Shown piece by piece: positions 1-64,000 of a DNA stretch of 64,000 nt; the stretch's first letter is position 1; each line of letters starts with the position of its first letter. The stretch is from Candidatus Phycosocius bacilliformis (GTDB taxonomy: Bacteria > Pseudomonadota > Alphaproteobacteria > Caulobacterales > Aquidulcibacteraceae). Below the pieces are notes generated by a model, which was not told the DNA's origin, made no database searches, and was given only the letters and a program-made list of their open reading frames with translations. A program made the translations under genes and the position numbers. Location of the stretch: NCBI RefSeq assembly GCF_003112735.1, contig NZ_BFBR01000007.1, positions 96,338 through 160,337 of the forward strand, written 5' to 3'.

Positions 1-807
1 AATTCCGGCTCAATGATTGCCTTGCAAACCTTGAACCGCACCAACGATCAGTTGGATAAGACCCAAAATACCATTGCAACGGGTCTGAAAGTGGCTTCGG
101 CTAAAGACAATGGTGCATTGTTTGCCATCGCCAACAAAATGCGCTCGGACGTAACTGCTTACGACCGCGTGCGTGAATCTGTCGACCGGGCTTCTTCCAT
201 CCTCGACACCGGCATTGCTGCAGGTGAAAGCATCATGGAATTGCTCAACGAAATGAAGGGTAAGGCCCTTGCTGCAACCCAGCCTGGCAACTCCGCCTCC
301 GCCCAATCTGCCCTGAACGCCGACTTCGTCCAACTGCGCGATCAGATCACCAGCGTCATCGCCAACGCCGTATTCGACGGCGCGAACATGATTTCAGGGA
401 CACCCAACAATGCTGTTGCCCTGGGTGATGCCAACGGGACCAACAATATCACGGTCACTGGCGTCAGTTTGGCTTTGGGCTCGACCACCATCACCGTGAC
501 CGCAGCTCAAGTCGTCGATACGACGGCTAACGCTGCAACGGCATTGACCAACGTCAACAACTCCATCACGGCACTTGGCACACAATTGGCGACTTGGGGT
601 GCTGGTGCCAAACGTTTTGAAGTTCACCGCAATTTTGTCGGTAAACTGCAAGATGCATTGAGCAACGGGATCGGGGCGATTGCTGACGCCGATCTGGCCA
701 AGGAAAGCGCCAAGCTGCAAGCTCTGCAGGTCAAGCAACAATTGGGCGTGCAAGCCCTGTCGATTGCCAATGGCTCGTCGCAGACGGCTCTGTCGCTGTT
801 CCGGTAA
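1..807 (+). CDS. Flagellin (partial, 5' end cut by window edge)
   Basis: Flagellin subunit, exported through the flagellar type III system and polymerised into the filament. The frame is open from base 1 (N-S-G-S before the first visible Met at 13). By comparison with the three complete copies downstream only six codons (MISVNT) lie outside the window. The N-terminal D0/D1 helix region (MIALQTL, then the GLKVASAKDNGALFAIA stretch) and the C-terminal D0 helix ending SQTALSLFR are conserved; the middle is short and variable, as in Caulobacter-type flagellins of about 270 residues. The first 266 bases are identical to 3356-3621 of the fourth copy, which suggests recent gene conversion. Family call is secure; which paralogue it corresponds to is unknown. 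Confidence 0.95.
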   Translation, partial: NSGSMIALQTLNRTNDQLDKTQNTIATGLKVASAKDNGALFAIANKMRSDVTAYDRVRESVDRASSILDTGIAAGESIMELLNEMKGKALAATQPGNSASAQSALNADFVQLRDQITSVIANAVFDGANMISGTPNNAVALGDANGTNNITVTGVSLALGSTTITVTAAQVVDTTANAATALTNVNNSITALGTQLATWGAGAKRFEVHRNFVGKLQDALSNGIGAIADADLAKESAKLQALQVKQQLGVQALSIANGSSQTALSLFR

Positions 808-833
808 ACCATAAATATAACAAAATGAAACTG

Positions 834-863
834 AGGCCTGAGGTTTTAATCTCAGGCCTTTTT
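834..863 (+). terminator. Rho-independent terminator of flagellin 1
   Basis: A 9-bp perfect stem (AGGCCTGAG at 834-842 with CTCAGGCCT at 851-859) and an 8-nt loop are followed directly by a T run. It starts 27 nt after the stop codon. Confidence 0.9.
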
Positions 864-934
864 CATTTATGGGCAGCATTCTTTATACTGAAGTTATAAC
901 TATAAAATACAAAAAAGTGATCAAAATTAGACAC

Positions 935-962
935 ATTACTCTGAGTTAGATAAAATTTTCTC
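935..962 (+). promoter_or_regulatory. Conserved upstream box, flagellin 2
   Basis: This 28-bp stretch matches 2050-2077 in 26 of 28 positions; the core GAGTTAGATAAAATTTTCTC is identical. The end of its AAAATT core lies 110 nt before the ATG at 1068, against 111 nt for the third flagellin and 110 nt for the fourth. Fixed spacing in an otherwise diverged region suggests an activator site or promoter element. No sigma-54 (TGGC...TTGC) pair was found between the box and the gene, and the binding factor is unknown. Confidence 0.55.
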
Positions 963-1022
963 GAATTGCCTAAGGGTTATTCACGCCTCCTAAATTAGAC
1001 TGGCAACGGGTCCGAATGACCT

Positions 1023-1041
1023 TCGTGTCGAAACGGCATGA
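1023..1041 (+). promoter_or_regulatory. 5'-leader hairpin of flagellin 2
   Basis: An 8-bp stem with a 3-nt loop (TCGTGTCG, aaa, CGGCATGA, including two G-U pairs) ends 26 nt before the ATG. The fourth flagellin has a stem of the same length, loop size and distance with different bases (3293-3311). Four of eight pairs differ and all still pair, which argues for RNA structure. In Caulobacter, FlbT is known to act on the flagellin mRNA leader; that this hairpin is such a target is inference. Confidence 0.55.
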
Positions 1042-1067
1042 GATCAGTACTTGTCAGGAGATCAAGA

Positions 1068-1943
1068 ATGATTAGCGTCAATACCAATTCCGGTTCAATG
1101 ATTGCGCTGCAAACATTGAATCGTACCAACGACCAGTTGGACAAGACTCAGAACACGATTGCGACGGGTCTGAAAGTGGCTTCGGCCAAAGACAATGGTG
1201 CTTTGTTCGCCATTGCTACCAAAATGCGCTCAGATGTCACGGCCTATGACCGCGTGCGTGAATCGGTTGACCGCGCCGCCTCCATCCTCGACACCGCCGT
1301 TGCGGCCGGTGAAAGCATCATGGAATTGCTCAACGAAATGAAGGGCAAGGCTCTGGCCGCAACCCAACCAGGCAACTCTGCCTCCGCTCAGTCTGCCTTG
1401 AACGCCGACTTTGCCCAGTTGCGTGACCAAATCGTCAGCGTAGTGGAAAACGCGTCCTTTGACGGGGCCAACATGATCCGCAACTTCCAAGCCAATGGAA
1501 CCACAGCCGTAACAGTGAGTGATGCCATTGCTCTGGGTGATGCCAACGGAGGAAACAACATCACAGTGGCTGGTGCAGGTCTTCAGTTGCGGGCCACAAC
1601 GGCAGCCGTTACCGGTACCGAAATTATGCGCTTTGGACAGAACCAGGACATCTCGACTACGGCGAACGCCACCACGGCACTGGGCTTGATCAACACGTCC
1701 ATTGACAACCTCGGCACACGCCTCGCAACCTGGGGCGCAGGGGCAAAGCGCCTGGAAGTTCACCGCACCTTTGTCGGCAAGTTGCAGGACGCGTTGAGCA
1801 ACGGGATCGGGGCGATTGCTGACGCCGATCTGGCTAAGGAAAGCGCCAAGCTGCAAGCCCTGCAAGTCAAGCAACAATTGGGCGTGCAAGCTCTGTCGAT
1901 TGCCAATGGCTCGTCGCAAACAGCGTTGTCATTGTTCCGCTAA
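1068..1943 (+). CDS. Flagellin (second copy, with longer variable domain)
   Basis: Flagellin of 291 residues. The start is set at 1068, not the in-frame ATG at 1038: the sequence AGGAGATCAAGAATG is shared with the other copies, all of which start MISVNT. It differs from its neighbours by a longer central variable segment, with extra residues after the first conserved helix region (NFQANGTTAVTVSD) and a longer loop before the C-terminal helix. It also has many synonymous differences in the N-terminal part, so it is the most diverged of the four. The C-terminal D0 region is the same as in the others. It has its own upstream box, leader hairpin and terminator, so it is probably monocistronic. 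Confidence 0.95.
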   Translation: MISVNTNSGSMIALQTLNRTNDQLDKTQNTIATGLKVASAKDNGALFAIATKMRSDVTAYDRVRESVDRAASILDTAVAAGESIMELLNEMKGKALAATQPGNSASAQSALNADFAQLRDQIVSVVENASFDGANMIRNFQANGTTAVTVSDAIALGDANGGNNITVAGAGLQLRATTAAVTGTEIMRFGQNQDISTTANATTALGLINTSIDNLGTRLATWGAGAKRLEVHRTFVGKLQDALSNGIGAIADADLAKESAKLQALQVKQQLGVQALSIANGSSQTALSLFR

Positions 1944-1969
1944 ACTTAAGATATAACATCAAAAAATAA

Positions 1970-2001
1970 GGGCCTGAAGTCACCAACTTCGGGCCCTTTT
2001 T
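1970..2001 (+). terminator. Rho-independent terminator of flagellin 2
   Basis: The stem GGGCCTGAAG (1970-1979) pairs with CTTCGGGCCC (1987-1996), allowing one G-U type mismatch, and is followed by a T run. It lies 26 nt past the stop codon. Confidence 0.88.
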
Positions 2002-2049
2002 ATTTCAAATACTATGCCAATGACTGACATTTTCGAAAATTATTCATGT

Positions 2050-2077
2050 ATTACTTCGAGTTAGATAAAATTTTCTC
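2050..2077 (+). promoter_or_regulatory. Conserved upstream box, flagellin 3
   Basis: Second copy of the 28-bp box seen at 935-962 (26 of 28 identical). The AAAATT core ends 111 nt before the ATG at 2184. The surrounding bases are not conserved, so the match is unlikely to be only residual duplication. Confidence 0.55.
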
Positions 2078-2123
2078 TTTCTTTATCACTAATCCAATTG
2101 GTTTATTGGATAACTTTTTTGTG

Positions 2124-2167
2124 AGGTCGCCGTGATGCGCTTGCCCAAATGGCAAGCATGGCGACCT
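2124..2167 (+). promoter_or_regulatory. Large 5'-leader hairpin of flagellin 3
   Basis: The outer stem AGGTCGCC (2124-2131) pairs with GGCGACCT (2160-2167). Within it GCTTGCC (2139-2145) pairs with GGCAAGC (2151-2157) around a CAAAT loop, with an internal loop between the two stems. It ends 16 nt before the ATG, just upstream of the AAGGAG ribosome site (2171-2176), so it could affect translation or mRNA stability. It is bigger than, and unrelated in sequence to, the leaders of copies 2 and 4. Confidence 0.6.
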
Positions 2168-2183
2168 GCAAAGGAGATCAAGA

Positions 2184-3008
2184 ATGATCAGTGTCAATAC
2201 CAATTCCGGCTCAATGATTGCCTTGCAAACCTTGAACCGGACCAACGCCCAACTCGACAAGACCCAGAACACGATTGCGACGGGTCTGAAAGTGGCTTCG
2301 GCTAAAGACAATGGCGCATTATTTGCCATTGCCAATAAAATGCGCTCGGACGTAACTGCTTATGACCGCGTGCGTGAATCTGTCGACCGGGCTTCTTCCA
2401 TCCTCGACACCGGCATTGCTGCAGGTGAAAGCATCATGGAATTGCTCAACGAAATGAAGGGCAAGGCTTTGGCGGGTACCCAGCCTGGCCTGTCGACTTC
2501 GGCTGCCAGCGCGCTCAATGCCGACTTCACCCAATTGCGGGACCAAATCACCAATATTGTTGCTAATGCGGTGTTTGACGGGGCCAATATGATTAAGGCC
2601 ACGCCCGACAGCGCCATCGCCCTCGGTGATGCATCGGGTGGCAACAATATAACCATAACTGGGGCCAATTTATCCTTGGCAGGGACAGTTGTGACGGTGA
2701 CGGTGGCCCAAAGCGTGGACACCACAGCCAATGCAACCACGGCACTGACCAATGTGAACGCCTCGATTACCAATTTGGGCACACAATTGGCCACTTGGGG
2801 TGCCGGGGCCAAACGTTTTGAAGTTCACCGCAATTTCGTCGGTAAACTGCAAGATGCATTGAGCAACGGGATCGGGGCGATTGCTGACGCCGATCTGGCC
2901 AAGGAAAGCGCCAAGCTGCAAGCCCTGCAGGTCAAGCAACAATTGGGCGTGCAAGCTCTGTCGATTGCCAATGGTTCTTCGCAAACGGCTCTGTCGCTGT
3001 TCCGCTAA
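2184..3008 (+). CDS. Flagellin (third copy)
   Basis: Complete flagellin of 274 residues, the usual size for Caulobacter-type flagellins. The start at 2184 follows AAGGAG with the conserved MISVNTNSGS beginning. The N- and C-terminal coiled-coil regions match the other copies almost residue for residue. The middle (about residues 125-195, KATPDSAIALGDASGGNN and onward) is short and copy-specific and would form the reduced surface domain. Its own terminator follows. Confidence 0.96.
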   Translation: MISVNTNSGSMIALQTLNRTNAQLDKTQNTIATGLKVASAKDNGALFAIANKMRSDVTAYDRVRESVDRASSILDTGIAAGESIMELLNEMKGKALAGTQPGLSTSAASALNADFTQLRDQITNIVANAVFDGANMIKATPDSAIALGDASGGNNITITGANLSLAGTVVTVTVAQSVDTTANATTALTNVNASITNLGTQLATWGAGAKRFEVHRNFVGKLQDALSNGIGAIADADLAKESAKLQALQVKQQLGVQALSIANGSSQTALSLFR

Positions 3009-3034
3009 GACAAAATCGAAGACCAACTTGGAGC

Positions 3035-3068
3035 GGGCTTGGACATTCATGTCCAAGCCCTCCTTGTT
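3035..3068 (+). terminator. Probable terminator of flagellin 3
   Basis: A perfect stem GGGCTTGGAC (3035-3044) with GTCCAAGCCC (3051-3060), extendable by one A-T pair, is followed by TCCTTGTTT. The T tract is weaker than at the other copies. Confidence 0.75.
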
Positions 3069-3212
3069 TCGGCTTATATTCACGAACAGATCAGCTATAG
3101 CGGGTCAGTTCAACACGGGTGGATTTGACGAAAATAGAGTCGAATGCTCATCACCAACCCACGCATATTTGATTTGTTCTGTAAAAATTCCTGATTCTGG
3201 CTGCTAAATTCT

Positions 3213-3227
3213 CAGATCGATAAAATT
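3213..3227 (+). promoter_or_regulatory. Degenerate upstream box, flagellin 4
   Basis: CAGATCGATAAAATT matches the GAGTTAGATAAAATT core of the boxes at 943 and 2058 in 12 of 15 positions. It ends 110 nt before the ATG at 3338, the same spacing as in copies 2 and 3. It is the only recognisable conserved signal in the first half of the 329-base gap 3009-3337, apart from the terminator. Confidence 0.4.
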
Positions 3228-3292
3228 GCACCGATCTCCCACATCAATAATCCGTGATTGAGTCCTACCCTTCCGACAAGTCTGAATGACTT

Positions 3293-3311
3293 TCATGCCT
3301 GAAGGGCGTGA
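3293..3311 (+). promoter_or_regulatory. 5'-leader hairpin of flagellin 4
   Basis: The 8-bp stem TCATGCCT / GGGCGTGA with loop GAA (two G-U pairs) ends 26 nt before the ATG, exactly as in copy 2. The motif TCTGAATGAC just upstream (3281-3290) also matches TCCGAATGAC (1011-1020) in copy 2. Confidence 0.55.
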
Positions 3312-3337
3312 CATCTGTACTCGTGAGGAGATCAAGA

Positions 3338-4162
3338 ATGATCAGCGTCAATACTAATTCCGGCTCAATGATTGCCTTGCAAACCTTGAACCGCACCAAC
3401 GATCAGTTGGATAAGACCCAAAATACCATTGCAACGGGTCTGAAAGTGGCTTCGGCTAAAGACAATGGTGCATTGTTTGCCATCGCCAACAAAATGCGCT
3501 CGGACGTAACTGCTTACGACCGCGTGCGTGAATCTGTCGACCGGGCTTCTTCCATCCTCGACACCGGCATTGCTGCAGGTGAAAGCATCATGGAATTGCT
3601 CAACGAAATGAAGGGTAAGGCTTTGGCTGGTACCCAGCCTGGCAACTCGGCCTCTGCACAAGCTGCTCTGGCAGCTGACTTTGTCCAATTGCGCGATCAG
3701 ATCACCAGCGTCATCGCCAACGCCGTCTTTGATGGCGCGAACATGATCAAGGCAACTCCTGACAGCGCCATCGCCTTGGGCGACGCGTCCGGTAGCAACA
3801 ACATCACAGTTGCTGGTGCCAGCTTGGCGCTCGGCGGGACTGTCGTCACAGTGGCAGCGGGAGCTGTATTGACCGACACAACCACGTCGACGACAGCACT
3901 TGGTCAAGTCAACACCTCGATTACCAACTTGGGTACCCAATTGGCGACTTGGGGTGCTGGTGCCAAACGTTTTGAAGTTCACCGCAATTTCGTCGGTAAA
4001 CTGCAAGATGCATTGAGCAACGGGATCGGGGCGATTGCCGACGCCGATCTGGCCAAGGAAAGCGCCAAGCTGCAAGCTCTGCAGGTCAAGCAACAATTGG
4101 GCGTGCAAGCTCTGTCGATTGCCAATGGCTCGTCGCAAACGGCTCTGTCGCTGTTCCGCTAA
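3338..4162 (+). CDS. Flagellin (fourth copy)
   Basis: Complete flagellin of 274 residues. An earlier in-frame start at 3308 lies inside the leader hairpin, so the ATG at 3338 after GAGGAGATCAAGA is preferred. The N-terminal 266 bases from 3356 are identical to the first copy, synonymous sites included, and the last 210 bases differ by only a few. The central domain (about residues 135-195) is copy-specific. Conserved ends with a diverged centre is the expected result of gene conversion between tandem flagellins. Confidence 0.96.
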   Translation: MISVNTNSGSMIALQTLNRTNDQLDKTQNTIATGLKVASAKDNGALFAIANKMRSDVTAYDRVRESVDRASSILDTGIAAGESIMELLNEMKGKALAGTQPGNSASAQAALAADFVQLRDQITSVIANAVFDGANMIKATPDSAIALGDASGSNNITVAGASLALGGTVVTVAAGAVLTDTTTSTTALGQVNTSITNLGTQLATWGAGAKRFEVHRNFVGKLQDALSNGIGAIADADLAKESAKLQALQVKQQLGVQALSIANGSSQTALSLFR

Positions 4163-4183
4163 ACCTGGATCAGCTAACCTGTT

Positions 4184-4217
4184 TCAGGCCCGACTCATTG
4201 TCGGGCCTGATTTTTTT
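4184..4217 (+). terminator. Rho-independent terminator of flagellin 4
   Basis: The stem TCAGGCCCGA (4184-4193) pairs perfectly with TCGGGCCTGA (4201-4210), followed by seven T residues. Confidence 0.93.
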
Positions 4218-4241
4218 GTTCTTTATGAACCGATTTGACTC

Positions 4242-4253
4242 AATTTTATCTAA
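4242..4253 (-). promoter_or_regulatory. Inverted copy of flagellin box upstream of flaG
   Basis: AATTTTATCTAA is the exact reverse complement of the TTAGATAAAATT core of the boxes upstream of flagellins 2 and 3. It lies 140 nt before the flaG ATG. The match is only 12 bp, so chance is possible, but the location is consistent with co-regulation of flaG. Confidence 0.35.
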
Positions 4254-4369
4254 AATCCGAACGAGTGATTCAATCATCCCTTGACGCCTCCATGATAGCC
4301 TAATTTCGGGCCACGAAGGCCTGGATACCTTAGTAAATGGGTCCTTTACACAAGAACTGGAGGGGACTG

Positions 4370-4387
4370 ATGGCGACATCGTCCTAG
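4370..4387 (+). other. Five-codon upstream reading frame before flaG
   Basis: GGAGGGG (4359-4365) is the best ribosome site in the region and is followed at 4370 by ATG and four codons (MATSS), then TAG. This frame is the same as flaG, whose ATG lies 6 nt after the TAG and has only a weak site of its own. It could be a leader peptide that couples translation, or the original flaG start now interrupted by an amber codon or a sequencing error. Confidence 0.4.
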
Positions 4388-4393
4388 GATCGG

Positions 4394-4828
4394 ATGAACA
4401 TCGAGACCAAAAATATCTCGCTGGTACAGCCCGCACCCGTTGCTCCGATACGTCAGGGGCAGGAGGCTGTTATCCAACCAGCATCCAAAAGCATCAGGAA
4501 CCAGGCATCTGGTGATCGTCCGCCCGCACCTGATTACCGGCGTGGCAGTGGCAAAACGGATCAGCCAAGTGCTTTCGAGCCGGTGCAAAGCGAGCTCGAC
4601 ACCCAACAACGTCTGGCAATGGTCGAAAAGATCATTGGCAACAATACATCGCTTGTCATCGAAAAGAACAAGGGCTCCCAAGGCTTCATCTATAAGTCTG
4701 TCGACCGGGAGACCGGCGAAGTGACACGGATTTGGCCGCTGGAAGATCTGGCAAGTGAACTCACTATTCGTGCCGATGATGAGGAACGCGCTGCGATGCG
4801 CGGGGTCATGGTTGACGCCAAAGCCTGA
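4394..4828 (+). CDS. flaG: FlaG-family flagellar protein
   Basis: Protein of 144 residues. The N-terminal half is proline- and charge-rich and looks disordered. The C-terminal half has the FlaG pattern: a hydrophobic strand (FIYKSVDRETGEVTRIWP) followed by an E/L-rich helix (LEDLASELTIRADDEE). FlaG proteins are small, poorly understood cytoplasmic proteins usually found beside flagellin genes and linked to filament length or export. The position directly after four flagellins fits. The start is uncertain because the strong ribosome site serves an in-frame ATG at 4370 that is closed by TAG at 4385. Tryptophan in place of the more usual Gln/Ile in the RxIP motif is a small departure from the family. 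Confidence 0.75.
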   Translation: MNIETKNISLVQPAPVAPIRQGQEAVIQPASKSIRNQASGDRPPAPDYRRGSGKTDQPSAFEPVQSELDTQQRLAMVEKIIGNNTSLVIEKNKGSQGFIYKSVDRETGEVTRIWPLEDLASELTIRADDEERAAMRGVMVDAKA

Positions 4829-4846
4829 TCGGTCTGAGCCGATCAG
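4825..4846 (+). terminator. Hairpin overlapping the flaG stop codon, probable terminator
   Basis: CTGATCGG (4825-4832) pairs perfectly with CCGATCAG (4839-4846) around a 6-nt loop. The flaG TGA lies inside the stem. Only TT follows, so intrinsic termination would be weak. Confidence 0.45.
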
Positions 4847-4941
4847 TTATACCGACCCTTGAGGTCGCCATTTTATTTGAGAACTGCCTAGGCTGACTGG
4901 CCGGCAGACCAATGTTTTATTGCCTGATTGATCCCATAAAC

Positions 4942-4957
4942 GTGCCACAAGTGGCAC
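4942..4957. promoter_or_regulatory. Perfect palindrome, candidate operator
   Basis: GTGCCAC AA GTGGCAC has two perfect 7-bp arms and a 2-bp centre. It lies 154 bp before the secreted-protein gene at 5112 in an otherwise featureless gap (4847-5111). It looks like a dimeric regulator site; the regulator is not known. Confidence 0.4.
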
Positions 4958-5111
4958 CCGATCCAACACGACAGGCATGTTTCTCCCTTTAGCAGCCTCG
5001 CATTGCCATACCCTTGCCGACACGGGCTGGCGGCGCTAAACTTATCAGCAAGCTGGGTGAGGTGAGTTCGTAAGGACCACTGAGATTGCCATCCTGAAAT
5101 GGGAGCGTATC

Positions 5112-5555
5112 ATGCTGATATCTTTAGCCTTTATGATCACGACCGCACTGAGCACCCCCCAAGCTATCAGCGAGCCTACTGCCAGCAATACGGCAGCGGA
5201 AACGCAACCATTGCCGTTTTCGCAGCGGCCCAATGCGCGTGTTATGATGAGCCGCAGCATCCGCAATTTTGATGTTCGCCGCGAAGACGGAAGCGACCGG
5301 ATTATCTATTTGGAAGCGGCTCGTAATAATTGGCTGCGGGGTGAATTATTGTGCCGCGGCATTGGCGATCCCCGTGATGCCCATTCACTGGAAATTGGCG
5401 ACCATACAACCGGTTTGAGCGTCAATAGCACATTGATCTTCCGAGCTTTATCGCACGAGACATCGGTTTGCACTTTGGCAAGCCTTGTCGCAATTACCCC
5501 TGAAGAGGCCATGGAGCGTAAGTTGATCCGTGCCCCAAAGCCTAAAAAGGATTGA
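5112..5555 (+). CDS. Small secreted protein, DUF6491-like
   Basis: Protein of 147 residues with an N-terminal hydrophobic segment (about residues 1-20) consistent with a signal peptide, so probably periplasmic. The middle has S-IRNF-V...RIIYLEAARNNW-RGEL-C-GI, which resembles the short cysteine-containing DUF6491 proteins of alphaproteobacteria; that assignment is from memory and tentative. Two cysteines in the mature part (about residues 81 and 118) could form a disulfide. It sits 11 bp before the PQQ dehydrogenase gene on the same strand and may be co-transcribed. No function is claimed. Confidence 0.7.
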   Translation: MLISLAFMITTALSTPQAISEPTASNTAAETQPLPFSQRPNARVMMSRSIRNFDVRREDGSDRIIYLEAARNNWLRGELLCRGIGDPRDAHSLEIGDHTTGLSVNSTLIFRALSHETSVCTLASLVAITPEEAMERKLIRAPKPKKD

Positions 5556-5566
5556 TGTAACCCTTC

Positions 5567-6697
5567 ATGCGTCTGACTTGGATTCCCCTTGCTGTCTTGG
5601 GATTTGTGGCTGCCTGTGCGCCGGCAGCACCATCACAACCCCCCGCCGCAGCGTCGGCTTCGCAAAAGATCGAGGTCACTGAACTGGCCAGTGGCCTCGC
5701 TTTCCCATGGGGGGCCGCCATTTTGCCCGATGGGGCGATCCTTGTGACAGAACGGGATGGGCGGTTGCGTCTGATCAAGGACGGCAAATTGGTGGCCGAG
5801 CCGATTGGCGGGGTGCCGCCAGTGTTGAACGACGGTCAGGGCGGCCTGTTTGATGTGGCTTTGCATCCAGATTTTGCCAGCAATCGCCTTGTCTATTTGG
5901 CCTATGCCAAGGGAACCAAATCAGCCAATCACACCGCCGTGGTGCGTGGCCAGTTTGATGGGAGCAAGCTCGTCAATGTCGAGCCAGTGTTTGACTCTAT
6001 CCCAGAGCGTCAAACCCAAGCCCATTACGGCGGACGGCTCCTATTCTTGCCCGATAAGACGCTTATTGTGACATTGGGTGACGGCTATGAATATCGGGAC
6101 AAGGCCCAAGACCTTTCCAGTGACCTTGGCAAGATCGTGCGCATCACCGATACAGGACAGCCCGCGCCTGATAATCCCTTTGTCGGCCAAGCCGGCAAAC
6201 GGCCTGAGATTTACACCTATGGCCACCGCAATGTGCAGGGCATCGCGCACGATCCAGTCAGTGGAACCCTATATGCTCACGAGCATGGCCCAAAGGGTGG
6301 TGATGAAGTTAACATCCTGACTCCAGGTCGTAATTACGGCTGGCCCGTGATTACATATGGGGTGGATTATTCAGGTGCCCCCATTAGTCTTGAAAGCAAA
6401 AAAGCCGGGATGGAGCAGCCCTTGATCTATTGGGTGCCCTCCATCGCGCCTTCGAGCATGGTGGTCTATACCGGCGACTTGTTTCCAGCATGGAAGGGTG
6501 ATCTTCTGGTAACTGCATTGGCAGGCCAGCAGGTGCGTCGCGTTGATCTGGAAAATGGCCAAGTCAAGGCTCAGGAGACCTATCTCACAGACCGAGAAGA
6601 ACGTTTCCGCGACATCATACAAGCCCCCGATGGCAGCCTGATCGTGCTGACAGACGACCCTGAAGGCAAAGTGCTGCGCCTGACACCTGGCCGCTGA
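5567..6697 (+). CDS. PQQ-dependent sugar dehydrogenase (Asd/GDH-B-like lipoprotein)
   Basis: Protein of 376 residues with a lipoprotein signal (lipobox VAAC, Cys at about residue 17), so probably tethered to a periplasmic membrane face. The rest is the six-bladed propeller of soluble aldose/glucose dehydrogenases (GSDH family). It shows the FPWG-A--PDG-ILVTER opening, the HYGGR motif near the catalytic His region, the TYGHRN motif and HGPKGGDEVN, which contributes to PQQ/Ca binding. Family members oxidise aldose sugars with PQQ and pass electrons to the respiratory chain. No PQQ synthesis genes are visible here. The stop codon overlaps the next ATG by one base (TGATG), indicating translational coupling to hisN. 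Confidence 0.85.
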   Translation: MRLTWIPLAVLGFVAACAPAAPSQPPAAASASQKIEVTELASGLAFPWGAAILPDGAILVTERDGRLRLIKDGKLVAEPIGGVPPVLNDGQGGLFDVALHPDFASNRLVYLAYAKGTKSANHTAVVRGQFDGSKLVNVEPVFDSIPERQTQAHYGGRLLFLPDKTLIVTLGDGYEYRDKAQDLSSDLGKIVRITDTGQPAPDNPFVGQAGKRPEIYTYGHRNVQGIAHDPVSGTLYAHEHGPKGGDEVNILTPGRNYGWPVITYGVDYSGAPISLESKKAGMEQPLIYWVPSIAPSSMVVYTGDLFPAWKGDLLVTALAGQQVRRVDLENGQVKAQETYLTDREERFRDIIQAPDGSLIVLTDDPEGKVLRLTPGR

Positions 6698-7488
6698 TGA
6701 GACCAGAATCCACCCAGCAGGTTCTGGCATTCGCCCATGAACTGGCCGATGTGGCTGGTGCGGCCATCCTGCCCTATTTCCGCGCCGGTGCGGCGATTGA
6801 GAACAAAGCTGAACAAGGCTTTGATCCAGTCACTGCTGCGGACAAAGCAGCCGAACAGGCCATGCGCGCCAAAATACGTGCTGAGCGGCCCGAAGACGCG
6901 ATTGTCGGCGAAGAGTTTGACGATCATGTCGGCACGTCGGGATGGACATGGGTATTGGATCCGATTGACGGCACCCGCGCCTTCATCGCCGGGACAACCA
7001 CATGGGGCGTTCTGATCGGGGCGCGTTATGAAGATCGCGCGCGCATTGGCATCATGGACCAGCCCTTTTCAGGCGAGCGCTGGGCCGCCAGCCCCGAGCG
7101 CGGCTTCTGGTCACGCGGGCGGGCGCGCCAGCCTCTGGTCACGCGCAAGAAGACCGCTTTGGATCAGGCTATTCTAGCCACAACCGACCCCTTTTTATTT
7201 GAACCCCATCACAAACAGGCTTTTTTGAGCCTACGGGCTGCCACCCGGCTTGCCCGTTACGGCCTTGATTGCACGGCCTACGCCCTCCTCGCCCACGGCC
7301 ACATCGATTTGGTGGTCGAACCCGGCTTGAAAGATGTCGACATCGCCGCCCTCATTCCCATTGTGGAGGCAGCAGGTGGTGTGGTGACCGACTGGCACGG
7401 CCGTCACCACCCCAAAGGGGGTGACATTATTGCAGCGGGCTGTCCTGAATTACACGCCAAGGCATTGGCTTTGCTGACCAATCCCTAG
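6697..7488 (+). CDS. hisN: Histidinol-phosphatase, inositol monophosphatase family
   Basis: Protein of 263 residues. It would remove phosphate from L-histidinol phosphate in histidine biosynthesis. Lithium-sensitive phosphatase motifs are in order: VTAADKAAE, GEEF, DPIDGTRAFIAG (metal-binding Asp residues; the TR-FI-G form is typical of HisN rather than SuhB) and KDVDIAAL near the C-terminus. It overlaps the sugar dehydrogenase stop by one base and converges on the DUF885 gene. No other his genes are nearby, as is common for hisN. A different phosphomonoester substrate cannot be excluded. Confidence 0.85.
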   Translation: MRPESTQQVLAFAHELADVAGAAILPYFRAGAAIENKAEQGFDPVTAADKAAEQAMRAKIRAERPEDAIVGEEFDDHVGTSGWTWVLDPIDGTRAFIAGTTTWGVLIGARYEDRARIGIMDQPFSGERWAASPERGFWSRGRARQPLVTRKKTALDQAILATTDPFLFEPHHKQAFLSLRAATRLARYGLDCTAYALLAHGHIDLVVEPGLKDVDIAALIPIVEAAGGVVTDWHGRHHPKGGDIIAAGCPELHAKALALLTNP

Positions 7489-7508
7489 CCCGATCCGAGC
7501 CTGCCTTC

Positions 7509-9341
7509 TCAAACTTTCACGCTGTTCTGCCAGTCGAGAATGACCTGATCGAGCACGTCTAAAGGCATGGGACCTGGCAACAGGATTTGGTCGTGGAAGG
7601 CCTTAATGTCGAACGCCGTACCTAGTTTAGCTTTGGCAGCGGCGCGCAATCGGATGATATTGGTCTTGCCAACCATATAGGCACACGCCTGACCTGGCCA
7701 AACACAATAACGCTCCACCTCTGTGATGATATTATCGCGACTGTCGCCGGTGGCACCGACCATATAATCAACCGCCTGCTCTCGGGTCCATTTCTTGGCA
7801 TGCAGGCCGGTGTCAACCACCAAACGTGCGGCGCGGAAGGCCGCAGACTGGGCGTAACCAATTCGGCCGGGGACGTCATTTTCGTAAAAGCCCATCTCAT
7901 CGGCCAATTGCTCGGCATAAAGGGCCCAGCCCTCTGCATAAGCCCCGAACGAGAGCATTTTGGACCGCAGGAATGGCAAGTCCTGAGCTTCTTGAGCGAT
8001 GGATATCTGCAAATGGTGACCGGGCTGGGCCTCATGATAGGTCAAGGTTGGCAGAGTCCATTTCGGCCAGCTCGCCGTGTCGCGCAGATTGATATAATAG
8101 GCCCCAGGGCGGCTGCCATCGGGGGCAGGCTGGCTGTAATAGCCCCCTGGCGCGCCTGCCTCGGTGTAGGCGGGGACGCGTTTGACCTCACAATCGGCCT
8201 TGGCAAAGGTGGCGAACATTTCGGGCAGACGCACTTTAAGATCCGCCATCTGCTTGTTGAGGTCAGCCAGCAATTGCGTCTTGCCGGCTTCAGTATTGGG
8301 ATAGAGATAGGCTGGATCCTTGCTGAGGGCTTGCACACGCTCGGACACGCTGCCTTTGGTCATGCCCAATTGCCGCAGGCCTTCCTCCATTTGGGCATTG
8401 TAAGTAGCCACCAAATCCTTACCGAGCAGATGGATCTCCTCAGCGGTCATTTTGGTGGTGGTCGAATATCCCAAGGCCGCCTGATAATAAGCCTCGCCAT
8501 CAGGCAATTTCCATACCCCAGCATCAGCCGTCGCCTTACCGCGCAATTCTTCCAACACGGCAATTTGGGCCTGATAAGCTGGCAAGACTTTGTCGGTCAC
8601 CAATTTGGTTGCTTCGGCCTGGAGAGCCGCATGATCAAGGCCAGCCTCTTTGGCTTTACGCACAAGGCTTGCCACCAGCACAGTTTCAGATGCGGGCTGG
8701 CGTACAAAAGTCCGCAATTGGCCTAAGGCGCGGTCAATGATGAAATTCGGCGGAACCACCCCCCGGCCCGCATCCGCCCTAACCCGCTCGACTTCAGCAG
8801 TCATCTGACCGGCAAAACCGTCAAGCCGCGACAGCCAAGCAGCTCCATCATCCTTGGTTTTCACCACATGCTGGCTATCGAGGAAGTCAGGCATACCGAC
8901 GTAACTGCCGCTGAGCTGCGACACCATATAAGGCGCGGGCCAGCCAAAGCTGCCATTACCATAGCCAAACTTGGCGGATTCCTTTGAATAGGTCATCAAG
9001 CTCAATACGACCGAATGGGTCAGCTTATCGGCTGGGTTCAGGCTGTCAGGCTTGAACTTTTCCAAAGCGGCAACCCAGTCGCTGACTTGTTGAAAGCGGC
9101 TCGCCTCGGCTGAAGCCGACATGTCAGTCACCCGGCCCTTATAAGGCCCACCTGCCAAGACCTCGGGGACAGCAAGCCCGGTGGCAAACTCTGGGGAATC
9201 CTTCAAGATCACCGTGGTGATCTTGTCGATCAAAGCCTTCAAGTCTGGGTTGGCCGCAGTCTTGTCCGCACAGCTGGCCAGCAAAGCCATGGCACCCAGT
9301 GCCCCGGTGCCCATCAGCGCATCCCGTCGTGTCATCTGCAT
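7509..9341 (-). CDS. DUF885 family peptidase-like lipoprotein, Tat-type signal
   Basis: Protein of 610 residues. The N-terminus has a twin-arginine motif (TRRDALMG), a hydrophobic core and a lipobox (LLASC, Cys at about residue 24), so it is likely exported folded and lipidated. The DUF885 signature HEAQPGHHLQ (about residues 437-446) resembles a zinc-metallopeptidase site, with a further conserved stretch SFGAYAEGWALYAEQLADEM. Members are predicted M1/M3-like peptidases of unknown substrate. It lies 20 bp downstream of the MaoC gene on the same strand. The export route is inferred from the motif only. Confidence 0.88.
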   Translation of the reverse strand: MQMTRRDALMGTGALGAMALLASCADKTAANPDLKALIDKITTVILKDSPEFATGLAVPEVLAGGPYKGRVTDMSASAEASRFQQVSDWVAALEKFKPDSLNPADKLTHSVVLSLMTYSKESAKFGYGNGSFGWPAPYMVSQLSGSYVGMPDFLDSQHVVKTKDDGAAWLSRLDGFAGQMTAEVERVRADAGRGVVPPNFIIDRALGQLRTFVRQPASETVLVASLVRKAKEAGLDHAALQAEATKLVTDKVLPAYQAQIAVLEELRGKATADAGVWKLPDGEAYYQAALGYSTTTKMTAEEIHLLGKDLVATYNAQMEEGLRQLGMTKGSVSERVQALSKDPAYLYPNTEAGKTQLLADLNKQMADLKVRLPEMFATFAKADCEVKRVPAYTEAGAPGGYYSQPAPDGSRPGAYYINLRDTASWPKWTLPTLTYHEAQPGHHLQISIAQEAQDLPFLRSKMLSFGAYAEGWALYAEQLADEMGFYENDVPGRIGYAQSAAFRAARLVVDTGLHAKKWTREQAVDYMVGATGDSRDNIITEVERYCVWPGQACAYMVGKTNIIRLRAAAKAKLGTAFDIKAFHDQILLPGPMPLDVLDQVILDWQNSVKV

Positions 9342-9361
9342 TGGTTTGTTCCTATCCAGAG

Positions 9362-10216
9362 TTAGCCTGCGAGCACGGTCTTGCCATTGCGGATCACAAC
9401 AGCATCCCGCGATTTTACCCGCGCCTCAAACGACACCACATCCCCATCGCGCCAGAGTTGCACACTCACGGTCTCGCCGGGGAAAACGGGGGCAGAAAAC
9501 CGCACATCGTGGGACTGGATCCGGGTTGGGTCCATATCGCAATAGGCTTGGAGGACCGCCCGACAGGTCAAACCATAGGTACATAGGCCATGCAAGATTG
9601 GGCGGGGAAAGCCAACCATTTTGGCAAAATCTGGGTCGGCATGCAGTGGGTTGCGGTCACCAGACAAACGATAGATCAAGGCTTGATCGGGCGAGGTTGG
9701 TATGTCGACCTCAAGATCGGGCGCACGGTCAGGTATCGCGTGCAAGGCTGGCCCGCCTTCGCTCGGCCCACCAAAGCCGCCATCAGCGCGCGCAAAGATG
9801 GACGAAGTTAATGTGCACAAGGGGCTGCCATCCTTCTTGTCACGAATGGTGGTTTCGCTGATCAGCACCGCGCCTTTGCCCGCCCCTTTGTCCAGACAAT
9901 CGACAAATCTGCTGTCAGCCAGAATGGTGGCCGCCGACGGCAAGGGCTTGTGCATGGTTAGCCGCTGTTCGCCATGCACCACCATGGCGTAATTGATGCC
10001 GGTATCGCCGACCCGGCCTGCGCCCCAAGCAATCACCGTGGCCATGGTTGGGATGGTTTTCAAACCATTCTCATACACAAAGGCCAATTCGGTCTTATCC
10101 ATCGGATCGGCTCCAAGACCGATCCCGAGCGCATAGAGCATGGTTTCCCGGTCCCCGTAGGAGAATTCCTGATCCTTAGATGTCAAAGACATCACATGCT
10201 CATAATTGATCGCCAT
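9362..10216 (-). CDS. MaoC-type enoyl-CoA hydratase 2 (double hot-dog)
   Basis: Protein of 284 residues. The ATG at 10216 follows GGGAGG at good spacing; an earlier GTG at 10234 has none. It is a double hot-dog protein. The C-terminal half has the hydratase-2 motif SGDRNPLHADPDFAK with catalytic Asp and His, followed by PILHGLCTYG. The N-terminal half is a degenerate hot-dog that binds the CoA chain. Such enzymes hydrate trans-2-enoyl-CoA to (R)-3-hydroxyacyl-CoA in beta-oxidation, steroid side-chain breakdown or PHA precursor supply. It is probably co-transcribed with the DUF885 gene (20 bp apart). Confidence 0.85.
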   Translation of the reverse strand: MAINYEHVMSLTSKDQEFSYGDRETMLYALGIGLGADPMDKTELAFVYENGLKTIPTMATVIAWGAGRVGDTGINYAMVVHGEQRLTMHKPLPSAATILADSRFVDCLDKGAGKGAVLISETTIRDKKDGSPLCTLTSSIFARADGGFGGPSEGGPALHAIPDRAPDLEVDIPTSPDQALIYRLSGDRNPLHADPDFAKMVGFPRPILHGLCTYGLTCRAVLQAYCDMDPTRIQSHDVRFSAPVFPGETVSVQLWRDGDVVSFEARVKSRDAVVIRNGKTVLAG

Positions 10217-10325
10217 GGGCGCGCCTCCCGTCACATGAGCGGCAGGTTCAACTGCCGATTTTCATCGGCTTATGTGACAGGATAAACTCCCCCCGCGCAA
10301 GGGGTTGTCGGCACAGCTAACGGCC

Positions 10326-12143
10326 TCAGCCTGCGGTGACCGGATCGTGTTCGGCCACCCAATGTCCGGGTCCAATTTCGATCAATTGCGGGCGGTACTG
10401 AGGACCCGTGCCCTCCACCAGTTTGGATTTCATGAAGCGCAATTGGGCGCGCGGGTCGAGGGGACTTGGTAAATCACCCTCCAGACGGATACGGGGCCGC
10501 GCCTTCTCAATTTCGGGGTCAGGGATAGGGGCGGCTGAAATCAGAGCTTGGGTGTAGGGATGGCGTGGGTTGAGATAGATGGAATTGCGGTCGGCGGTTT
10601 CCACGACCCGCCCCAGATACATCACCATGATACGGTGGCTGACCTCGCGAACGACAGCAAGGTCATGGCTGATAAACAACATGGCAAGACCAAATTCGCG
10701 CTGCAAATCGAGCAACAGATCAATGATTTGGGCGCGTATCGACACATCAAGCGCAGAGACTGCTTCATCGCACACCACGAATTTGGGTTGCAGGATCATC
10801 GCGCGCGCAATACCAACCCGTTGGTTTTGGCCACCTGAAAACTCATGCGGATAGCGGTTGATCCAATCAGGATTGAGGCCGACACGCCCCATCATCTCCT
10901 TGACCATCTTGTCGCGCTCAACCTTGCCGATCCCCGGCTTATGGACTTGCAAGGGTTCAGCAATCGACGCGCCAATCGTCATGCGCGGATCAAGGCTGGC
11001 CAGCGGGTCTTGGAAGACAATCGTCAAATCCTTGCGCGAGTCGCGTAGTTTGCGGCGATGGGCGTCGGTGACGCCTTTGCCCAGCCACACAACCTCGCCC
11101 GCCGTGGTCGGAACCAAACGCAACACACCCCGTGCCAAGGTGGACTTGCCGCAGCCCGATTCACCCACCACGCCCACTGTTTCACCGGCCCGGATGGTCA
11201 GATCCACGCCATCCACAGCCCGCAAAGGCTGGGTACGCGGAAACAAGCCACTAGAGACTTTAACCGGGAAATAGATTTGCAAATTCTTGGCTTCGACCAG
11301 AATTGGGTCAGATGGCTTGGGAGGGTCGGCCAATTGCACGCCCAGCCGCTGGGGTCTGTCGAGACGGGGCACGGCCGCCAAAAGCTTTTGTGTATAGGGG
11401 TCTTTGGGGGCCGCAAAAATCTGGCGTACATCGCCGGTTTCAACATATTGGCCTTTGTTCATCACCTGCACTTTGTCGGCCAAGCGCGCCACAACCCCCA
11501 TGTCGTGAGTGACCAAGGCAATGGCTGCCCCCAAGTCCCGCTTCAGCTCATCCATCAGTTCGAGCACTTGGGCCTGAACGGTCACATCCAGGGCCGTTGT
11601 TGGTTCATCTGCGATCAGCAGTGCAGGCTCACACAGCATGGAAATCGCAATCATCACCCGTTGACGCATGCCACCGGATAATTCGTGGGGATATTGATTG
11701 AGGCGGCGGGCGGCTTCAGGGATACGCACCCGCTCCAGCCAATCGACACAGCGTTTGGTTGCCGCCTCGCCTTGCATGTTCATATGCAGGCGCAGCACTT
11801 CATACATCTGCTCGCCCACTTTCATATGTGGGGTCAGCGACGTCAGCGGGTCTTGGAAGATCATCGCCATCTGCTTGCCGCGAATGGCATTGAGGTCTGT
11901 AGCCTTAAGGCCCAGAAGCTCACGATCCTTGAACTTGATTGAGCCTGTGGCCGTTCCGTTGGAAGCCAAAAGTCCCATGGTCGCCATAAAGGTCTGGCTT
12001 TTGCCAGATCCTGATTCCCCAACAACGGCGACGCATTCACCGGGTAAGATGTCCAGATTGATGCCGCGGACCGCCTGCACGGGTCCGTCAGGCGTTGAAA
12101 ATGTCACGGCTAGATCACGCACGGACAAAATCGGGCTGGACAT
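10326..12143 (-). CDS. Peptide-type ABC transporter ATPase with two fused nucleotide-binding domains
   Basis: Protein of 605 residues with two complete ABC ATPase domains. The first has Walker [11 protein letters not shown] and signature LSGGMRQRV; the second has Walker [11 protein letters not shown] and signature FSGGQNQRV. Each domain has the oligopeptide-type C-terminal extension ([17 protein letters not shown] in the second). This DppD-DppF fusion layout is that of YejF/GsiA-type importers of peptides or glutathione. No permease or binding-protein gene is adjacent, so it is an orphan here and must partner with proteins encoded elsewhere. It is divergent from the Fe-alcohol dehydrogenase gene. 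Confidence 0.9.
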
Positions 12144-12302
12144 GGGGCAGGTTTCCTTGGCGAAACAGGGCTAAACGTTTGTGTGTGATGCCTTAGCTTT
12201 GCATTTCCCTCCGGTCTATGTGTTCAAGCACATGTGACCACATTGCAGCCCGCGCGGTGGGGCAATAAGGTTGCACAAAACATCCTGCTCAGGAAACTTG
12301 CC

Positions 12303-13439
12303 ATGGCCAGCATCCCCTATTTGACCGATACGCGCTTTGATCATGGTGCCGTCAGCCAGACCGGCAAGGCATTGGCGAGCTTGGGGGCCAGTCGGCCCTT
12401 GATCGTGACCGACAAAGGGATCATCGCCGCAGGTCTCCTGCAACATGTGCTGGACGCCCTTGAGGGGGCACCTGCTGCCATTTTCGATGAAACTCCTGGC
12501 AACCCCACCGAGGCCGCTACGCTGGCAGCTTTGGCGCTCTATCGTGAAGCAGGCGCGGATTCCTTGATTGCGCTGGGCGGGGGCTCATCGATGGACTTGG
12601 CCAAGGGCGTGGGCATTTTGGTCCATGGTGAAGGTCCACTGGCCCGCTTCGGGGCGGCGCAGAGGGGGTCGCGCCACATCAGCAAAATCCCGCCTTTGAT
12701 CGCAATTCCCACCACGTCGGGAACTGGATCAGAAGTGTCCATCGGGGCGGTTATTGTTTTGGAATCCGGCATCAAGGAATTGTTTGTCTCCAAACATCTG
12801 ATCCCCGCCATTGCCATTTGTGATCCTGATTTGACATTGGGCCTGCCCGCGGGCCTGACGGCAGCCACCGGGATGGATGCGGTCACCCATTGTATCGAGA
12901 GCATCCTGTCGCCTGCGGTCAATCCACCCGGTGATGCCATCGCGGCCGACGGGATCAAGCGGGCCGTGCGCGACGGCATGCTGTTGCGCGCGGTTCAAGA
13001 TGGCAAGGATCGGGATGCACGCTGGCACATGATGATGGCCTCAACCGAAGGCGCGCTTGCCTTTGTTAAAGGTCTGGGCAGTGTGCACGCCCTCTCCCAT
13101 GCTGCGGGGCGGCTCAAAAGCCCCAGCCTGCATCACGGCACCTTGAATGCGATCTTCTTGCCGCATGTCATGATTTTCAATCATGGCGCACGGCCCGAGG
13201 CTGAAGCCATGATCCGCGACGCGATGGGTCTGGCCCCCAGCGCAGATTTGGCCGAAGCCTTATTTGCCCTCAACCAATCGCTTGGCATTCCCGCCAATCT
13301 GTCCTTACTGGGACTGGGGCCAGAGCATGCCGACGGCATTGTCGCCAATGCCTTGGCCGACATTGCCCATCTGTCAAACCCACGTCGGGCAACTGAGGCT
13401 GATTATCACATGCTCTATGCTGCGGCTCTAAAGGGCTGA
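12303..13439 (+). CDS. Iron-containing alcohol dehydrogenase family protein
   Basis: Protein of 378 residues (type III, Fe-ADH). The start at 12303 follows AGGAAA; the frame is open further upstream from a GTG at 12234 but without a ribosome site. It shows GGGSSMDLAKG for NAD binding, the IPTTSGTGSEVS motif, and the metal region GMDAVTHCIES and SVHALSHAAGRLKSPSLHHG with the three histidines and Asp typical of the metal site. It would interconvert alcohols and aldehydes/ketones; the true substrate is unknown. It converges on the thiolase gene. Confidence 0.9.
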   Translation: MASIPYLTDTRFDHGAVSQTGKALASLGASRPLIVTDKGIIAAGLLQHVLDALEGAPAAIFDETPGNPTEAATLAALALYREAGADSLIALGGGSSMDLAKGVGILVHGEGPLARFGAAQRGSRHISKIPPLIAIPTTSGTGSEVSIGAVIVLESGIKELFVSKHLIPAIAICDPDLTLGLPAGLTAATGMDAVTHCIESILSPAVNPPGDAIAADGIKRAVRDGMLLRAVQDGKDRDARWHMMMASTEGALAFVKGLGSVHALSHAAGRLKSPSLHHGTLNAIFLPHVMIFNHGARPEAEAMIRDAMGLAPSADLAEALFALNQSLGIPANLSLLGLGPEHADGIVANALADIAHLSNPRRATEADYHMLYAAALKG

Positions 13440-13476
13440 TCTGCCCGGTTAGAGCCGCTTGGCAGGCGATACGGCT

Positions 13477-14655
13477 TTAGCGTTCCACACACAATGCCAC
13501 GCCCATGCCCCCACCGATGCACAGGGTTGCCAGACCGCGTTTGGCATCGCGGGCGGCCATTTCATGCAACAGAGTGACGAGCACGCGTGCGCCGGATGCC
13601 CCGATAGGATGGCCGAGTGCAATCGCGCCACCATTCACATTGACCTTTGAGCTATCCCAACCCATGTCGCGATTGACCGCGATGGCCTGGGCCGCAAAAG
13701 CTTCATTAGCTTCGATCAGATCAAGGTCTGATACTTTCCAACCGGCTTTTTCCAGCGCCCGCTTGGAGGCCGGGATCGGGCCGGTTCCCATGATGGACGG
13801 ATCAACACCGGCCGTCGCGAACGAGGCGATACGGGCAAGGGGTGTCAGGCCGCGACGGGCCGCTTCGGCAGCCGTCATCACCACCAAGGCAGCCGCACCA
13901 TCATTGATGCCAGACGCATTGCCTGCCGTCACAGTGCCGTCCTTCTTGAAGGCCGGGCGCAGGGCTTGGGCGGCCTCAATCGTTGCCCCTTTGCGGATGT
14001 ATTCGTCCTTTTCGACCACCACATCACCTTTACGGCCCTTCACCGTTACCGAAGCAATCTCAGCATCAAAGCGGCCTGCGGCTTGGGCAGCTTCGGCCTT
14101 GTTCTGACTGGCGGTGGCAAATTGGTCCTGCTCGTCGCGGGTAATCTGCCATTTTTCGGCAACATTCTCGGCAGTGATGCCCATATGATAGGAGAAGAAA
14201 GCATCAGTCAGACCATCACGTATCATGGTGTCGACCAGACCTAGATCGCCCATCTTTGTGCCTGCCCGCATATAAGCGGCATGGGCCGACAGGCTCATGC
14301 TTTCCTGGCCCCCAGCGACCACAATATCAGCACTGCCGGTCATGATCTGCTGGGCAGCCAGTGCGACGGTTCGCAGGCCTGAGCCGCAAACTTGATTGAC
14401 CAGCCAAGCTGGAGCGGCATCTGAAATCCCCGCTGCACGGCTCGCCTGCCGGGCAGGATTTTGCCCTTTGCCTGCGGTCAGTACTTGGCCGAAAATCACT
14501 TCTGAGACTTCCTCACCCGCCAAACCGGCCCGGCTCAAAGCAGCCATGATGGCGGTCTTGCCCAACTCATGGGCTTCAACGGTTGCAAAGGCACCAGAAA
14601 AAGAACCAATCGGGGTGCGGGCTGCTGATGCGATGACGATGTCGGACGTGCTCAT
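13477..14655 (-). CDS. phaA: Acetyl-CoA C-acetyltransferase (thiolase)
   Basis: Thiolase of 392 residues. The start is set at [17 protein letters not shown] (14655), preceded by AAAGG; 23 more codons upstream lack similarity to the family. The active-site Cys lies in NQVCGSG, the His in GHPIGASG, and the second Cys in LCIGGGMG. Length and motifs match biosynthetic acetoacetyl-CoA thiolases (PhaA/AtoB). It condenses two acetyl-CoA, the first step of poly-3-hydroxybutyrate synthesis, and also serves ketone or fatty-acid metabolism. It is divergent from phaR with 296 bp between, the usual alphaproteobacterial arrangement. The symbol phaA is inferred from that context; phaB and phaC are not in the window. 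Confidence 0.88.
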
Positions 14656-14923
14656 GGCGATGCCTTTCGAAGGTTTGTGTCCCAGAAGACGTGAGATGTT
14701 TGCGGCCTCATGGCCGATCTTCACTGACTTGGGCCTGTCTTGGGCAAGAAAAGCGGTGGCGTCAATCGCAAACTGAGGTCACCCACCCACGACTTTGGTC
14801 TTGTGCAGCCATTGGTCGCAGACCGGGCGCTGAGCTGGCAGGAGCAGAGTTTGCAACTTGCGTTTCGCACCTGCCCAATTCTCTTGCATCTGCGAAGAAG
14901 TGCGGCGAAACTGGCATAAATGA

Positions 14924-14939
14924 CGCGTTTTTATACGCG
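14924..14939. promoter_or_regulatory. Short inverted repeat in front of phaR
   Basis: CGCGT (14924-14928) and ACGCG (14935-14939) flank an AT-rich centre just before the phaR ribosome site. TGC/GC-rich sequence lies further upstream (14850-14905, including TGCGTTTCGCA). PhaR proteins are autoregulatory DNA-binding proteins, so an operator is expected here, but this site is only a guess. Confidence 0.25.
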
Positions 14940-14951
14940 AGGGAGTTCATT

Positions 14952-15566
14952 TTGGCTGAGACCTCACCCGAAACCACCCCACATCATGGCTCTGCAGGGT
15001 CTGTCGTCACCATCAAAAAGTACGCCAATCGGCGGCTCTATAACACGGCGACCTCGGCCTATGTGACATTGGATCATCTGGCTCAAATGGTGCGCGACCG
15101 GGTGGACTTCGTGGTTTTTGACGCCAAGTCCGGGGATGACATTACCCGCTCAATCTTGACCCAGATTATCTTGGAGGCAGAAAGTTCGGGCAATAATCTT
15201 TTGCCGGTTGGCTTCCTGCGCGATATTATCCGCTCCTACGGCGATAGTGTGCAAGGCTTCCTGCCCTCCTATCTTGATCTGGCCATGAAGAGCTTTACCG
15301 ATAGCCGGGAGCATTTTTCAAAATCCTTGAGTGGCGGAATAGATCTGTCGGCTCCGGTTGAGCTGTTTCAACAAGCCGTGCGCGCGAATATGACAGTCAT
15401 GGCCGAAGCCGCCCGCGCCTTTACTGGCGGTCTGGTTCCCACCAGCTTGCGCCCCGCTGCCAAAGCCCCGCCCAAGGCTGATCCCAGCGAGGAATTGATG
15501 GCCATGCGTGCGCAAATGGCCGCCCTTCAAGCACGGCTGGATAAGCTTGATGGCACACATGGTTGA
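14952..15566 (+). CDS. phaR: Polyhydroxyalkanoate synthesis repressor PhaR
   Basis: Protein of 204 residues. The start is a TTG at 14952, chosen because GAGGGAG sits 6 nt before it and no ATG or family similarity is found nearby; the longer open frame back to 14691 is not credible. The N-terminal PHB/PHA accumulation regulator DNA-binding domain is clear (VTIKKYANRRLYNTATSAYVT and the following DFVVFDAKSGDDITRSIL-QII). The C-terminus has a helical coiled-coil tail (ELMAMRAQMAALQARLDKL). PhaR represses phasin and its own gene and is relieved by binding PHA granules. It is divergent from the thiolase gene. Confidence 0.93.
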   Translation: MAETSPETTPHHGSAGSVVTIKKYANRRLYNTATSAYVTLDHLAQMVRDRVDFVVFDAKSGDDITRSILTQIILEAESSGNNLLPVGFLRDIIRSYGDSVQGFLPSYLDLAMKSFTDSREHFSKSLSGGIDLSAPVELFQQAVRANMTVMAEAARAFTGGLVPTSLRPAAKAPPKADPSEELMAMRAQMAALQARLDKLDGTHG

Positions 15567-15736
15567 GGCCGGATAGGGGCTTGCTGTGACAGAGCGGCCC
15601 CTTTGGTTACAAGGCTCTTTCCCCGTTGAACAAGCCATGGCAAGACACTATGCCATCGTCGCCTAAGCGATGCTTGATGGCAGGCACCCAAGACAATGCC
15701 GGCCGTTCTCAATAAACAAACCTCAGGGGGAAAATC

Positions 15737-16507
15737 ATGACCAGCCTTTTTGATCTCAGCGGCAAGACCGCGATTGTCACCGGTTCCTCACGTGGCATCG
15801 GCAAGGCCATTGTGGAACAAATGGCCGATCATGGTGCCAATGTCGTGGTATCCTCGCGCAAGGCGGGCCCCTGTGAAGAGGTTGCCAATGCCATCAATGC
15901 CAAGCATGGCGACGGCCGGGCGCTGGCAGTTCCTGCCAACATCTCCTCGAAAGAAGATTTACAGCGTTTGGTCGATGCCACAAACGAACGCTATGGCCAG
16001 ATTGACATTGTGGTCTGCAATGCCGCCTCCAATCCCTATTATGGCCCGATGGCAGGCATTGCCGATGATGTGTTCGCCAAAATCCTGCAGAATAACATCA
16101 TCTCAAACCATTGGCTGATCTCGATGGTCGCCCCGCAAATGGTGGCGCGCAAGGCAGGCAATATCACCATCATTTCGTCAATCGGCGGCTTGAAGGCCAC
16201 CAATATTATCGGTGCCTACAACATCTCTAAGGCTGCCGATATGCAATTGGCGCGCAATTTGGCGCTGGAATATGGCCCTGATGGGGTGACGGTCAATTGC
16301 ATCGCGCCGGGCCTGATCAAGACCGATTTTGCCCGCGCATTGTGGGAAGATCCTGCCACATTGAAACAAGCAACCACCCATTCTTGCCTCAAGCGCATCG
16401 GCCAGCCTGATGAAATTGCCGGTATGGCGGTATTCCTGGCCTCCCGTGCCGGGGCGTTTACCACCGGCCAGACCTTTGTGATCGATGGTGGTGCAACCGC
16501 AGTCTGA
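15737..16507 (+). CDS. Short-chain dehydrogenase/reductase
   Basis: Protein of 256 residues, a classical SDR. It has the TGSSRGIGKA Rossmann motif near the N-terminus, NAAS, and the active-site Ser (IISSIGG) with YNISK. The C-terminus ends TGQTFVIDGG. An NADP preference is suggested by the Ser-Arg-Lys after strand 2. The overall pattern is like DHRS4-type reductases; the substrate is unknown. It follows phaR by 170 bp and could in principle be a 3-ketoacyl reductase, but it does not look like a typical PhaB. The M28 peptidase gene starts 9 bp later. Confidence 0.9.
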   Translation: MTSLFDLSGKTAIVTGSSRGIGKAIVEQMADHGANVVVSSRKAGPCEEVANAINAKHGDGRALAVPANISSKEDLQRLVDATNERYGQIDIVVCNAASNPYYGPMAGIADDVFAKILQNNIISNHWLISMVAPQMVARKAGNITIISSIGGLKATNIIGAYNISKAADMQLARNLALEYGPDGVTVNCIAPGLIKTDFARALWEDPATLKQATTHSCLKRIGQPDEIAGMAVFLASRAGAFTTGQTFVIDGGATAV

Positions 16508-16516
16508 GGGCAGATC

Positions 16517-18196
16517 ATGACACGCATTCTGGCAGGTACAGCCTTGGTTCTGGCGCTCGGCTTTGCCGGGCTCACCGCATCTTTTGCCCAGACAGCTGGC
16601 TCGACGGCGTCGACACAAGCCAGTTACCCGCCCATCGATGACGGGCGCCTGCGCGCCCATATCAAGACTTTGTCAGATGATTTCTTCGAAGGGCGCAGCC
16701 CCGGCACGCGCGGCGATGACATGGCGACAACCTATGTCGCCGGCGCGATGGCCGCGCTGGGTCTTGAACCTGCAGGCGACAAGGGGACTTGGTTCCAGAA
16801 CTTCCAGCTCAACCGCTTTTCCACCGCCGCACGCGGTACATTCAGCGTCGAGGATGAGATCTGGCAGCAGGGCAAGGATGTGATGATGATCAGCCGTCGC
16901 GCTGACGGCAGTTCCTATAATCTCACCGATGCGCCCTTGGTGTTTGCAGGCTATGGCGTGCGCGCGCCAGAAAAGAATTGGGATGATTATGCCGGGGTCG
17001 ATTGGCATGGCAAGATCGCTATTGTCCTGATCAATGATCCTGACTTTGAGGCAGCTCCAGGAGAGCCGGTAGCAGGCCAGTTCGGCGGCAAGGCCATGCA
17101 ATGGTATGGCCGCTGGGTCTATAAATATGAGGCTGCCGCCAAAGCCGGGGCAGCCGGTGTCCTGATTGTGCATGAAGATGCCCCCGCAGCCTATGGCTGG
17201 GGCGTGGTGCGCAATTCCAACGGCACACGGTTTGACTTTGTGCGGCCTGATGCCGGGGCCTCGCTTGTTGCGATCGAAGGTTGGATGCAGCGCGATGTTG
17301 CAGTGGAATTGTTCCGCAAATCCGGGCTCGACTTTGACGTCTTGAAAAAGGCTGCGCGTACACCTGGCTTCAAACCAGTGGCCCTGAACCAGACTGCGAC
17401 CATTGACATCAGTGTCAGCCGGGAGACCATCGCAACGCGCAATGTGGTTGGCGTGCTCAAAGGTGCCAGTCGGCCTGACGAGACTGTGTTGATCGGTGCC
17501 CATCACGACCATTTGGGCATACGTGAGCCGATTAATGGTGATGCGATCTATAATGGGGCGATGGACAATGCGTCGGGCATGGCAGGTGTTTTGGAGATTG
17601 CGCGCACCATTGCCAATGGCCCAAGACCTGCCCGTTCCATCGTGTTTGCCTCGTGGGCAGCAGAGGAACAGGGGCTGCTCGGATCAGACTATTACGTCAA
17701 CAACCCCAGCTTTCCGCTTGAAAAGACTGCCGCAGCCTTTACCCTCGATATGCTGGCCCATCGCGGTGCGACCACTGAGATGGAGTTTCCAGGTGCTGGT
17801 AAAACCAGTCTCGATGCCAGCATGAAGGCCATTCTGGCCGCGCAGGGACGCAGCTTTACCCCCGACCGCAATCCTCAATTCGGCCTGTTCTACCGTTCTG
17901 ATCATTTCCCCTTTGCCCGCGCCGGGGTGCCTGCCATGTTCCCGACCAGCGGCACCACTTTGGTGAAGGGCGGGGTTGCAGCTGGCGAAGCTGCAACCAA
18001 GGAATGGTTCGATAAGCGCTATCATAAGCCACAGGATGAATATGATCCGGCCTTTGACTTTGCTGGGGCTTTAATGGATCTGACGGCAACGCGTAGCTTG
18101 ATGCTGGAAATCGCCAATTCCAGGACTTGGCCCCAATGGACCAAGGGCGATGAGTTTGAAGCCTTGCGGAAAGCCAGCGATACAGCCCGGCGTTAG
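16517..18196 (+). CDS. Secreted M28-family zinc aminopeptidase with PA insert
   Basis: Protein of 559 residues with a signal peptide (about residues 1-24, cleavage near SFA-Q), so periplasmic or secreted. A protease-associated (PA) type insert spans roughly residues 135-260. The M28 domain follows with zinc ligands in order: HHDHLG, MDNASG, AEEQG, LDMLAHRG and RSDHFPFARAG. It probably trims amino acids from peptides. It lies 9 bp after the SDR gene. Together with the DUF885, M20 and POT genes it suggests peptide use. Confidence 0.92.
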   Translation: MTRILAGTALVLALGFAGLTASFAQTAGSTASTQASYPPIDDGRLRAHIKTLSDDFFEGRSPGTRGDDMATTYVAGAMAALGLEPAGDKGTWFQNFQLNRFSTAARGTFSVEDEIWQQGKDVMMISRRADGSSYNLTDAPLVFAGYGVRAPEKNWDDYAGVDWHGKIAIVLINDPDFEAAPGEPVAGQFGGKAMQWYGRWVYKYEAAAKAGAAGVLIVHEDAPAAYGWGVVRNSNGTRFDFVRPDAGASLVAIEGWMQRDVAVELFRKSGLDFDVLKKAARTPGFKPVALNQTATIDISVSRETIATRNVVGVLKGASRPDETVLIGAHHDHLGIREPINGDAIYNGAMDNASGMAGVLEIARTIANGPRPARSIVFASWAAEEQGLLGSDYYVNNPSFPLEKTAAAFTLDMLAHRGATTEMEFPGAGKTSLDASMKAILAAQGRSFTPDRNPQFGLFYRSDHFPFARAGVPAMFPTSGTTLVKGGVAAGEAATKEWFDKRYHKPQDEYDPAFDFAGALMDLTATRSLMLEIANSRTWPQWTKGDEFEALRKASDTARR

Positions 18197-18201
18197 AGCG
18201 T

Positions 18202-18723
18202 CTAGTTCTCGTTGAAGGATTTCAACCAGCTGGCCCGGTCGGCTGTATGCTCCACCATACAAAAGGCATACAATGGCCCTCGGATGGTCCCTTCCTTATT
18301 GGCTTCATAAATGGCGGCACAATCGGCGTCGCGCAGACTGATCCATGCCTTTTGCGCAGCACGTAATTTAACTTTCAGATCGGGCGGCGAAGCGGCGATC
18401 AACGTGCGATAGCGCTCATTCAGAATAATGTCCCAGCCCTTATGGCTCATCATGGCGCATTCGGTGATGGATAAAGTGGTATCGGGCTGGTCATGGGCGG
18501 CTTGGCAGGCGTCATAAATCATCGCGCTGCAATCTTTTTCAGCCTGAGTTGAGGCAAGACAGGCACGAAACTTGGTCATTACTGCAGGGGGAATTGTCGG
18601 CTCTTGCGCGCGCGCAGGCCCGACAAGTGCCATCAGACCCGCGCAAGCCAGCGCTGCTACCACCCCTGTTAAGACCGATTGATGCGGGAATGAGGAGGTA
18701 TGGGGGAACCTAACCTGGGTCAT
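18202..18723 (-). CDS. Secreted LprI/DUF1311-like protein (lysozyme-inhibitor family)
   Basis: Protein of 173 residues with an N-terminal signal peptide ending about GPARAQ. The mature part has six cysteines. The LprI signature LRAAQKAWISLRDADCAA is followed by a final Cys (YAFCMVEHTADR). Members of this family bind and inhibit lysozyme in some bacteria; here the role is inferred only. The stop codon is 5 bp from the M28 stop, facing it. Start choice between Met1 and downstream Met is unclear. Confidence 0.82.
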   Translation of the reverse strand: MTQVRFPHTSSFPHQSVLTGVVAALACAGLMALVGPARAQEPTIPPAVMTKFRACLASTQAEKDCSAMIYDACQAAHDQPDTTLSITECAMMSHKGWDIILNERYRTLIAASPPDLKVKLRAAQKAWISLRDADCAAIYEANKEGTIRGPLYAFCMVEHTADRASWLKSFNEN

Positions 18724-18869
18724 GAAACCTCCGACAGAACCGACGAACAGTTAAGCCGACAGGCTGCCCTGCAAATCCGATCAGGTCAAGAAATCCCCCA
18801 ATTGCAGAGCAAACTTGGCCTTTGGTCGAGAAACCGCTAGAAGCCCGCGACTTAACGGAGTTTCTCACC

Positions 18870-19661
18870 ATGTCAGACGCCCAAACCGGTGCGCCAGCCC
18901 TTAGCGGCAGCGTCCTTTTGTACAAAAATCCAGAGCCCCTGTCTCTGGAAGCCCACAATAAATTGGGCCTGAAGAATATCGAGCGCCCCTTCGGCTTTGT
19001 GGAGACAACCCATGTGGTGCCTCTGACGGTGCAAGAGTTTGGCATGGCGGCAACGTCGCTGCCGATCATTTTCGCGCCAGACCGCAAGACGCCTTTGGCG
19101 GTTTTGTCGGCCCGTTCGGGCGAAAACCTTTTTGTTGACCAGACTGGCAATTGGGAGCTCGACGGCTATATTCCAGCCTTCATTCGGCGCTATCCATTTG
19201 TGTTTGCCGCCGACCAAGGTGGCGACAATTTCGTGGTGTGCATCGACACCCAAGCCGAGATGATTGGCGAAAACCCCGATCTGCCATTGTTCGAAAATGG
19301 CCAGCCCACCGCCTACACAAATAATGCAATGGAATTCCTACAGGACTTCGAGCGCCAGCGCCGCGCCACAGAAGAGTTCATGCAGGTCATCAATTCCATG
19401 GACATTTTGGAAGAAAAAAGCGTGACCTTCACGCCGACCAATGCGGACGGGTCGCAGGGCGAGCAAGTAAAGGTTGCCGATTATGTCGGCGTATCAGAAG
19501 AAAAGCTGAATGCATTGCCGGCAGCGAAATTGCTGGAATTGAAGCAAAAGGGCTGCTTGGGTGCGATCTATGCTCATTTGGTCTCGCTGTTGCATTGGCA
19601 GAAGTTGATCCAGCGCACGCTGCGCAATGCGCCAGCCGATGGCAGCATTGCCAACGCCTAA
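18870..19661 (+). CDS. SapC family protein
   Basis: Protein of 263 residues. The ATG at 18870 is preceded by CGGAG; the frame is open to 18822 without family similarity. The SapC (PF07277-type) pattern is clear: LSLEAHNKLGLK, a central YIPAFIRRYPFVFA, then DLPLFENGQPT and a C-terminal helical part. This family is common in alpha- and gammaproteobacteria, often beside TonB receptors or tryptophan halogenases. Its function is unknown, and despite the name it is not the SapC permease of antimicrobial-peptide transport. A strong terminator follows. Confidence 0.88.
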   Translation: MSDAQTGAPALSGSVLLYKNPEPLSLEAHNKLGLKNIERPFGFVETTHVVPLTVQEFGMAATSLPIIFAPDRKTPLAVLSARSGENLFVDQTGNWELDGYIPAFIRRYPFVFAADQGGDNFVVCIDTQAEMIGENPDLPLFENGQPTAYTNNAMEFLQDFERQRRATEEFMQVINSMDILEEKSVTFTPTNADGSQGEQVKVADYVGVSEEKLNALPAAKLLELKQKGCLGAIYAHLVSLLHWQKLIQRTLRNAPADGSIANA

Positions 19662-19685
19662 CCCGGCGTGACACGTATCAAACAA

Positions 19686-19717
19686 AAAAGGCGGCCCGAG
19701 TTGGCCGCCTTTTCTTT
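19686..19717 (+). terminator. Bidirectional rho-independent terminator
   Basis: AGGCGGCC (19689-19696) pairs perfectly with GGCCGCCT (19703-19710). A A-run precedes and a T-run follows, so it can stop both the SapC transcript and the converging gene at 19745. Confidence 0.92.
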
Positions 19718-19744
19718 TAGGGTGACGAGGAAAGCCAGCCCTAT

Positions 19745-20536
19745 TTAGCTCTTTCCGTCTTGTTGTTGTGGCTCTGCGTTCAAGAAGTCACGTGCGGCTT
19801 TCGTTCCCTTGTCGATCGCTGTATCGGCCGCATCTTGAACAGACTGGTCGATCCCATTCAATCCGGTGATGGGGCCGCACTGGCTGTGATAATCGGTGAT
19901 CTGCCCAATAACCATCGCTGGTCCAATGTCTTTGAATTCTTCGTCGTTGAGGATTTTCAGCAACTTTGTTCGCTCCCGCGTGCGAATTGCCATGACCGAC
20001 CGATACAGCAATTCAGGAGCGCGCTTACCAAGAACTGTCTCGTACAGTTTTTCCTCTGACCCCGACAGGAGTGAGGCCAGCGCTGACAGCCGATTAGCAT
20101 CGCGAACTGGCGTGGTTACCCCGGCAGCTGTGCTGAAGGCCAGACTGGCGACCCGCAAACCGCCACGCGTAAACTGGGTCTTCGTCAGGAAACTAGCCAT
20201 ATAGGCTTCGCAAATCTCGTCTGACCGCATGATCATCGACATGGCAGTCGCGCGAGCGATGCGGATATCGCGATTGGTTGCCTCACTTTTTTTCGCCAAA
20301 AAGATCAGGACGGCATCATTGGGTGCGTTAGTTGGAAGGGTAAGGCTTTCAGGGCTGCCATTAAGCATTTGCTGGGCCTCAGGACTGAGAGTCAATGCTG
20401 TAACATAGTCATTTGGCCGACTTTCAGGGCTCCATTTGTTTTTTCGAGCACTATTTTCTCGTTCTGCACCCACCGCAATATTTGGAACGACCAGCCCCAG
20501 ACAGAATAAGAGTCCCAGGAATTTCTTGAGTGTCAT
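19745..20536 (-). CDS. Hypothetical secreted protein
   Basis: Protein of 263 residues of unknown function. The ATG at 20536 is chosen because GGGAGGGG lies 5 nt before it. A signal peptide is clear (KKFLGLLFCLGLVVPNIAVGA, about residues 3-23). The mature part is mainly helical, without membrane segments, with two cysteines (in DEICEAY and SQCGP). Codon use looks more AT-rich than in neighbours, with several rare-looking codons, and no family was recognised, so it may be a recent acquisition. It stands alone on its strand, between the SapC terminator and the bfd promoter. Confidence 0.7.
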   Translation of the reverse strand: MTLKKFLGLLFCLGLVVPNIAVGAERENSARKNKWSPESRPNDYVTALTLSPEAQQMLNGSPESLTLPTNAPNDAVLIFLAKKSEATNRDIRIARATAMSMIMRSDEICEAYMASFLTKTQFTRGGLRVASLAFSTAAGVTTPVRDANRLSALASLLSGSEEKLYETVLGKRAPELLYRSVMAIRTRERTKLLKILNDEEFKDIGPAMVIGQITDYHSQCGPITGLNGIDQSVQDAADTAIDKGTKAARDFLNAEPQQQDGKS

Positions 20537-20700
20537 TGTTACCCCTCCCAATCATAGGTTTTTTAGTTAACCTGCATTAATAATGAGCCATGGTCAATTA
20601 GCTATTTAGTGTTGAGGATTTTGGCCATTCCACCTTGGGCAGCCTACCCAAACGAGAAAGGCCCCCAACGTCACGCACCGATGCAAGCAGGAAAATAAAA

Positions 20701-20740
20701 TTGCGAAGCACTTGCAACTAGACCCTCATCATGCTAACTA
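20701..20740 (+). promoter_or_regulatory. Candidate bfd-bfr promoter with overlapping inverted repeat
   Basis: TTGCAA (20712-20717), a 17-bp spacer and TAACTA (20735-20740) make a plausible sigma-70 type promoter 37 bp before bfd. TTGCGAAG...CTTGCAA (20701-20717) is an imperfect inverted repeat overlapping the -35 element, where an iron regulator (Fur/Irr type) could bind. The regulator is inferred from the genes only. Confidence 0.4.
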
Positions 20741-20777
20741 AGAATGACTCTCACAAGCAAGAGATCGGCGACCGCGC

Positions 20778-20963
20778 ATGTATGTCTGCAATTGCAATGG
20801 AATTCGCGAGCGTGTGGTCCACGAGGCTATTGCCGATGGCGCACGTGTACCGGCTGAAATCTTCCAGCGCCAAGGCTGTCGGGCCCAATGTGGACGGTGT
20901 GTTCCCGACATGCAGGACATGATCGATCAGCAAAATAAGGTGTTCAGACTGGCCGCCGAATAA
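20778..20963 (+). CDS. bfd: Bacterioferritin-associated ferredoxin
   Basis: Protein of 61 residues, the size of Bfd. It has a BFD-type [2Fe-2S] domain with cysteines at 4 and 6 (CNC) and at 38 and 41 (CGRC), plus an extra Cys at 34. Bfd docks on bacterioferritin and passes electrons to the haem to release stored iron. It is directly upstream of bfr (58 bp), which supports the call. Confidence 0.93.
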   Translation: MYVCNCNGIRERVVHEAIADGARVPAEIFQRQGCRAQCGRCVPDMQDMIDQQNKVFRLAAE

Positions 20964-21021
20964 GCGCTGCTTGTCGAATCCCCCTACCCGCCTATACTCA
21001 AGAACAAATAAGGAGCCTCCC

Positions 21022-21501
21022 ATGCAAGCTGCAGAGGGCGTGATCGCGCGTCTGAACACCATCCTGACCAACGAATTGACAGCCATCAACCAGTATTTCC
21101 TGCATGCGCGCATGTATAAAAATTGGGGCCTGACCAAGCTGGGGGACATCACCTACAAGGAATCCATCGGCGAGATGAAGCACGCCGATTATCTGATTGA
21201 GCGCATCCTCATGCTCGACGGCCTGCCCAATATGCAGGATATGCATAAATTGAAATTGGGCGAAAACGTCCCTGAATGCTTGGCGGCAGACCTTGCGGTG
21301 GAATATCGCGGCCAAGGTCAAATGAAAGACGCGATCGAGCATTTTGAGAAGATGCGCGACTATGTCTCACGCGATATTGTGGCTAAAATCCTCGAAGACA
21401 CCGAAGAGCACATCGACTTTCTCGAAACCCAATTGCAGCTGATCGACAAGCTGGGCCTGCAAAATTACCTGCAGACCGCCATGGGTCCGATTGAAGGCTA
21501 A
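21022..21501 (+). CDS. bfr: Bacterioferritin
   Basis: Protein of 159 residues; the ATG at 21022 follows AAGGAG. Bacterioferritins form 24-mers that oxidise and store iron, with haem held between subunits. Landmarks: E18 (TNELTAINQYF), E51 and H54 (GEMKHAD), haem-ligand Met52, E94 (AVEYRG) and H130 (EEHIDFLE). The residue aligned with the usual ferroxidase ligand E127 is Thr (EDTEEH), with Glu at 128 and 129, so the di-iron site may be altered. It is flanked by bfd and a Nudix gene (6-bp gap), probably one transcript. Confidence 0.95.
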   Translation: MQAAEGVIARLNTILTNELTAINQYFLHARMYKNWGLTKLGDITYKESIGEMKHADYLIERILMLDGLPNMQDMHKLKLGENVPECLAADLAVEYRGQGQMKDAIEHFEKMRDYVSRDIVAKILEDTEEHIDFLETQLQLIDKLGLQNYLQTAMGPIEG

Positions 21502-21507
21502 AGCAAG

Positions 21508-21981
21508 ATGACCGCGGCCAACAGCCCAATCCGGCAGGTTGGCCGCGTCCTCATTCTCAATCATGCCGGAGAGGTGTTTCTGCTGCGCGGGCGGGATCCC
21601 GCTGAAGCCGATCGGCCTGCCTTCTGGTTCACCCCCGGCGGTAAAATCGATCCGGGCGAAACCGCACAAGAAGCTGCGGCGCGCGAATTGTGGGAAGAAG
21701 TCGGCCTCAAAGTCTCACCGGCTGACCTGGGCGAGGTGGTTGGACATGAAGATGTGTCCTATCACTTCAATGGTATCGCCTATCGCCAGCAAGGTGTGTT
21801 CTTTGCCCTCTGGCGGAGTGATGTCGCGCTCAATCCTGCCGGTCTCAACGAGATGGAAGCTGACACCATCGATATAGCGCGTTGGTGGAGCCTTCATGAC
21901 GTTCGCACAACGCAAGAGACGATCTATCCAGTCCATCTTGCCGACATGCTGGTCGCCCTGACAGAGCCTAAAGCGGACTAA
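21508..21981 (+). CDS. Nudix hydrolase
   Basis: Protein of 157 residues with a complete Nudix box GGKIDPGETAQEAAARELWEE (Gly, Glu and the RE-xx-EE metal ligands in place). It would hydrolyse a nucleoside diphosphate linked to another moiety; the substrate is not predictable from sequence. It starts 6 bp after bfr, so it is likely co-transcribed with it. Its last 4 bp overlap the converging D-2-hydroxyacid dehydrogenase gene. Confidence 0.92.
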   Translation: MTAANSPIRQVGRVLILNHAGEVFLLRGRDPAEADRPAFWFTPGGKIDPGETAQEAAARELWEEVGLKVSPADLGEVVGHEDVSYHFNGIAYRQQGVFFALWRSDVALNPAGLNEMEADTIDIARWWSLHDVRTTQETIYPVHLADMLVALTEPKAD

Positions 21982-22910
21982 ATCACCCGATTTTCAAGCT
22001 GTTGACCTTGATAAAGGCGCATAAGATTGCCAAGCGCGGCACGTACTGCTTCTTGCACGCTTTCGCGGGTGCGTCCGGCGACATGGGGTGTCAGCACCAC
22101 ATTGGGCAGATCGGCCCAGAGCTTCGGGTTGGTCGGTTCATTTTCGAACACATCCAGGCCCGCGCCCAAAATCTTCCGCTCGCGCAGGGCCTTCAGAAGG
22201 GCCGCTTCATCGACCACACCGCCGCGCGCCACATTGATCAGCACCCCTTCTGATCCCAAAGCGGCCAAAACCTCGCCCGACACAATTCCGCGCGTGGCCT
22301 CTGTCAGCGGGCAGGCCAGCATCAGAATATCGGACTGGCGGGCCAATTCCAAAACTGTCTCGACCCGCGGCCAAATGATGTCAGGCTTAGGGTTGGGTCC
22401 AGACCAGATCACATTCAGCCCAAAGGCTTCGGCACGTACACCTATCGCTTTGCCGATGGCCCCCATGCCAAGAATGCCCAAAGTCCGCCCGCGCAAACGA
22501 TAGCGTGGCGCATGGGTTAAGGCGTCCGCCCACTCTCCCCGGCGGACCAAGCCGTCAAGCTCGATGATGTTGCGCTCACCGGCAATCAACAAGCCTAAGG
22601 CCAAGTCAGCAACATCATCCGTATTGATCCCCGGTGAATTGCAGACCGAGATACCAAATGCCTCGGCCGCTTTGAGGTCGACGCCATCCACGCCAACCCC
22701 TGCGGCGATTACCGCCTCCAGCTTAGGGAATAGGCCAAACAGTGCGGGGTCCGTCCGCTTGCCGCCAATACAGGCAATGGCGCGCACCGCTTGGCCGGGG
22801 CCTTGGGCGAATGTGGCCACATCGTCAATTTCCCACAGCCGGGCACAGGGCGCGATCTGTTCCATAAGCGACTGGGCGAGGGCGAGTTCGGGGTGAATAA
22901 TCAGGATCAT
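21978..22910 (-). CDS. D-2-hydroxyacid dehydrogenase
   Basis: Protein of 310 residues. The ATG at 22910 follows AAGG; 12 more upstream codons are open but unlikely to be used. Features are those of the GyaR/HPR family: a catalytic domain, the Rossmann motif LGILGMGAIGKAIG, and catalytic Arg (INVARGGVVD), Glu (DVFENEPTNP) and His (LTPHVAGRT). It probably reduces glyoxylate or hydroxypyruvate; the exact substrate is unknown. The gene-free repeat block lies directly upstream. Confidence 0.92.
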   Translation of the reverse strand: MILIIHPELALAQSLMEQIAPCARLWEIDDVATFAQGPGQAVRAIACIGGKRTDPALFGLFPKLEAVIAAGVGVDGVDLKAAEAFGISVCNSPGINTDDVADLALGLLIAGERNIIELDGLVRRGEWADALTHAPRYRLRGRTLGILGMGAIGKAIGVRAEAFGLNVIWSGPNPKPDIIWPRVETVLELARQSDILMLACPLTEATRGIVSGEVLAALGSEGVLINVARGGVVDEAALLKALRERKILGAGLDVFENEPTNPKLWADLPNVVLTPHVAGRTRESVQEAVRAALGNLMRLYQGQQLENRVI

Positions 22911-23002
22911 GGCAGGCCTTGTGCGCGGCTTGGCAGTGCGATGCAAGGGGGGCCCGTTGCGGCAACGGTACTAAGTGGAAAAGCAAAATCCACACCAGCG
23001 TA

Positions 23003-23090
23003 TCATCCCGGACGGCGAAGCCGAGCCGGGACCTTGTGGTGCACATGCGCATGGAGGTCCCCGCTCTGCGCTACGCTTCGGCGGGGATGA
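23003..23090. repeat. Repeat A, copy 1
   Basis: An 88-bp unit bounded by TCATCCC and GGGGATGA inverted ends. It contains GACGGCGAAGCCGAGCCGG on the left and GGTCCCCGCTCTGCGC on the right, so it can fold into a long imperfect hairpin. Copies 2 and 3 follow at 23248 and 23495, a period of about 246 bp. Confidence 0.88.
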
Positions 23091-23100
23091 CGCCCCATTG

Positions 23101-23229
23101 TCCTCCCCCGTTTATGGGGGAGGTGGCAGCGAAGCTAACGGAGGGGGCGTCAGCGTGGCCGACCTTCCACAACGCCCCCCCTCCACCCTGCTACGCAGGG
23201 TCCCCCTCCCCCGCACGCGGGGGAGGAGA
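23101..23229. repeat. Repeat B, copy 1
   Basis: A unit of about 129 bp with inverted ends TCCTCCCCC and GGGGGAGGA. It includes GGTGGCAGCGAAGCT, GGAGGGGGCGT, an inner CCCCCCTCC and ACGCAGGGTCCCCCTCCCC. It lies between A copies 1 and 2. Confidence 0.85.
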
Positions 23230-23247
23230 GCAACTCCCACAACGCTG

Positions 23248-23335
23248 TCATCCCAGACGGCGAAGCCGAGCCGGGACCTTGTGGCGCACATGCGTAAGGA
23301 GGTCCCCGCTCTTCGCTTCGCTCCGGCGGGGATGA
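23248..23335. repeat. Repeat A, copy 2
   Basis: An 88-bp copy with the same ends as copy 1 (TCATCCC to GGGGATGA). It differs mainly in the central loop (GGCGCACATGCGTAAGG). Confidence 0.88.
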
Positions 23336-23345
23336 CGTCCCAATG

Positions 23346-23470
23346 TCCTCCCCCGCAAGCGGGGGAGGTGGCAGCGAAGCTGACGGAGGGGGCGTTAGCG
23401 TGGCTGAGCTTCCACAACACCCCCTCCACCCTGCTGCGCAGGGTCCCCCTCCCCCGCACGCGGGGGAGGA
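23346..23470. repeat. Repeat B, copy 2
   Basis: Second B unit, about 125 bp, with the same terminal inverted repeats and inner motifs as copy 1. It follows A copy 2 at the same spacing as B copy 1 follows A copy 1. Confidence 0.85.
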
Positions 23471-23494
23471 GAGCAACACATCCACAACAGCGTG

Positions 23495-23583
23495 TCATGC
23501 CGGACGGCGAAGCCGAGCCGGGATCTCATTGCGCACATTCACGAGGGGGTCCCCGCTCTGCGCTAACGCTCCGGCGGGGATGA
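23495..23583. repeat. Repeat A, copy 3
   Basis: An 89-bp copy. The left end is TCATGCC instead of TCATCCC and the loop is changed, but the right end GGTCCCCGCTCTGCGC...GGCGGGGATGA is intact. Confidence 0.85.
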
Positions 23584-23598
23584 TATTGTTTTGGATTT

Positions 23599-23818
23599 CT
23601 TTTTATCTGGACGCGCTTTGGTGATCCCTCTGGTCCACCAAACCGCACCCGAAATTGTTTCTGCGACATCGGGGTAGTCAAGTGTCCGTTTTCTTCGAAA
23701 ACGGATCGCTTGCGACGCAGCAAAGCTGCGCACTTGACGACCCAGATGTCGCGGACATGCTTGAAGATCCATTTTGGTGAAACAGGGTTTCCACCAAAAT
23801 GGGTCCAGACAGAAAAAG
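23599..23818. other. 220-nt multi-hairpin element (possible structured RNA or miniature element)
   Basis: Outer arms CTTTTTATCTGGAC (23599-23612) and GTCCAGACAGAAAAAG (23803-23818) are complementary. Inside are three domains. Hairpin 1 is TTTGGTG (23617-23623) with CACCAAA (23636-23642). The central stem is GCGACATC and TCAAGTG (23663-23684) with CACTTGA and GATGTCGC (23731-23752), and it carries two sub-hairpins (CCGTTTTC/GAAAACGG and CGCAGC/GCTGCG). Hairpin 3 is an 11-bp perfect stem, 23769-23779 with 23792-23802. There is no convincing coding frame. A weaker complementarity extends outward to 23578 and 23836. Its nature is unknown. Confidence 0.55.
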
Positions 23819-23830
23819 CCTTGAACGATG

Positions 23831-23926
23831 CCATCCCCGATTGCGTCAGCCGAGTCGCCAACCTAGGCCTAGTGCCGGAGGGTCCCGCAAGGTCCCCGCT
23901 CTGCGCTAACGCTTCGGCGGCCATGA
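23831..23926. repeat. Repeat A, copy 4 (degenerate)
   Basis: The left end CATCCCCGA and AGCCGAG and the right end GGTCCCCGCTCTGCGC, then CTTCGGCGGCCATGA, match repeat A. The middle is diverged (about 96 bp). It flanks the structured element on the side opposite copy 3. The rest of the 1,064-bp gap 22911-23974 holds no gene that I can support. Confidence 0.55.
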
Positions 23927-23974
23927 CATCGTGGGGATGGGGATCTTTTTTTATCCCGAAGCGTTTCGATACCC

Positions 23975-24646
23975 CTATGCCCTACCCAATGCCAGATCGC
24001 TTACATAGGGATTGGTCTTACGCTCCCAGCCGAAATTGCTGATCTCGCCATGGCCGGGCACGAAATGGACATCATCGCCAAAGGGCCAGAGTTTGCCAGT
24101 GATGGAGGCAACCAGATCGTCGAAATTGCCTCTTGGGAAATCGGTGCGCCCGATCGAACCCTTGAACAACAGGTCACCGACAAAGGCGATTTTGGCATCC
24201 TTATTGATGATGGCAACATGGCCCGGTGTGTGACCGGGGCAGTGGACGACGTCAAACTGATGCCCCGCGAGCTCTAGCGTGTCGCCGTCCTTCAGATAGC
24301 GGGTCGGCACGCAGTTTTCATAACCTGAGGTCTGACCATATTTGGCCCATTGGGCGACAATATCATCCAACAGCCATTGATCATCCTCGTGCGGGCCAAT
24401 GATGTCGACGCCAAGTGTGCGCGACAATTCCTGCGCCCCACCAGCATGGTCCAAATGACCGTGGGTGAGCCAAATGGCCACCACCTTCACCCCCAAATGC
24501 TGCACCGCCCCCAACAGGCGCGGCACCTCACCACCGGGATCGACAAAGACTGCCTCCTTGGTCGCCTGCGACCACAATAGGGTGGTGTTCTGCTGAAACG
24601 GCGTGACGGGAATGATGGAGACTTGCAGGTCAGAAGGATTTGGCAT
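23975..24646 (-). CDS. Metallo-beta-lactamase-fold hydrolase (glyoxalase II-like)
   Basis: Protein of 223 residues. The start is taken at 24646 (MPNPSDLQ), 11 bp after murC; the open frame continues back into murC. It has the MBL zinc motif THGHLDHAGG (HxHxDH), a further His in CPGHTPGH, Asp in FVGDLLF and a C-terminal VPGHG. Size and pattern resemble YcbL/GloB-like type II glyoxalases that cleave thioesters such as S-lactoylglutathione. It is the last gene of the dcw transcript, where murB would normally follow murC, so co-transcription is likely while functional linkage is doubtful. Confidence 0.88.
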   Translation of the reverse strand: MPNPSDLQVSIIPVTPFQQNTTLLWSQATKEAVFVDPGGEVPRLLGAVQHLGVKVVAIWLTHGHLDHAGGAQELSRTLGVDIIGPHEDDQWLLDDIVAQWAKYGQTSGYENCVPTRYLKDGDTLELAGHQFDVVHCPGHTPGHVAIINKDAKIAFVGDLLFKGSIGRTDFPRGNFDDLVASITGKLWPFGDDVHFVPGHGEISNFGWERKTNPYVSDLALGRA

Positions 24647-24657
24647 GGTGGTTGTCC

Positions 24658-26058
24658 CTACAACTTCGCCTGCAGCCCATTCGCCCAAGCGGTGATGTCG
24701 CCCGCGCCGAGGCAGACGAATATATCGCCGGAAGTGCACTCAGCCTTCAGGAGCGCGGGAAGATCGTCAGGCGAGGCCAGTTTCAAGGCGCGCTTATGGC
24801 CATGATCGCGGGTGGCGCGCACCAAGGCATCGGCGTCCACGCCCTCAATCGGGGCCTCGCCAGCTGTATAGACATCAGCAATGGCGACCACATCGGCATC
24901 ATTGAAGCAGCGGGCGAAATCATCGAACAAAGCCTGTAAGCGGGTAAAGCGATGCGGCTGGACGACTGCAACCACTTTGCCGGACGTGACTTGACGGGCG
25001 GCCTTCAGCACGGCGGCAATCTCAACCGGATGGTGGCCGTAATCATCAATGATGCGCACACCCTGCCACTCGCCCACTTTGGTAAAGCGGCGCTTGACGC
25101 CTTCAAACTGCATCAGGCCTTTGGCAATCTGGGCATCACTTGCGCCCAGTTCGCGCGCCACGCTGATCGCAGCCAAGGCATTGGTGACATTGTGTAGACC
25201 GGGCATCGGCAGGTGCAGGCCATCAATTTGATGCGCCGGGCTGCCACGCTTGGCCGCAAAGGCAACCGAGAAGCGCGAGCCATCTGGATCAGCCTCCAGG
25301 TTTAAAGCCCGCACATCGGCTTGCGGGTTAAAGCCATAGGTCACCACGCGCCGATCGGTGGCACGCGCGACCAGCCCCTGCACGCCTGGATGGTCGATAC
25401 ACATCACGGCAAAACCATAGAAAGGCACAGACGCCACAAAGGTCTCAAACGCTGCCTCCATCGCCTCGGCTGTGCCATAAAAGTCCAGATGCTCAGGATC
25501 CATATTGGTGACGATGGCAATGGTGGGGCGCAATTTGGTGAAGGTTCCGTCGCTTTCATCGGCCTCCACCACCATCCAATCGCCAGAGCCAACCCGCGCA
25601 TTGGTGCCATAGGCATTAATAATCCCGCCGTTAATCACAGTGGGGTCTTTGTCGGCCGCATCAAGAAGGGTTGCGACCATAGAGGTGGTCGTTGTCTTGC
25701 CATGGGTACCGCCCACCGCAATGGTCCAGCCCAGACGCATGAGTTCAGCGAGCATCTCAGCGCGGCGTACCACGGGGATGCCGAGATCGCGGGCGGCCAC
25801 AACTTCCACATTATCGGGCTTGACGGCGGAGGAGATCAACACAATCCCCGCTTCGGCCACATGCGCCCCTTCATGGCCGACAAAGACTTGAATGCCTGCC
25901 TTGCGCAGGCGGTCGAGATTGGCGCTATCCTTGGCGTCCGAGCCCTGAACCTTATGGCCCCAATGGGCTAGCACTTCGGCAATCCCACTCATCCCAATCC
26001 CGCCGATCCCGACAATATGGATCGCGCCGATATCAAGGGGGATGGAATTGGTGCGCAT
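24658..26058 (-). CDS. murC: UDP-N-acetylmuramate--L-alanine ligase
   Basis: Protein of 466 residues, the normal MurC length. It adds L-alanine to UDP-MurNAc in the cytoplasm, the first of the Mur ligase steps. The N-terminal domain has [14 protein letters not shown] (UDP binding), the ATP loop is [12 protein letters not shown], and the central domain has EADESDGTF. The DDYGHHPVE motif is typical of MurC. It lies 68 bp after murG in the dcw cluster, with the MBL-fold gene 11 bp downstream. Confidence 0.97.
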
Positions 26059-26126
26059 GGGGACTGCCTTATGAAGGGTGAGGGTCGCAGACTTGGATCA
26101 AATGAGAAGGCTTAGCAAGCCGTGGT

Positions 26127-27224
26127 TCACAGGGCATCCTGTGGCGCTTGTTGCATGGCCGCGAAGACCAGATCGGCCAAAGCGTCTGCCGCATCGGGCT
26201 TACCAACAGAGCGGGCTGCGCGCGCCCGCTTTTGTAGCTCGTCAGGTGCCGTGAGGCGATTTTCCAACAGATGGACCAAGGCATCGACAGTAAAGTCACT
26301 CTCGGCCAGTACATCAGCGGCCCCAACGCTGGCCAGTGCCTTGGCATTGAAAGTCTGGTGATCATTGGTGGCACCGGGCAGTGGGACCAAAATGGCGGGC
26401 CGACCGACGACAGCTGTTTCTGAGACAGTCGAGGCCCCTGCCCGTCCAATTACCAAATGGCATTTGGCCAATCTGTCGGCCATGTCTTTGAAGAAGGGCC
26501 AAACCTCGCATTGCACACCGGCCTCCCGATAGGTGTCGCGGGCAAAGTCACATTGTTCCTCGCGCACTTGGTGGGACACAAACAAACGGGCGCGCAAATG
26601 CTCAGGTAGGGCGGCAATCGCTTGGGGAACAATGGTGCCAAGCACACGTGCCCCCTGGCTACCCCCCGTGATCAGAAGGCGCAGATTGCCACTCGACAAA
26701 TCCGGATAACCTTCAAGCCGGGCATCCACGATGGCTTGCCGCACGGGATTGCCCACCACAGCATGCTTGTCTGGATGCTCCAACCCATCCAATTGGGCAA
26801 AGCCCGATGCAATCGAGATGGCCTTGCCCTGAAACAGCCGGTTGACCCGACCCAGAACAGCATTTTGTTCATGCACAATGACGGGGGTTTTGCCGCTGGA
26901 GAACAAGACCGGAAAGGTTGGATAGCCGCCAAAGCCGACAATGGCGGACGGCGCGTGGCTCTTGATGAAAGGACCCACCAGATTGAGGCTTTTCATCACG
27001 GCAAAGCCGGCATCAATCTTGCCCTTAAGGCCGCCTTCATCAGCATTGGTCACCGGCAAGATCAGGACTTCTTCTGCCGGGAAGCCTTCGGTGTAACGCT
27101 TGCCACGCGGATCGGTCACCAAAGCAACCCGGCCACCGCGGGCGACAATCGCGTCAGCAAAGGCGCGGGCCGGGAACATGTGGCCACCTGTGCCACCAGC
27201 AGCAATAAGGACAAGAGGACCCAT
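26127..27224 (-). CDS. murG: UDP-GlcNAc:lipid I N-acetylglucosaminyltransferase
   Basis: Protein of 365 residues, a GT-B glycosyltransferase at the inner face of the membrane. It makes lipid II from lipid I. It has the N-terminal glycine-rich loop GGTGGHMFPA, VGFGGYPTFP, HEQNAVLGRVNR, and the nucleotide-binding region GGSQGARVL with GRAGASTVSE. It lies 110 bp after ftsW and 68 bp before murC, the largest internal gaps of this cluster, so an internal promoter is possible. Confidence 0.97.
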   Translation of the reverse strand: MGPLVLIAAGGTGGHMFPARAFADAIVARGGRVALVTDPRGKRYTEGFPAEEVLILPVTNADEGGLKGKIDAGFAVMKSLNLVGPFIKSHAPSAIVGFGGYPTFPVLFSSGKTPVIVHEQNAVLGRVNRLFQGKAISIASGFAQLDGLEHPDKHAVVGNPVRQAIVDARLEGYPDLSSGNLRLLITGGSQGARVLGTIVPQAIAALPEHLRARLFVSHQVREEQCDFARDTYREAGVQCEVWPFFKDMADRLAKCHLVIGRAGASTVSETAVVGRPAILVPLPGATNDHQTFNAKALASVGAADVLAESDFTVDALVHLLENRLTAPDELQKRARAARSVGKPDAADALADLVFAAMQQAPQDAL

Positions 27225-27334
27225 GATGCGGTTAAATCCTGATCTAACAAACAGGGCCGTGTTTTAGGCGAGCTTGGTTGCAGATTGAAGCGGCTCACAC
27301 GGTGGTTTGCTGCACTTACCCGACAAAATCGGAC

Positions 27335-28504
27335 CTACCAGCCCACCCACCCTTGCGCTTTGCCATTGCGCAAGTCCTGCCCGGGCCGCTTACGGGTCAG
27401 GGCCAGTGCAAGCCCAATCGTCACCGCTGACCCCAGAATGGACGAACCCCCATAGGAAATGAAAGGCAAGGTCATGCCCTTGGCCGGCATCAAATTGAGA
27501 TTAACGGCCAGATTGATTGCGGCTTGATAGCCGATCAAGGCAAACAGACCTGTGGCGGCCAATTGGGTGAAATTGTCGCTTTGGCGGTTGGCGATCATCA
27601 GGCCGCGCACAACCAGCGCGCAGAACAAAACCACCAGACCGACACTGGCCAGAAGGCCAAATTCCTCAGCGGCAACTGAATAGATAAAGTCTGTATGGGC
27701 ATCGGGCAAAAAGTGCTTGATCTCGCCTTCGCCGGGGCCACGGCCCAAAAAGTCGCCTGCCGCAATGGCATCAAGTGCTCGGTCTGTCTGATAGGTTTCC
27801 CCTGCTTCTGGGTTGAGGAAGCCAGTAATCCGCTTTTGCACATGTTCAAAGGCAAAGAATAGGATGCTGCCTCCGACAATAGCAGCCCCACCAAAAGCGG
27901 CTATCCAGACCCACGACATGCCAGAAATCATAAAAACGGTTAGGAAGGCGATGGTCAAAAGCCCTGTTTGGCCAATGTCGGGCTGGGCGATCAACATGGC
28001 AACGGGAATGAGATACATGGCCATCCCGATGCGGGCGGCTGGGAAGCTCGGAGATTCCATACGTTTTGAAAACAGCCAAGCCGCGAGCACGATTAATGCG
28101 GGCTTGAGTAATTCTGACGGCTGGAACGAAAAGCCACCAATCCGCAGCCAGCGTTGCGCCCCTTTGGCTTCATGTCCAAACATGAAAATATAAGCCATTA
28201 AGACCAGCGCCATCAGGTAAAAGATTGCCGCGGCCCGGCGTGCCCCAGTCGGGCTCAAAAAGCTCAATGCGACGACCACGCAGGCCCCGACGACCACAAA
28301 CATCGCTTGGCGCAGGACAAAGAAATACTCATTGCTGAAACCAAGGCGGCCGGTCGCAGCGCCCGACGACGCAAAGCTAAACACAAGCCCCAAGGTCATC
28401 AAAAGCCCGGCCAAGATCACGATGGGCCGATCAATGGTGCGCCACCAGTCTGCCACAAAGGTCAGGTCTGGGCGGGACATGCGGGTCGGGGCAAGCATCG
28501 CCAT
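27335..28504 (-). CDS. ftsW: Septal SEDS peptidoglycan glycosyltransferase FtsW
   Basis: Protein of 389 residues of the SEDS family with about ten membrane segments. It polymerises lipid II at the division site together with FtsI. Typical stretches: FMFGHEAKGAQRWLRIGGFSFQPSE, DFLGRGPGEGEIKHFLPDAHTDFI, and the C-terminal MTLPFISYGGSS. The ATG at 28504 follows CGGAG. It is 27 bp after murD. Confidence 0.96.
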   Translation of the reverse strand: MAMLAPTRMSRPDLTFVADWWRTIDRPIVILAGLLMTLGLVFSFASSGAATGRLGFSNEYFFVLRQAMFVVVGACVVVALSFLSPTGARRAAAIFYLMALVLMAYIFMFGHEAKGAQRWLRIGGFSFQPSELLKPALIVLAAWLFSKRMESPSFPAARIGMAMYLIPVAMLIAQPDIGQTGLLTIAFLTVFMISGMSWVWIAAFGGAAIVGGSILFFAFEHVQKRITGFLNPEAGETYQTDRALDAIAAGDFLGRGPGEGEIKHFLPDAHTDFIYSVAAEEFGLLASVGLVVLFCALVVRGLMIANRQSDNFTQLAATGLFALIGYQAAINLAVNLNLMPAKGMTLPFISYGGSSILGSAVTIGLALALTRKRPGQDLRNGKAQGWVGW

Positions 28505-28531
28505 GGGGGGCTCCGGCTGAAACGATCTCGG

Positions 28532-29971
28532 TCAGGCCGTTTCGACGGCGGACTCAATGTCTGCCGATAGGCCATGATCACAGTTAACGAGTTCTTTCAC
28601 GCATGCGGTAAAATGCCGTCCGCGGGCCTCAAAGTCAGGAAATTGATCAAAGCTGGCACAGGCTGGCGACAGAACGATGATTTCTTCGCTCTCAGTCTGG
28701 CGGGCATCTTCATAGGCTTTGGCGGTGGCCATCTTGATGGTGCCGCACACGTCATAGGCAACATGGCCATCAAGCGTCTGGGCAAAAGCCTCGGCGGCTT
28801 CACCAACCAAATAGGCTTTGGTAACGCGGTCAAAGAAAGGTGCAAGGCTGTCAATTCCGCCAGTCTTGGCCTGCCCGCCGACGATCCAGCGCAGCTTGGG
28901 GAATGCTTGCAGGGCCTGGGCTGCGGCGTCGGCATTGGTCGCTTTGGAATCGTTGAAGAAGCGGATTGGCCCAATCGCGCCCACCTCTTGCAAGCGGTGC
29001 TCTAGCCCCGGGAAACTGATCAGCGCCTTGGTAATGGCATGGGGACTTAAGCCCAAGGCGCGGGCTGCAGCATAGGCTGCGGCAGCATTTTGCGCATTGT
29101 GTGCGCCTGGTAGCGCATGGGCGTGGGCGAGGTCGACCACCATCTGACTGCGTCCATCCAGATTGTCCCACAGCATGGTACCCAGCGCGCATACACCTTT
29201 GCCCAAGGCTTGAACCGCCGATATGGGGACAACCACACGCCCACCCCCGGCGTTCATGCGGGTGCAGAGCGCCATGCCCCAATCATCATCGACCCCGACA
29301 ATAGCCCAATCCGTAGAGGTCTGATTGTTAAAAATCCGACGCTTGGCCGCGGCATAACGCTCCATCGTGCCATGGCGCTCTAAATGATCAGGAGTCAGAT
29401 TGAGGTGAACAGCAGCCTTCACCCGTAAGCTGTCGACCAAATCAAGCTGGTAAGAGGACAGTTCCAACACATAAATGGCGTCAGGTCGTGGTGGGTCCAA
29501 CGCCAAAACGCCGGTGCCGATATTGCCGCCCATTCGCACGTCCTTGCCGCACGAAGACAGGATATGGGCGATGAGGGCCGTGGTGGTGGACTTGCCATTG
29601 GTGCCGGTGATGGCAACCACCAGCGGCCTTTGGTCTTCGGGGATGGCGTTAAGTTCACGGGCGAATAATTCCACATCCCCGATCACTGGCACACCCGCAG
29701 CTTCCGCTTTCGCGACACTCCAGTGCTGCTTGGGCCCATAAAGCGGGACTCCCGGGCTCATGACCAAAGCGGCCAGCTCCGAAAAATCGCAATCCCGCAA
29801 GTCAATGGGGGTAAGGCCCGCGGCCACAGAAGCTGCGCGACCAGCCTCCCCATCATCCCACGCCAAAATAGTCGCCCCGCCGGCTTTCAGCGCCAGAGCG
29901 GCTGCGATCCCTGTGCGTGCCAAACCAAAAACAGCAACTTTCCGGCCTTTGAATGTGGTGACAGGGAACAT
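28532..29971 (-). CDS. murD: UDP-N-acetylmuramoyl-L-alanine--D-glutamate ligase
   Basis: Protein of 479 residues, slightly longer than the E. coli enzyme, as is usual in alphaproteobacteria. It adds D-glutamate to UDP-MurNAc-L-Ala. The ATP loop is ITGTNGKSTTTAL, followed by LELSSYQL and the NDSKATNADA motif characteristic of MurD. The start follows mraY by 21 bp. Confidence 0.97.
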   Translation of the reverse strand: MFPVTTFKGRKVAVFGLARTGIAAALALKAGGATILAWDDGEAGRAASVAAGLTPIDLRDCDFSELAALVMSPGVPLYGPKQHWSVAKAEAAGVPVIGDVELFARELNAIPEDQRPLVVAITGTNGKSTTTALIAHILSSCGKDVRMGGNIGTGVLALDPPRPDAIYVLELSSYQLDLVDSLRVKAAVHLNLTPDHLERHGTMERYAAAKRRIFNNQTSTDWAIVGVDDDWGMALCTRMNAGGGRVVVPISAVQALGKGVCALGTMLWDNLDGRSQMVVDLAHAHALPGAHNAQNAAAAYAAARALGLSPHAITKALISFPGLEHRLQEVGAIGPIRFFNDSKATNADAAAQALQAFPKLRWIVGGQAKTGGIDSLAPFFDRVTKAYLVGEAAEAFAQTLDGHVAYDVCGTIKMATAKAYEDARQTESEEIIVLSPACASFDQFPDFEARGRHFTACVKELVNCDHGLSADIESAVETA

Positions 29972-29992
29972 CGGCTTACCTTCTTTCTAAAG

Positions 29993-31078
29993 TCAGCGCA
30001 GTTTCAATGTGGTCAAACCGATTAGCGCCAGCACGGTTGCAATGATCCAGAAACGGATCACCACGGTCGGCTCGCTCCAGCCCAGTTTTTCAAAATGATG
30101 GTGGATCGGGGCCATACGGAACACCCGCTTGCCGGTCAGCTTGAAGCTGGTCACTTGCACGATGACAGAGACCAGTTCGAGTACGAACAACCCGCCGACA
30201 ATGGCCAACACAAACTCATGCTTGGTGGCAACGGCGGTGATCCCCAACAGGCCACCCAAGGCAAGCGAACCTGTGTCGCCCATGAAGATCTGGGCCGGTG
30301 GCGCGTTCCACCACAAAAAGCCCAAACCAGCCCCCAGCACAGCACCGAGGATAATGGCGATTTCGCCAACCCCTTGGACGAAATGAAGCTGGAGATAATT
30401 GGCAAAGACGAAATTGCCAACCAGATAGACGATCAGACCAAATGTGGCTGAGGCAATCATCACCGGCATAATGGCCAGACCATCAAGTCCATCGGTCATG
30501 TTCACGGCATTACCAAAGCCCACCACCACAATCATGCCGAAAATGAGGGTGAACCATCCCAGATTGAGCAACAAATCCTTGAAGAATGGAAAGGCGATGG
30601 ATGTGCCAAATCCAGGTGGGGCATTATCACCTGCATTCTGCAACTGGGCGATGAAATAGACCGCGATGAAAGCAATGACGAATTCCCCGGCCAACCTCAG
30701 GAGAGAGGAAACCCCGTCGGTCTTTTGCTTGGCGACCTTAGCATAATCATCCAGGAAGCCGATAAACCCATAGCCCGCTGTCACGCCCAGCACGATCCAA
30801 ACATAGGGGTTCTTGAGATCGGCCCACAGCAGCGCACCGACAAAGATCGACAATAGGATCATCGCCCCACCCATGGTGGGGGTGCCAGCCTTCTTAAAAT
30901 GGGTTTCTGGGCCTTCGGTCCGGATGGGTTGGCCCTTGCCTTGGCGGACACGCAGCCAGCCAATCATCGGCTTGCCAAAAACGAACAAGATCAGGGCAGC
31001 GGTGACCACTGCGCCAGCCGTTCTGAAGGTCAGATAGGTGAAGATATTGAAATGGGGATGCAGCAATTCGTAGAGCAT
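29993..31078 (-). CDS. mraY: Phospho-N-acetylmuramoyl-pentapeptide transferase
   Basis: Protein of 361 residues with about ten membrane segments. It transfers phospho-MurNAc-pentapeptide to undecaprenyl phosphate to form lipid I. Signatures: [24 protein letters not shown] near the N-terminus, [29 protein letters not shown] and [12 protein letters not shown]. The ATG at 31078 overlaps the murF TGA by one base (TGATG); a TTG three bases earlier is not needed. Confidence 0.97.
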
Positions 31079-32481
31079 CAACGATCTCCTGGCTGGACAT
31101 CCAAGGCCTGCAGGGCGCGTACCACCTCAGCCATTCTGGAGCCGTTGGAACCTTTGACCATAACCACATCGCCCTCGCGGACGGCGTCGGCCAAAATGGG
31201 GGCAAGTGCGGCTGCCGTCTCGGCATAAGCACCGCGCTGGGATGCGGGTAACGCATCCCACAAATGCTTCATGCGTGGTCCGGCGCAATAGACCAGATCA
31301 ATCGAGGCGGCGGCGATCGGCTCTGCCAGCCCGGCATGATAGATGTTCTCATGCACGCCCAGTTCCAGCATATCACCCAAGGCGGCGATCCGGCGCAGAC
31401 CTGGCCTGCCAGCCAAGGTGGTAATGGCCTCGGCCATCGAGGCTGGATTGGCGTTATAGGCCTCATCCACCAGCACGAAGAAGCCCCCGGCAGCAAGACT
31501 GATCGGGCGGGAAACGCCACGTCCGTCAATCGCGCCAAACTCTGACAACGCATGCGCCGCGGCTTGGCCATCACCACCGGCTAGGACGGCCAATGTCAGG
31601 GCACACAAGCCATTATGAACCCAATGGGCACCAGGTTCGCGAATAAACCAGCTTAATCGTTGACCCATCACATCGGCAGTGACTTTGCGGCCACTGGCCA
31701 ATTCCTCAATGCTGACAATGTGGGCGTCAAACCCAGCATGCATGCCGAAGGTCAAGAGCGTGACCCCATCACGGTCGCGCGCGCGCGCAGCCAGGCGCAC
31801 CGCATGGGTGTTTTCCCCGGGGATCAAGGCCGTGCCCCCCGGATCAAGGCCCAAGAAGATTTCTGCCTTGGCGTCAGCAATACCGGTCTCATCGGCAAAA
31901 TGCTCAATATGGACGGGGGCAACCATCGTGATGGCGGCAATATGGGGACGCACCTGCGGCGACAAGCGCGCAATCTCCCCGCCATGGTTCATGCCAATCT
32001 CAAACACGCCAAACCGGGCGTCGGCGGGCATGCGTGCCAAAGTCAGGGGTACACCCCAATGATTATTGTAGGATTTGACTGAACGATGGGTCTTGGCAGT
32101 CGCCGATAAGGCTGCTGCCGTCATTTCCTTCACCGTCGTCTTGCCGACAGAACCCGTAATGGCCACACGTGTCGCCAGCACATTGCGGCGGCGGGCCTGG
32201 GTGGCGAGATTTTCCAACCCGACAAGAGTGTCCGGCACAATGAGCAGGGGTGCACCCTCCGGGGCGCAATTAGGGTCGCTGACCAGCGCCGCCCCAGCCC
32301 CGGCAGCCAGTGCATTGGCCACAAAAGCATGACCATCGCGCTCAGCCTTAAGGGCCACGAACAGATCGCCTTGTTCCACAGCGCGACTGTCAATTGAAAT
32401 CCCATTGACGGCCCATTGGCCTTGAACCTTGCCCATGACGGCAAGGCCTGCGGCTGAAGATGTCCACAAGGGCTCAGTCAA
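31078..32481 (-). CDS. murF: UDP-N-acetylmuramoyl-tripeptide--D-alanyl-D-alanine ligase
   Basis: Protein of 467 residues. It adds D-Ala-D-Ala to the tripeptide precursor. Features: [16 protein letters not shown] in the N-terminal domain, ATP loop [13 protein letters not shown], the [10 protein letters not shown] stretch typical of MurF, and [11 protein letters not shown]. The N-terminus overlaps the murE end by 8 bp, so translation is coupled. Confidence 0.97.
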
Positions 32482-33925
32482 GGCTACCTCCCCGTGCCAG
32501 CAAGGCGGCGGCTGCCGATTCCTGATCAGAGAACGGCAGAACTTGACCCATCACCAATTGACCAGTCTCGTGGCCTTTGCCAGCGATCAGCAAACAATCC
32601 CCCTTCGACAACAGGCCAACGGCATGGGCAATGGCCTCCCCCCGATCACCAATCTCACGCGCATTGGGGCAACCGGCCAGCACGTCGCGGCGGATTTGGG
32701 CGGCATCTTCGGTGCGTGGATTATCGTCGGTCACAATCACCACATCGGCATATTTGGCTGCGAGTGCCCCCATTTGCGGGCGCTTGCCCTTGTCACGGTC
32801 GCCGCCGCAACCAAACACCAACACAACCCGGCCCGGAGCATGGGGGCGGGCAGCGCGCAACAGCACATCAAGACCATCAGGGGTATGGGCGTAATCGACA
32901 AACACATGGGCACCATCTTCGGTGCTGCCGATGTGTTCCATCCGGCCTTTGACGGTTTTCAATCCAGCAAGCCCGGCAAAGACTTTGGCGGGATCCTCGC
33001 CCAATGATAGCGCAAAGCCAGCAGCCATCACCGCATTCAGAGCCTGGAACTCACCAATCAGCGGGATCTCCACCGGATAGGTCTTGCCCGCAAAGCGCAA
33101 ATCCACCCGCTGGCTCGCAGGCTTGGGCCATAATTCCTCAATCTTGAGGAAATCACCCCGCCAGCCGACCAGTTTCAGATCAAGACCCCGATCCTTGGCA
33201 GCTTGCTCAAAGGCCGGTGCCTCGGCCGCATCGGCATTCACGATGGCAGGCTGGCCAGTGGCCAGAAGATCATTGAACAGTCGCAGCTTGGCCCGGCGAT
33301 ATTCTTCCATTGTGCCATGATAATCGAGATGATCTTGGGTCAGATTGGAAAAGCCAGCCGCGGCCAAACGCACGCCATGCATGCGGCGCTGGTCCAGCGC
33401 ATGGGATGAACTTTCCATGGCCACATGTGTGATGCCCTCATCGGCAAGGTTCTGCAGCGTGGCGTGCAGGGAGATCGGGTCAGGCGTGGTGAAACCCAGA
33501 TCAATCCGTCCCTTTGGTCCGATGGCCCCCAAGGTGCCGACACTGGCAGCCGATCGGCCAGCTTGGGCCCAGATCTGGCGCAGAAAATCGACTGTTGAGC
33601 TTTTGCCATTGGTGCCGGTAATGGCAACCACACAATCAGGCTGGCGGGGGTAAAACCGCGATGCTGCTCGCGACAAGGCAGCCCGTGCATGAGGGACTTC
33701 GATGACGGGTACGCCACAAGGTGGCAAGCCCGGCTCTGCCAGCACCGCCACAGCGCCTGCGGCCACCGCTTGATCAACATAGGCGCGGCCATCGCTTTGC
33801 GACCCGGTTAAGGCTGCAAACAAATCCCCCGGCTTGGTCTTGCGACTGTCTGAAGACAGACCGGAGATGGAAAGATTGGCATCAGGATGTCCAGACCCAA
33901 GGTCAAGGAGATCGGCGAGTTTCAT
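32474..33925 (-). CDS. murE: UDP-MurNAc-L-Ala-D-Glu--meso-diaminopimelate ligase
   Basis: Protein of 483 residues. It adds the third residue of the stem peptide. The DNPR motif (TDDNPRTED) marks meso-diaminopimelate specificity, so the cell wall is DAP type. Also seen are SSDSRKTKPGDLFAAL, the ATP loop TGTNGKSSTVDF, and DYAHTPDGL. The start overlaps the ftsI stop as ATGA. Confidence 0.97.
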   Translation of the reverse strand: MKLADLLDLGSGHPDANLSISGLSSDSRKTKPGDLFAALTGSQSDGRAYVDQAVAAGAVAVLAEPGLPPCGVPVIEVPHARAALSRAASRFYPRQPDCVVAITGTNGKSSTVDFLRQIWAQAGRSAASVGTLGAIGPKGRIDLGFTTPDPISLHATLQNLADEGITHVAMESSSHALDQRRMHGVRLAAAGFSNLTQDHLDYHGTMEEYRRAKLRLFNDLLATGQPAIVNADAAEAPAFEQAAKDRGLDLKLVGWRGDFLKIEELWPKPASQRVDLRFAGKTYPVEIPLIGEFQALNAVMAAGFALSLGEDPAKVFAGLAGLKTVKGRMEHIGSTEDGAHVFVDYAHTPDGLDVLLRAARPHAPGRVVLVFGCGGDRDKGKRPQMGALAAKYADVVIVTDDNPRTEDAAQIRRDVLAGCPNAREIGDRGEAIAHAVGLLSKGDCLLIAGKGHETGQLVMGQVLPFSDQESAAAALLARGGSLD

Positions 33926-35664
33926 GGCTCCCCCTGCGCCGCTTTCTGCGACGGACGTGATGATGGTGAAGACGCGCCCGGATCAGCGCGCCCGGTTGGC
34001 GCGTCCATCTGCGCTAACGTGCGCGTTGGTGCAATCCCCAGAAGCGGCGCGGAACGGGAAATGATGCGCGAGACCGAAGGAGCGGCGGCATAAGCGGCGG
34101 TGGCAACGCCACCGGACTGGGCGTAGCCCTTGGGCTCATCCAGCAAGAACACAACCACATAGCGGGGATCGCGCGCGGGAAATACGCCTGCAAAACTCGA
34201 CACGCGCCGATTGGAATCATAGCCATTTGGCCCCGCCTTTTCAGCGGTACCAGTCTTACCCGCCACCTCATAGCCTTCCGCATCGGCATTCTTGCCGGTG
34301 CCATTGGTGACAACATCGCGCATCAGCTTGACCAGCGTGGTGGAGGTGGCTGGACTAATCACATTTCGGCTTGCCACCGGGACTGTGGGGTCGCGGGCAA
34401 TAAAGGTTGGGCGAATATAATGGCCGCCATTGGACACCGCCGCATAAGCCCCCGCCACTGCCATCGGCGAGACGGCAATTCCGTGGCCGAACGACGCGGT
34501 CGCCGCCGTAATCTCGCTCCAACGCTTTGGCAGAATGGGCCGGGCATTCTCAAGCAATTCACCGCCGGCAGCCTCCATCAAGCCGAGGCGAGAGAAGAAC
34601 TCGCGAACCCGCGGGGCTCCCACTGATCGGGCGATGCGGACCGTGCCGATATTGGAAGAATGAGCAAGGATCTCGGAAACCGAGACGATCTTGTTCATGG
34701 CGTGGAAATCAGAAATCAATTCCCGACCAATGCGCATGGGCGCGCGGGCATCAAAAACCGACTCCGGCGTGATCACCCGATCTTCAAGACCAATCGCCAC
34801 GGTAAAGACCTTAAAGGTCGAACCCATTTCAAACCGCGAATTGGTCACCCGATTATTCTGTTGATTGGGTGTATTGGCCTCTGGCCGATTGGGATCCATG
34901 AAGGGCCAGGACGCCGAGGCAATCACTTCCCCGGTTTTGGCATCCAGCATGATCGCGGCCCCACCCTCGGCCCGGAACGCCGTAGCCGCTTGGGCGAGTT
35001 CGGTCTCGACCAGATATTGCACGCGCATGTCTAGCGACAGACGCACGGGCTCGGTCCCCGCTCCGGTGGTCAACCGGTCATTCAAAGCCCGCTCAATCCC
35101 ATTGATACCAGACCCATCGGGATGCATGGAACCGATCACATGTCCAGCCAAATGGCCGAGCGGATAGATGCGTTCAGCCTCTTCAATGAACTCAAGACCA
35201 GGCTGAGCCAATTCCCAAACAGCCTGCTTTTGCTTCGGTGTCAGGCGGCGCTTGATCCAGACAAAGCGAGAGCGGCTCGACAATTTCTCAATCAGGCTGG
35301 CTTCGTCCATTTCTGGAAAGACAGTCCGCAGCGCCTTGGCCGTTTCAACGGGATCCCAGATCCGCTTGGGGTCAGCATAGAGCGAATGCGCCACCAGCGA
35401 GGTAGCCAGCAACTGGCCATTGCGGTCGACAAGGTCGGCGCGCTTAGATGGCGGGGCTGCAGCGGCGCGCGCAGCGGTCGCGGCCTCATCAACTGGACGG
35501 AACAAGCCAATTTGGATGGCGCGCAAACTTAACAGACCAAAGCCTGCAATGAAGGCCACGGCAAGGGCAATGGTGCGGCCCTTCATTGTGCCAACCCCGC
35601 CTTGATCCCGCGGGGTGGGTCGGGGCCATTCAACTGTGGCTTCAGGCTGGCGCAGATCCGTCAT
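33922..35664 (-). CDS. ftsI: Septal transpeptidase, penicillin-binding protein 3
   Basis: Protein of 580 residues, a class B PBP anchored by one N-terminal membrane segment (about residues 30-50). It crosslinks septal peptidoglycan in partnership with FtsW. The active-site motifs are in order: STFK (catalytic Ser, in SRFEMGSTFKVFTV), SSN (AHSSNIGT) and KTG (VAGKTGTAEK). Both ends overlap neighbours by 4 bp (ATGA), showing tight translational coupling with ftsL and murE. Confidence 0.97.
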   Translation of the reverse strand: MTDLRQPEATVEWPRPTPRDQGGVGTMKGRTIALAVAFIAGFGLLSLRAIQIGLFRPVDEAATAARAAAAPPSKRADLVDRNGQLLATSLVAHSLYADPKRIWDPVETAKALRTVFPEMDEASLIEKLSSRSRFVWIKRRLTPKQKQAVWELAQPGLEFIEEAERIYPLGHLAGHVIGSMHPDGSGINGIERALNDRLTTGAGTEPVRLSLDMRVQYLVETELAQAATAFRAEGGAAIMLDAKTGEVIASASWPFMDPNRPEANTPNQQNNRVTNSRFEMGSTFKVFTVAIGLEDRVITPESVFDARAPMRIGRELISDFHAMNKIVSVSEILAHSSNIGTVRIARSVGAPRVREFFSRLGLMEAAGGELLENARPILPKRWSEITAATASFGHGIAVSPMAVAGAYAAVSNGGHYIRPTFIARDPTVPVASRNVISPATSTTLVKLMRDVVTNGTGKNADAEGYEVAGKTGTAEKAGPNGYDSNRRVSSFAGVFPARDPRYVVVFLLDEPKGYAQSGGVATAAYAAAPSVSRIISRSAPLLGIAPTRTLAQMDAPTGRADPGASSPSSRPSQKAAQGEP

Positions 35665-36083
35665 CGACCCACCGCAACAGTGGCCGACGAGGCGGGCTTG
35701 GCATCTGGTTGGGCGGTCGTGCCCTTTTGTGGCGGCAAATGAACAGCAGAATTTGCTGGAACAGCAGATTGCGGCGTGCTGGCGGGTGTCGCGGCGGCCC
35801 GCAAAGGCGCGGCCTCATCCAGAAGCGTCAGATCACCCATGCGGGTGGCGGCAACAGGTTGCATCCCCATTTTGCCGGCGGCGGCCTCCAAGCGATCAGG
35901 CCGCTCCACCCATGCCAATTCTGCCTCCAATGTGCGGACGGCACGGCGTTCTGCATCCACGTCATTCTGCAACACCAGCACATGTTCACGAACAGCCTGA
36001 GCCTCTGCCTTGGCCCAATACAGAATGAAGGCCAGCGCCACGAGACCGAGAAAGCCGAACAAATGGGTGCGTGTCAGCGTCAT
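35661..36083 (-). CDS. ftsL: Cell division protein FtsL
   Basis: Protein of 140 residues. A single membrane segment (about residues 6-22) is followed by a coiled-coil (REHVLVLQNDVDAERRAVRTLEAEL) and a long Ala/Pro-rich tail. FtsL bridges FtsB and FtsQ and helps activate FtsWI. Sequence conservation in this family is low; the call rests on size, topology and position between rsmH and ftsI with 4-bp overlaps. Confidence 0.88.
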   Translation of the reverse strand: MTLTRTHLFGFLGLVALAFILYWAKAEAQAVREHVLVLQNDVDAERRAVRTLEAELAWVERPDRLEAAAGKMGMQPVAATRMGDLTLLDEAAPLRAAATPASTPQSAVPANSAVHLPPQKGTTAQPDAKPASSATVAVGR

Positions 36084-37057
36084 GCAGCCCTCCGAATCTG
36101 GTCGAGGGTCGGCACCCCGCGCAGGCCGCTGATTGGGCGTGGGCGCGCAGGGGCGCAGGTACGGATCGCAGCGCGCAATTTGGCAGACCGTGCACGCGGA
36201 TTTGCTGCAATCTCGGCGTCACTGGCCACCACAGGCTTGCGGGTGATCAAATCGAAGCTGGCAGCAGGACCTGTCAGCGTGGGTGTGTGGCGCGATCCAC
36301 TGGCCGCTTTGCTGCGCTCAGCCAAAAAGGTCTTGACCGCGCGATCCTCAAGGGAATGGAAACTCACCACGACCAGCCGCCCGCCTGCCGGCAAAATCGC
36401 CTCGGCGGCAACCAATGCCTTTTCAAGCTCACCAATTTCATCATTGACGTAAATGCGCAGCGCTTGGAACACGCGGGTGGCTGGATGAATGCCGTCGTGA
36501 TGTTTGCGACCAATGACCCGGGCCACCACACCCGCCAGTTCCGAGGTCCGCAGATAGGGCTTGTCAACACGGTCAGTGACAATGGCCCGTGCGATCCGGC
36601 GTGCCTCCCGCTCTTCACCATAATGATGGAACAAAGCGGACAATTCGGCCTCGCTCAACTGGGCAATCACATCTGCAGCACTGGGACCATCCTTGCCCAT
36701 TCGCATGTCCAATGGCCCATCCTGCATGAATGAGAAACCACGCTCCGCCTGATCAATTTGGAAAGATGAGACACCAATGTCGAGCACCACGGCATCGATA
36801 GGATGGTCGATCTCATCGAGCCGGGAGAACTGGGTCTCAACCATGGTGAACCGGCTGGGCATTTCCTGCGCCAACAAATGCCCGCGCGCCACCGCATCTG
36901 GATCGCGGTCAAGACCAATAACCCGGCACGGGGCTGCGGCCAGAATTGCGCGGCTATATCCGCCCCCGCCGAACGTGCCATCGACAATCACCTGATCCGC
37001 TTGCGGGGCCAAGGCTTCGAGGACTTCAGGCAACATCACTGGTACATGCCCACTCAT
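36080..37057 (-). CDS. rsmH: 16S rRNA (cytosine1402-N4)-methyltransferase
   Basis: Protein of 325 residues, formerly MraW. It methylates C1402 of 16S rRNA with SAM. It has the opening HVPVMLPEVLEAL, SAM loop VDGTFGGGGYSRAIL, LDIGVSSFQIDQAERGFSF, and C-terminal VVVSFHSLEDRAVK. It overlaps mraZ by 4 bp (ATGA) and ftsL by 4 bp. Confidence 0.97.
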   Translation of the reverse strand: MSGHVPVMLPEVLEALAPQADQVIVDGTFGGGGYSRAILAAAPCRVIGLDRDPDAVARGHLLAQEMPSRFTMVETQFSRLDEIDHPIDAVVLDIGVSSFQIDQAERGFSFMQDGPLDMRMGKDGPSAADVIAQLSEAELSALFHHYGEEREARRIARAIVTDRVDKPYLRTSELAGVVARVIGRKHHDGIHPATRVFQALRIYVNDEIGELEKALVAAEAILPAGGRLVVVSFHSLEDRAVKTFLAERSKAASGSRHTPTLTGPAASFDLITRKPVVASDAEIAANPRARSAKLRAAIRTCAPARPRPISGLRGVPTLDQIRRAA

Positions 37058-37536
37058 CCCGCACCCCCCTCGCGCACTTTGCGACGGGCCATGGCGAAGA
37101 TGCGGGCTTTGGTTGGGGCGGTTCGGTCGCGCGCCGCGTGCGCCATCGAGGCAGCTATCTCAGGCGTTGCGATGCGGAAATAAGGACCAAGGCCGATAAA
37201 ACTGACACGATCACCCAATGTAGCGTGGGCGACAAAAGCCTCCGGCAAGACAATACGCCCCGCCCCATCGAGCGCCAGTTTGCGGGAGCCACCCAGAATA
37301 GCCAAAGTTGCAGCCTCTGCTGCTTCGGGGTCATCCTGGGCCAAATCCTCAGCAGACTGCGACAATGCCGCAATGAAATCATCGTCTGCTGCTTCTAACC
37401 AGCCGCCATCGCCTGGCCAGACGCGGATATGGTCGGCCCCATCGCGTCCCGACCTTAAGCTGGAGCGGAAATCAGCAGGCAGTGTGACCCGCCGCTTCTC
37501 ATCCAACCCCGCATCATAAGTCGAGACAAATCGCAT
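37054..37536 (-). CDS. mraZ: Transcriptional regulator MraZ
   Basis: Protein of 160 residues. The ATG at 37536 follows GGGGG; 18 upstream codons are open but include the operator region. Two SpoVT/AbrB-like MraZ repeats are visible, with the LDEKRRVTLPADFR and LDGAGRIVLPEAFVA motifs at corresponding positions. MraZ binds direct repeats upstream of its own gene and regulates the dcw operon in several bacteria. A matching period-10 repeat lies 25 bp upstream here. It is the first gene of the cluster. Confidence 0.95.
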   Translation of the reverse strand: MRFVSTYDAGLDEKRRVTLPADFRSSLRSGRDGADHIRVWPGDGGWLEAADDDFIAALSQSAEDLAQDDPEAAEAATLAILGGSRKLALDGAGRIVLPEAFVAHATLGDRVSFIGLGPYFRIATPEIAASMAHAARDRTAPTKARIFAMARRKVREGGAG

Positions 37537-37560
37537 GCCGCCCCCAAAGCAGTAAGCGGA

Positions 37561-37604
37561 TGGGATAACATGGGATTTAGCCCCATTCAATGGGAGAGAA
37601 TGGA
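37561..37604. promoter_or_regulatory. MraZ-type operator: TGGGA-like repeats with 10-bp period
   Basis: TGGGA occurs at 37561, 37571 and 37591, with TGGAT at 37601, each exactly 10 bp apart; the slot at 37581 holds CCCCA. E. coli MraZ is known to bind TGGG-type direct repeats with 5-bp spacers, which is this pattern. It sits 25 bp before the mraZ ATG, so it is well placed for autoregulation. The remaining gap to 37795 shows no other clear feature. Confidence 0.75.
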
Positions 37605-37795
37605 TTCAGTTGCTGAAAACGCTGCGGCTTGGTGTGAAGATGTTTACACTCGTCACCGGCAGTCGACAGGCACGATCAAGATTGGAATTGTTGTTGGCGC
37701 AGCCAAACCGATAAATTGAGGCAGGCTGAATTAATTTTTCTACAATTGAGGCCTTGTATTATCCTGTTTTGTTTTTGACTGGATTGTCAGGATAA

Positions 37796-39076
37796 ATGTC
37801 ATTGTTTGCGTTATTTGATATTTTATCCGCGCCGCAGGTGCGAAAGCGGCAAATCCGGACAGAGGCGCGTGGCAATCTCAGCCTGTTGACTGCACTACTG
37901 GTAACACCCAGCGCTATCGCCATCGTTATCGCCATTGAGATGGTGTCTGTTTCTCAGGAACGGACATTGATGCAAGCTGCGGCAGATGCGGCAGCCTTGG
38001 CCGGGGCGCGGGATTTGATGGTAGCCGGATCAAGTCAGCGCAGCGCCACCAGTTTTGCTGAAAGGTTTGCCATCGGCCAGGTCGGCGACTACAGCCGCCG
38101 GGCGCGCGTTCGCTTTCAGGCTCGTGTCGACAAAGAGGGTGAGTTTAGTATTGATGGTGAGGCCATCCGCCCCTCATTTTTCGGCGATTTGGTTCCCCCA
38201 GGGGGCTTTCACATCCGGGTGCGGGCGGTGGCCGAAAATCTTGTACGTCAGCCCCTCTGCATTCTAGGTCAGAATGTTGATACATCCTCGAATGCCATCT
38301 CTGGAAATGGCACAAGCAGTGTCGTGGCGCGGGGGTGCGTTGTTCACGCAAACGGCGACATCGTCATGACCAACAATGCTCGCATACAAGCGGGCACTGT
38401 GCGGACCAGTGGTGCCATTCGTGGCGGCAGCACCGACCCTGTGGCCAACATTGGCGCATTGCGGATAACCGATCCCTTCCAAGACCGAACTATCTCGCCT
38501 CCAAAACCGTGCAACAAAGTCCCGGACGGCGGCACGGATGTGTGGCGGACCGGGACATTGACGCTGAGACCCGGCATGCACAAAACCCAATTTGTCATGC
38601 GCGGTGACTCGGTGATGAAGTTATTGCCGGGTGACCATTATTTCTGCTCCAGCAGTTTCATCACCGAACGATCGCGGCTCGAGAGCCAAGATGCCGTGAT
38701 GCTGTTCGTCGACGGCGGATTGACGGTGCGCGACACCGCCACTGTATCTTTGCGCGGGCGTCAATCCGGCAATTGGGCGGGTTTTGTCATCGTCACAAGC
38801 GATACCAATGCTGCCGGCATTAGCTTCTTGTCACGCAATGTCGATGAACTCTTGGGCACCATTTATATGCCCAATTCCCACCTTCTGGTGGATGCGCCCG
38901 GCAATGTTGGAGAAGCGTCGCAATGGAGTGTTATTGTGGCTAACCGGCTGATCACCAGCAATGCAGCGCAATTGGTGATCAACTCACAGTATCAAGGTTC
39001 ACCCGTGCCCGTCCCAGTCGGGGTTGGCAATAATGTGGGCGGTGCCAACGCTATTCCTTTGCGGTTGCGGGAATAA
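37796..39076 (+). CDS. TadE/TadG-like protein (pilus assembly, Flp type)
   Basis: Protein of 426 residues. The N-terminal part matches Tad-domain proteins: RGNLSLLTALLVTPSAIAIVIAIEMV as the single membrane segment (about residues 26-52), followed by AAADAAALAGARDL, the typical TadG signature. The remainder is extracytoplasmic, glycine- and serine-rich beta structure with four cysteines. TadG-like proteins are minor pilin-like parts of Flp/Tad pili. No other tad/cpa gene is adjacent, so this is an isolated paralogue or part of a split locus. The start follows AGGA. Confidence 0.78.
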   Translation: MSLFALFDILSAPQVRKRQIRTEARGNLSLLTALLVTPSAIAIVIAIEMVSVSQERTLMQAAADAAALAGARDLMVAGSSQRSATSFAERFAIGQVGDYSRRARVRFQARVDKEGEFSIDGEAIRPSFFGDLVPPGGFHIRVRAVAENLVRQPLCILGQNVDTSSNAISGNGTSSVVARGCVVHANGDIVMTNNARIQAGTVRTSGAIRGGSTDPVANIGALRITDPFQDRTISPPKPCNKVPDGGTDVWRTGTLTLRPGMHKTQFVMRGDSVMKLLPGDHYFCSSSFITERSRLESQDAVMLFVDGGLTVRDTATVSLRGRQSGNWAGFVIVTSDTNAAGISFLSRNVDELLGTIYMPNSHLLVDAPGNVGEASQWSVIVANRLITSNAAQLVINSQYQGSPVPVPVGVGNNVGGANAIPLRLRE

Positions 39077-39164
39077 GTCAGGCCCAAATGACACCCAATC
39101 ACATTGCGGTATTATGATACCATATCCTTAACAGTCTGATTTTACGCCAATTTCAGTAGTCCTG

Positions 39165-39193
39165 TTGACAGCTTGTATCGACTTGCCTAGAAG
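39165..39193 (+). promoter_or_regulatory. Promoter of rplM-rpsI
   Basis: TTGACA (39165-39170), a 17-bp spacer and TAGAAG (39188-39193) form a near-consensus sigma-70 promoter 57 bp before the rplM ATG, as expected for ribosomal protein genes. Confidence 0.75.
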
Positions 39194-39207
39194 CGCGGCT
39201 CTCAAGT

Positions 39208-39228
39208 GGCCGCCCCTCCCGGGCGGTC
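39208..39228 (+). promoter_or_regulatory. GC-rich leader hairpin before rplM
   Basis: GGCCGCCC (39208-39215) pairs with GGGCGGTC (39221-39228) around a 5-nt loop, with one G-U pair. It lies in the predicted mRNA leader, 22 bp before the start codon, and could be a ribosomal-protein autoregulatory leader or simply a stabilising hairpin. TTGTT follows, so partial attenuation is possible. Confidence 0.4.
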
Positions 39229-39250
39229 TTGTTCATTTGGAACCTACTCC

Positions 39251-39718
39251 ATGAAGACCTTCAGTGCCAAGACGCACGAAGCTGACCGCAAATGGATCGT
39301 GGTCGATGCCGAAGGGGCCGTGGTCGGCCGCCTTGCAAGCTTCATCGCCATGCGTTTGCGCGGTAAGCACCGTCCTGATTTCACTCCCAATGCCGATGTT
39401 GGTGACCATGTCGTCGTCATCAACGCCGACAAAGTCGTGTTCACCGGCAACAAGCTGCGTGACAAGGTTTATTACCATCACACCGGCTATGCCGGCGGCA
39501 TCAAGGAAGCCACGGCAGCCCGCATTCTGGGCGGTCGCTTCCCAGAGCGCGTGCTGGAAAAGGCCGTGCTGCGCATGTTGCCCAAGGAAAGCCCGCTGGC
39601 GCGTGCCCAATTCGGCAAGCTGCGCGTCTATGCCGGTGCAGAACACCCACATGAGGCCCAGTCCCCCGAAGTGGTGGATTTCAAGGGTCGTAACCGCAAA
39701 AACGTCGGGGCCGCATAA
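39251..39718 (+). CDS. rplM: 50S ribosomal protein L13
   Basis: Protein of 155 residues. The start is set at 39251 ([15 protein letters not shown]), the normal N-terminus; 15 earlier codons belong to the leader. L13 signatures are present: [39 protein letters not shown] and [17 protein letters not shown]13 is an early 50S assembly protein. Its stop overlaps the rpsI ATG (TAATG), the usual rplM-rpsI pair. Confidence 0.97.
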
Positions 39719-40200
39719 TGGAAGAAGTAGCAAAGAGCTTCGAAGATCTCGCTGCCATGGGTGGCGGTGAAGCCGTGGTGGAAGTGGTTGTCCGCGAGCC
39801 TGAGATCGACTCGCTGGGCCGCGCCTATTCGACCGGCAAGCGCAAAAGCGCCATCGCCCGCGTGTGGGTGAAGCGTGGTACCGGCAAGATCACGATCAAT
39901 GGCAAGGACCAAGGCGCTTATTTCGCCCGTCCCGTGCTGCGCATGGTGATCAACCAGCCCATGCAGGTGACCGACCGTGCAACTGAGTTCGACGTGATCG
40001 CCACGGTGAAGGGCGGCGGTCTGTCAGGCCAAGCTGGTGCTGTGCGTCATGGCATCGCAACCGCCTTGACCCGCTTTGAACCCGGCCTGCGCCCAGTTCT
40101 GAAGCCATTTGGCTATCTGACCCGCGACAGCCGCGTGGTGGAACGCAAGAAGTATGGCCGCGCGAAAGCACGCCGCAGCTTCCAGTTCTCCAAGCGCTAA
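39718..40200 (+). CDS. rpsI: 30S ribosomal protein S9
   Basis: Protein of 160 residues with the N-terminal extension usual in alphaproteobacteria (about 30 residues). The S9 core is clear: [36 protein letters not shown] and the C-terminal tail [14 protein letters not shown]..., ending SKR, which contacts P-site tRNA. It overlaps the rplM stop by one base. Confidence 0.97.
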
Positions 40201-40232
40201 GACCTACGCGACAGACACTCTCATGTTTCGAG

Positions 40233-40260
40233 CGGGCGGCCTTAGCGGGCCGCCCGTTTT
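40233..40260 (+). terminator. Rho-independent terminator of rplM-rpsI
   Basis: CGGGCGGCC (40233-40241) pairs perfectly with GGCCGCCCG (40248-40256), followed by TTTTCGTTTT. It is 32 bp after the rpsI stop. Confidence 0.92.
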
Positions 40261-40286
40261 CGTTTTGGACTTTGAAGGCAAATCCC

Positions 40287-41336
40287 ATGACCACCCAGAC
40301 CCTAAATGCTGCCATCCTTGGTGCCTCTGGCTATACTGGTGCCGAGACGATCCGCCTTTTGGCCCACCACGGCCATGTGCGCGTCGGACCGATTACGGCC
40401 AATGCCCAAGCTGGGCGGAGCTTGGGCGATTTGTTCCCGCATTTGCACCCATTTGCCGATCGCACATTGATTAAGGCTGAGGATGTCAATTGGGACGGGG
40501 TCGATGTGGCCTTCGGCTGCTTGCCTCATGGCGCGAGTGAAGAATTGCTGGGCGAATTACCGCCCCATGTCACCGTCATTGACCTCTCAGCCGATTTCCG
40601 TTTTCGCGACCCAGAGCTTTATGCCCAAGTCTATGCCCGCAGCCATGCCCATCCGGACAAGACCCGCACAGCGGTCTATGGCCTAACCGAACTTGCCCGC
40701 CCTGCCCTTCAAGCCAAGCCGCCCGTCATTGCTTGTCCGGGTTGCTATCCCACGGCGACCTTGTTGGCGATCCAACCACTTGTTGAAGCCAAGCTGGTTC
40801 AAACAGAGGATATTATTGTCGACGCCAAGTCAGGCGTGTCTGGTGCCGGGCGCGGATTGAAGGAAGCCAATCTGTTTTGTGAGACAGCAGAAGGGCTACA
40901 TGCCTATAGTGTCGGCAATCATCGCCACGCGCCAGAAATTGAGCAGCAATTGTCCCAAGCCAGCGGGGCCAAAGTCTGGGTTAACTTCACCCCGCATCTG
41001 GTACCTATGGCGCGCGGGGAATTAGTCACCTGCCATCTAAAGCTGGCCGAAGGTGCCAGCGTTGAGGATGTGCGGGAAGCTCTGGCCCAGAGATATCAGG
41101 ACGAAAGCTTTGTGAAACTGGCTCCTAAGGGGGCCTCTCCTGACACACGCTGGGTGCGAGGGTCCAATCTGTGCATTTTGGCCGTCTTCCCAGACCGCAT
41201 TCCCGGACGGGTGATTGTGGTTGGCGTGATCGATAATCTGGTCAAAGGCTCAGGGGGACAGGCGATCCAAAACATGAATGTGGCCTTTGGTCTGCCTGAA
41301 TCAGCAGGATTGACGATGGAGCCCCTGTTTCCGTAA
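40287..41336 (+). CDS. argC: N-acetyl-gamma-glutamyl-phosphate reductase
   Basis: Protein of 349 residues. It reduces N-acetylglutamyl phosphate with NADPH in arginine biosynthesis. The ATG at 40287 follows GAAGG; a TTG five codons earlier is part of that site. Seen are the Rossmann motif AAILGASGYTGAE, the active-site Cys in ACPGCYPTA, SGVSGAGRGLKEANLF, and HRHAPEIEQ. It follows the rpsI terminator, so it has its own promoter. No other arg gene is nearby. Confidence 0.97.
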   Translation: MTTQTLNAAILGASGYTGAETIRLLAHHGHVRVGPITANAQAGRSLGDLFPHLHPFADRTLIKAEDVNWDGVDVAFGCLPHGASEELLGELPPHVTVIDLSADFRFRDPELYAQVYARSHAHPDKTRTAVYGLTELARPALQAKPPVIACPGCYPTATLLAIQPLVEAKLVQTEDIIVDAKSGVSGAGRGLKEANLFCETAEGLHAYSVGNHRHAPEIEQQLSQASGAKVWVNFTPHLVPMARGELVTCHLKLAEGASVEDVREALAQRYQDESFVKLAPKGASPDTRWVRGSNLCILAVFPDRIPGRVIVVGVIDNLVKGSGGQAIQNMNVAFGLPESAGLTMEPLFP

Positions 41337-41441
41337 AGGTAGCCGGGGTTCGGGGCGGGCAGTGTCAGGCATATCTTGCCGGACAAGCGGCTAACCATAG
41401 GCGTGCCATCTTGGTTCGGCGGATAAGAGAGTCGGGTATTC

Positions 41442-43073
41442 ATGGTCAAACCGATCTTGCGGCTGGGGCCCGGGCACGAGCCAGATGATGATTATGACCC
41501 GCTTCTGGGCAGGACGGTGCGCGAAGATCCCGTCATGAGCCCGCCGCCGCTTACCCGGGCGCTTGACCCTGACCGCAGCGTGTTTGACGAACCAGAGCTC
41601 GATCCAGTGATCGAGCCTGTGATGCAAGATGCGCCGGTGATACCCGACACCACGCGTGATGCGCCCGTGACCCCAGCACAACCCAGCCTGTTGGATTGGA
41701 TGGAAAAATGGTCGACACCAGCAGCAAACCCAGGATCGGCCGAGCCGGCACAGACCGCGCTGTCCGAACCATCGGAAATTGGCGAACCAAACGAGGCTCA
41801 TGACCATGTTGTCTTTGGCTCTGCGCCGGACAGCGACGTCAATCTAAACACTGACGTGCCAGAAGAAGCGCTGGCGGCGACAAAGGATCACGCCCTCGCG
41901 AATGAAGATGTGGCCCCAGACACGAACTGGCATGACGATGACGCCGATTGGGGTGAGGAGTCCGCGCCGACCACGGATCAAACCGTTGGGGACGAGCCCG
42001 CGGGTGAACCCGCCGCTGCCCCTGCACCCAAACCAATCTGGCAGAGCCAGCAATCTGATGCAGTGCGGACCGATCGACCAGGTGGCACGTCTGCAACGGC
42101 CCGCCGCCGCGCCAACATGCGGCGCAGCCCGACAGGTCGCCGCAAGCACATCCAACGCTTAATGGCGCGGGGGGCTGGAACCATTTTCCTTGCCGTCGCC
42201 GTCTTTTTCACCCTCTTGTCTTTTGCAGCCCCGCTTGGTTATCCGTTTGACGCCGCATCCGGCTATCGCTGGTATTGGATTGTGTGTTCAATTGTCGCCA
42301 CATTGTCTTGGGCTGGCATAAGGGCGCGGGGTTTTGCCATTGTGTCCGGCCTGGTTGCGGCTTTGAACCTTATGGTCATTCTACCGGCCTTGGGTGAGGC
42401 TCCCAAGGGTGGTGCTGTGTCTTCGGCTGTGGTCTCGTGGGCCAATCTGCGGGGACAGCCCGACGCCCTTGAGAAAGTTCTGGCCGAGGCAGAACGGCGC
42501 AAAGCCAATCTGGTTCTGGTGGGTGAAGCACCTGCCAATCTCAAAGGCCTTGCCGAAACCAAGGGCTGGAGGCTGATTGAGGCACCACTCGCTGGCGACC
42601 CGACCAGCATTGGTGTGCTCACGCGGGGGCGCTGGCAATCTGCCACTGTGCCCGGCGAGCCCACGACCATTCGAACCCAAGCAGGTGATCTGACCATTCT
42701 TGCAACCCGGCCACCGCCCTCACGCGGGCAGGAGGGTGTGCAAGCCGCGCGTGAGGCCCAACTCAACCGCGCCGCAGTCCGGGCGGGGGATCAAGACGGC
42801 CCGGTAGTCGTGTTGGGTGACTTCGGGGTGGCCCCGTGGGACGGCGCGATGCAGCAATTCCAGAATTATGGCAATGTCACGCGGGTCCGCTGTGGCGGTC
42901 TGTTGGGCAATACGGTCAGCCAAGGCTTTGGCCTGATTGGTGTGGCCCATGACCATGCTTATGTGCGCGATGTGAAAGTCACCCATTGCCGCTTAGGCCA
43001 ACCCTTACCCGGCAGCCGCCACCGCGCGATTTATCTCTATCTTTCCCCGCAGGAACCAGGGTCGCCACGATAG
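41442..43073 (+). CDS. Membrane protein with degenerate EEP (endonuclease/exonuclease/phosphatase) domain
   Basis: Protein of 543 residues. Residues 1-220 are acidic and Pro/Ala-rich with no clear fold, ending in a basic patch (RRRANMRRSPTGRRKH) that faces the membrane. Three membrane segments follow (about 244-265, 274-293, 298-318). The last 210 residues have the EEP layout with LVLVGEAP, VVLGDFGVAPWD and GSRHRAIYLYLS. In active members the corresponding motifs are xxQE, GDFN and SDH; here Asn is replaced by Gly and the Asp of the DH pair by Arg, so catalytic activity is doubtful. It stands alone between argC and the convergent phytoene-synthase-like gene. Confidence 0.7.
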   Translation: MVKPILRLGPGHEPDDDYDPLLGRTVREDPVMSPPPLTRALDPDRSVFDEPELDPVIEPVMQDAPVIPDTTRDAPVTPAQPSLLDWMEKWSTPAANPGSAEPAQTALSEPSEIGEPNEAHDHVVFGSAPDSDVNLNTDVPEEALAATKDHALANEDVAPDTNWHDDDADWGEESAPTTDQTVGDEPAGEPAAAPAPKPIWQSQQSDAVRTDRPGGTSATARRRANMRRSPTGRRKHIQRLMARGAGTIFLAVAVFFTLLSFAAPLGYPFDAASGYRWYWIVCSIVATLSWAGIRARGFAIVSGLVAALNLMVILPALGEAPKGGAVSSAVVSWANLRGQPDALEKVLAEAERRKANLVLVGEAPANLKGLAETKGWRLIEAPLAGDPTSIGVLTRGRWQSATVPGEPTTIRTQAGDLTILATRPPPSRGQEGVQAAREAQLNRAAVRAGDQDGPVVVLGDFGVAPWDGAMQQFQNYGNVTRVRCGGLLGNTVSQGFGLIGVAHDHAYVRDVKVTHCRLGQPLPGSRHRAIYLYLSPQEPGSPR

Positions 43074-43183
43074 CTGGGTTGGGTCCTGCAACCGGGACGG
43101 CCGGTTAGTGAGACAAGAGCCCGAAGAAGCGTTTAACCCATGCCGACGAAAATAGTCGCTGATGCGCCTGTTGGACTGCCCCC

Positions 43184-44029
43184 TCATACACGCTGGCGGG
43201 CCACAGCCCAGACCAAACGAAGCTGACGTTCCAGCAAGGGCAAATTCGCCACTTGCCGGAAAGGATCGCCCAAGCGGGTAAAGCGGCGCGCATAAGGCCC
43301 GGCAAGCGCCGCAAAGGCGATAGCCGGAAAGGCTTGATCAAAGTCAGCTTGAGCACAGGCTTGATTGGCAGCGCGCCTTGCAGCCAAAACCAGCTGGCAG
43401 GCTTGCTCCAAAACAAGAGCAAGGGCGGGACTGGGCTTGCCTGCAAACACCGCTTCCACATCAAGATCCGATTGTGCCTCTGTCGGCAACCAGAGCTGGC
43501 GGCGTGCAGTCCAGCGCGGCCACTGGGCCAGCAAGTCCCACACGCGCCACATGATGCCAGTCTGGCGGGCAACCGCGTCGAGCGGCGTGGAAATCGCGGG
43601 TGCCCCGGCAATCAGCAAGGCCAGGCGATTGAATGCGCCACAAGTTTGGTCGGCGTGATCGAGAAGCTGATCCCATGTGGCAAAAGGGCTTGGGTCTTGT
43701 TCGACGTCAAAACCGTCGATGAAGCTATCAAACCAAACCCGCGGCAGGCTGTGGTGGTGGATCGTTGCCGCCAGCCCTTGGGCGATGGGTTGGGCCCGTA
43801 CAGGGCGGCTGCCATAAATCTCATCAAGCGCCTCGCGCCACCATTGTAAGCGGATCGCCGCTAGCATCGGCTCTGATACCACAGCACGCGCACGTGCCAC
43901 TTCATGGCCAAACAGAATGAGACTAATCATGCCAGGTCGGGCTTGGGGAGCCAGAAAACTGGTAGCCAGCGTCTGGTCGGGTGCGACCTGGGCTGCCTGC
44001 TCGATCAGGTCAGGACTGAGGTTGATCAT
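43184..44029 (-). CDS. Squalene/phytoene synthase-like protein, catalytic motifs degenerate
   Basis: Protein of 281 residues with the helical trans-isoprenyl synthase fold. It shows the conserved RLQWWREALDEIYG segment and two regions where DxxxD motifs are expected. The first reads HEVARARAVV and the second WDLLAQWPRWTARRQLWLP, lacking the aspartate pairs that bind Mg-diphosphate. That resembles NDUFAF6-type, probably non-catalytic, relatives rather than a true synthase. In alphaproteobacteria it commonly follows the secDF-Mth938 genes, as here, with the PuuD-type gene in between. Role unknown; an assembly factor is possible. Confidence 0.7.
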   Translation of the reverse strand: MINLSPDLIEQAAQVAPDQTLATSFLAPQARPGMISLILFGHEVARARAVVSEPMLAAIRLQWWREALDEIYGSRPVRAQPIAQGLAATIHHHSLPRVWFDSFIDGFDVEQDPSPFATWDQLLDHADQTCGAFNRLALLIAGAPAISTPLDAVARQTGIMWRVWDLLAQWPRWTARRQLWLPTEAQSDLDVEAVFAGKPSPALALVLEQACQLVLAARRAANQACAQADFDQAFPAIAFAALAGPYARRFTRLGDPFRQVANLPLLERQLRLVWAVARQRV

Positions 44030-44042
44030 GAATGGCTCTCAT

Positions 44043-44070
44043 AAAAGCGGCCCGCACAGAGGCGGGCCGC
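44043..44070 (-). terminator. Rho-independent terminator on the minus strand
   Basis: Read on the minus strand, GCGGCCCGC, a 6-nt loop and GCGGGCCGC are followed by TTTT. It ends transcription of the PuuD-type gene (stop at 44132) just before the phytoene-synthase-like gene starts at 44029, so the latter may need its own promoter. Confidence 0.88.
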
Positions 44071-44131
44071 GGAGAAGATTGGTCGGGGGCTCAAGAGGCC
44101 CCCACCCGGTATAAGCTCTGGGCTGTAAACG

Positions 44132-44752
44132 TCAGCCCCACATGGTCTGGCGCATGCTCATGGCTACCAGCATCGGCAGGGACAAGAGCAAATTGGTGCG
44201 CGAGAACAACATGGCCGTGCGGGCAGCCTTTGGCTTGGCTTCAGCAGGCGCATCGACCAGACCCAGCGCGATCTTCTGGTTTGGCCAGATCACGAACCAC
44301 ACATTGATGAACATGATGATGGCCAGCCACATGCCGATCCCGATAAAGACATGGCCGTCATCCAAGGCAAATCCATTGCCGGCATTGAGCGTCAGGGCTT
44401 GAACCAGATAGCCGCGTGCCCCGGCCACCAGAATGCCCGTTACGAGGGTGCCAACGGCAGCCCAACGGAACCAGAACAGGGCTTCAGGCGCGATGAACTT
44501 GCCGACTGCTGGCTTCAGCTCGTCGGGAATTTTCGGCATGGTGCGGATCTGGACGAAATTGAAGTAATAGAGCAAGCCGATCCACAAGATACCAAAGAAG
44601 ACATGCAGCCAGCGCATGGCAGCATGGCCCAGCAATTCATGCAGATTGCCAGCCGTATTGTTCGGCTGACCGGCGAAAATCGCGATCAAGGCGATCGCCA
44701 GCACGACACTGACGATGACTGTATTCCGGAAGTTAGAAAGAAGTGCGCCCAT
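44132..44752 (-). CDS. PuuD-type (DUF989) integral membrane protein
   Basis: Protein of 206 residues with five or six membrane segments. It shows RWLHVFFGILWIGLLYYFNFVQ, GTLVTGILVAGARG and MFINVWFVIWPNQKIALGL, the hallmark of the membrane half of urate hydroxylase PuuD. The C-terminal cytochrome c-like part of full PuuD is absent, so this is the stand-alone membrane version common in this group, and it may not act on urate. Conserved His residues in segments 2 and 5 could bind haem (inference). It has its own terminator and is 60 bp from the Mth938-like gene. Confidence 0.8.
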   Translation of the reverse strand: MGALLSNFRNTVIVSVVLAIALIAIFAGQPNNTAGNLHELLGHAAMRWLHVFFGILWIGLLYYFNFVQIRTMPKIPDELKPAVGKFIAPEALFWFRWAAVGTLVTGILVAGARGYLVQALTLNAGNGFALDDGHVFIGIGMWLAIIMFINVWFVIWPNQKIALGLVDAPAEAKPKAARTAMLFSRTNLLLSLPMLVAMSMRQTMWG

Positions 44753-44812
44753 AAGAACCCCTCGTGTGCTTTGGCATCGATAGGCCCTTATGTAACTTAT
44801 TTCCCGGCCTTG

Positions 44813-45214
44813 TCACGCAATTGGCAACATTGCCACTGCAAAGTGGCGCCCTTCGCTGGCCAGATGGTTATAGGTCCGGCAGGCGGCAGGTGTGGCCATC
44901 ATCTCCAAACCGATGCGCGCATTGGTCAAGTGATCGCGCAGCCCGGGCGGGGGCGGAACCAGATCAGGACCCGAGCCAAACAACACAAACTCAACTTTGC
45001 CAGACAGGGCTACAATGGGGGCCAGATAACGGGCTAAGCCATCGCCGTTGAGGTCGCTGAGAGTGCGTGGACCCCAGACTTCAGGTTCATCCGCCAACAT
45101 GAGAACCGAGCCTTCAATCCGCTTATCCCCTGTCTCCAAGCCAAAGCGGAACCCGCCAGCACCATAAGCCGTAATCAACGGACGACCTTTGCCAGATGAC
45201 GGCACCAGCAACAT
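44813..45214 (-). CDS. Mth938-like domain protein
   Basis: Protein of 133 residues. The ATG at 45214 lies 5 bp after the secF stop; the longer frame would overlap secF. It matches the Mth938/DUF498 fold: ITAYGAGGFRFG, EGSVLMLADEPEVWGP, a C-terminal LEMMATPAACRTYNHLASEGR and the final hydrophobic strand. The function is unknown; in mammals the related AAMDC and in mitochondria NDUFAF3 are relatives. Placement directly after secF is conserved in alphaproteobacteria, and the neighbouring degenerate phytoene-synthase gene (NDUFAF6-like) suggests a possible complex I assembly link (inference). Confidence 0.85.
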   Translation of the reverse strand: MLLVPSSGKGRPLITAYGAGGFRFGLETGDKRIEGSVLMLADEPEVWGPRTLSDLNGDGLARYLAPIVALSGKVEFVLFGSGPDLVPPPPGLRDHLTNARIGLEMMATPAACRTYNHLASEGRHFAVAMLPIA

Positions 45215-45219
45215 CGGAC

Positions 45220-46164
45220 CTAGGGCCGGGCGTCCACGGCGGCCTTGGCAGCAGCCGCCTCGCCCCCACGCTTGGGCGGCCACAACATCAGCACGGGTGC
45301 AGCAACATAAATCGACGAATAGGTGCCGATGAACACACCAAACAGCATGATGATGGTGAAGACTTGCATGGTCTCACCGCCGACCACGGTCAGACCCAAC
45401 AAAGCAAGGAAAGTGGTCAAAGCGGTGATGATGGTGCGCGACAATGTCTCATTGGTCGACAGATCAATGATTTCGCCAAAGTTCATCTTTTTGTATTTGC
45501 GCATGTTTTCGCGCATCCGGTCGAACACCACCACAGTGTCATTCATCGAATAGCCGATAATGGTCAATAGGGCTGCAATCGTGGTCAAAGAGAAGTCGAG
45601 CTGGGTGACCGACATGAAACCCAAAGTCAGGATGATGTCATGGGCCAAGGCGACGATGGAGCCAAAACCCATCTGCAATTCAAATCGTGTCCAGATGTAG
45701 ATCACCACCAGAATAATGGCGATACCAAGCGCCAAAGCGCCATTGACCCCCAATTCCTCAGAGACTTTTGGCCCCACAACTTCCACTCGCGGGAAAGTGA
45801 CGCCGGGCATAATCGAGCGCAATTCGGCCTTAACAGCATCCACAGTGGCCGACGCATCAGCCCCTTCTGGTGGCAGGAAGCGGATCATCGCCTGATTGGG
45901 TTCTTGGAAATCCTGAACCCCAACATCGCGCAGGTTCATATTGCCAACCCGCTCGCGCACTTCGGCCAGATTGATCGGCTTGTTCCAAACAGCCTCAACC
46001 ACGGTGCCACCTTTGAAGTCGATCCCGAAATTCAGGCCGAGGGTAAAGCACGATACCAGCGAGGCAATGCACAGCACCACCGATACAATCGCGGCAGGGA
46101 TTGAGAACCGGACGAACCCAAACTTGGTGTTTTTCGGGATGATTTTGATAAAGGGCCACTTCAT
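45220..46164 (-). CDS. secF: Protein translocase subunit SecF
   Basis: Protein of 314 residues with six membrane segments. SecF works with SecD and YajC to use the proton gradient to pull secreted proteins through SecYEG. It has the NFGIDFKGGTVVE motif after the first segment, the QDFQEPNQAMIRF periplasmic part, and the C-terminal pattern IGYSMNDTVVVFDRMREN. It lies 11 bp after secD; the Mth938 gene follows by 5 bp. Confidence 0.97.
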   Translation of the reverse strand: MKWPFIKIIPKNTKFGFVRFSIPAAIVSVVLCIASLVSCFTLGLNFGIDFKGGTVVEAVWNKPINLAEVRERVGNMNLRDVGVQDFQEPNQAMIRFLPPEGADASATVDAVKAELRSIMPGVTFPRVEVVGPKVSEELGVNGALALGIAIILVVIYIWTRFELQMGFGSIVALAHDIILTLGFMSVTQLDFSLTTIAALLTIIGYSMNDTVVVFDRMRENMRKYKKMNFGEIIDLSTNETLSRTIITALTTFLALLGLTVVGGETMQVFTIIMLFGVFIGTYSSIYVAAPVLMLWPPKRGGEAAAAKAAVDARP

Positions 46165-46175
46165 GGTCGTCTTCC

Positions 46176-47825
46176 TCAGATCGGCAGGCGCTTGGGTTTG
46201 ACGCGCCAGTACCAGCTTGCGACCAGCACTTGTGTCATCAAGATTGCGGTGAAGAGCGAGGTGACAACCCCGATCGACAAGGTCCAGGCAAAGCCGCGAA
46301 CGGGGCCTGCGCCGAAATAGAACAGGATGAGGGCAGTCAGAAGCGCGGTCACATTGGCGTCGAGGACGGTCACGATCGCACGTTTGAACCCGGCATCAAT
46401 GGCCAAAGCGGTTGACCGACCAGCCAATTCTTCTTCCCGCATCCGCTCATAGATCAGCACGTTGGCATCCACCGCCGCACCAATGGTCAGGATCAGGCCT
46501 GCGATGCCGGGCAGGGTCAAAGTTGCCCCCACCGCCGTCATAGCAGCAATAATCAGCACCAGATTGATGGCAAGTGCCAAGATCGCGATGCCACCAAAAA
46601 TGAAGCCATAGGCGAGGATCATAAAGGCAACGATCAACAGCATGGCGATCACGCCAGCCAATGCCCCGGCATTGATTGAATCCCGGCCAAGCTCGGGACC
46701 CACCGTGCGTTGCTCCATCACTTTCAGCGGGGCGGGCAGAGCCCCTGCCCGCAGCAAGGTCGCCAGTTCATTGGCGCTTTCAATGGTAAAACTGCCTGTG
46801 ATCTGGCCGCTGCCACCCAGAATAGGTTCACGAATGGCTGGGGCAGAGAGCACCTTGTCGTCCAGCACAATGGCAAAGCGGCGGCCGACATTGTCAGTCG
46901 AGGCCCGACCAAATGCCCGCGACCCGGCCCCGTCAAACTGAAAAGTCACCGAAGGCTCACCCGTGCGCTGGTCAAAGCCCGGATCGGCTTTGGTCAGATT
47001 GTCACCCGTCACCAAAGCGCGACGACGCACCAAGACGAATGGCTCATTGGGTTGGCCGGGCTGTGGCAGCAGGACAGAGCCTGGCGGGATCCGGCCTGCA
47101 GCGGCCTCTGCTGGCGAAACACTTTCGTCCACCATTTGGAAGGTCAGGCGAGCCGTCTGGCCAACCAGACGCTTCAGCTTCTCAGGATCGCTTTCGCCAG
47201 GGGCTTGCACCACGATGCGGTCCACACCCTGACGGGTGATGGCAGGTTCTTTGGTGCCAGTTTCATCAATCCGGCGGCGGATCACCTCGATCGACTGGCT
47301 GACCGCCCGGCGTGTCATCGAGACTTTGGCTTCTTCCGTCAGGCGGATTTCCAGCACATTGCCCGGGGTGGTACGAATGTCGAGGTCTGAACCGCTCGAG
47401 GTACCCGACAGGCCAATGACTGGGGCAGCAAGGGCTTCAATCCGCTTGCGGGCTTCTGGTACATCTGCAGCATTTTCGATGGTGACACGCACCACATCGC
47501 CTTCAGGCGAGAGGCCGCGACCGGAAAACAGGATCGGGGTCTTAGATGCGCCCAATTCGCCGGGACGGCGTTGACCGCGCAATTCGCGTGACAAATCATC
47601 TGCCACAGCTTCCAAGCGCGCCTTGTAGACGACTTGGGATTCCACCTCGAACATCAGGTAGGACCCGCCTTGCAAATCGAGGCCGAGATTGACGGTCTTG
47701 TTGGGCAGGAAACTTGGCAATCCATCGCGCACCGATTGAGGCAGCGCATTGGGCAATGCAAAGATCAGTCCTAAGAGGGACACAATGAGGACGGCGAGAA
47801 TTCGCCAGCGCGCAACATGTAACAC
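46176..47825 (-). CDS. secD: Protein translocase subunit SecD
   Basis: Protein of 549 residues. An N-terminal membrane segment is followed by GLDLQGGSYLMFEV, the large periplasmic domains (about residues 55-370), and five C-terminal membrane segments with AGVIAMLLIVAFMI, TIGAAVDANVLIYERMREE and AGFKRAIVTVLDAN. It acts with SecF and YajC in protein export. It lies 59 bp after yajC. Confidence 0.97.
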   Translation of the reverse strand: MLHVARWRILAVLIVSLLGLIFALPNALPQSVRDGLPSFLPNKTVNLGLDLQGGSYLMFEVESQVVYKARLEAVADDLSRELRGQRRPGELGASKTPILFSGRGLSPEGDVVRVTIENAADVPEARKRIEALAAPVIGLSGTSSGSDLDIRTTPGNVLEIRLTEEAKVSMTRRAVSQSIEVIRRRIDETGTKEPAITRQGVDRIVVQAPGESDPEKLKRLVGQTARLTFQMVDESVSPAEAAAGRIPPGSVLLPQPGQPNEPFVLVRRRALVTGDNLTKADPGFDQRTGEPSVTFQFDGAGSRAFGRASTDNVGRRFAIVLDDKVLSAPAIREPILGGSGQITGSFTIESANELATLLRAGALPAPLKVMEQRTVGPELGRDSINAGALAGVIAMLLIVAFMILAYGFIFGGIAILALAINLVLIIAAMTAVGATLTLPGIAGLILTIGAAVDANVLIYERMREEELAGRSTALAIDAGFKRAIVTVLDANVTALLTALILFYFGAGPVRGFAWTLSIGVVTSLFTAILMTQVLVASWYWRVKPKRLPI

Positions 47826-47884
47826 GTCAATCTAGCCCTTTGGCAACCGCACGCCGGGATCAGCCCGACGTGGGTGGGTCTCAC

Positions 47885-48235
47885 TTAGGATTTGGCATCA
47901 TTGGCGACAACCGGCTCGCCCTTGCCTTGTACTTGGCTGATGGTGGATTTCACCACACGAACCGCCACATTGGGGGCGATTTCAACTGTGACTTCATCAT
48001 CGGCCACTTTCGTAACCTTACCCAAAATGCCACCAGATGTGACGACACTATCGCCGCGCCGGATGGCACCGAGCATTTCTGCATGTTGCTTCATCCGCTT
48101 TTGCTGTGGGCGGATCAGCAAGAAATAAAAGACCACCAGGATCATCACCAAAGGCAAAAGCTGCATGATGATGACTTCAGGACCGGCGGCCGCTGTGCTG
48201 CCGGCAGCTTGTGCATAAGCGGGGGTGGGGAACAT
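47885..48235 (-). CDS. yajC: Preprotein translocase subunit YajC
   Basis: Protein of 116 residues with a single N-terminal membrane segment (about 22-42) and the typical FYFLLIRPQQKRMKQHAEML, then RRGDSVVTSGGILGKVTKV. It is the first gene of the yajC-secD-secF-Mth938 operon. The 200 bp upstream (48236-48435) contain no gene or feature I can support. Confidence 0.95.
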   Translation of the reverse strand: MFPTPAYAQAAGSTAAAGPEVIIMQLLPLVMILVVFYFLLIRPQQKRMKQHAEMLGAIRRGDSVVTSGGILGKVTKVADDEVTVEIAPNVAVRVVKSTISQVQGKGEPVVANDAKS

Positions 48236-48435
48236 CAGAACCTCAAAGATAGGGCCTCAACCAAAATGGTCAGCCGTGGGGATAAATTTGGCCAGACTGG
48301 CTGCCCCGATCTGCGAGCATGCAAAGTCTAAGCAAGGCCGCGCGCTTAGCATGTCCGTTGGCCTTGCGGCAATGAAACTTGTCACATAGCTGCGATTTCA
48401 CAGCGTTTTGAAGCTGTCTGCGATGGCCGGCCCCT

Positions 48436-48987
48436 TCAGGTCAGCACAATCGCCGCCTCATCCCCCAGTGTTTCCAGACGCAAGCCTTGCCCATCATGAC
48501 TGAGGATGGTGACGGAGGCATGGCCCGGTTTGAACACAGTGACGCGGTCACTTTGTGTGGCAAGGCCAACGGCGGCGTTGATCGCCACGAAATGGCTGAA
48601 CACCAGCGTATCTTCCTGCAACGCCAACAAGGCTTGCCCAATTTGATGACGCCAGTCCCGCAGAACCGGGTCGATGATCGCATCCCGCCATGTCCCACTC
48701 ATCACTTGGGTCAACCAAGACCGCATATCTTCAACCCCCGCCGCCACGTGGATTTCGGCGACGCGGCGCTCGATAAGCGGGGCTTGGGCAAGCCTGCCCG
48801 CACTTGGGCCAGCGGTTTCCTGGCAGCGGGCCAAGGGCGATGAGATCAGGTTTCGCGCACCGGTCTGCGCCAACCGGGCAGCGACGGCCTCGGCTTGAGC
48901 GTGGCCAAGTGCGGATAAGCCCGGATCGGGATGGGCTCCCCACGTGGCAGCAGGCTCGCCATGCCGGATCAGATAAAGACGTGGCAT
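48436..48987 (-). CDS. Histidine phosphatase family protein
   Basis: Protein of 183 residues. It has the LIRHGEP motif with the catalytic His, two further active-site regions (SSPLARCQET and VFSHFVAINA) and the overall branch-1 phosphoglycerate-mutase-like layout. The substrate is unknown. Its start overlaps the VOC gene stop by one base (TGATG), so the two are translated together. Confidence 0.88.
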   Translation of the reverse strand: MPRLYLIRHGEPAATWGAHPDPGLSALGHAQAEAVAARLAQTGARNLISSPLARCQETAGPSAGRLAQAPLIERRVAEIHVAAGVEDMRSWLTQVMSGTWRDAIIDPVLRDWRHQIGQALLALQEDTLVFSHFVAINAAVGLATQSDRVTVFKPGHASVTILSHDGQGLRLETLGDEAAIVLT

Positions 48988-49574
48988 CAGGGCTTGCTAC
49001 TTTGGGCCAAATTAGCGGTTTTTTGTGCCGCCGTGCGCGCTGTCCAGGCGGCAATCACCTCGGCGGCACTGGCCGCCTCCTGCGCCATAATCGCATCATG
49101 CTGGGCATCTCGACAGGTGATTTCCACATTGATGCCATTGGGATCATAAAAATAGATCGAGTGGACGAAATGATGGTCGATCGGGCCAAAACAGGGAATG
49201 CCGGCCGCATCAAGCCTGGCTTTGAAGGCCATCATGGCCTCATGGCTTTCTGCTTCCATGGCAAAGTGCAAGTCCATGCCCCATTTCATCTTGAACTTAC
49301 CGCTATGGGCACCTTCCGGCACATCGAAGAAAGCGACATAATTGCCATCACCCAGCTCGAAGAAGAGATGCATATAGGGAATCGGTCGGCCTGAGCCGGG
49401 CTCTTCTTCGAACACCAGCGCCGCTTTCAACGGCAAGCCCAGAATATCCTCGTAGAATTGACGGGTTTCTTCAGCATCCCGACAGCGGAATGCGCTGTGA
49501 TGCACCCCCTTCAAGGTCGGTGCCGGCGCCAGCGCCTTGGCTGTATCTGCTGCACGGGCAATATCGATCGCCAT
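48987..49574 (-). CDS. VOC-family (glyoxalase/dioxygenase-fold) protein
   Basis: Protein of 195 residues. The second ATG (49574) is preferred since GGGGAG lies 6 nt before it; the first (49580) abuts that site. VOC fold features: KGVHHSAFRCRD, FYEDILGLPL, a central MDLHFAMEAESHEAM and FYDPNGINVEITCRD, with His and Glu metal-ligand candidates. Similar proteins include extradiol dioxygenases and glyoxalase I-like enzymes; the reaction is unknown. A C-terminal Ala-rich helix (about 160-195) is an extension. Confidence 0.85.
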   Translation of the reverse strand: MAIDIARAADTAKALAPAPTLKGVHHSAFRCRDAEETRQFYEDILGLPLKAALVFEEEPGSGRPIPYMHLFFELGDGNYVAFFDVPEGAHSGKFKMKWGMDLHFAMEAESHEAMMAFKARLDAAGIPCFGPIDHHFVHSIYFYDPNGINVEITCRDAQHDAIMAQEAASAAEVIAAWTARTAAQKTANLAQSSKP

Positions 49575-49726
49575 AGCCATCTCCCCAAGCCTGCGGGTTT
49601 TGTCCCGCCTTTACGGCGCAGTCTAACCCAGATTTGCCCCCCGACCAGTCCGGACACTGCCACGACTGCGCTTCCGGCATGGCCTAAGCAATTGACACCG
49701 GGCCCCATCCACATAACGATCTCGTG

Positions 49727-51091
49727 ATGAGCACTGTCCTACCCCTCCGCGCCGCAAGCCTTGTTCTGGCTCTTTCCATGATTTCTGCTGCCAAAGCGCC
49801 GAGCCCGGTGGTGACCCCGATCCCGGCCACAGAGATCACGACAGCAGCCGATGCCATCGCTGGGAAAGTCATTGCGTGGCGGCGTGACATCCACGAGCAT
49901 CCAGAATTATCAAATCGGGAGTTTCGCACCAGCGCGCTGGTAGCCGCTCATTTGAAATCATTGGGTCTTGAGGTGCGGGAAAACGTGGCCAAGACTGGCG
50001 TGGTTGGCATTTTGCGCGGTGGCCGTCCGGGCCCTGTTGTGGCGTTGCGGGCCGATATGGATGCTTTGCCTGTGCTGGAAGCGACAGGCCTGCCGTTTGC
50101 ATCCAAGGCGACCGGGGAATATTTGGGCGCAAAAGTGCCGGTCGCCCATGCCTGCGGCCATGATGCCCATACCGCCATGTTGATGGGCGCGGCAGAGGTT
50201 TTGGCCCGGATGAAAGACCGCATCCCCGGCACCATCGTCTTTATCTTTCAGCCCGCAGAAGAAGGCGCACCTCCGGGTGAAAAAGGTGGGGCCTCCTTGA
50301 TGATTGAAGAAGGCGTGCTGGCAAATCCTGCACCCTCGGCGATATTTGGCCTGCATGTGGCCCCCGGTGTCCCCGGCACCATCCAATATCGCGCTGGCGG
50401 CTTTATGGCGGCGGCGGATAAGTTTCAGGTGTTTTTGAAGGGCAAGCAAACCCATGGGGCAGCCCCTTGGGGTGGGATCGACATTATGTCATTGCAAGCC
50501 GCCATCATCCAAGACTTCAATCGTCTGGCGGCACGTACGGTGGATGTCACGGCCACGCCGACGGTTATCACCACATCCATGGTTCATGGCGGGGTTCGGC
50601 ATAATATCATCCCCGATACCGTCGAACTTGGCGGGACATTGCGCACCTTTGATGCCGCTCAGCGCCGCCAGATCAAAGAACGGATGGAACACAGCGTGAT
50701 GACCCTGGCTGCCGCTTATGGGGCTGAAGGACGCATCGCGTTCAATCTGGGCGACCCCTATGATGGTAGCCGGGTGACCTATAATGACCCAGAACTGGCC
50801 CGCGCCATCCTGCCAGTGCTGGAAGAAGCTGCCGGGTCTGGCAAAGTCGATATCAATCGTCCCCCCAAGACCGGCTCGGAAGATTTCTCAGATTATCAGG
50901 CCAAAATTCCCGGCGTCTTCTATAATCTGGGGGCCAGCAAGGCCGGTGTGCCCGAGAGCGACTGGGTGATTAATCATGCACCCAATTTCGATATCAACGA
51001 AGATATCCTGCCCCTCGGCGTGCGCACCCATGTACTGACCGCGATCCGTTATCTCGAGCGGGGGGCAGTTGGAAAGGGTAAGGGCAGCTAG
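49727..51091 (+). CDS. Secreted M20-family amidohydrolase
   Basis: Protein of 454 residues with a signal peptide (about 1-23). The start is the ATG at 49727; a GTG just before gives one more residue, and neither has a good ribosome site. Features are those of hippurate hydrolase/IAA-amino acid hydrolase type M20D enzymes: RRDIHEHPELSN, LRADMDALPV, ACGHDAHTAML, FQPAEEGAPPGEKGGA, GLHV, and a C-terminal GSEDFSDYQ. Metal ligands (Cys/His of ACGHDAH, Glu pair, His of LH) are in place. It releases an amino acid from an N-acyl substrate in the periplasm. Confidence 0.92.
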   Translation: MSTVLPLRAASLVLALSMISAAKAPSPVVTPIPATEITTAADAIAGKVIAWRRDIHEHPELSNREFRTSALVAAHLKSLGLEVRENVAKTGVVGILRGGRPGPVVALRADMDALPVLEATGLPFASKATGEYLGAKVPVAHACGHDAHTAMLMGAAEVLARMKDRIPGTIVFIFQPAEEGAPPGEKGGASLMIEEGVLANPAPSAIFGLHVAPGVPGTIQYRAGGFMAAADKFQVFLKGKQTHGAAPWGGIDIMSLQAAIIQDFNRLAARTVDVTATPTVITTSMVHGGVRHNIIPDTVELGGTLRTFDAAQRRQIKERMEHSVMTLAAAYGAEGRIAFNLGDPYDGSRVTYNDPELARAILPVLEEAAGSGKVDINRPPKTGSEDFSDYQAKIPGVFYNLGASKAGVPESDWVINHAPNFDINEDILPLGVRTHVLTAIRYLERGAVGKGKGS

Positions 51092-51094
51092 GCC

Positions 51095-51850
51095 CTAACC
51101 CTCCACCTCATCTTCCAGTTCTGGTGCCGTGAAGATGGCCTCAAAGCTGGTCTGATGCATCCCGGCTTTCAGCCAGCCATATGGGGTGACATTGGTGGCC
51201 TTGATGATGCGCCGCTCAATCCGACTGATCGGATTATCGCCTTCTTCGGGTACGAGGTCGAAGTCCAGCACATTGACGCAGGCCAGATCCTGCTCAAACG
51301 GCAGCGAGGCTGCAGGCCCTGCCCCGCACATCCAGCCCAGAAGCAGCCGGTTGATGCCCTCATGAGCCACAACCAGGGCACTGGCCCAACCAGGCCGATG
51401 CAACAGCGCCTCAATCGCGCTGACAGCGCGCACATATGCATCAGCAAACAATTCCCCGCCTTCAAAAAAGGTCGCCCCCTCTTTGCCGGCCTGCTCGAAT
51501 GTGAAGGTCAAATAGGCGCTTAATTCCTCGCGCGTGGCAAAGGGAATGAATTTGCCCGAATGCAATTCGGTCAAAGCCGGTTCGTCCTCCAGCACAGGCG
51601 GGTTCATATGCTGGGACAAAACAATTTCTGCTGTTTCACGCGTCCGCCGCAAGCCTGAACACATCGCAATGTCGAGGGGCACGTGGGCAAAAGCGGCAGC
51701 GGCAGCTTTAGCCTGTTCCTTGCCCAAGGGTGTCAGGCGCGCAATGGTCGGGTCTTGAGCTTTGACCACCTCGCGTGAGCCATAGTCAACATGGCCATGG
51801 CGCATCAGATAGATGCGACGCCGCCCCGTGGTTCCCTCTAACGAACTCAC
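51095..51850 (-). CDS. Histidine phosphatase family protein
   Basis: Protein of 251 residues. The start is placed at the GTG that overlaps the upstream TGA as GTGA, with a G-rich site 8 nt before; an ATG at 51865 is the alternative. It has the LMRHGHVDYGSRE motif with catalytic His, SGLRRTRETAEIV, the acid region LTELHSGKF and VVAHEGINRLLL. It is larger than the gene at 48436, with a C-terminal extension. Together with the CoA-transferase gene it forms a coupled pair. The substrate is unknown. Confidence 0.87.
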   Translation of the reverse strand: MSSLEGTTGRRRIYLMRHGHVDYGSREVVKAQDPTIARLTPLGKEQAKAAAAAFAHVPLDIAMCSGLRRTRETAEIVLSQHMNPPVLEDEPALTELHSGKFIPFATREELSAYLTFTFEQAGKEGATFFEGGELFADAYVRAVSAIEALLHRPGWASALVVAHEGINRLLLGWMCGAGPAASLPFEQDLACVNVLDFDLVPEEGDNPISRIERRIIKATNVTPYGWLKAGMHQTSFEAIFTAPELEDEVEG

Positions 51851-52941
51851 GATGTGATCCCCCATTCGGCCAGAATCGCCTCGCCATGTTGACCGGGCTT
51901 TGGGGCCACACCCCGGATTGCGCCGGGGGTTTTGGAAAAGCGCGGTGCGGGTGCAGGCTGGGTTACCCCATCAATCTCCACAAAAGTCTGGCGGGCGACA
52001 TTATGGGGATGTGTGGCGGCCTCCTGCCAATCCAGGACAGGGGCAAAACATACATCCGTGCCTTCCATCAACGCGCACCACTCATCGCGCGTCCGTGTCT
52101 TGAAGATGGCGGCAATCTTGTCAGACAGAGCAGGCCAATTGGCCTTATCAAACTGGTTCAGAAAGGCGGGGTCGGTAATCTCAGCCTTCTGCAAGAGCAG
52201 GGCATAGAATTGGGGTTCAATTGAACCGATCGACACCCATTTGCCATCGCTTGTTTCATAGCAATCATAAAAATGGGCACCACCATCAAGCATATTGGCA
52301 TCGCGCTCGTCCTGCCAGATGCCGCTGGCGCGCATGCCCCAGAACATTGAGGTCAGCGACGCGGCCCCATCGGTCATGGCCGCATCAATCACTTGGCCCT
52401 CACCGGTAGCGCGGGCGTGGATCACCCCGGCGAGCAAGCCGAACGCCAGATAAAGCGCACCCCCGCCATAATCGCCAATCAGATTAAGCGGCGGGGCCGG
52501 TGGCTGGCCTTGCCGCCCTGTTGCCCACAAGGCCCCTGTCAACGCGATATAATTGAGGTCATGACCGGCAGCCTTAGCCAAGGGGCCGAATTGGCCCCAT
52601 CCCGTCATGCGACCATAAACCAGCCGCGGATTGCGGGCGAGCACGACATCAGGCCCAAGGCCCAGCTTTTCCAGCACGCCAGGACGATAACCCTCGATCA
52701 AGGCATCGGCCTTTTCCAAAAGCTTGAGGCAGGTCTCAACATCCTTAGGGTCTTTCAAATCAAGGCTGATTGAGCGCCGCCCCCGGCCTGTGACGTCTTT
52801 GGCACCACCGCCTGAGCGGGAGCGTGGCCCATCAATCCGGATCACATCAGCCCCGAGGTCAGACAGCAACATGCCGCAGAACGGGCCGGGACCAATGGCC
52901 TCAAACTCAACCACTCTGACACCGCTTAACGGACCTGACAT
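51847..52941 (-). CDS. CaiB/BaiF-type CoA transferase or alpha-methylacyl-CoA racemase
   Basis: Protein of 364 residues, the length of the AMACR branch of family III. Landmarks: LSGVRVVEFEAIGPGPFCGM, LGADVIRID, GRGRRSISLDLK, GMTGWG-like GRMTGWGQFGPLAKAAGHDLNY, and GDYGGGALYLAFGLLAG. The His of GHDLNY and the Asp of GDYGGG match the acid/base pair of methylacyl-CoA racemase, so racemisation of branched acyl-CoA is the best guess. It overlaps the phosphatase gene by 4 bp. Confidence 0.87.
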   Translation of the reverse strand: MSGPLSGVRVVEFEAIGPGPFCGMLLSDLGADVIRIDGPRSRSGGGAKDVTGRGRRSISLDLKDPKDVETCLKLLEKADALIEGYRPGVLEKLGLGPDVVLARNPRLVYGRMTGWGQFGPLAKAAGHDLNYIALTGALWATGRQGQPPAPPLNLIGDYGGGALYLAFGLLAGVIHARATGEGQVIDAAMTDGAASLTSMFWGMRASGIWQDERDANMLDGGAHFYDCYETSDGKWVSIGSIEPQFYALLLQKAEITDPAFLNQFDKANWPALSDKIAAIFKTRTRDEWCALMEGTDVCFAPVLDWQEAATHPHNVARQTFVEIDGVTQPAPAPRFSKTPGAIRGVAPKPGQHGEAILAEWGITS

Positions 52942-53091
52942 GATGAAACCTCCTGAGCATTGGGGGGCGGGCCGCTGCCTACCCTGATTTTTCTAGGTGC
53001 GATCTGAGCGTCTGTCGAAAGCCCGATCTGTGGCAGTGTGTTGAAACAATGCGGGCCAAAGCGCAAGCGCGCCGTCTGCAGCAGCGGGGCC

Positions 53092-53772
53092 TCAGCCGCG
53101 TGGCGTTAAGGTCCAATCCACCAACCAAGGCCAGTCTGCCCCGCGCCGGGTGATTTTGTGGGGGGCATCTGGGCCGAAATCCCGCCCGACCCATTCTCGA
53201 ACATGCTGAACCATGAGGCCAGCGGCCTGAAACGCACCCAAAAAGTCCGCAAAGCGATGGGAAAAGGTCGGCATGGTGATGTCCTCGCCCGCCTCTGTCC
53301 GAAAATGGGCGGCGATGCCCTGTAACGAGATGAACGGATGGATTTCCACGATGCGAATGGTCGCCAATGGGCGGGCTACCCGCCGCGCCGCCCTCAAGGG
53401 CGCGACCAGATCGCCCACATGTTCGAGCGTCAGACAAAACAGAATATGGTCAAAGCTTGCCGTGTTGAGTGGCACGTCAGCCTGCATGTCTGCCTGAAAG
53501 AGCCGGGCCTGCGGGCAGGTCTTATGCGCCTGTGCCAGCATGGCTGCAGAAGCGTCAAAGCCCACAACCTCACGCGCGCCTGCGCCCAAAAATGCTGCAA
53601 GATTACGCCCGGTCCCGCAGCCGAATTCAAGGCAATCCTTGCCGCCGACACTGGCCCCGTCAGTGGCTAGTGCGCGGCTTGCAGCAAACACCATCGGATT
53701 GTCATAGCTGTCATAGGTCGCCGCCCACGCATCATAGGCAGCAGCAACAGAAAGATGGGTTTTCCCGCTCAT
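53092..53772 (-). CDS. Class I SAM-dependent methyltransferase
   Basis: Protein of 226 residues. The start overlaps the miaA stop as ATGA; a longer frame adds six residues inside miaA. Motifs: motif I CLEFGCGTGRNLAAFL, motif II VVGFDASAAM, and post-motif DHILFCLTLEHV. It belongs to the broad small-molecule methyltransferase type 11 group; the substrate is unknown. The C-terminal half is a substrate-binding part. Confidence 0.88.
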   Translation of the reverse strand: MSGKTHLSVAAAYDAWAATYDSYDNPMVFAASRALATDGASVGGKDCLEFGCGTGRNLAAFLGAGAREVVGFDASAAMLAQAHKTCPQARLFQADMQADVPLNTASFDHILFCLTLEHVGDLVAPLRAARRVARPLATIRIVEIHPFISLQGIAAHFRTEAGEDITMPTFSHRFADFLGAFQAAGLMVQHVREWVGRDFGPDAPHKITRRGADWPWLVDWTLTPRG

Positions 53773-54638
53773 ACCGGGATCACTTTCCAATCTGCGGCAC
53801 GATTACGGATCCACGTCATTTGCCGCTTGGCATAATGCCGGCTGTCAAGGATAGAGCGTGCCACCGCTTGGTCGAGGCCTATCCGGCCTTCGAAAAAGTC
53901 GATGAGTCCCGGCATGCCGACGGCCTTCATCACGGGCAAATCCGGGTCAAGGCCGCGTTCATAGAGCCGATGGGCCTCTTCCAGGCCGCCTGTCTCCATC
54001 ATTTTCTCAAAGCGGGCTTCAATCCGGGCATAAAGCACATCGCGCTCTGGCATCAAGGCAATGCCTTCCCACGTCCCGGGGGCGAGAATGGGCGGCTGGG
54101 GGTCTTTGTGCCAGTCCGACAAGCTCCTGCCCGTGGCCTCAAACACTTCTAAGGCGCGGGCGATGCGCACAGCATCGCGCGGCTCAATCCGACGGGCTGC
54201 CTCGGGGTCAATCTGCTTAAGGCGGGCGTGCGCGGCACGTGTGTCTGCCCCCACTGCCCGGCGGGTTGCTGCCCGCACATCGGCAGGCACCGGTGGAGTG
54301 GGTACCAAGCCTTGGGTTAAAGCATGCGCATAAAGACCGGTGCCGCCCACCAAAATGGGTCTGCGGCCGCGCGCTTGGATGGCATGTATGGCGGCTTGTG
54401 CATCAGCGAGCCAGCTGCCAGTGGAATAAGTCTCTGCCCCATCAATGTGGCCGAACATGTGATGGGGTGCTGCTGCAAGCTCTTGAGCATCAGGACGTGC
54501 TGTCAAAACCGACAGATCACGATAGACCTGCATCGAGTCCATATTGACCACTTCGCCATTGTGCTTGATTGCAGCACCAATCGCATAGGCGGTCTTGCCC
54601 GATGCGGTCGGGCCAAGAATAAGGAGGGGGGTCTGCAT
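53769..54638 (-). CDS. miaA: tRNA dimethylallyltransferase
   Basis: Protein of 289 residues. It adds the isopentenyl group to A37 of tRNAs reading UNN codons. It has the P-loop LILGPTASGKTAYAIG, the DSMQVYRDLSVLTARP motif, VGGTGLYAHALTQG, and a C-terminal part with SRHYAKRQMTWIRN. It is divergent from serB (58 bp between starts) and is followed by the methyltransferase gene in overlap. Confidence 0.97.
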   Translation of the reverse strand: MQTPLLILGPTASGKTAYAIGAAIKHNGEVVNMDSMQVYRDLSVLTARPDAQELAAAPHHMFGHIDGAETYSTGSWLADAQAAIHAIQARGRRPILVGGTGLYAHALTQGLVPTPPVPADVRAATRRAVGADTRAAHARLKQIDPEAARRIEPRDAVRIARALEVFEATGRSLSDWHKDPQPPILAPGTWEGIALMPERDVLYARIEARFEKMMETGGLEEAHRLYERGLDPDLPVMKAVGMPGLIDFFEGRIGLDQAVARSILDSRHYAKRQMTWIRNRAADWKVIPV

Positions 54639-54696
54639 GGCCTTCCTCTAGCTCAACTTACACCCTCGCGCCATGCTTTGAGTGTGCAGGTCAATC

Positions 54697-55575
54697 ATGG
54701 AGACGAATGTGCCATCCCTCGTATTGGTCAGCCCCAGTGGCGAAAAAGTGCTTGAAGAAGCAGTGGCGCGCCTTGAGGCCCTTTGGGGAGACATGGCCAT
54801 CTCAACCATCGAAGCGGGGGAAGCCGTTCACCTGTCCGCAGCAACCGGGGATGTGGAAGAGGCCATTTCCTGGCTTCAGGGCCTGCCGCTTGATGTTTCC
54901 ACCAAGGCACCGATGCGCATGGGTCTGGTGGTGGCAGACATGGATTCAACCATTATCGGCTGTGAATGTCTGGATGAGCTGGCTGATTTTGCTGGCAAGA
55001 AGGCCGAAGTCTCAGCCATTACTGAGCGTGCCATGGCCGGAGAGCTTGATTTTGAAGGGGCGCTGACCGCCCGTGTCGCCATGTTGGCAGGCTTGCCTCT
55101 TACCGCACTTGAAGACTGCTATCACGCGCGGGTTAGGCTTAATCCGGGCGCAGAAATCTTTATCAAGACCATGGCGCATCTGGGGGCCCAGTGCGCTTTG
55201 GTTTCTGGGGGCTTCACCTTTTTCACCAGCCGCGTCGCCGCCGCTGCAGGCTTTCATAGCCAGCGCGCCAATCGCCTGATTGATGACGGCACACATCTGA
55301 CCGGGCAGGTCGGCCAGCCGATTTTGGGCAAAGAAGCCAAGCTTGCCGCCCTTAAAGAGGATGCTGCCCGCCTCAAACTGCCGCTGACCCATACATTGGC
55401 GATTGGCGATGGAGCCAATGATCTGATGATGATCGAGGCCGCTGGTCTGGGGATTGCTTATTATGCCAAGCCGATTGTGGCCGCACGTGCACCGGCGCGC
55501 ATCGACCATGGCAGTCTGGAAAGCGCCCTTTTCTTCCAAGGCATCTCTCGCAATGCCTTCGTGCGCCCGGCCTGA
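54697..55575 (+). CDS. serB: Phosphoserine phosphatase
   Basis: Protein of 292 residues. The ATG at 54697 follows CAGG; a GTG five codons earlier is open. The N-terminal regulatory half (1-80) is followed by the HAD phosphatase domain: motif I VADMDSTIIGCECLDELAD, SGGFTFF, and GDGANDLMMIEAAGLGIAY. It makes serine from phosphoserine in the last step of the pathway. It is divergent from miaA. Confidence 0.97.
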   Translation: METNVPSLVLVSPSGEKVLEEAVARLEALWGDMAISTIEAGEAVHLSAATGDVEEAISWLQGLPLDVSTKAPMRMGLVVADMDSTIIGCECLDELADFAGKKAEVSAITERAMAGELDFEGALTARVAMLAGLPLTALEDCYHARVRLNPGAEIFIKTMAHLGAQCALVSGGFTFFTSRVAAAAGFHSQRANRLIDDGTHLTGQVGQPILGKEAKLAALKEDAARLKLPLTHTLAIGDGANDLMMIEAAGLGIAYYAKPIVAARAPARIDHGSLESALFFQGISRNAFVRPA

Positions 55576-55662
55576 GCCGGAATTCTTACCCCGAATTCAT
55601 TTGTGTCTGTCGCCCATTACCTTTTAGTGAGCGGCAGGGATTTGACGCAGGGAGATTGGGCA

Positions 55663-57048
55663 ATGCGCAAACTTTTGTTGGCTACGATTTTTGTATCAGG
55701 GCTTCCGACTTTAGCTGCGACGACAGCACTGGCAGCAACCACCAAGACAGAAGAATTGGTGCGTCGGGGCGCGCTGGGTGTTGCGCTCGAAGCCACAGCC
55801 CAAGGGCCGCGCGTGACCCAAGTGACCGCCCAATCAACCGCAGCTCAGGCAGGCATTACCCCGGGCGATGTGATCACTGCGGTCAACGGCAAGCCCACGC
55901 CGACCAATGCTGATCTCGCCGCTGCTGCTGGCCAGCTGCGTGCAGGTGAAACTGCAAGCATCACAATCAAACGCGGTGAAACCAGCCAAACCGTATCGGC
56001 AAAGGCAGTCGCACGGCCCCTGGAAGCCATACCTGGAGCCGATGTGCGCTATGGCACCGTGGCTTTTCAGAATGGGCGCTTGCGCGATATTTTGGTCTTG
56101 CCGCAAAAGCCCGCCCCACAGGCACCTGTTGTCTTCCTGATCCAAGGTTATGGCTGCGGCAGTGTGGAAGGCCCGCCCACCCATCCTTATCACCTGCTGG
56201 CCAAGACCTTGGCCGAAGTCGGCATCGGGTCCTATCGGATTGAAAAGGCCAGTATGGGGGACAGTATCAATCCGGTCCATTGCTTGCAGACTGATTTTAC
56301 AACCGAAGTTGCGGCCTTTGAGGCAGGCTATAAGGCTCTGATCGAGGACCGTGGTATCGCCCCCGATCGCATCATCATTCTGGGCCATTCAATGGGAGGC
56401 ATCCAAGCCCCATTGGTGGCCGCCAAAGGGCCTGCACCGCGCGGCGTCATGGTCTATGGGACAGCCCTGCGCAATTGGCAGGACTACATGCAGGAATTGT
56501 TTGCGATGCAGGGCTTCCTGTCAGCCAAGACCGATCCGGCCGAGGGTGAACAGGCTGCCAAGGCACTGCGCCCCTTGATGCAGCGCATCTTCAATGAAGA
56601 TGTCAGCCTCAAGACAATCGCCAGCGAAAACCCCAACCACGAGGCCATGCTGCGCTCTGCGCTGCAATGGGATGGCGATGATCAGATTCTAGGACGCAAC
56701 CTCGCCTATTGGCGCGGCGTTGCAGCTCAAGATACAGTGGCAGCTTGGCGCGACACCAAGGCTCCAGTTCTGGCGATTTATGGTGAGGCAGACTTTGCCG
56801 CCATTGATGAGCGCGACCATCAACGTATTGTCGATGTGGTCAATTTCTATCGCCCCGGCACGGCAACTTACCGCTTCCTGCCATTGACCGGCCACGGCTT
56901 TGATCTGCAGGCCAGTCGCGCTGAGGTTCGTGAAGCCAATCAAGCAGGCAAGCCTGTGACCACATCACCTTACAATCCAGAACTGACCCGCCTGATGGCA
57001 GAATGGATCAACCAATTGCCCACGAAGCCAGCCAGCAGCGGCGGCTAA
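55663..57048 (+). CDS. Secreted PDZ domain - alpha/beta hydrolase fusion
   Basis: Protein of 461 residues. The ATG at 55663 follows GGGAG; a longer open frame lacks support. The N-terminus has a signal peptide (about 1-25), then a PDZ domain (about 30-115: GALGVALEATAQGPRVTQV, STAAQAGITPGDVITAVNGKP), then an alpha/beta hydrolase (about 130-455) with VVFLIQGYG, the nucleophile motif GHSMGG, an acid region and TGHGFDLQ with the His. A lipase/esterase or peptidase activity in the periplasm is likely but the substrate is unknown. The PDZ may guide substrate or partner binding, as in HtrA proteases. Confidence 0.82.
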   Translation: MRKLLLATIFVSGLPTLAATTALAATTKTEELVRRGALGVALEATAQGPRVTQVTAQSTAAQAGITPGDVITAVNGKPTPTNADLAAAAGQLRAGETASITIKRGETSQTVSAKAVARPLEAIPGADVRYGTVAFQNGRLRDILVLPQKPAPQAPVVFLIQGYGCGSVEGPPTHPYHLLAKTLAEVGIGSYRIEKASMGDSINPVHCLQTDFTTEVAAFEAGYKALIEDRGIAPDRIIILGHSMGGIQAPLVAAKGPAPRGVMVYGTALRNWQDYMQELFAMQGFLSAKTDPAEGEQAAKALRPLMQRIFNEDVSLKTIASENPNHEAMLRSALQWDGDDQILGRNLAYWRGVAAQDTVAAWRDTKAPVLAIYGEADFAAIDERDHQRIVDVVNFYRPGTATYRFLPLTGHGFDLQASRAEVREANQAGKPVTTSPYNPELTRLMAEWINQLPTKPASSGG

Positions 57049-57065
57049 GTCAGATCGCGGCTTCC

Positions 57066-58742
57066 TTAGCCCTTTGGCACCGGCTCTCCCTCGACCGGCG
57101 GTCGAGGGGCCCCCAAGCGGACACCGGCCGGAATGCCACGCTTGCCGGAATCAGCCTCTGAACCGACGGTGATCAGCGGACAGGCTGGCGGCGAACACAG
57201 CCACACCTCGACGCGCCGATTGCGGGTTCGTCCCCGCTCGTCAGAATTAGACCCGACTGGCAGTGCTTCCCCATAGGCCCGCACCAGACCCGGCGTCACC
57301 CCAAGGCCTTGCAGAGCCAAGGCCACTGTCTCGGCGCGCGATTGGGCCAAACCAATATTGGTTGGACCTGCCCCAACATTGTCCGCAAACCCCAAGATGG
57401 CGATGCGGCGTTTGTCGACTTGGTTTTTGTTGAGGAAAGCGACCAGCCGCTTCATATCTTCTTCCGCGCGGGAATCAGGCTCGTTGGTTCCCTCATAGAA
57501 GCGGATGTCGAAATTCATCCGCTCAGCAAAGCGGGAGAAGCGTCGATAGTCTGAGGGTGCATCCGGTGGGCTTAACACGCGAACCGCATTCAGCCGCAAG
57601 GGGGTCAAACCCAAACGCGCGACCACTTCCTGACCCTGCGGAGAGGCCGCAAAATCTGCAAAATCACGCACATTGGGATCAACCCCTGAGGTGCCGACAT
57701 AAAGATAAAGTCGATGGGTAAAGGGATAGGTTTCGGTCGCAATCGAAAAATCATCCGCCCCCACAGAACGCGCGCCCCGCTCGTTCAACATCAATGTCTT
57801 TACACCATTGCCAACCCGGCGGGTGATACCAATGGCGTTCTCGTCACGGCTGACCGCATCAGAAACCCACAGGGAATCGGTAAAGAATGCAGCTGTATCT
57901 GGGGCTTCCCGGTCGCCGAGCAAGCGCCCCGTTGGACCCGCATCATGGTCTGCGCCCAAATCCTCAAGCTTGATATTGATCCGCCCGCTGGCATCCTTCG
58001 ACACTTGCTTCCAATCGCTGATTTCGCCGGTGAGGATGCGGGACAGGGTTTCGGTGTCGATCCGATTGAGCGGATTATTGCGGTTGACGATCACCAGACT
58101 GGCATCCAGCCCGATGACTTTCTCGCTGGCAGCCTTGGTCAGATTACCGAGCGCGGAAAGCCGATCCGCTTCGCTCGCCAGAACCTGACGGCTCGACATA
58201 ACGGCCTCAACACGTTGTTGGGTTAAGGCCTCAAAGCCACCATGGGACGAGCCCATACCAATCAAAATCCGTGACGTTTTGCCACCGCGCGATCCAGAAA
58301 TCTCGATAACTTTGTCTTGGGAGGATATTTTAATAGCACCAAAGCCACGCGCCCGCATCCAAGCCGAAACCAGATCGCTCATCAGGCCAGGACCCATGCT
58401 GGCTGACCCACCGATGCGGAACAAAACGTCCGCCGGCTTGGGTTGTCCGGGGGCAAAGCCTTCCACCACAGGGATTTGGCCTTCATCTTGGGCGGCAACG
58501 CCCCGACCTTCGACCTGAAACACCCATGACATATAGAATAGGACCAAAAGACCGACCACGATCACTGCACTGGTGACGGCCATCATCCATTCAAGCACAC
58601 CAAGCTTGGGCAGCCGAAAACCGGCCGCTGCCCGCTTGGACCGGGTCACAGGCTGGGGCTTAGGTTTGCGAGCCCGGACCGGGGGTTCAGGATTGATGAC
58701 CTTATCCCAATCATAAGGCACCTCGTCACGGCCACCTGCCAT
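57066..58742 (-). CDS. Membrane-anchored substrate-binding (PstS-like) / OmpA C-terminal fusion protein
   Basis: Protein of 558 residues. The ATG at 58742 is preferred (GAGGAA 6 nt upstream); a further in-frame Met lies 21 codons earlier. Order: cytoplasmic basic region (1-45), one membrane segment (about 50-72), a type 2 periplasmic binding domain resembling phosphate-binding PstS (FRIGGSASMGPGLMSDLVSAW, LSRILTGEISDWKQV), and an OmpA-like peptidoglycan-binding domain (ILGFADNVGAGPTNIGLAQSRAETV, then RTRNRRVEVWL). The combination suggests a sensor or tether between membrane and cell wall; no ligand is predicted. It lies between the PDZ-hydrolase and HtrA genes. Confidence 0.8.
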   Translation of the reverse strand: MAGGRDEVPYDWDKVINPEPPVRARKPKPQPVTRSKRAAAGFRLPKLGVLEWMMAVTSAVIVVGLLVLFYMSWVFQVEGRGVAAQDEGQIPVVEGFAPGQPKPADVLFRIGGSASMGPGLMSDLVSAWMRARGFGAIKISSQDKVIEISGSRGGKTSRILIGMGSSHGGFEALTQQRVEAVMSSRQVLASEADRLSALGNLTKAASEKVIGLDASLVIVNRNNPLNRIDTETLSRILTGEISDWKQVSKDASGRINIKLEDLGADHDAGPTGRLLGDREAPDTAAFFTDSLWVSDAVSRDENAIGITRRVGNGVKTLMLNERGARSVGADDFSIATETYPFTHRLYLYVGTSGVDPNVRDFADFAASPQGQEVVARLGLTPLRLNAVRVLSPPDAPSDYRRFSRFAERMNFDIRFYEGTNEPDSRAEEDMKRLVAFLNKNQVDKRRIAILGFADNVGAGPTNIGLAQSRAETVALALQGLGVTPGLVRAYGEALPVGSNSDERGRTRNRRVEVWLCSPPACPLITVGSEADSGKRGIPAGVRLGAPRPPVEGEPVPKG

Positions 58743-58921
58743 CCTGACTTCCTCAGCTCGTGTGTCACTGACCGCGCTTTGTTCATGGTGAACCTGGCTG
58801 CGCACCCAGATCGTGAAAATTGGGTCCGAAGGTGGCGACTTATCGATCCGAATAAGCCCCGCAGACCTGTGCCTCAGCGATACTGGAGGCGGTTCAAAAC
58901 GTCCAGCTTTCGCGCATGATT

Positions 58922-60280
58922 CTAGCGGGTGGGCCGCAGCGCACGATAGATGGATTGCCCATCACGGTACAGGCGTACCACAACAGCATCGCGCTTGCGG
59001 GCGGCAGCCTCCAAAGCGGCGCGCGCATCTTGCGGCGACGTGACCGCCCTGCCCTGCACTTCGATCAAGCCATCACCTGGACGAATTTGATCCTTGCCGG
59101 GGCCAAAAGGATCAAGTGCGCTGATCACCACGCGCACATTGGCTGGCAGCTTGCTGCGATCAGCGGGGGCTGCCGCGCGCAACACAAGGCCCAAGGCCGT
59201 CACAGTCGGGCTTGCCACGCCGCGCGGTGGACGCGCCTCTGCGGGAGGTTGACCGACCACCAGATTGGCGAAAATCGCCTGACGACCGCGAAAGCCTTGC
59301 AACCGAACCCGCGTGCCTGCTTTGGTCCCCGCAACAAAACGGGCCAAGGCGCGTGGGTCGGTAACCGGCTGGCCATTCCAACTCTGGATCCGGTCTCCCA
59401 GCCGCAATCCGGCCCGGGCGGCAGGCGAATTCGGAGCCACATCAGCAACCACCACGCCATTCTGACCATTGCCGCCTTCTGCCGCGCTCAACAAGCGCGC
59501 GCGCACCCCGATCCAACCACGCTGCACGCTGCCATTGGCCAAAATATCGGCCACAACTTGCCGAGCCAAATTAGACGGGACGGCAAAGCCAACTCCAACT
59601 GAACCACCCTGGGTCCCGCCGGGCGAGACAATGGCGGTGTTCACGCCGATAACTTCGCCGCGCGCATTGAAGAGAGGTCCCCCGGAATTGCCCCGGTTGA
59701 TGGCAGCATCAGTCTGGAGGAAATCGTCATAGCGGCCTGCTTGCAGGTCACGATTGCGCGCTGAGATCACCCCGACAGATAAGGAATTGCCCAGCCCGAA
59801 CGGGCTGCCAATAGCAATGGCCCAATCACCAACGCGCGCGGTGTCACTATTGCCCCATGCCACACTCGCCAGACGCTGCGTGCCGACAACGCGCAGCACC
59901 GCCAAATCCGTCTCGCTATCGCGCCCAACCAAATTGGCCGCCAAAGTCGTCCCGTCGACCAGAATAATCTCGAATTGATCATTGCCTTCGATCACGTGAT
60001 TATTGGTAACCACCACGCCGCGCGGATCTATGACAAATCCTGACCCGGTTGAACTGCCTGCGGCATTGGCATGGATCTGATCGCGTGGGGCCCCCGGAAT
60101 GAGACGCTTGGCCCTTATTCCCACCACCGCAGGCTGCAGCCTGGCCGACAAGTCTGCAAAGCCATTGGAGAACCCACTGCCAGCATTGGCAACTGGCGGC
60201 GCCATGATCGGCCCGGTCGCAACCAAGCCAAAACCGATGACGCCGATCCAGAAGCCAGCAATAAGGTGCGTTATTCTCAT
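58922..60280 (-). CDS. HtrA/DegP-like serine protease with two PDZ domains
   Basis: Protein of 452 residues with a signal peptide (about 1-33). A trypsin-like domain follows with His (VVTNNHVI), Asp (SETDLAVLRV) and Ser (AINRGNSGGPLF) of the triad in order, then two PDZ domains (about 250-340 and 365-450). It would degrade or chaperone misfolded periplasmic proteins. It is the only gene on its transcript apart from the OmpA-fusion gene 179 bp downstream, and is divergent from the TonB receptor. Confidence 0.93.
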   Translation of the reverse strand: MRITHLIAGFWIGVIGFGLVATGPIMAPPVANAGSGFSNGFADLSARLQPAVVGIRAKRLIPGAPRDQIHANAAGSSTGSGFVIDPRGVVVTNNHVIEGNDQFEIILVDGTTLAANLVGRDSETDLAVLRVVGTQRLASVAWGNSDTARVGDWAIAIGSPFGLGNSLSVGVISARNRDLQAGRYDDFLQTDAAINRGNSGGPLFNARGEVIGVNTAIVSPGGTQGGSVGVGFAVPSNLARQVVADILANGSVQRGWIGVRARLLSAAEGGNGQNGVVVADVAPNSPAARAGLRLGDRIQSWNGQPVTDPRALARFVAGTKAGTRVRLQGFRGRQAIFANLVVGQPPAEARPPRGVASPTVTALGLVLRAAAPADRSKLPANVRVVISALDPFGPGKDQIRPGDGLIEVQGRAVTSPQDARAALEAAARKRDAVVVRLYRDGQSIYRALRPTR

Positions 60281-60452
60281 AACGCAGGACTTAGCCCCTC
60301 TGGCCGAATTGGGAAAGTAACTTCACGCCTCAAAACCGGCGCAATCGCACAAGTGCCTTGATTAAAAATGCTTCATGACATCCTTTTCACGGGTATTTGA
60401 GCGCAAGATCGCCGATACAGACTGCCAGTTATTTCAGGGCAGGGACAAACCC

Positions 60453-62564
60453 ATGGCAATTCTTCACCAGCGCGCATTGATGTGTAGCGTCGCGCCATTC
60501 ATCTGTTTTTCCGGGGTTGGTATTGCCACAGCGCATGCGCAAAACCTGCCCGGCAATAAGCCCGCCCAAAGTGCGGTTGCAGCCAATGCTTTGCCTGAGT
60601 TGGTCAATGGCAAGCGGGTTTTCCTGCCTGCTTATTTTGCTGACATCACCCCCCAGACCGCCGCGGATATGGTCAATCGACTGCCCGGATTTAGCATTGA
60701 TGATGGCGAGTCGGTCCGCGGCTTCGGGGCCACGGCAGGCAATGTGTTGATCGATGGCGCGCGCCCGACCAGCAAGAATGAAGGCCTTTACAGCATCCTC
60801 AACCGCATTCCCGCCGCCAATGTTGCCCAGGTGGAATTGCTGGAAGGAGCCGCAGCAGGTGCCCTTGCCCCGGGCAAGAGCTTGGTGGTCAATGTTGTCC
60901 GCAAAGAGGATGCAAAGGCAAGCGGGAAATGGGAAGTACAAGCGACTGGCCTGTCGAGCGGTCGCATAAGGCCCAAGCTGGATGTTTCTTATACCAACAA
61001 GATCGCTGGCTTTTCCATTACAACAGGCCTGCAAGCCGAAGTGGAAAATGCCGACAATTTTGTCGGCTTTGAAGGCATCCGTAGTCCTGATGGTACCTTC
61101 CTCGAAAGCGGGCCGAACGATGACCGCCGCCGGTCGAAATATGCTCAAGCCACATTGGCAATAGATGGCAAAATGGGGGAGGCTAAAGTCAATCTCAATG
61201 CCAGCTATCTTGAAGGCCGCTTCCACCGCAATTGGGTTCACGCCGCCTATTTTCCGGCCGCCACCCTTCCCTTCCGCATTGATGAAGGCAGAGAGGCTAA
61301 CCAGACACAACGCTGGGAAATTGGCGGGGATGTGGAACGCACTTTGGCGGGTTGGACGGGAAAACTGGCCCTATTGGTGAAGGGTAGCCACGATGACGAC
61401 TTATCACTGGCCGGGTTCAACCGCGTTAACCAGCCCCGCACTTTTGGGCGCTTTATCTCCTCCTCAGAGACATCCGAACAGGTGGCGCGGGCGACCTTCA
61501 AGCGTAAATTCGGAGCCCATCAGATCGAAACCGGCGGTGAAATCGCCCACAATCGCTTGGATTTCACGGGTCAATACTCGCAAGGTGACGGCATCATTTA
61601 TGTCGTGCGCCCGAGTGATATCTCCTCAACCGAAGTTTCTGAAAACCGCAAAGAGGCCTTTATCAGCGATTCTTGGACCATCTCACCCAAGCTGACACTG
61701 GAATCGACCCTGACGGGGGAGTGGTCCACCATTGAACAGACCGGACCTTCTGGAAAGACGCGTTCGTTCTTTTATCCCAAGCCTCGCATCAAGGCGGCCT
61801 GGAAGCCACAAGATGGCTGGACCTATCGGGTGGAAGTAGAACGCAGTGTCGGCCAGCTCGACTTCGGGGCTTTTGCAGATTCTGCCTCGGTTGGTGACAA
61901 CAACCAAAACAGCGGCAATCCGGAATTGCGGCCAGAACAAGTGTGGTCGGGCTTGATCGGGGTCGAGCGGCGCTGGGGCAAACGCGGTGTGATCAACGCC
62001 TCGCTGGTCCAGGAATCATTTGAAGATCAGCTCACGCTGGTCCCAACCCGCAATGGCGGGGTGGCGCTGGGCAATGTGCCGACAGCGCAACGCTGGGGCT
62101 ATAATCTGTCTTGGACCATTCCTTTGGAGGCCCTGCTGCACGGTCTTGAGTTTGAGGGCAATTACCGCTGGCGGGATTCTGAATTGACCGATCCCATTAC
62201 CCAAAAGCCGCGTCCTTTCTCGGGTTGGGACGGTCGCAGCCTCAACACCAATATCACCTATGAGTTGCCGAAGAAGAAGTTACGCATGGGGGCTTGGCTG
62301 TGGCGAGGCGACAACAATACCGACTATCGCCCCGATCAGGAGTTTCATTGGGCCGCAGTCCAAGCCTGGGGCGGGTGGATCGAAACCAAGGCCTATAAGA
62401 ACCTCAGTATTGAGTTTGGCTTTGAAGATCCCAATGGCAATCGGTTCACGCGTGTGCGCACCGACTACAGCCCGGATCGGCGGTCAGGCATTATCAGCCG
62501 CACCCAATATCGGGAACGCTCAAAGGACGGGATCTGGTACATTCTGGTGAAAGGCCCGTTCTGA
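60453..62564 (+). CDS. TonB-dependent outer-membrane receptor
   Basis: Protein of 703 residues; the start at 60453 follows AGGGAC (26 more codons are open). A signal peptide (about 1-30, cleavage near AHA-Q) is followed by a plug domain (SVRGFGATAGNVLIDGARPTSK..., LNRIPAANVAQVELLEGAAAG) and a beta-barrel with alternating aromatic strands. No clear TonB box was seen at the mature N-terminus. The nutrient is unknown; neighbours (protease, peptide transporter) do not decide it. The barrel end (YILVKGPF) has the usual terminal aromatic residue. It converges on the POT transporter. Confidence 0.9.
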   Translation: MAILHQRALMCSVAPFICFSGVGIATAHAQNLPGNKPAQSAVAANALPELVNGKRVFLPAYFADITPQTAADMVNRLPGFSIDDGESVRGFGATAGNVLIDGARPTSKNEGLYSILNRIPAANVAQVELLEGAAAGALAPGKSLVVNVVRKEDAKASGKWEVQATGLSSGRIRPKLDVSYTNKIAGFSITTGLQAEVENADNFVGFEGIRSPDGTFLESGPNDDRRRSKYAQATLAIDGKMGEAKVNLNASYLEGRFHRNWVHAAYFPAATLPFRIDEGREANQTQRWEIGGDVERTLAGWTGKLALLVKGSHDDDLSLAGFNRVNQPRTFGRFISSSETSEQVARATFKRKFGAHQIETGGEIAHNRLDFTGQYSQGDGIIYVVRPSDISSTEVSENRKEAFISDSWTISPKLTLESTLTGEWSTIEQTGPSGKTRSFFYPKPRIKAAWKPQDGWTYRVEVERSVGQLDFGAFADSASVGDNNQNSGNPELRPEQVWSGLIGVERRWGKRGVINASLVQESFEDQLTLVPTRNGGVALGNVPTAQRWGYNLSWTIPLEALLHGLEFEGNYRWRDSELTDPITQKPRPFSGWDGRSLNTNITYELPKKKLRMGAWLWRGDNNTDYRPDQEFHWAAVQAWGGWIETKAYKNLSIEFGFEDPNGNRFTRVRTDYSPDRRSGIISRTQYRERSKDGIWYILVKGPF

Positions 62565-62595
62565 TCCCGTCCAAAGGGGTTGCCGACTAGCGTCC

Positions 62596-64000
62596 TTATT
62601 TCACGCCATGGGCGAGCTTCTTTAACAGTGGCGAGGCCAAACCCATCACCACGCCAATCCCGATCGACCACAGGCCGATGGTGTTGAACACCTCTAGCGA
62701 GGTTGCCAATGCCTTGGCAGGATCTGTGACCTGACCGGCGACGGTTTCAGTTGCTGTCAATTGCGCGATGATCCCACCCAAATACTGCGCGCCCGAACTG
62801 GCCAGGAACCATGTCGCCATGATGGTGGACAGAAGTTTGGGCGTGGACAATTTGGTCATCCAGCTCAAACCCACTGGACTTAAACACAATTCGCCCGTGG
62901 TGTGCAGAAGATAAGCCAAGGCCAGGAAAATGACGGGCACGCGCGCATCGGCATCGGCAAAGCGCGCACCCCAAACGAGGATGAGGAAGCCCAGACCGAC
63001 TTGCACCAAAGCAAGCGCGAATTTCATCGGCGCTGAAGGGTCCATATTGCGTTGGCCCAATTTCACCCACAGCCAAGCAAACACAGGCGCGAAGATCAGA
63101 ATGAAGCCAGAGTTGAAGCTCTGGGTCTGCGGGGCGCTGATGGTCAAAAAGCCATTGCTGGGCAAGGCCACATTGGTGGCAGTAAACAAGGACAGCGACG
63201 AACCTGCTTGCTCAAACAGCGTCCAGAACACCACTGAGGCCGCGATCAAGACCAGCGCCAAAATCAGACGCCCAGCCTCTTCTTTGCTGCAGGCAGTCGC
63301 CATGTGGTAAATAATATAGACCAACACAGCCACCGATCCGGCTGCCAGCATGCGGCCCACCAATTGGTTGTTTTGTACCAAGAACCAGATCAGCGGCACT
63401 GAAATGATTGCAGCCACATAGATCGCATGCTCCAAGCTCAATGGCCCGAGGACTTTCTTCTTCAAAGCCTCAGGATCAGGCGGTTCTCCCTTGCCTTCCA
63501 GACTGTCCTTGCCGCGTACAAAGGCAATATAGCCCGCCAACATGCCGACACCGGCAAGGCCAAAGCCGGCCCACCAACCCACCACTGTGCCCAAAGCCCC
63601 ACACAAAATGGCGGCCCAGAATGCCCCCAGATTGATGCCGTAATAATAGAGGGTGAAGCCCGGATCGCGCCGTGGATCACCTTCTGGATATAATTGGCCG
63701 ACGATTGAGGAAATGCTCGGCTTCAAAAAGCCCACGCCCAGAATGATCAAGGACAGTGCGATATAGAAAATGATCTCAAACGGGCCCTCTGACTTGACCT
63801 TTTTGAGTTCATAGCTGCCAGCTGGCAGCAAGGCCGGAACAGGCGCGTTCGCCGGCAGATCCTTAATCGCGATCCCCTTCTCACTGGCCTCATAGGCATA
63901 GGCCTGCTCGCCAATCTTTAGCTTGGCGACATAATCTTCGTTGCGGCCCTGGGTGACAAACTCATAGGTCGCGCCTTGGTAGGTCAGGGTCTGGGTGGTT
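62596..64000 (-). CDS. Peptide MFS transporter (POT family), 5' part beyond window
   Basis: The frame is open to the right edge, so the N-terminal part is missing; 468 residues are visible. The C-terminal eight to nine membrane segments of a proton-coupled oligopeptide transporter are present: GFTLYYYGINLGAFW (a PTR family signature region), LFEQAGSSLSLFT, and the GELCLSPVGLSWMTKLSTP motif. A periplasmic loop (upstream of residue 63831, TTQTLTYQGATYEFV and on) looks like an extracellular domain seen in some POT proteins. It would import di- and tripeptides with protons. It fits the peptide-use theme with the nearby peptidases. Confidence 0.93.
   Translation of the reverse strand, partial: TTQTLTYQGATYEFVTQGRNEDYVAKLKIGEQAYAYEASEKGIAIKDLPANAPVPALLPAGSYELKKVKSEGPFEIIFYIALSLIILGVGFLKPSISSIVGQLYPEGDPRRDPGFTLYYYGINLGAFWAAILCGALGTVVGWWAGFGLAGVGMLAGYIAFVRGKDSLEGKGEPPDPEALKKKVLGPLSLEHAIYVAAIISVPLIWFLVQNNQLVGRMLAAGSVAVLVYIIYHMATACSKEEAGRLILALVLIAASVVFWTLFEQAGSSLSLFTATNVALPSNGFLTISAPQTQSFNSGFILIFAPVFAWLWVKLGQRNMDPSAPMKFALALVQVGLGFLILVWGARFADADARVPVIFLALAYLLHTTGELCLSPVGLSWMTKLSTPKLLSTIMATWFLASSGAQYLGGIIAQLTATETVAGQVTDPAKALATSLEVFNTIGLWSIGIGVVMGLASPLLKKLAHGVK

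Follow-up and report, generated by a model that had tools for sequence, protein, structure and literature searches.

Twin pentaloop hairpins at the predicted 5′ end of structural flagellin mRNAs in Caulobacterales: a probable RNA operator for FlbT

Most structural flagellin leaders open with two adjacent hairpins, H1 and H2, located where the mRNA is predicted to begin and typically closed by pentaloops of the form C[NRAAY]G. The hairpins computed here begin at the predicted +1 position, their stems covary, matches to the pair are restricted to flagellin leaders in the genomes searched, and the twin arrangement is absent from flagellins of the FljJ type. As judged from sequence comparison, the twin hairpins are probably a cis-acting RNA operator read by FlbT together with an FljJ-type flagellin as co-repressor. 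The conserved twin-hairpin architecture and its distribution look new; the binding of FlbT to the Caulobacter fljK leader is already known.

Hairpins in the flagellin leaders of the window

The window is the whole 64,000-nt stretch of DNA that was analysed, with position 1 as its first letter. All features of flagellin copies 2 to 4 are on the + strand.

1–807, +, 3′ part of flagellin copy 1 (its H1 + H2 leader lies just beyond the window edge, at G000:C7:96031-96066)
996–1001, +, predicted −10 element of copy 2, TAGACT (TANNNT, 17 nt upstream of the H1 loop)
1008–1022, +, H1 of copy 2, 5-bp stem, pentaloop CGAAT at 1013–1017
1023–1041, +, H2 of copy 2, 7-bp stem, pentaloop GAAAC at 1030–1034
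1056–1060, +, Shine-Dalgarno sequence of copy 2, AGGAG
1068–1943, +, flagellin copy 2 (PF00669 and PF00700 matches)
2111–2116, +, possible −10 element of copy 3, TAACTT (suggested by position only)
2124–2167, +, leader hairpin of copy 3, long stem with an internal bulge (folding; model R1 match of 36.2 bits)
2172–2176, +, Shine-Dalgarno sequence of copy 3, AGGAG
2184–3008, +, flagellin copy 3
3266–3271, +, predicted −10 element of copy 4, TACCCT (TANNNT, 17 nt upstream of the H1 loop)
3278–3292, +, H1 of copy 4, 5-bp stem, pentaloop TGAAT at 3283–3287
3293–3311, +, H2 of copy 4, 7-bp stem, pentaloop TGAAG at 3300–3304
3326–3330, +, Shine-Dalgarno sequence of copy 4, AGGAG
3338–4162, +, flagellin copy 4

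H1 and H2 of copies 2 and 4 were identified by folding, RNAalifold and pair counts. H1 directly adjoins H2 in both copies (spacer 0), and the loops are of the same kind. The leader of copy 3 has no separate H1; the apical stem of its hairpin (2139–2145/2151–2157) carries the pentaloop CAAAT at 2146–2150, and the hairpin is missing among the model R2 matches at E ≤ 1. Fold energies were compared with those of 500 dinucleotide shuffles per leader. The H1 + H2 segment reached −13.5 kcal/mol in copy 2 (z −2.6, 13 of 500 shuffles equally low) and −14.0 kcal/mol in copy 4 (z −4.1, 0 of 500); the copy 3 hairpin reached −28.4 kcal/mol (z −5.9, 0 of 500).

A first-pass annotation of this DNA had described the hairpins corresponding to H2 as 8-bp stems with 3-nt loops ending 26 nt before the start codon. 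Direct reading of the sequence bears this out for copy 2 (stem 1023–1030/1034–1041, loop 1031–1033, ATG at 1068) and copy 4 (stem 3293–3300/3304–3311, loop 3301–3303, ATG at 3338). The eighth pair does form in single-sequence folding, but in relatives it falls inside the pentaloop, so the common H2 stem is one of 7 bp with a 5-nt loop, and the 8-bp form is not the conserved one. Pairs 3, 4, 6 and 8 differ between the two copies and all can still pair, as had been claimed, but the innermost pair is the sole two-sided change, the other three each altering a single arm. Over the 60 positions running from H1 to the start codon the two leaders agree at 46, so copies 2 and 4 alone are weak evidence of covariation. 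The copy 3 hairpin ends 16 nt upstream of its ATG (2184), as described; a reading of it as unrelated to the others is not supported, as it has the same kind of pentaloop on a longer stem. The 5-bp H1 beside the H2 hairpins had been overlooked.

Architecture and enrichment of the element

The copies of the element sit in the 5′ UTR of structural flagellin genes, the transcription start being a predicted one. In 80 distinct leaders, 105 pentaloop hairpins were found against 2.4 in shuffles, and further counts gave 115 against 4.6 and 214 against 12, the loop pattern of all these counts having been picked after inspection of the leaders. Seven flagellin starts were left out of the leader set (no usable ATG, or masked). 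Under the strict pattern, no hairpin was found in 4 of 66 leaders from the genus of the window and in 10 of 118 Caulobacteraceae leaders. Deviating loops include TCGTA and ACAGT, as well as A-rich hexaloop-like forms in Phenylobacterium. In alignments built without structure, the columns that are invariant or 90% conserved include the loop A's. The GGAGATCAAGAATG of the Shine-Dalgarno sequence shows no variation in alignment A2.

Inspection by eye revealed a third pentaloop hairpin at the Shine-Dalgarno sequence, CCT[NGAAN]AGG in Caulobacteraceae and CC[AGAAY]GG in Phenylobacterium. Double changes occur at two of its three pairs, but only 68% of cells are paired. Predicted Shine-Dalgarno accessibility was 0.41 in both the Caulobacteraceae core leaders and the FljJ-type leaders, and the site was not clearly sequestered in the predicted folds; its sequestration by the third hairpin is kept as a possibility.

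Covariation of the stems

The stems of H1 and H2 covary both in the genus of the window and in Caulobacteraceae. In alignment A2, 94.8% of cells were paired (19–48% in slid controls), with 11 double-change cells against 4.0 in shuffled alignments. Alignment A4, in which misaligned FljL-type rows were kept, gave 75 against 28, and alignment A5, in which the Caulobacteraceae rows have their outer H2 pairs out of register, gave 83 against 32. Alignment A1 was left out of the counts because its class B rows are shifted by one base against class A. RNAalifold recovered H1 and H2 unprompted from A2 and found nothing in A4.

Three further tests share one set of leaders anchored on the loop signature, from which duplicate cores and leaders below the signature threshold were left out. 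As this set was chosen by its loops, its loop consensus is biased, which is not the case for the structure-free alignments. The second H2 pair in the genus of the window was paired in 46 of 48 leaders and used all six pair types, with 19.8 expected. The tree-aware test on the combined set ranked structural pairs in all six best places among 561 column pairs; run on whole alignments, it found a single significant pair in A4, and in A2 no pair was significant. G-U outnumbered A-C in H2 of the genus 29 to 3, the signature of an RNA read from the coding strand; among distinct stems of Caulobacteraceae there was no excess (16 of each). The earlier view of a leader structure that persists while its sequence changes is well supported, and pairing is kept in related leaders.

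Position relative to promoters

A loop was found in 74 of 85 leaders with a sigma54 pattern, and in these 74 it starts 5 or 6 nt past the predicted +1. In leaders of the Caulobacter fljK-O type, H1 begins at the predicted sigma54 +1. Most leaders of the window's genus have a −10-like TANNNT hexamer 17 nt before the H1 loop, a sigma70-like pattern. One hairpin register is common to two promoter types. A start downstream of the hairpins had been named as an outcome that would speak against them; the predicted start lies instead at the foot of H1. The main text of a study of Caulobacter 5′ ends (PMC4117421) does not mention flagellin genes.

Distribution of the element and of FlbT

Model R2 of the hairpin pair was searched over 61 genomes. 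At E ≤ 0.05 it gave 46 matches, all 46 at flagellin leaders, with no non-flagellin match. In a tree of 70 flagellins, twin hairpins precede 33 of the 54 other flagellins and 0 of the 16 members of the FljJ-type clade (support 0.887); the tally covered hairpins upstream of −30 only and was recounted both ways. A single short hairpin, GCC[TGAAT or TAAAT]GGC at −25, is retained by 7 of 21 divergent leaders of the window's genus. With 3-bp stems allowed, these 21 leaders contain 11 hairpins against 1.6 by chance, 4 of the 11 falling in two leaders outside the FljJ-type clade. The 34 leaders at loci from other orders gave 10 hairpins against 2.4 by chance.

Both flbT and flaF are encoded in the genome of the window, where a search for flbT had been suggested by the first-pass annotation. 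The flbT gene is present in 58 of 61 relatives, and FlbT in 50 of 144 genomes at class level. A class-wide tie between FlbT and the twin element was not found. FlbT is far wider spread than the element, so elsewhere it must read another site or act otherwise.

The N-terminal 45 residues of FlbT look CsrA-like by eye, the model showing five short strands at a mean pLDDT of 79, but homology to CsrA is not claimed, the probability in profile comparison being 0.2–0.4%. Pairwise scores were ordinary in five of six comparisons, and one was better than 492 of 500 shuffles. The N-terminal domain modelled alone was poor (pLDDT 59). The whole FlbT model had no Foldseek match at E ≤ 0.001, another whole-model fold search returned helical-bundle look-alikes, and these searches covered mainly the helical part; by sequence, FlbT has no relative in the PDB.

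Proposed mechanism and alternative explanations

Binding of FlbT to a flagellin 5′ UTR is described in the consulted parts of PMC4347634 and PMC3930126, co-repression by FlbT and FljJ in those of PMC7591256, and a proposed activator role of Brucella FlbT again in PMC4347634. We propose a cis-acting RNA operator at the extreme 5′ end of structural flagellin mRNAs, in which the stems would serve as a scaffold, free in sequence provided pairing holds, and the pentaloops would be the recognised part; a third, weak hairpin of the pentaloop kind, on or next to the Shine-Dalgarno sequence, may join them in some lineages. FlbT would be the likeliest reader of the loops, acting jointly with a co-repressor flagellin of the FljJ type. 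Until the hook and basal body are complete, FlbT-FljJ bound to the leader would block translation and/or destabilise the mRNA; once the export channel is finished, FljJ would exit with the help of FlaF, repression would be lifted and structural flagellins produced. FljJ-type genes, being without twin hairpins, are proposed to escape this repression. We infer that FlbT is the ligand, that one dimer occupies both loops and that the output is a translational block; the divergent flagellins of the window's genus presumably take the FljJ role. The link to FlbT, suggested earlier by analogy with Caulobacter, gains support from the same element in fljK-O type leaders and from the lack of the twin in FljJ-type ones, and it is still an interpretation.

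A protein-independent role, in which terminal hairpins shield an abundant mRNA from decay that depends on the 5′ end, is unlikely. 5′-terminal stems stabilise mRNAs, and the start of H1 at the predicted +1 agrees with such a function, yet a stabiliser needs stems only, not a preferred loop size and identity in both hairpins, and does not call for two hairpins at near-fixed spacing. The lack of non-flagellin matches at E ≤ 0.05 in 61 genomes and of the twin in FljJ-type flagellins also speaks against it. Recognition by another RNA-binding protein, such as an ANTAR antiterminator, we consider quite improbable. The dual-hairpin ligand of ANTAR likewise has a pair of small hairpins in tandem whose loops are conserved, but the ligands described in the part of PMC3369931 consulted have A1/G4 hexaloops before a terminator, whereas pentaloops with A3-A4 occur here and terminator-like sites follow the genes. 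The genome of the window has no PF03861 match at E ≤ 0.001 (nor have the control genomes) and no CsrA; ANTAR matches were found in 5 of 13 genomes, with only one above the family cut-off.

Inverted repeats around +1 bound as DNA by a transcription factor would give the same picture if the dyads kept a constant spacing to the promoter, and the Caulobacteraceae G-U test does not separate the DNA from the RNA reading. Such an operator is nonetheless very improbable: the arms are nearly free in sequence with their symmetry kept, the loop is conserved and asymmetric, G-U exceeds A-C on the coding strand of the genus by 29 to 3, and two promoter types share the register. Look-alike hairpins without function, inherited by duplicated leaders, were already disfavoured and are hardly credible. 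Counting came only after the motif had been seen, and flagellin leaders are not independent, flagellin genes being paralogues; but neutral drift would break the stems, and covariation survives the tree-based null on the combined set and holds in two families that differ in their loops and promoters.

Returning to the operator read by FlbT, a broader reading is offered tentatively, with rather less than even confidence. In this Caulobacterales loop code, two like pentaloops 15–21 nt apart (in some lineages with a third beside the ribosome site) would be read by dimeric FlbT and would mark structural flagellin transcripts, the FljJ-type transcript having no site or one site. This code would have been kept through a switch from sigma54 to sigma70 and an expansion to a dozen copies, and FlbT-FljJ-FlaF would be an independently evolved counterpart of CsrA-flagellin-FliW. 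A conserved candidate site with rules of loop, stem and spacing makes the FlbT question directly testable, a covariance model is available for finding targets in other genomes, and the presence or absence of twin hairpins provides a genome-level rule that parts structural from co-repressor-type flagellins.

Comparison with known systems

No Rfam 15 family matched at gathering score, either in the window or in ten related loci. This includes the flg-Rhizobiales RNA (RF01736), which precedes basal-body operons. The latter is likewise a candidate cis RNA near flagellar genes of Alphaproteobacteria, as described in the consulted part of PMC2864571. The ANTAR ligand shares with the element two small tandem hairpins and conserved loop positions, but has an A1-G4 hexaloop instead of the A3-A4 pentaloop, and no terminator was found in the leader here.

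In the CsrA-FliW-flagellin circuit of Bacillus and Campylobacter, a flagellin mRNA leader also serves as a translational operator, as it probably does here, and FlaF-FlbT has already been suggested as analogous to CsrA-FliW (PMC4894983, in the part consulted). Profile comparison showed no detectable homology of FlbT to CsrA. CsrA (PF02599) gave 0 matches in the genome of the window, with matches in the controls E. coli, B. subtilis and T. maritima. GGA is not in the commonest loops among the matches listed (AAAAC, AAAAT, TGAAT, TCGTA and the like); one GGAAT loop occurs in another genus.

The fljK 5′ UTR of Caulobacter crescentus is likewise a flagellin leader in an organism with flbT and flaF, and the same twin pentaloop hairpins occur in C. 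vibrioides leaders L100, L106 and L156. Binding work on FlbT and this 5′ UTR by Anderson and Gober in 2000 reportedly concerned C. crescentus only. The genus of the window differs in its sigma70-like instead of sigma54 promoter pattern and in its loops (TGAAT). In a table of PMC4347634, the way in which FlbT acts on flagellin mRNA is given as unresolved. Compared with fljK, many paralogous targets are present in one genome here, and the element is defined by comparison.

Hairpins in the Leaders of the Window

The leaders of flagellin copies 2 and 4 each carry two adjacent hairpins, H1 and H2. The latter is the hairpin that the first-pass annotation had described as an 8-bp stem with a 3-nt loop.

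Leader hairpins of flagellin copies 2 and 4 (window coordinates)
1008–1022: H1 of copy 2, directly 5′ of H2, zero bases between
1023–1041: H2 of copy 2, described earlier
3278–3292: H1 of copy 4, directly 5′ of H2, zero bases between
3293–3311: H2 of copy 4, described earlier

Direct reading confirmed the coordinates and counts of that annotation, with the hairpin ending 26 nt upstream of the ATG in copies 2 and 4, as well as the larger hairpin of copy 3, which ends 16 nt upstream of its ATG. The 3-nt loop stood only in part: the extra inner pair of H2 forms when copies 2 and 4 are each folded alone, but comparison with the relatives gives a pentaloop. Read with the relatives, the H1 and H2 loops are C-G-closed pentaloops with A at positions 3 and 4 (copy 2: CGAAT in H1 and GAAAC in H2; copy 4: TGAAT in H1 and TGAAG in H2). 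The long hairpin of copy 3 has an apical pentaloop, CAAAT, and is without a separate H1.

A terminator-like hairpin lies 3′ of each flagellin gene (833–860, 1968–1998, 3035–3060 and 4184–4210), so each copy looks like a separate transcription unit; the number of such sites is ordinary (5 against a shuffled mean of 4.0) and their placement alone is notable. The gene after the cluster (4394–4828) looks FlaG-like from its position, but Pfam gave no match for it at E ≤ 0.01.

Covariation of the Stems

In A2, for which 16 leaders of the window's class were aligned with MAFFT, 94.8% of cells are paired and 6 of the 12 pairs are changed on both sides, with 11 double-change cells against 4.0 in shuffles; sliding the partner by 1–3 columns as a control gave pairing of 19–48%. 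RNAalifold, with no structure supplied, returned the same two hairpins from A2 and no hairpin from A4, the noisier Caulobacteraceae alignment. With the structure named, 82.4% of A4 is paired, and double-change cells number 75 versus 28; the corresponding values for A5 (27 leaders from both families) are 83 and 32. When 127 leaders were anchored solely by their loop signature, all six pair types appeared in the own-genus H2 stem. Of 48 own-genus leaders, 46 form the second pair of H2, where independent columns would predict 19.8.

A home-made tree-based covariation test in the manner of R-scape was applied to the 561 column pairs of the combined set. The top six were all structural. Tested over all pairs, three reached significance; tested with the structure given, 6 of 12 did. 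Taken separately, each family yielded one significant pair over all pairs and, given the structure, six (own genus) and two (Caulobacteraceae). Over whole alignments, one significant pair, a structural one, was found in A4 and none in A2. G-U outnumbers A-C by 29 to 3 in own-genus H2 and by 29 to 5 in the pooled distinct H1 and H2 stems, as expected for coding-strand RNA and not for a DNA dyad; the distinct Caulobacteraceae stems display no such excess (16 vs. 16).

Frequency and Specificity

In the 3.3 Mb genome of the window, flagellin was matched 15 times (13 with a listed place), and some of these matches may be fragments. Its genus relatives (G001–G008) have 9–14 each, again with possible fragments, which is many for one bacterium, and several leader classes (loops TGAAT, AAAAC, ACAAT and TCGTA) coexist within one genome or genus. 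From the window's genome and its relatives, 124 flagellin leaders were extracted. With a loop pattern picked after inspection of leaders (C[NNAAN]G, stems of at least 4 bp), the 80 distinct leaders whose flagellins share at least 60% identity with copy 3 contain 105 hairpins; 200 dinucleotide shuffles averaged 2.4 and never exceeded 7. Two or more hairpins occur in 39 of the 80, against 0.025 in shuffles. The second count, with a loop pattern picked likewise and covering 90 nt upstream of the start codon and stems of at least 3 bp, gave 115 hairpins in 66 own-genus leaders (4.6 shuffled) and 214 in 118 leaders of the Caulobacteraceae FljK-O type (12 shuffled). Loop positions peak at about −55 and −38, with a lesser group at −20 to −16.

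R2, a covariance model of the hairpin pair alone (36 positions, 27 leaders), was searched against 61 genomes of the order, with the stricter filters that apply above 40 genomes. The order of the window's genome is taken to be Caulobacterales because one family within it (f3) has flagellins and leaders matching records of Caulobacter and Brevundimonas. There were 68 matches at E ≤ 1, 46 of them at E ≤ 0.05. All 46 lie at flagellin leaders (37 placed by a distance of 24–27 nt to a flagellin ATG, seven by tblastn on fetched loci and two by contig-end reading), being partly training sequences, with G016, G027 and G030 among the genomes outside training; weaker matches are mixed. The model is specific, not sensitive, since 32 of the 61 genomes have no match at E ≤ 1 and at most three of these 32 lack a flagellin match. 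No Rfam family matches at its gathering score in the window or in ten related loci. In leaders L239, L247 and L253 (G027, G030 and G016, another genus), the element precedes a flagellin gene about 0.6 kb past flbT on the same strand; at two of these loci the reading frames are 414 and 418 aa long.

Position Relative to the Predicted Promoter

A sigma54 −24/−12 pattern occurs in 85 of 125 Caulobacteraceae FljK-O type leaders (at least 56% identity to FljM) and in 0 of 40 FljJ-type leaders. Within the stretch searched, the loop was found in 74 of the 85, starting 5 nt (31) or 6 nt (43) past the predicted +1. Sigma54 is encoded in the window's genome. In 39 of 48 own-genus leaders, a TANNNT hexamer begins 21–16 nt upstream of the H1 loop; it begins in the 4-nt window −20 to −17 in 27 of the 48, compared with 1, 2 and 8 for three control windows of 4 nt. 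This places the predicted +1 at the foot of H1. Given the loop register at the predicted +1 in both groups, the same 5′ end appears to arise from two kinds of promoter.

The box GATAAAATT (945–962, 2059–2078 and 3211–3228) lies about 120 nt upstream of the three flagellin ATGs and is found again in many own-genus leaders. Its distance from the predicted +1 is too great for a −10 element, and it may represent an activator site or a further promoter.

Relation to FlbT and FljJ

The original study of the interaction between FlbT and the flagellin 5′ UTR reportedly implicated a predicted loop. The window's genome has a single flbT, adjoining flaF (PF07309), and the gene is present in 58 of 61 relatives. 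Across the class, FlbT was found in 50 of 144 genomes. The element itself is largely restricted to the order: at the loci fetched from other orders, 34 leaders contain 10 hairpins against 2.4 by chance, with few clear twins (e.g., L215). The broader distribution of FlbT is the chief argument against a simple one-to-one link. Reviews report that FlbT binds the flagellin 5′ UTR and describe its mechanism as unresolved (PMC4347634, PMC3930126). No description of tandem pentaloop hairpins in flagellin leaders was recognised among the full-text literature matches listed, a scope mostly excluding subscription papers; hence, the element is rated as an FlbT-type flagellin leader whose architecture is now defined and conserved. 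It is a candidate FlbT site.

In a tree of 70 flagellins, seven Caulobacteraceae FljJ-type and nine divergent own-genus flagellins form a clade (support 0.887), the label FljJ-type denoting only sequence divergence and tree position. The twin, defined as two loops 14–22 nt apart upstream of −30, is present in 0 of the 16 leaders of this clade, 15 of which have no hairpin upstream of −30; of the 54 other flagellins, 33 carry the twin, and at least one hairpin occurs in 50. Caulobacteraceae FljJ-type leaders overall contain one hairpin in 37 leaders, fewer than chance. Counting against a clean split, the 21 own-genus divergent leaders contain 11 hairpins with 3-bp stems (1.6 by chance) and none with 4-bp stems; seven of the 11 are one short GCC[TGAAT or TAAAT]GGC at −25, and the remaining four come from two leaders whose flagellin falls outside the FljJ-type clade. 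The leaders of the first divergent flagellin, of FljJ-type (L037, L043, L052, L054, L065, L071 and L077), carry a nested hairpin of another kind, GCGGA...ACCCTC...GAGGGT...TCCGC, and 3′ of it the single short pentaloop hairpin at −25.

FljJ has been described as a co-repressor required by FlbT to silence the structural flagellins until FljJ is exported (PMC7591256). The presence of the twin on the repressed genes and its absence from the co-repressor genes fit this FlbT–FljJ circuit.
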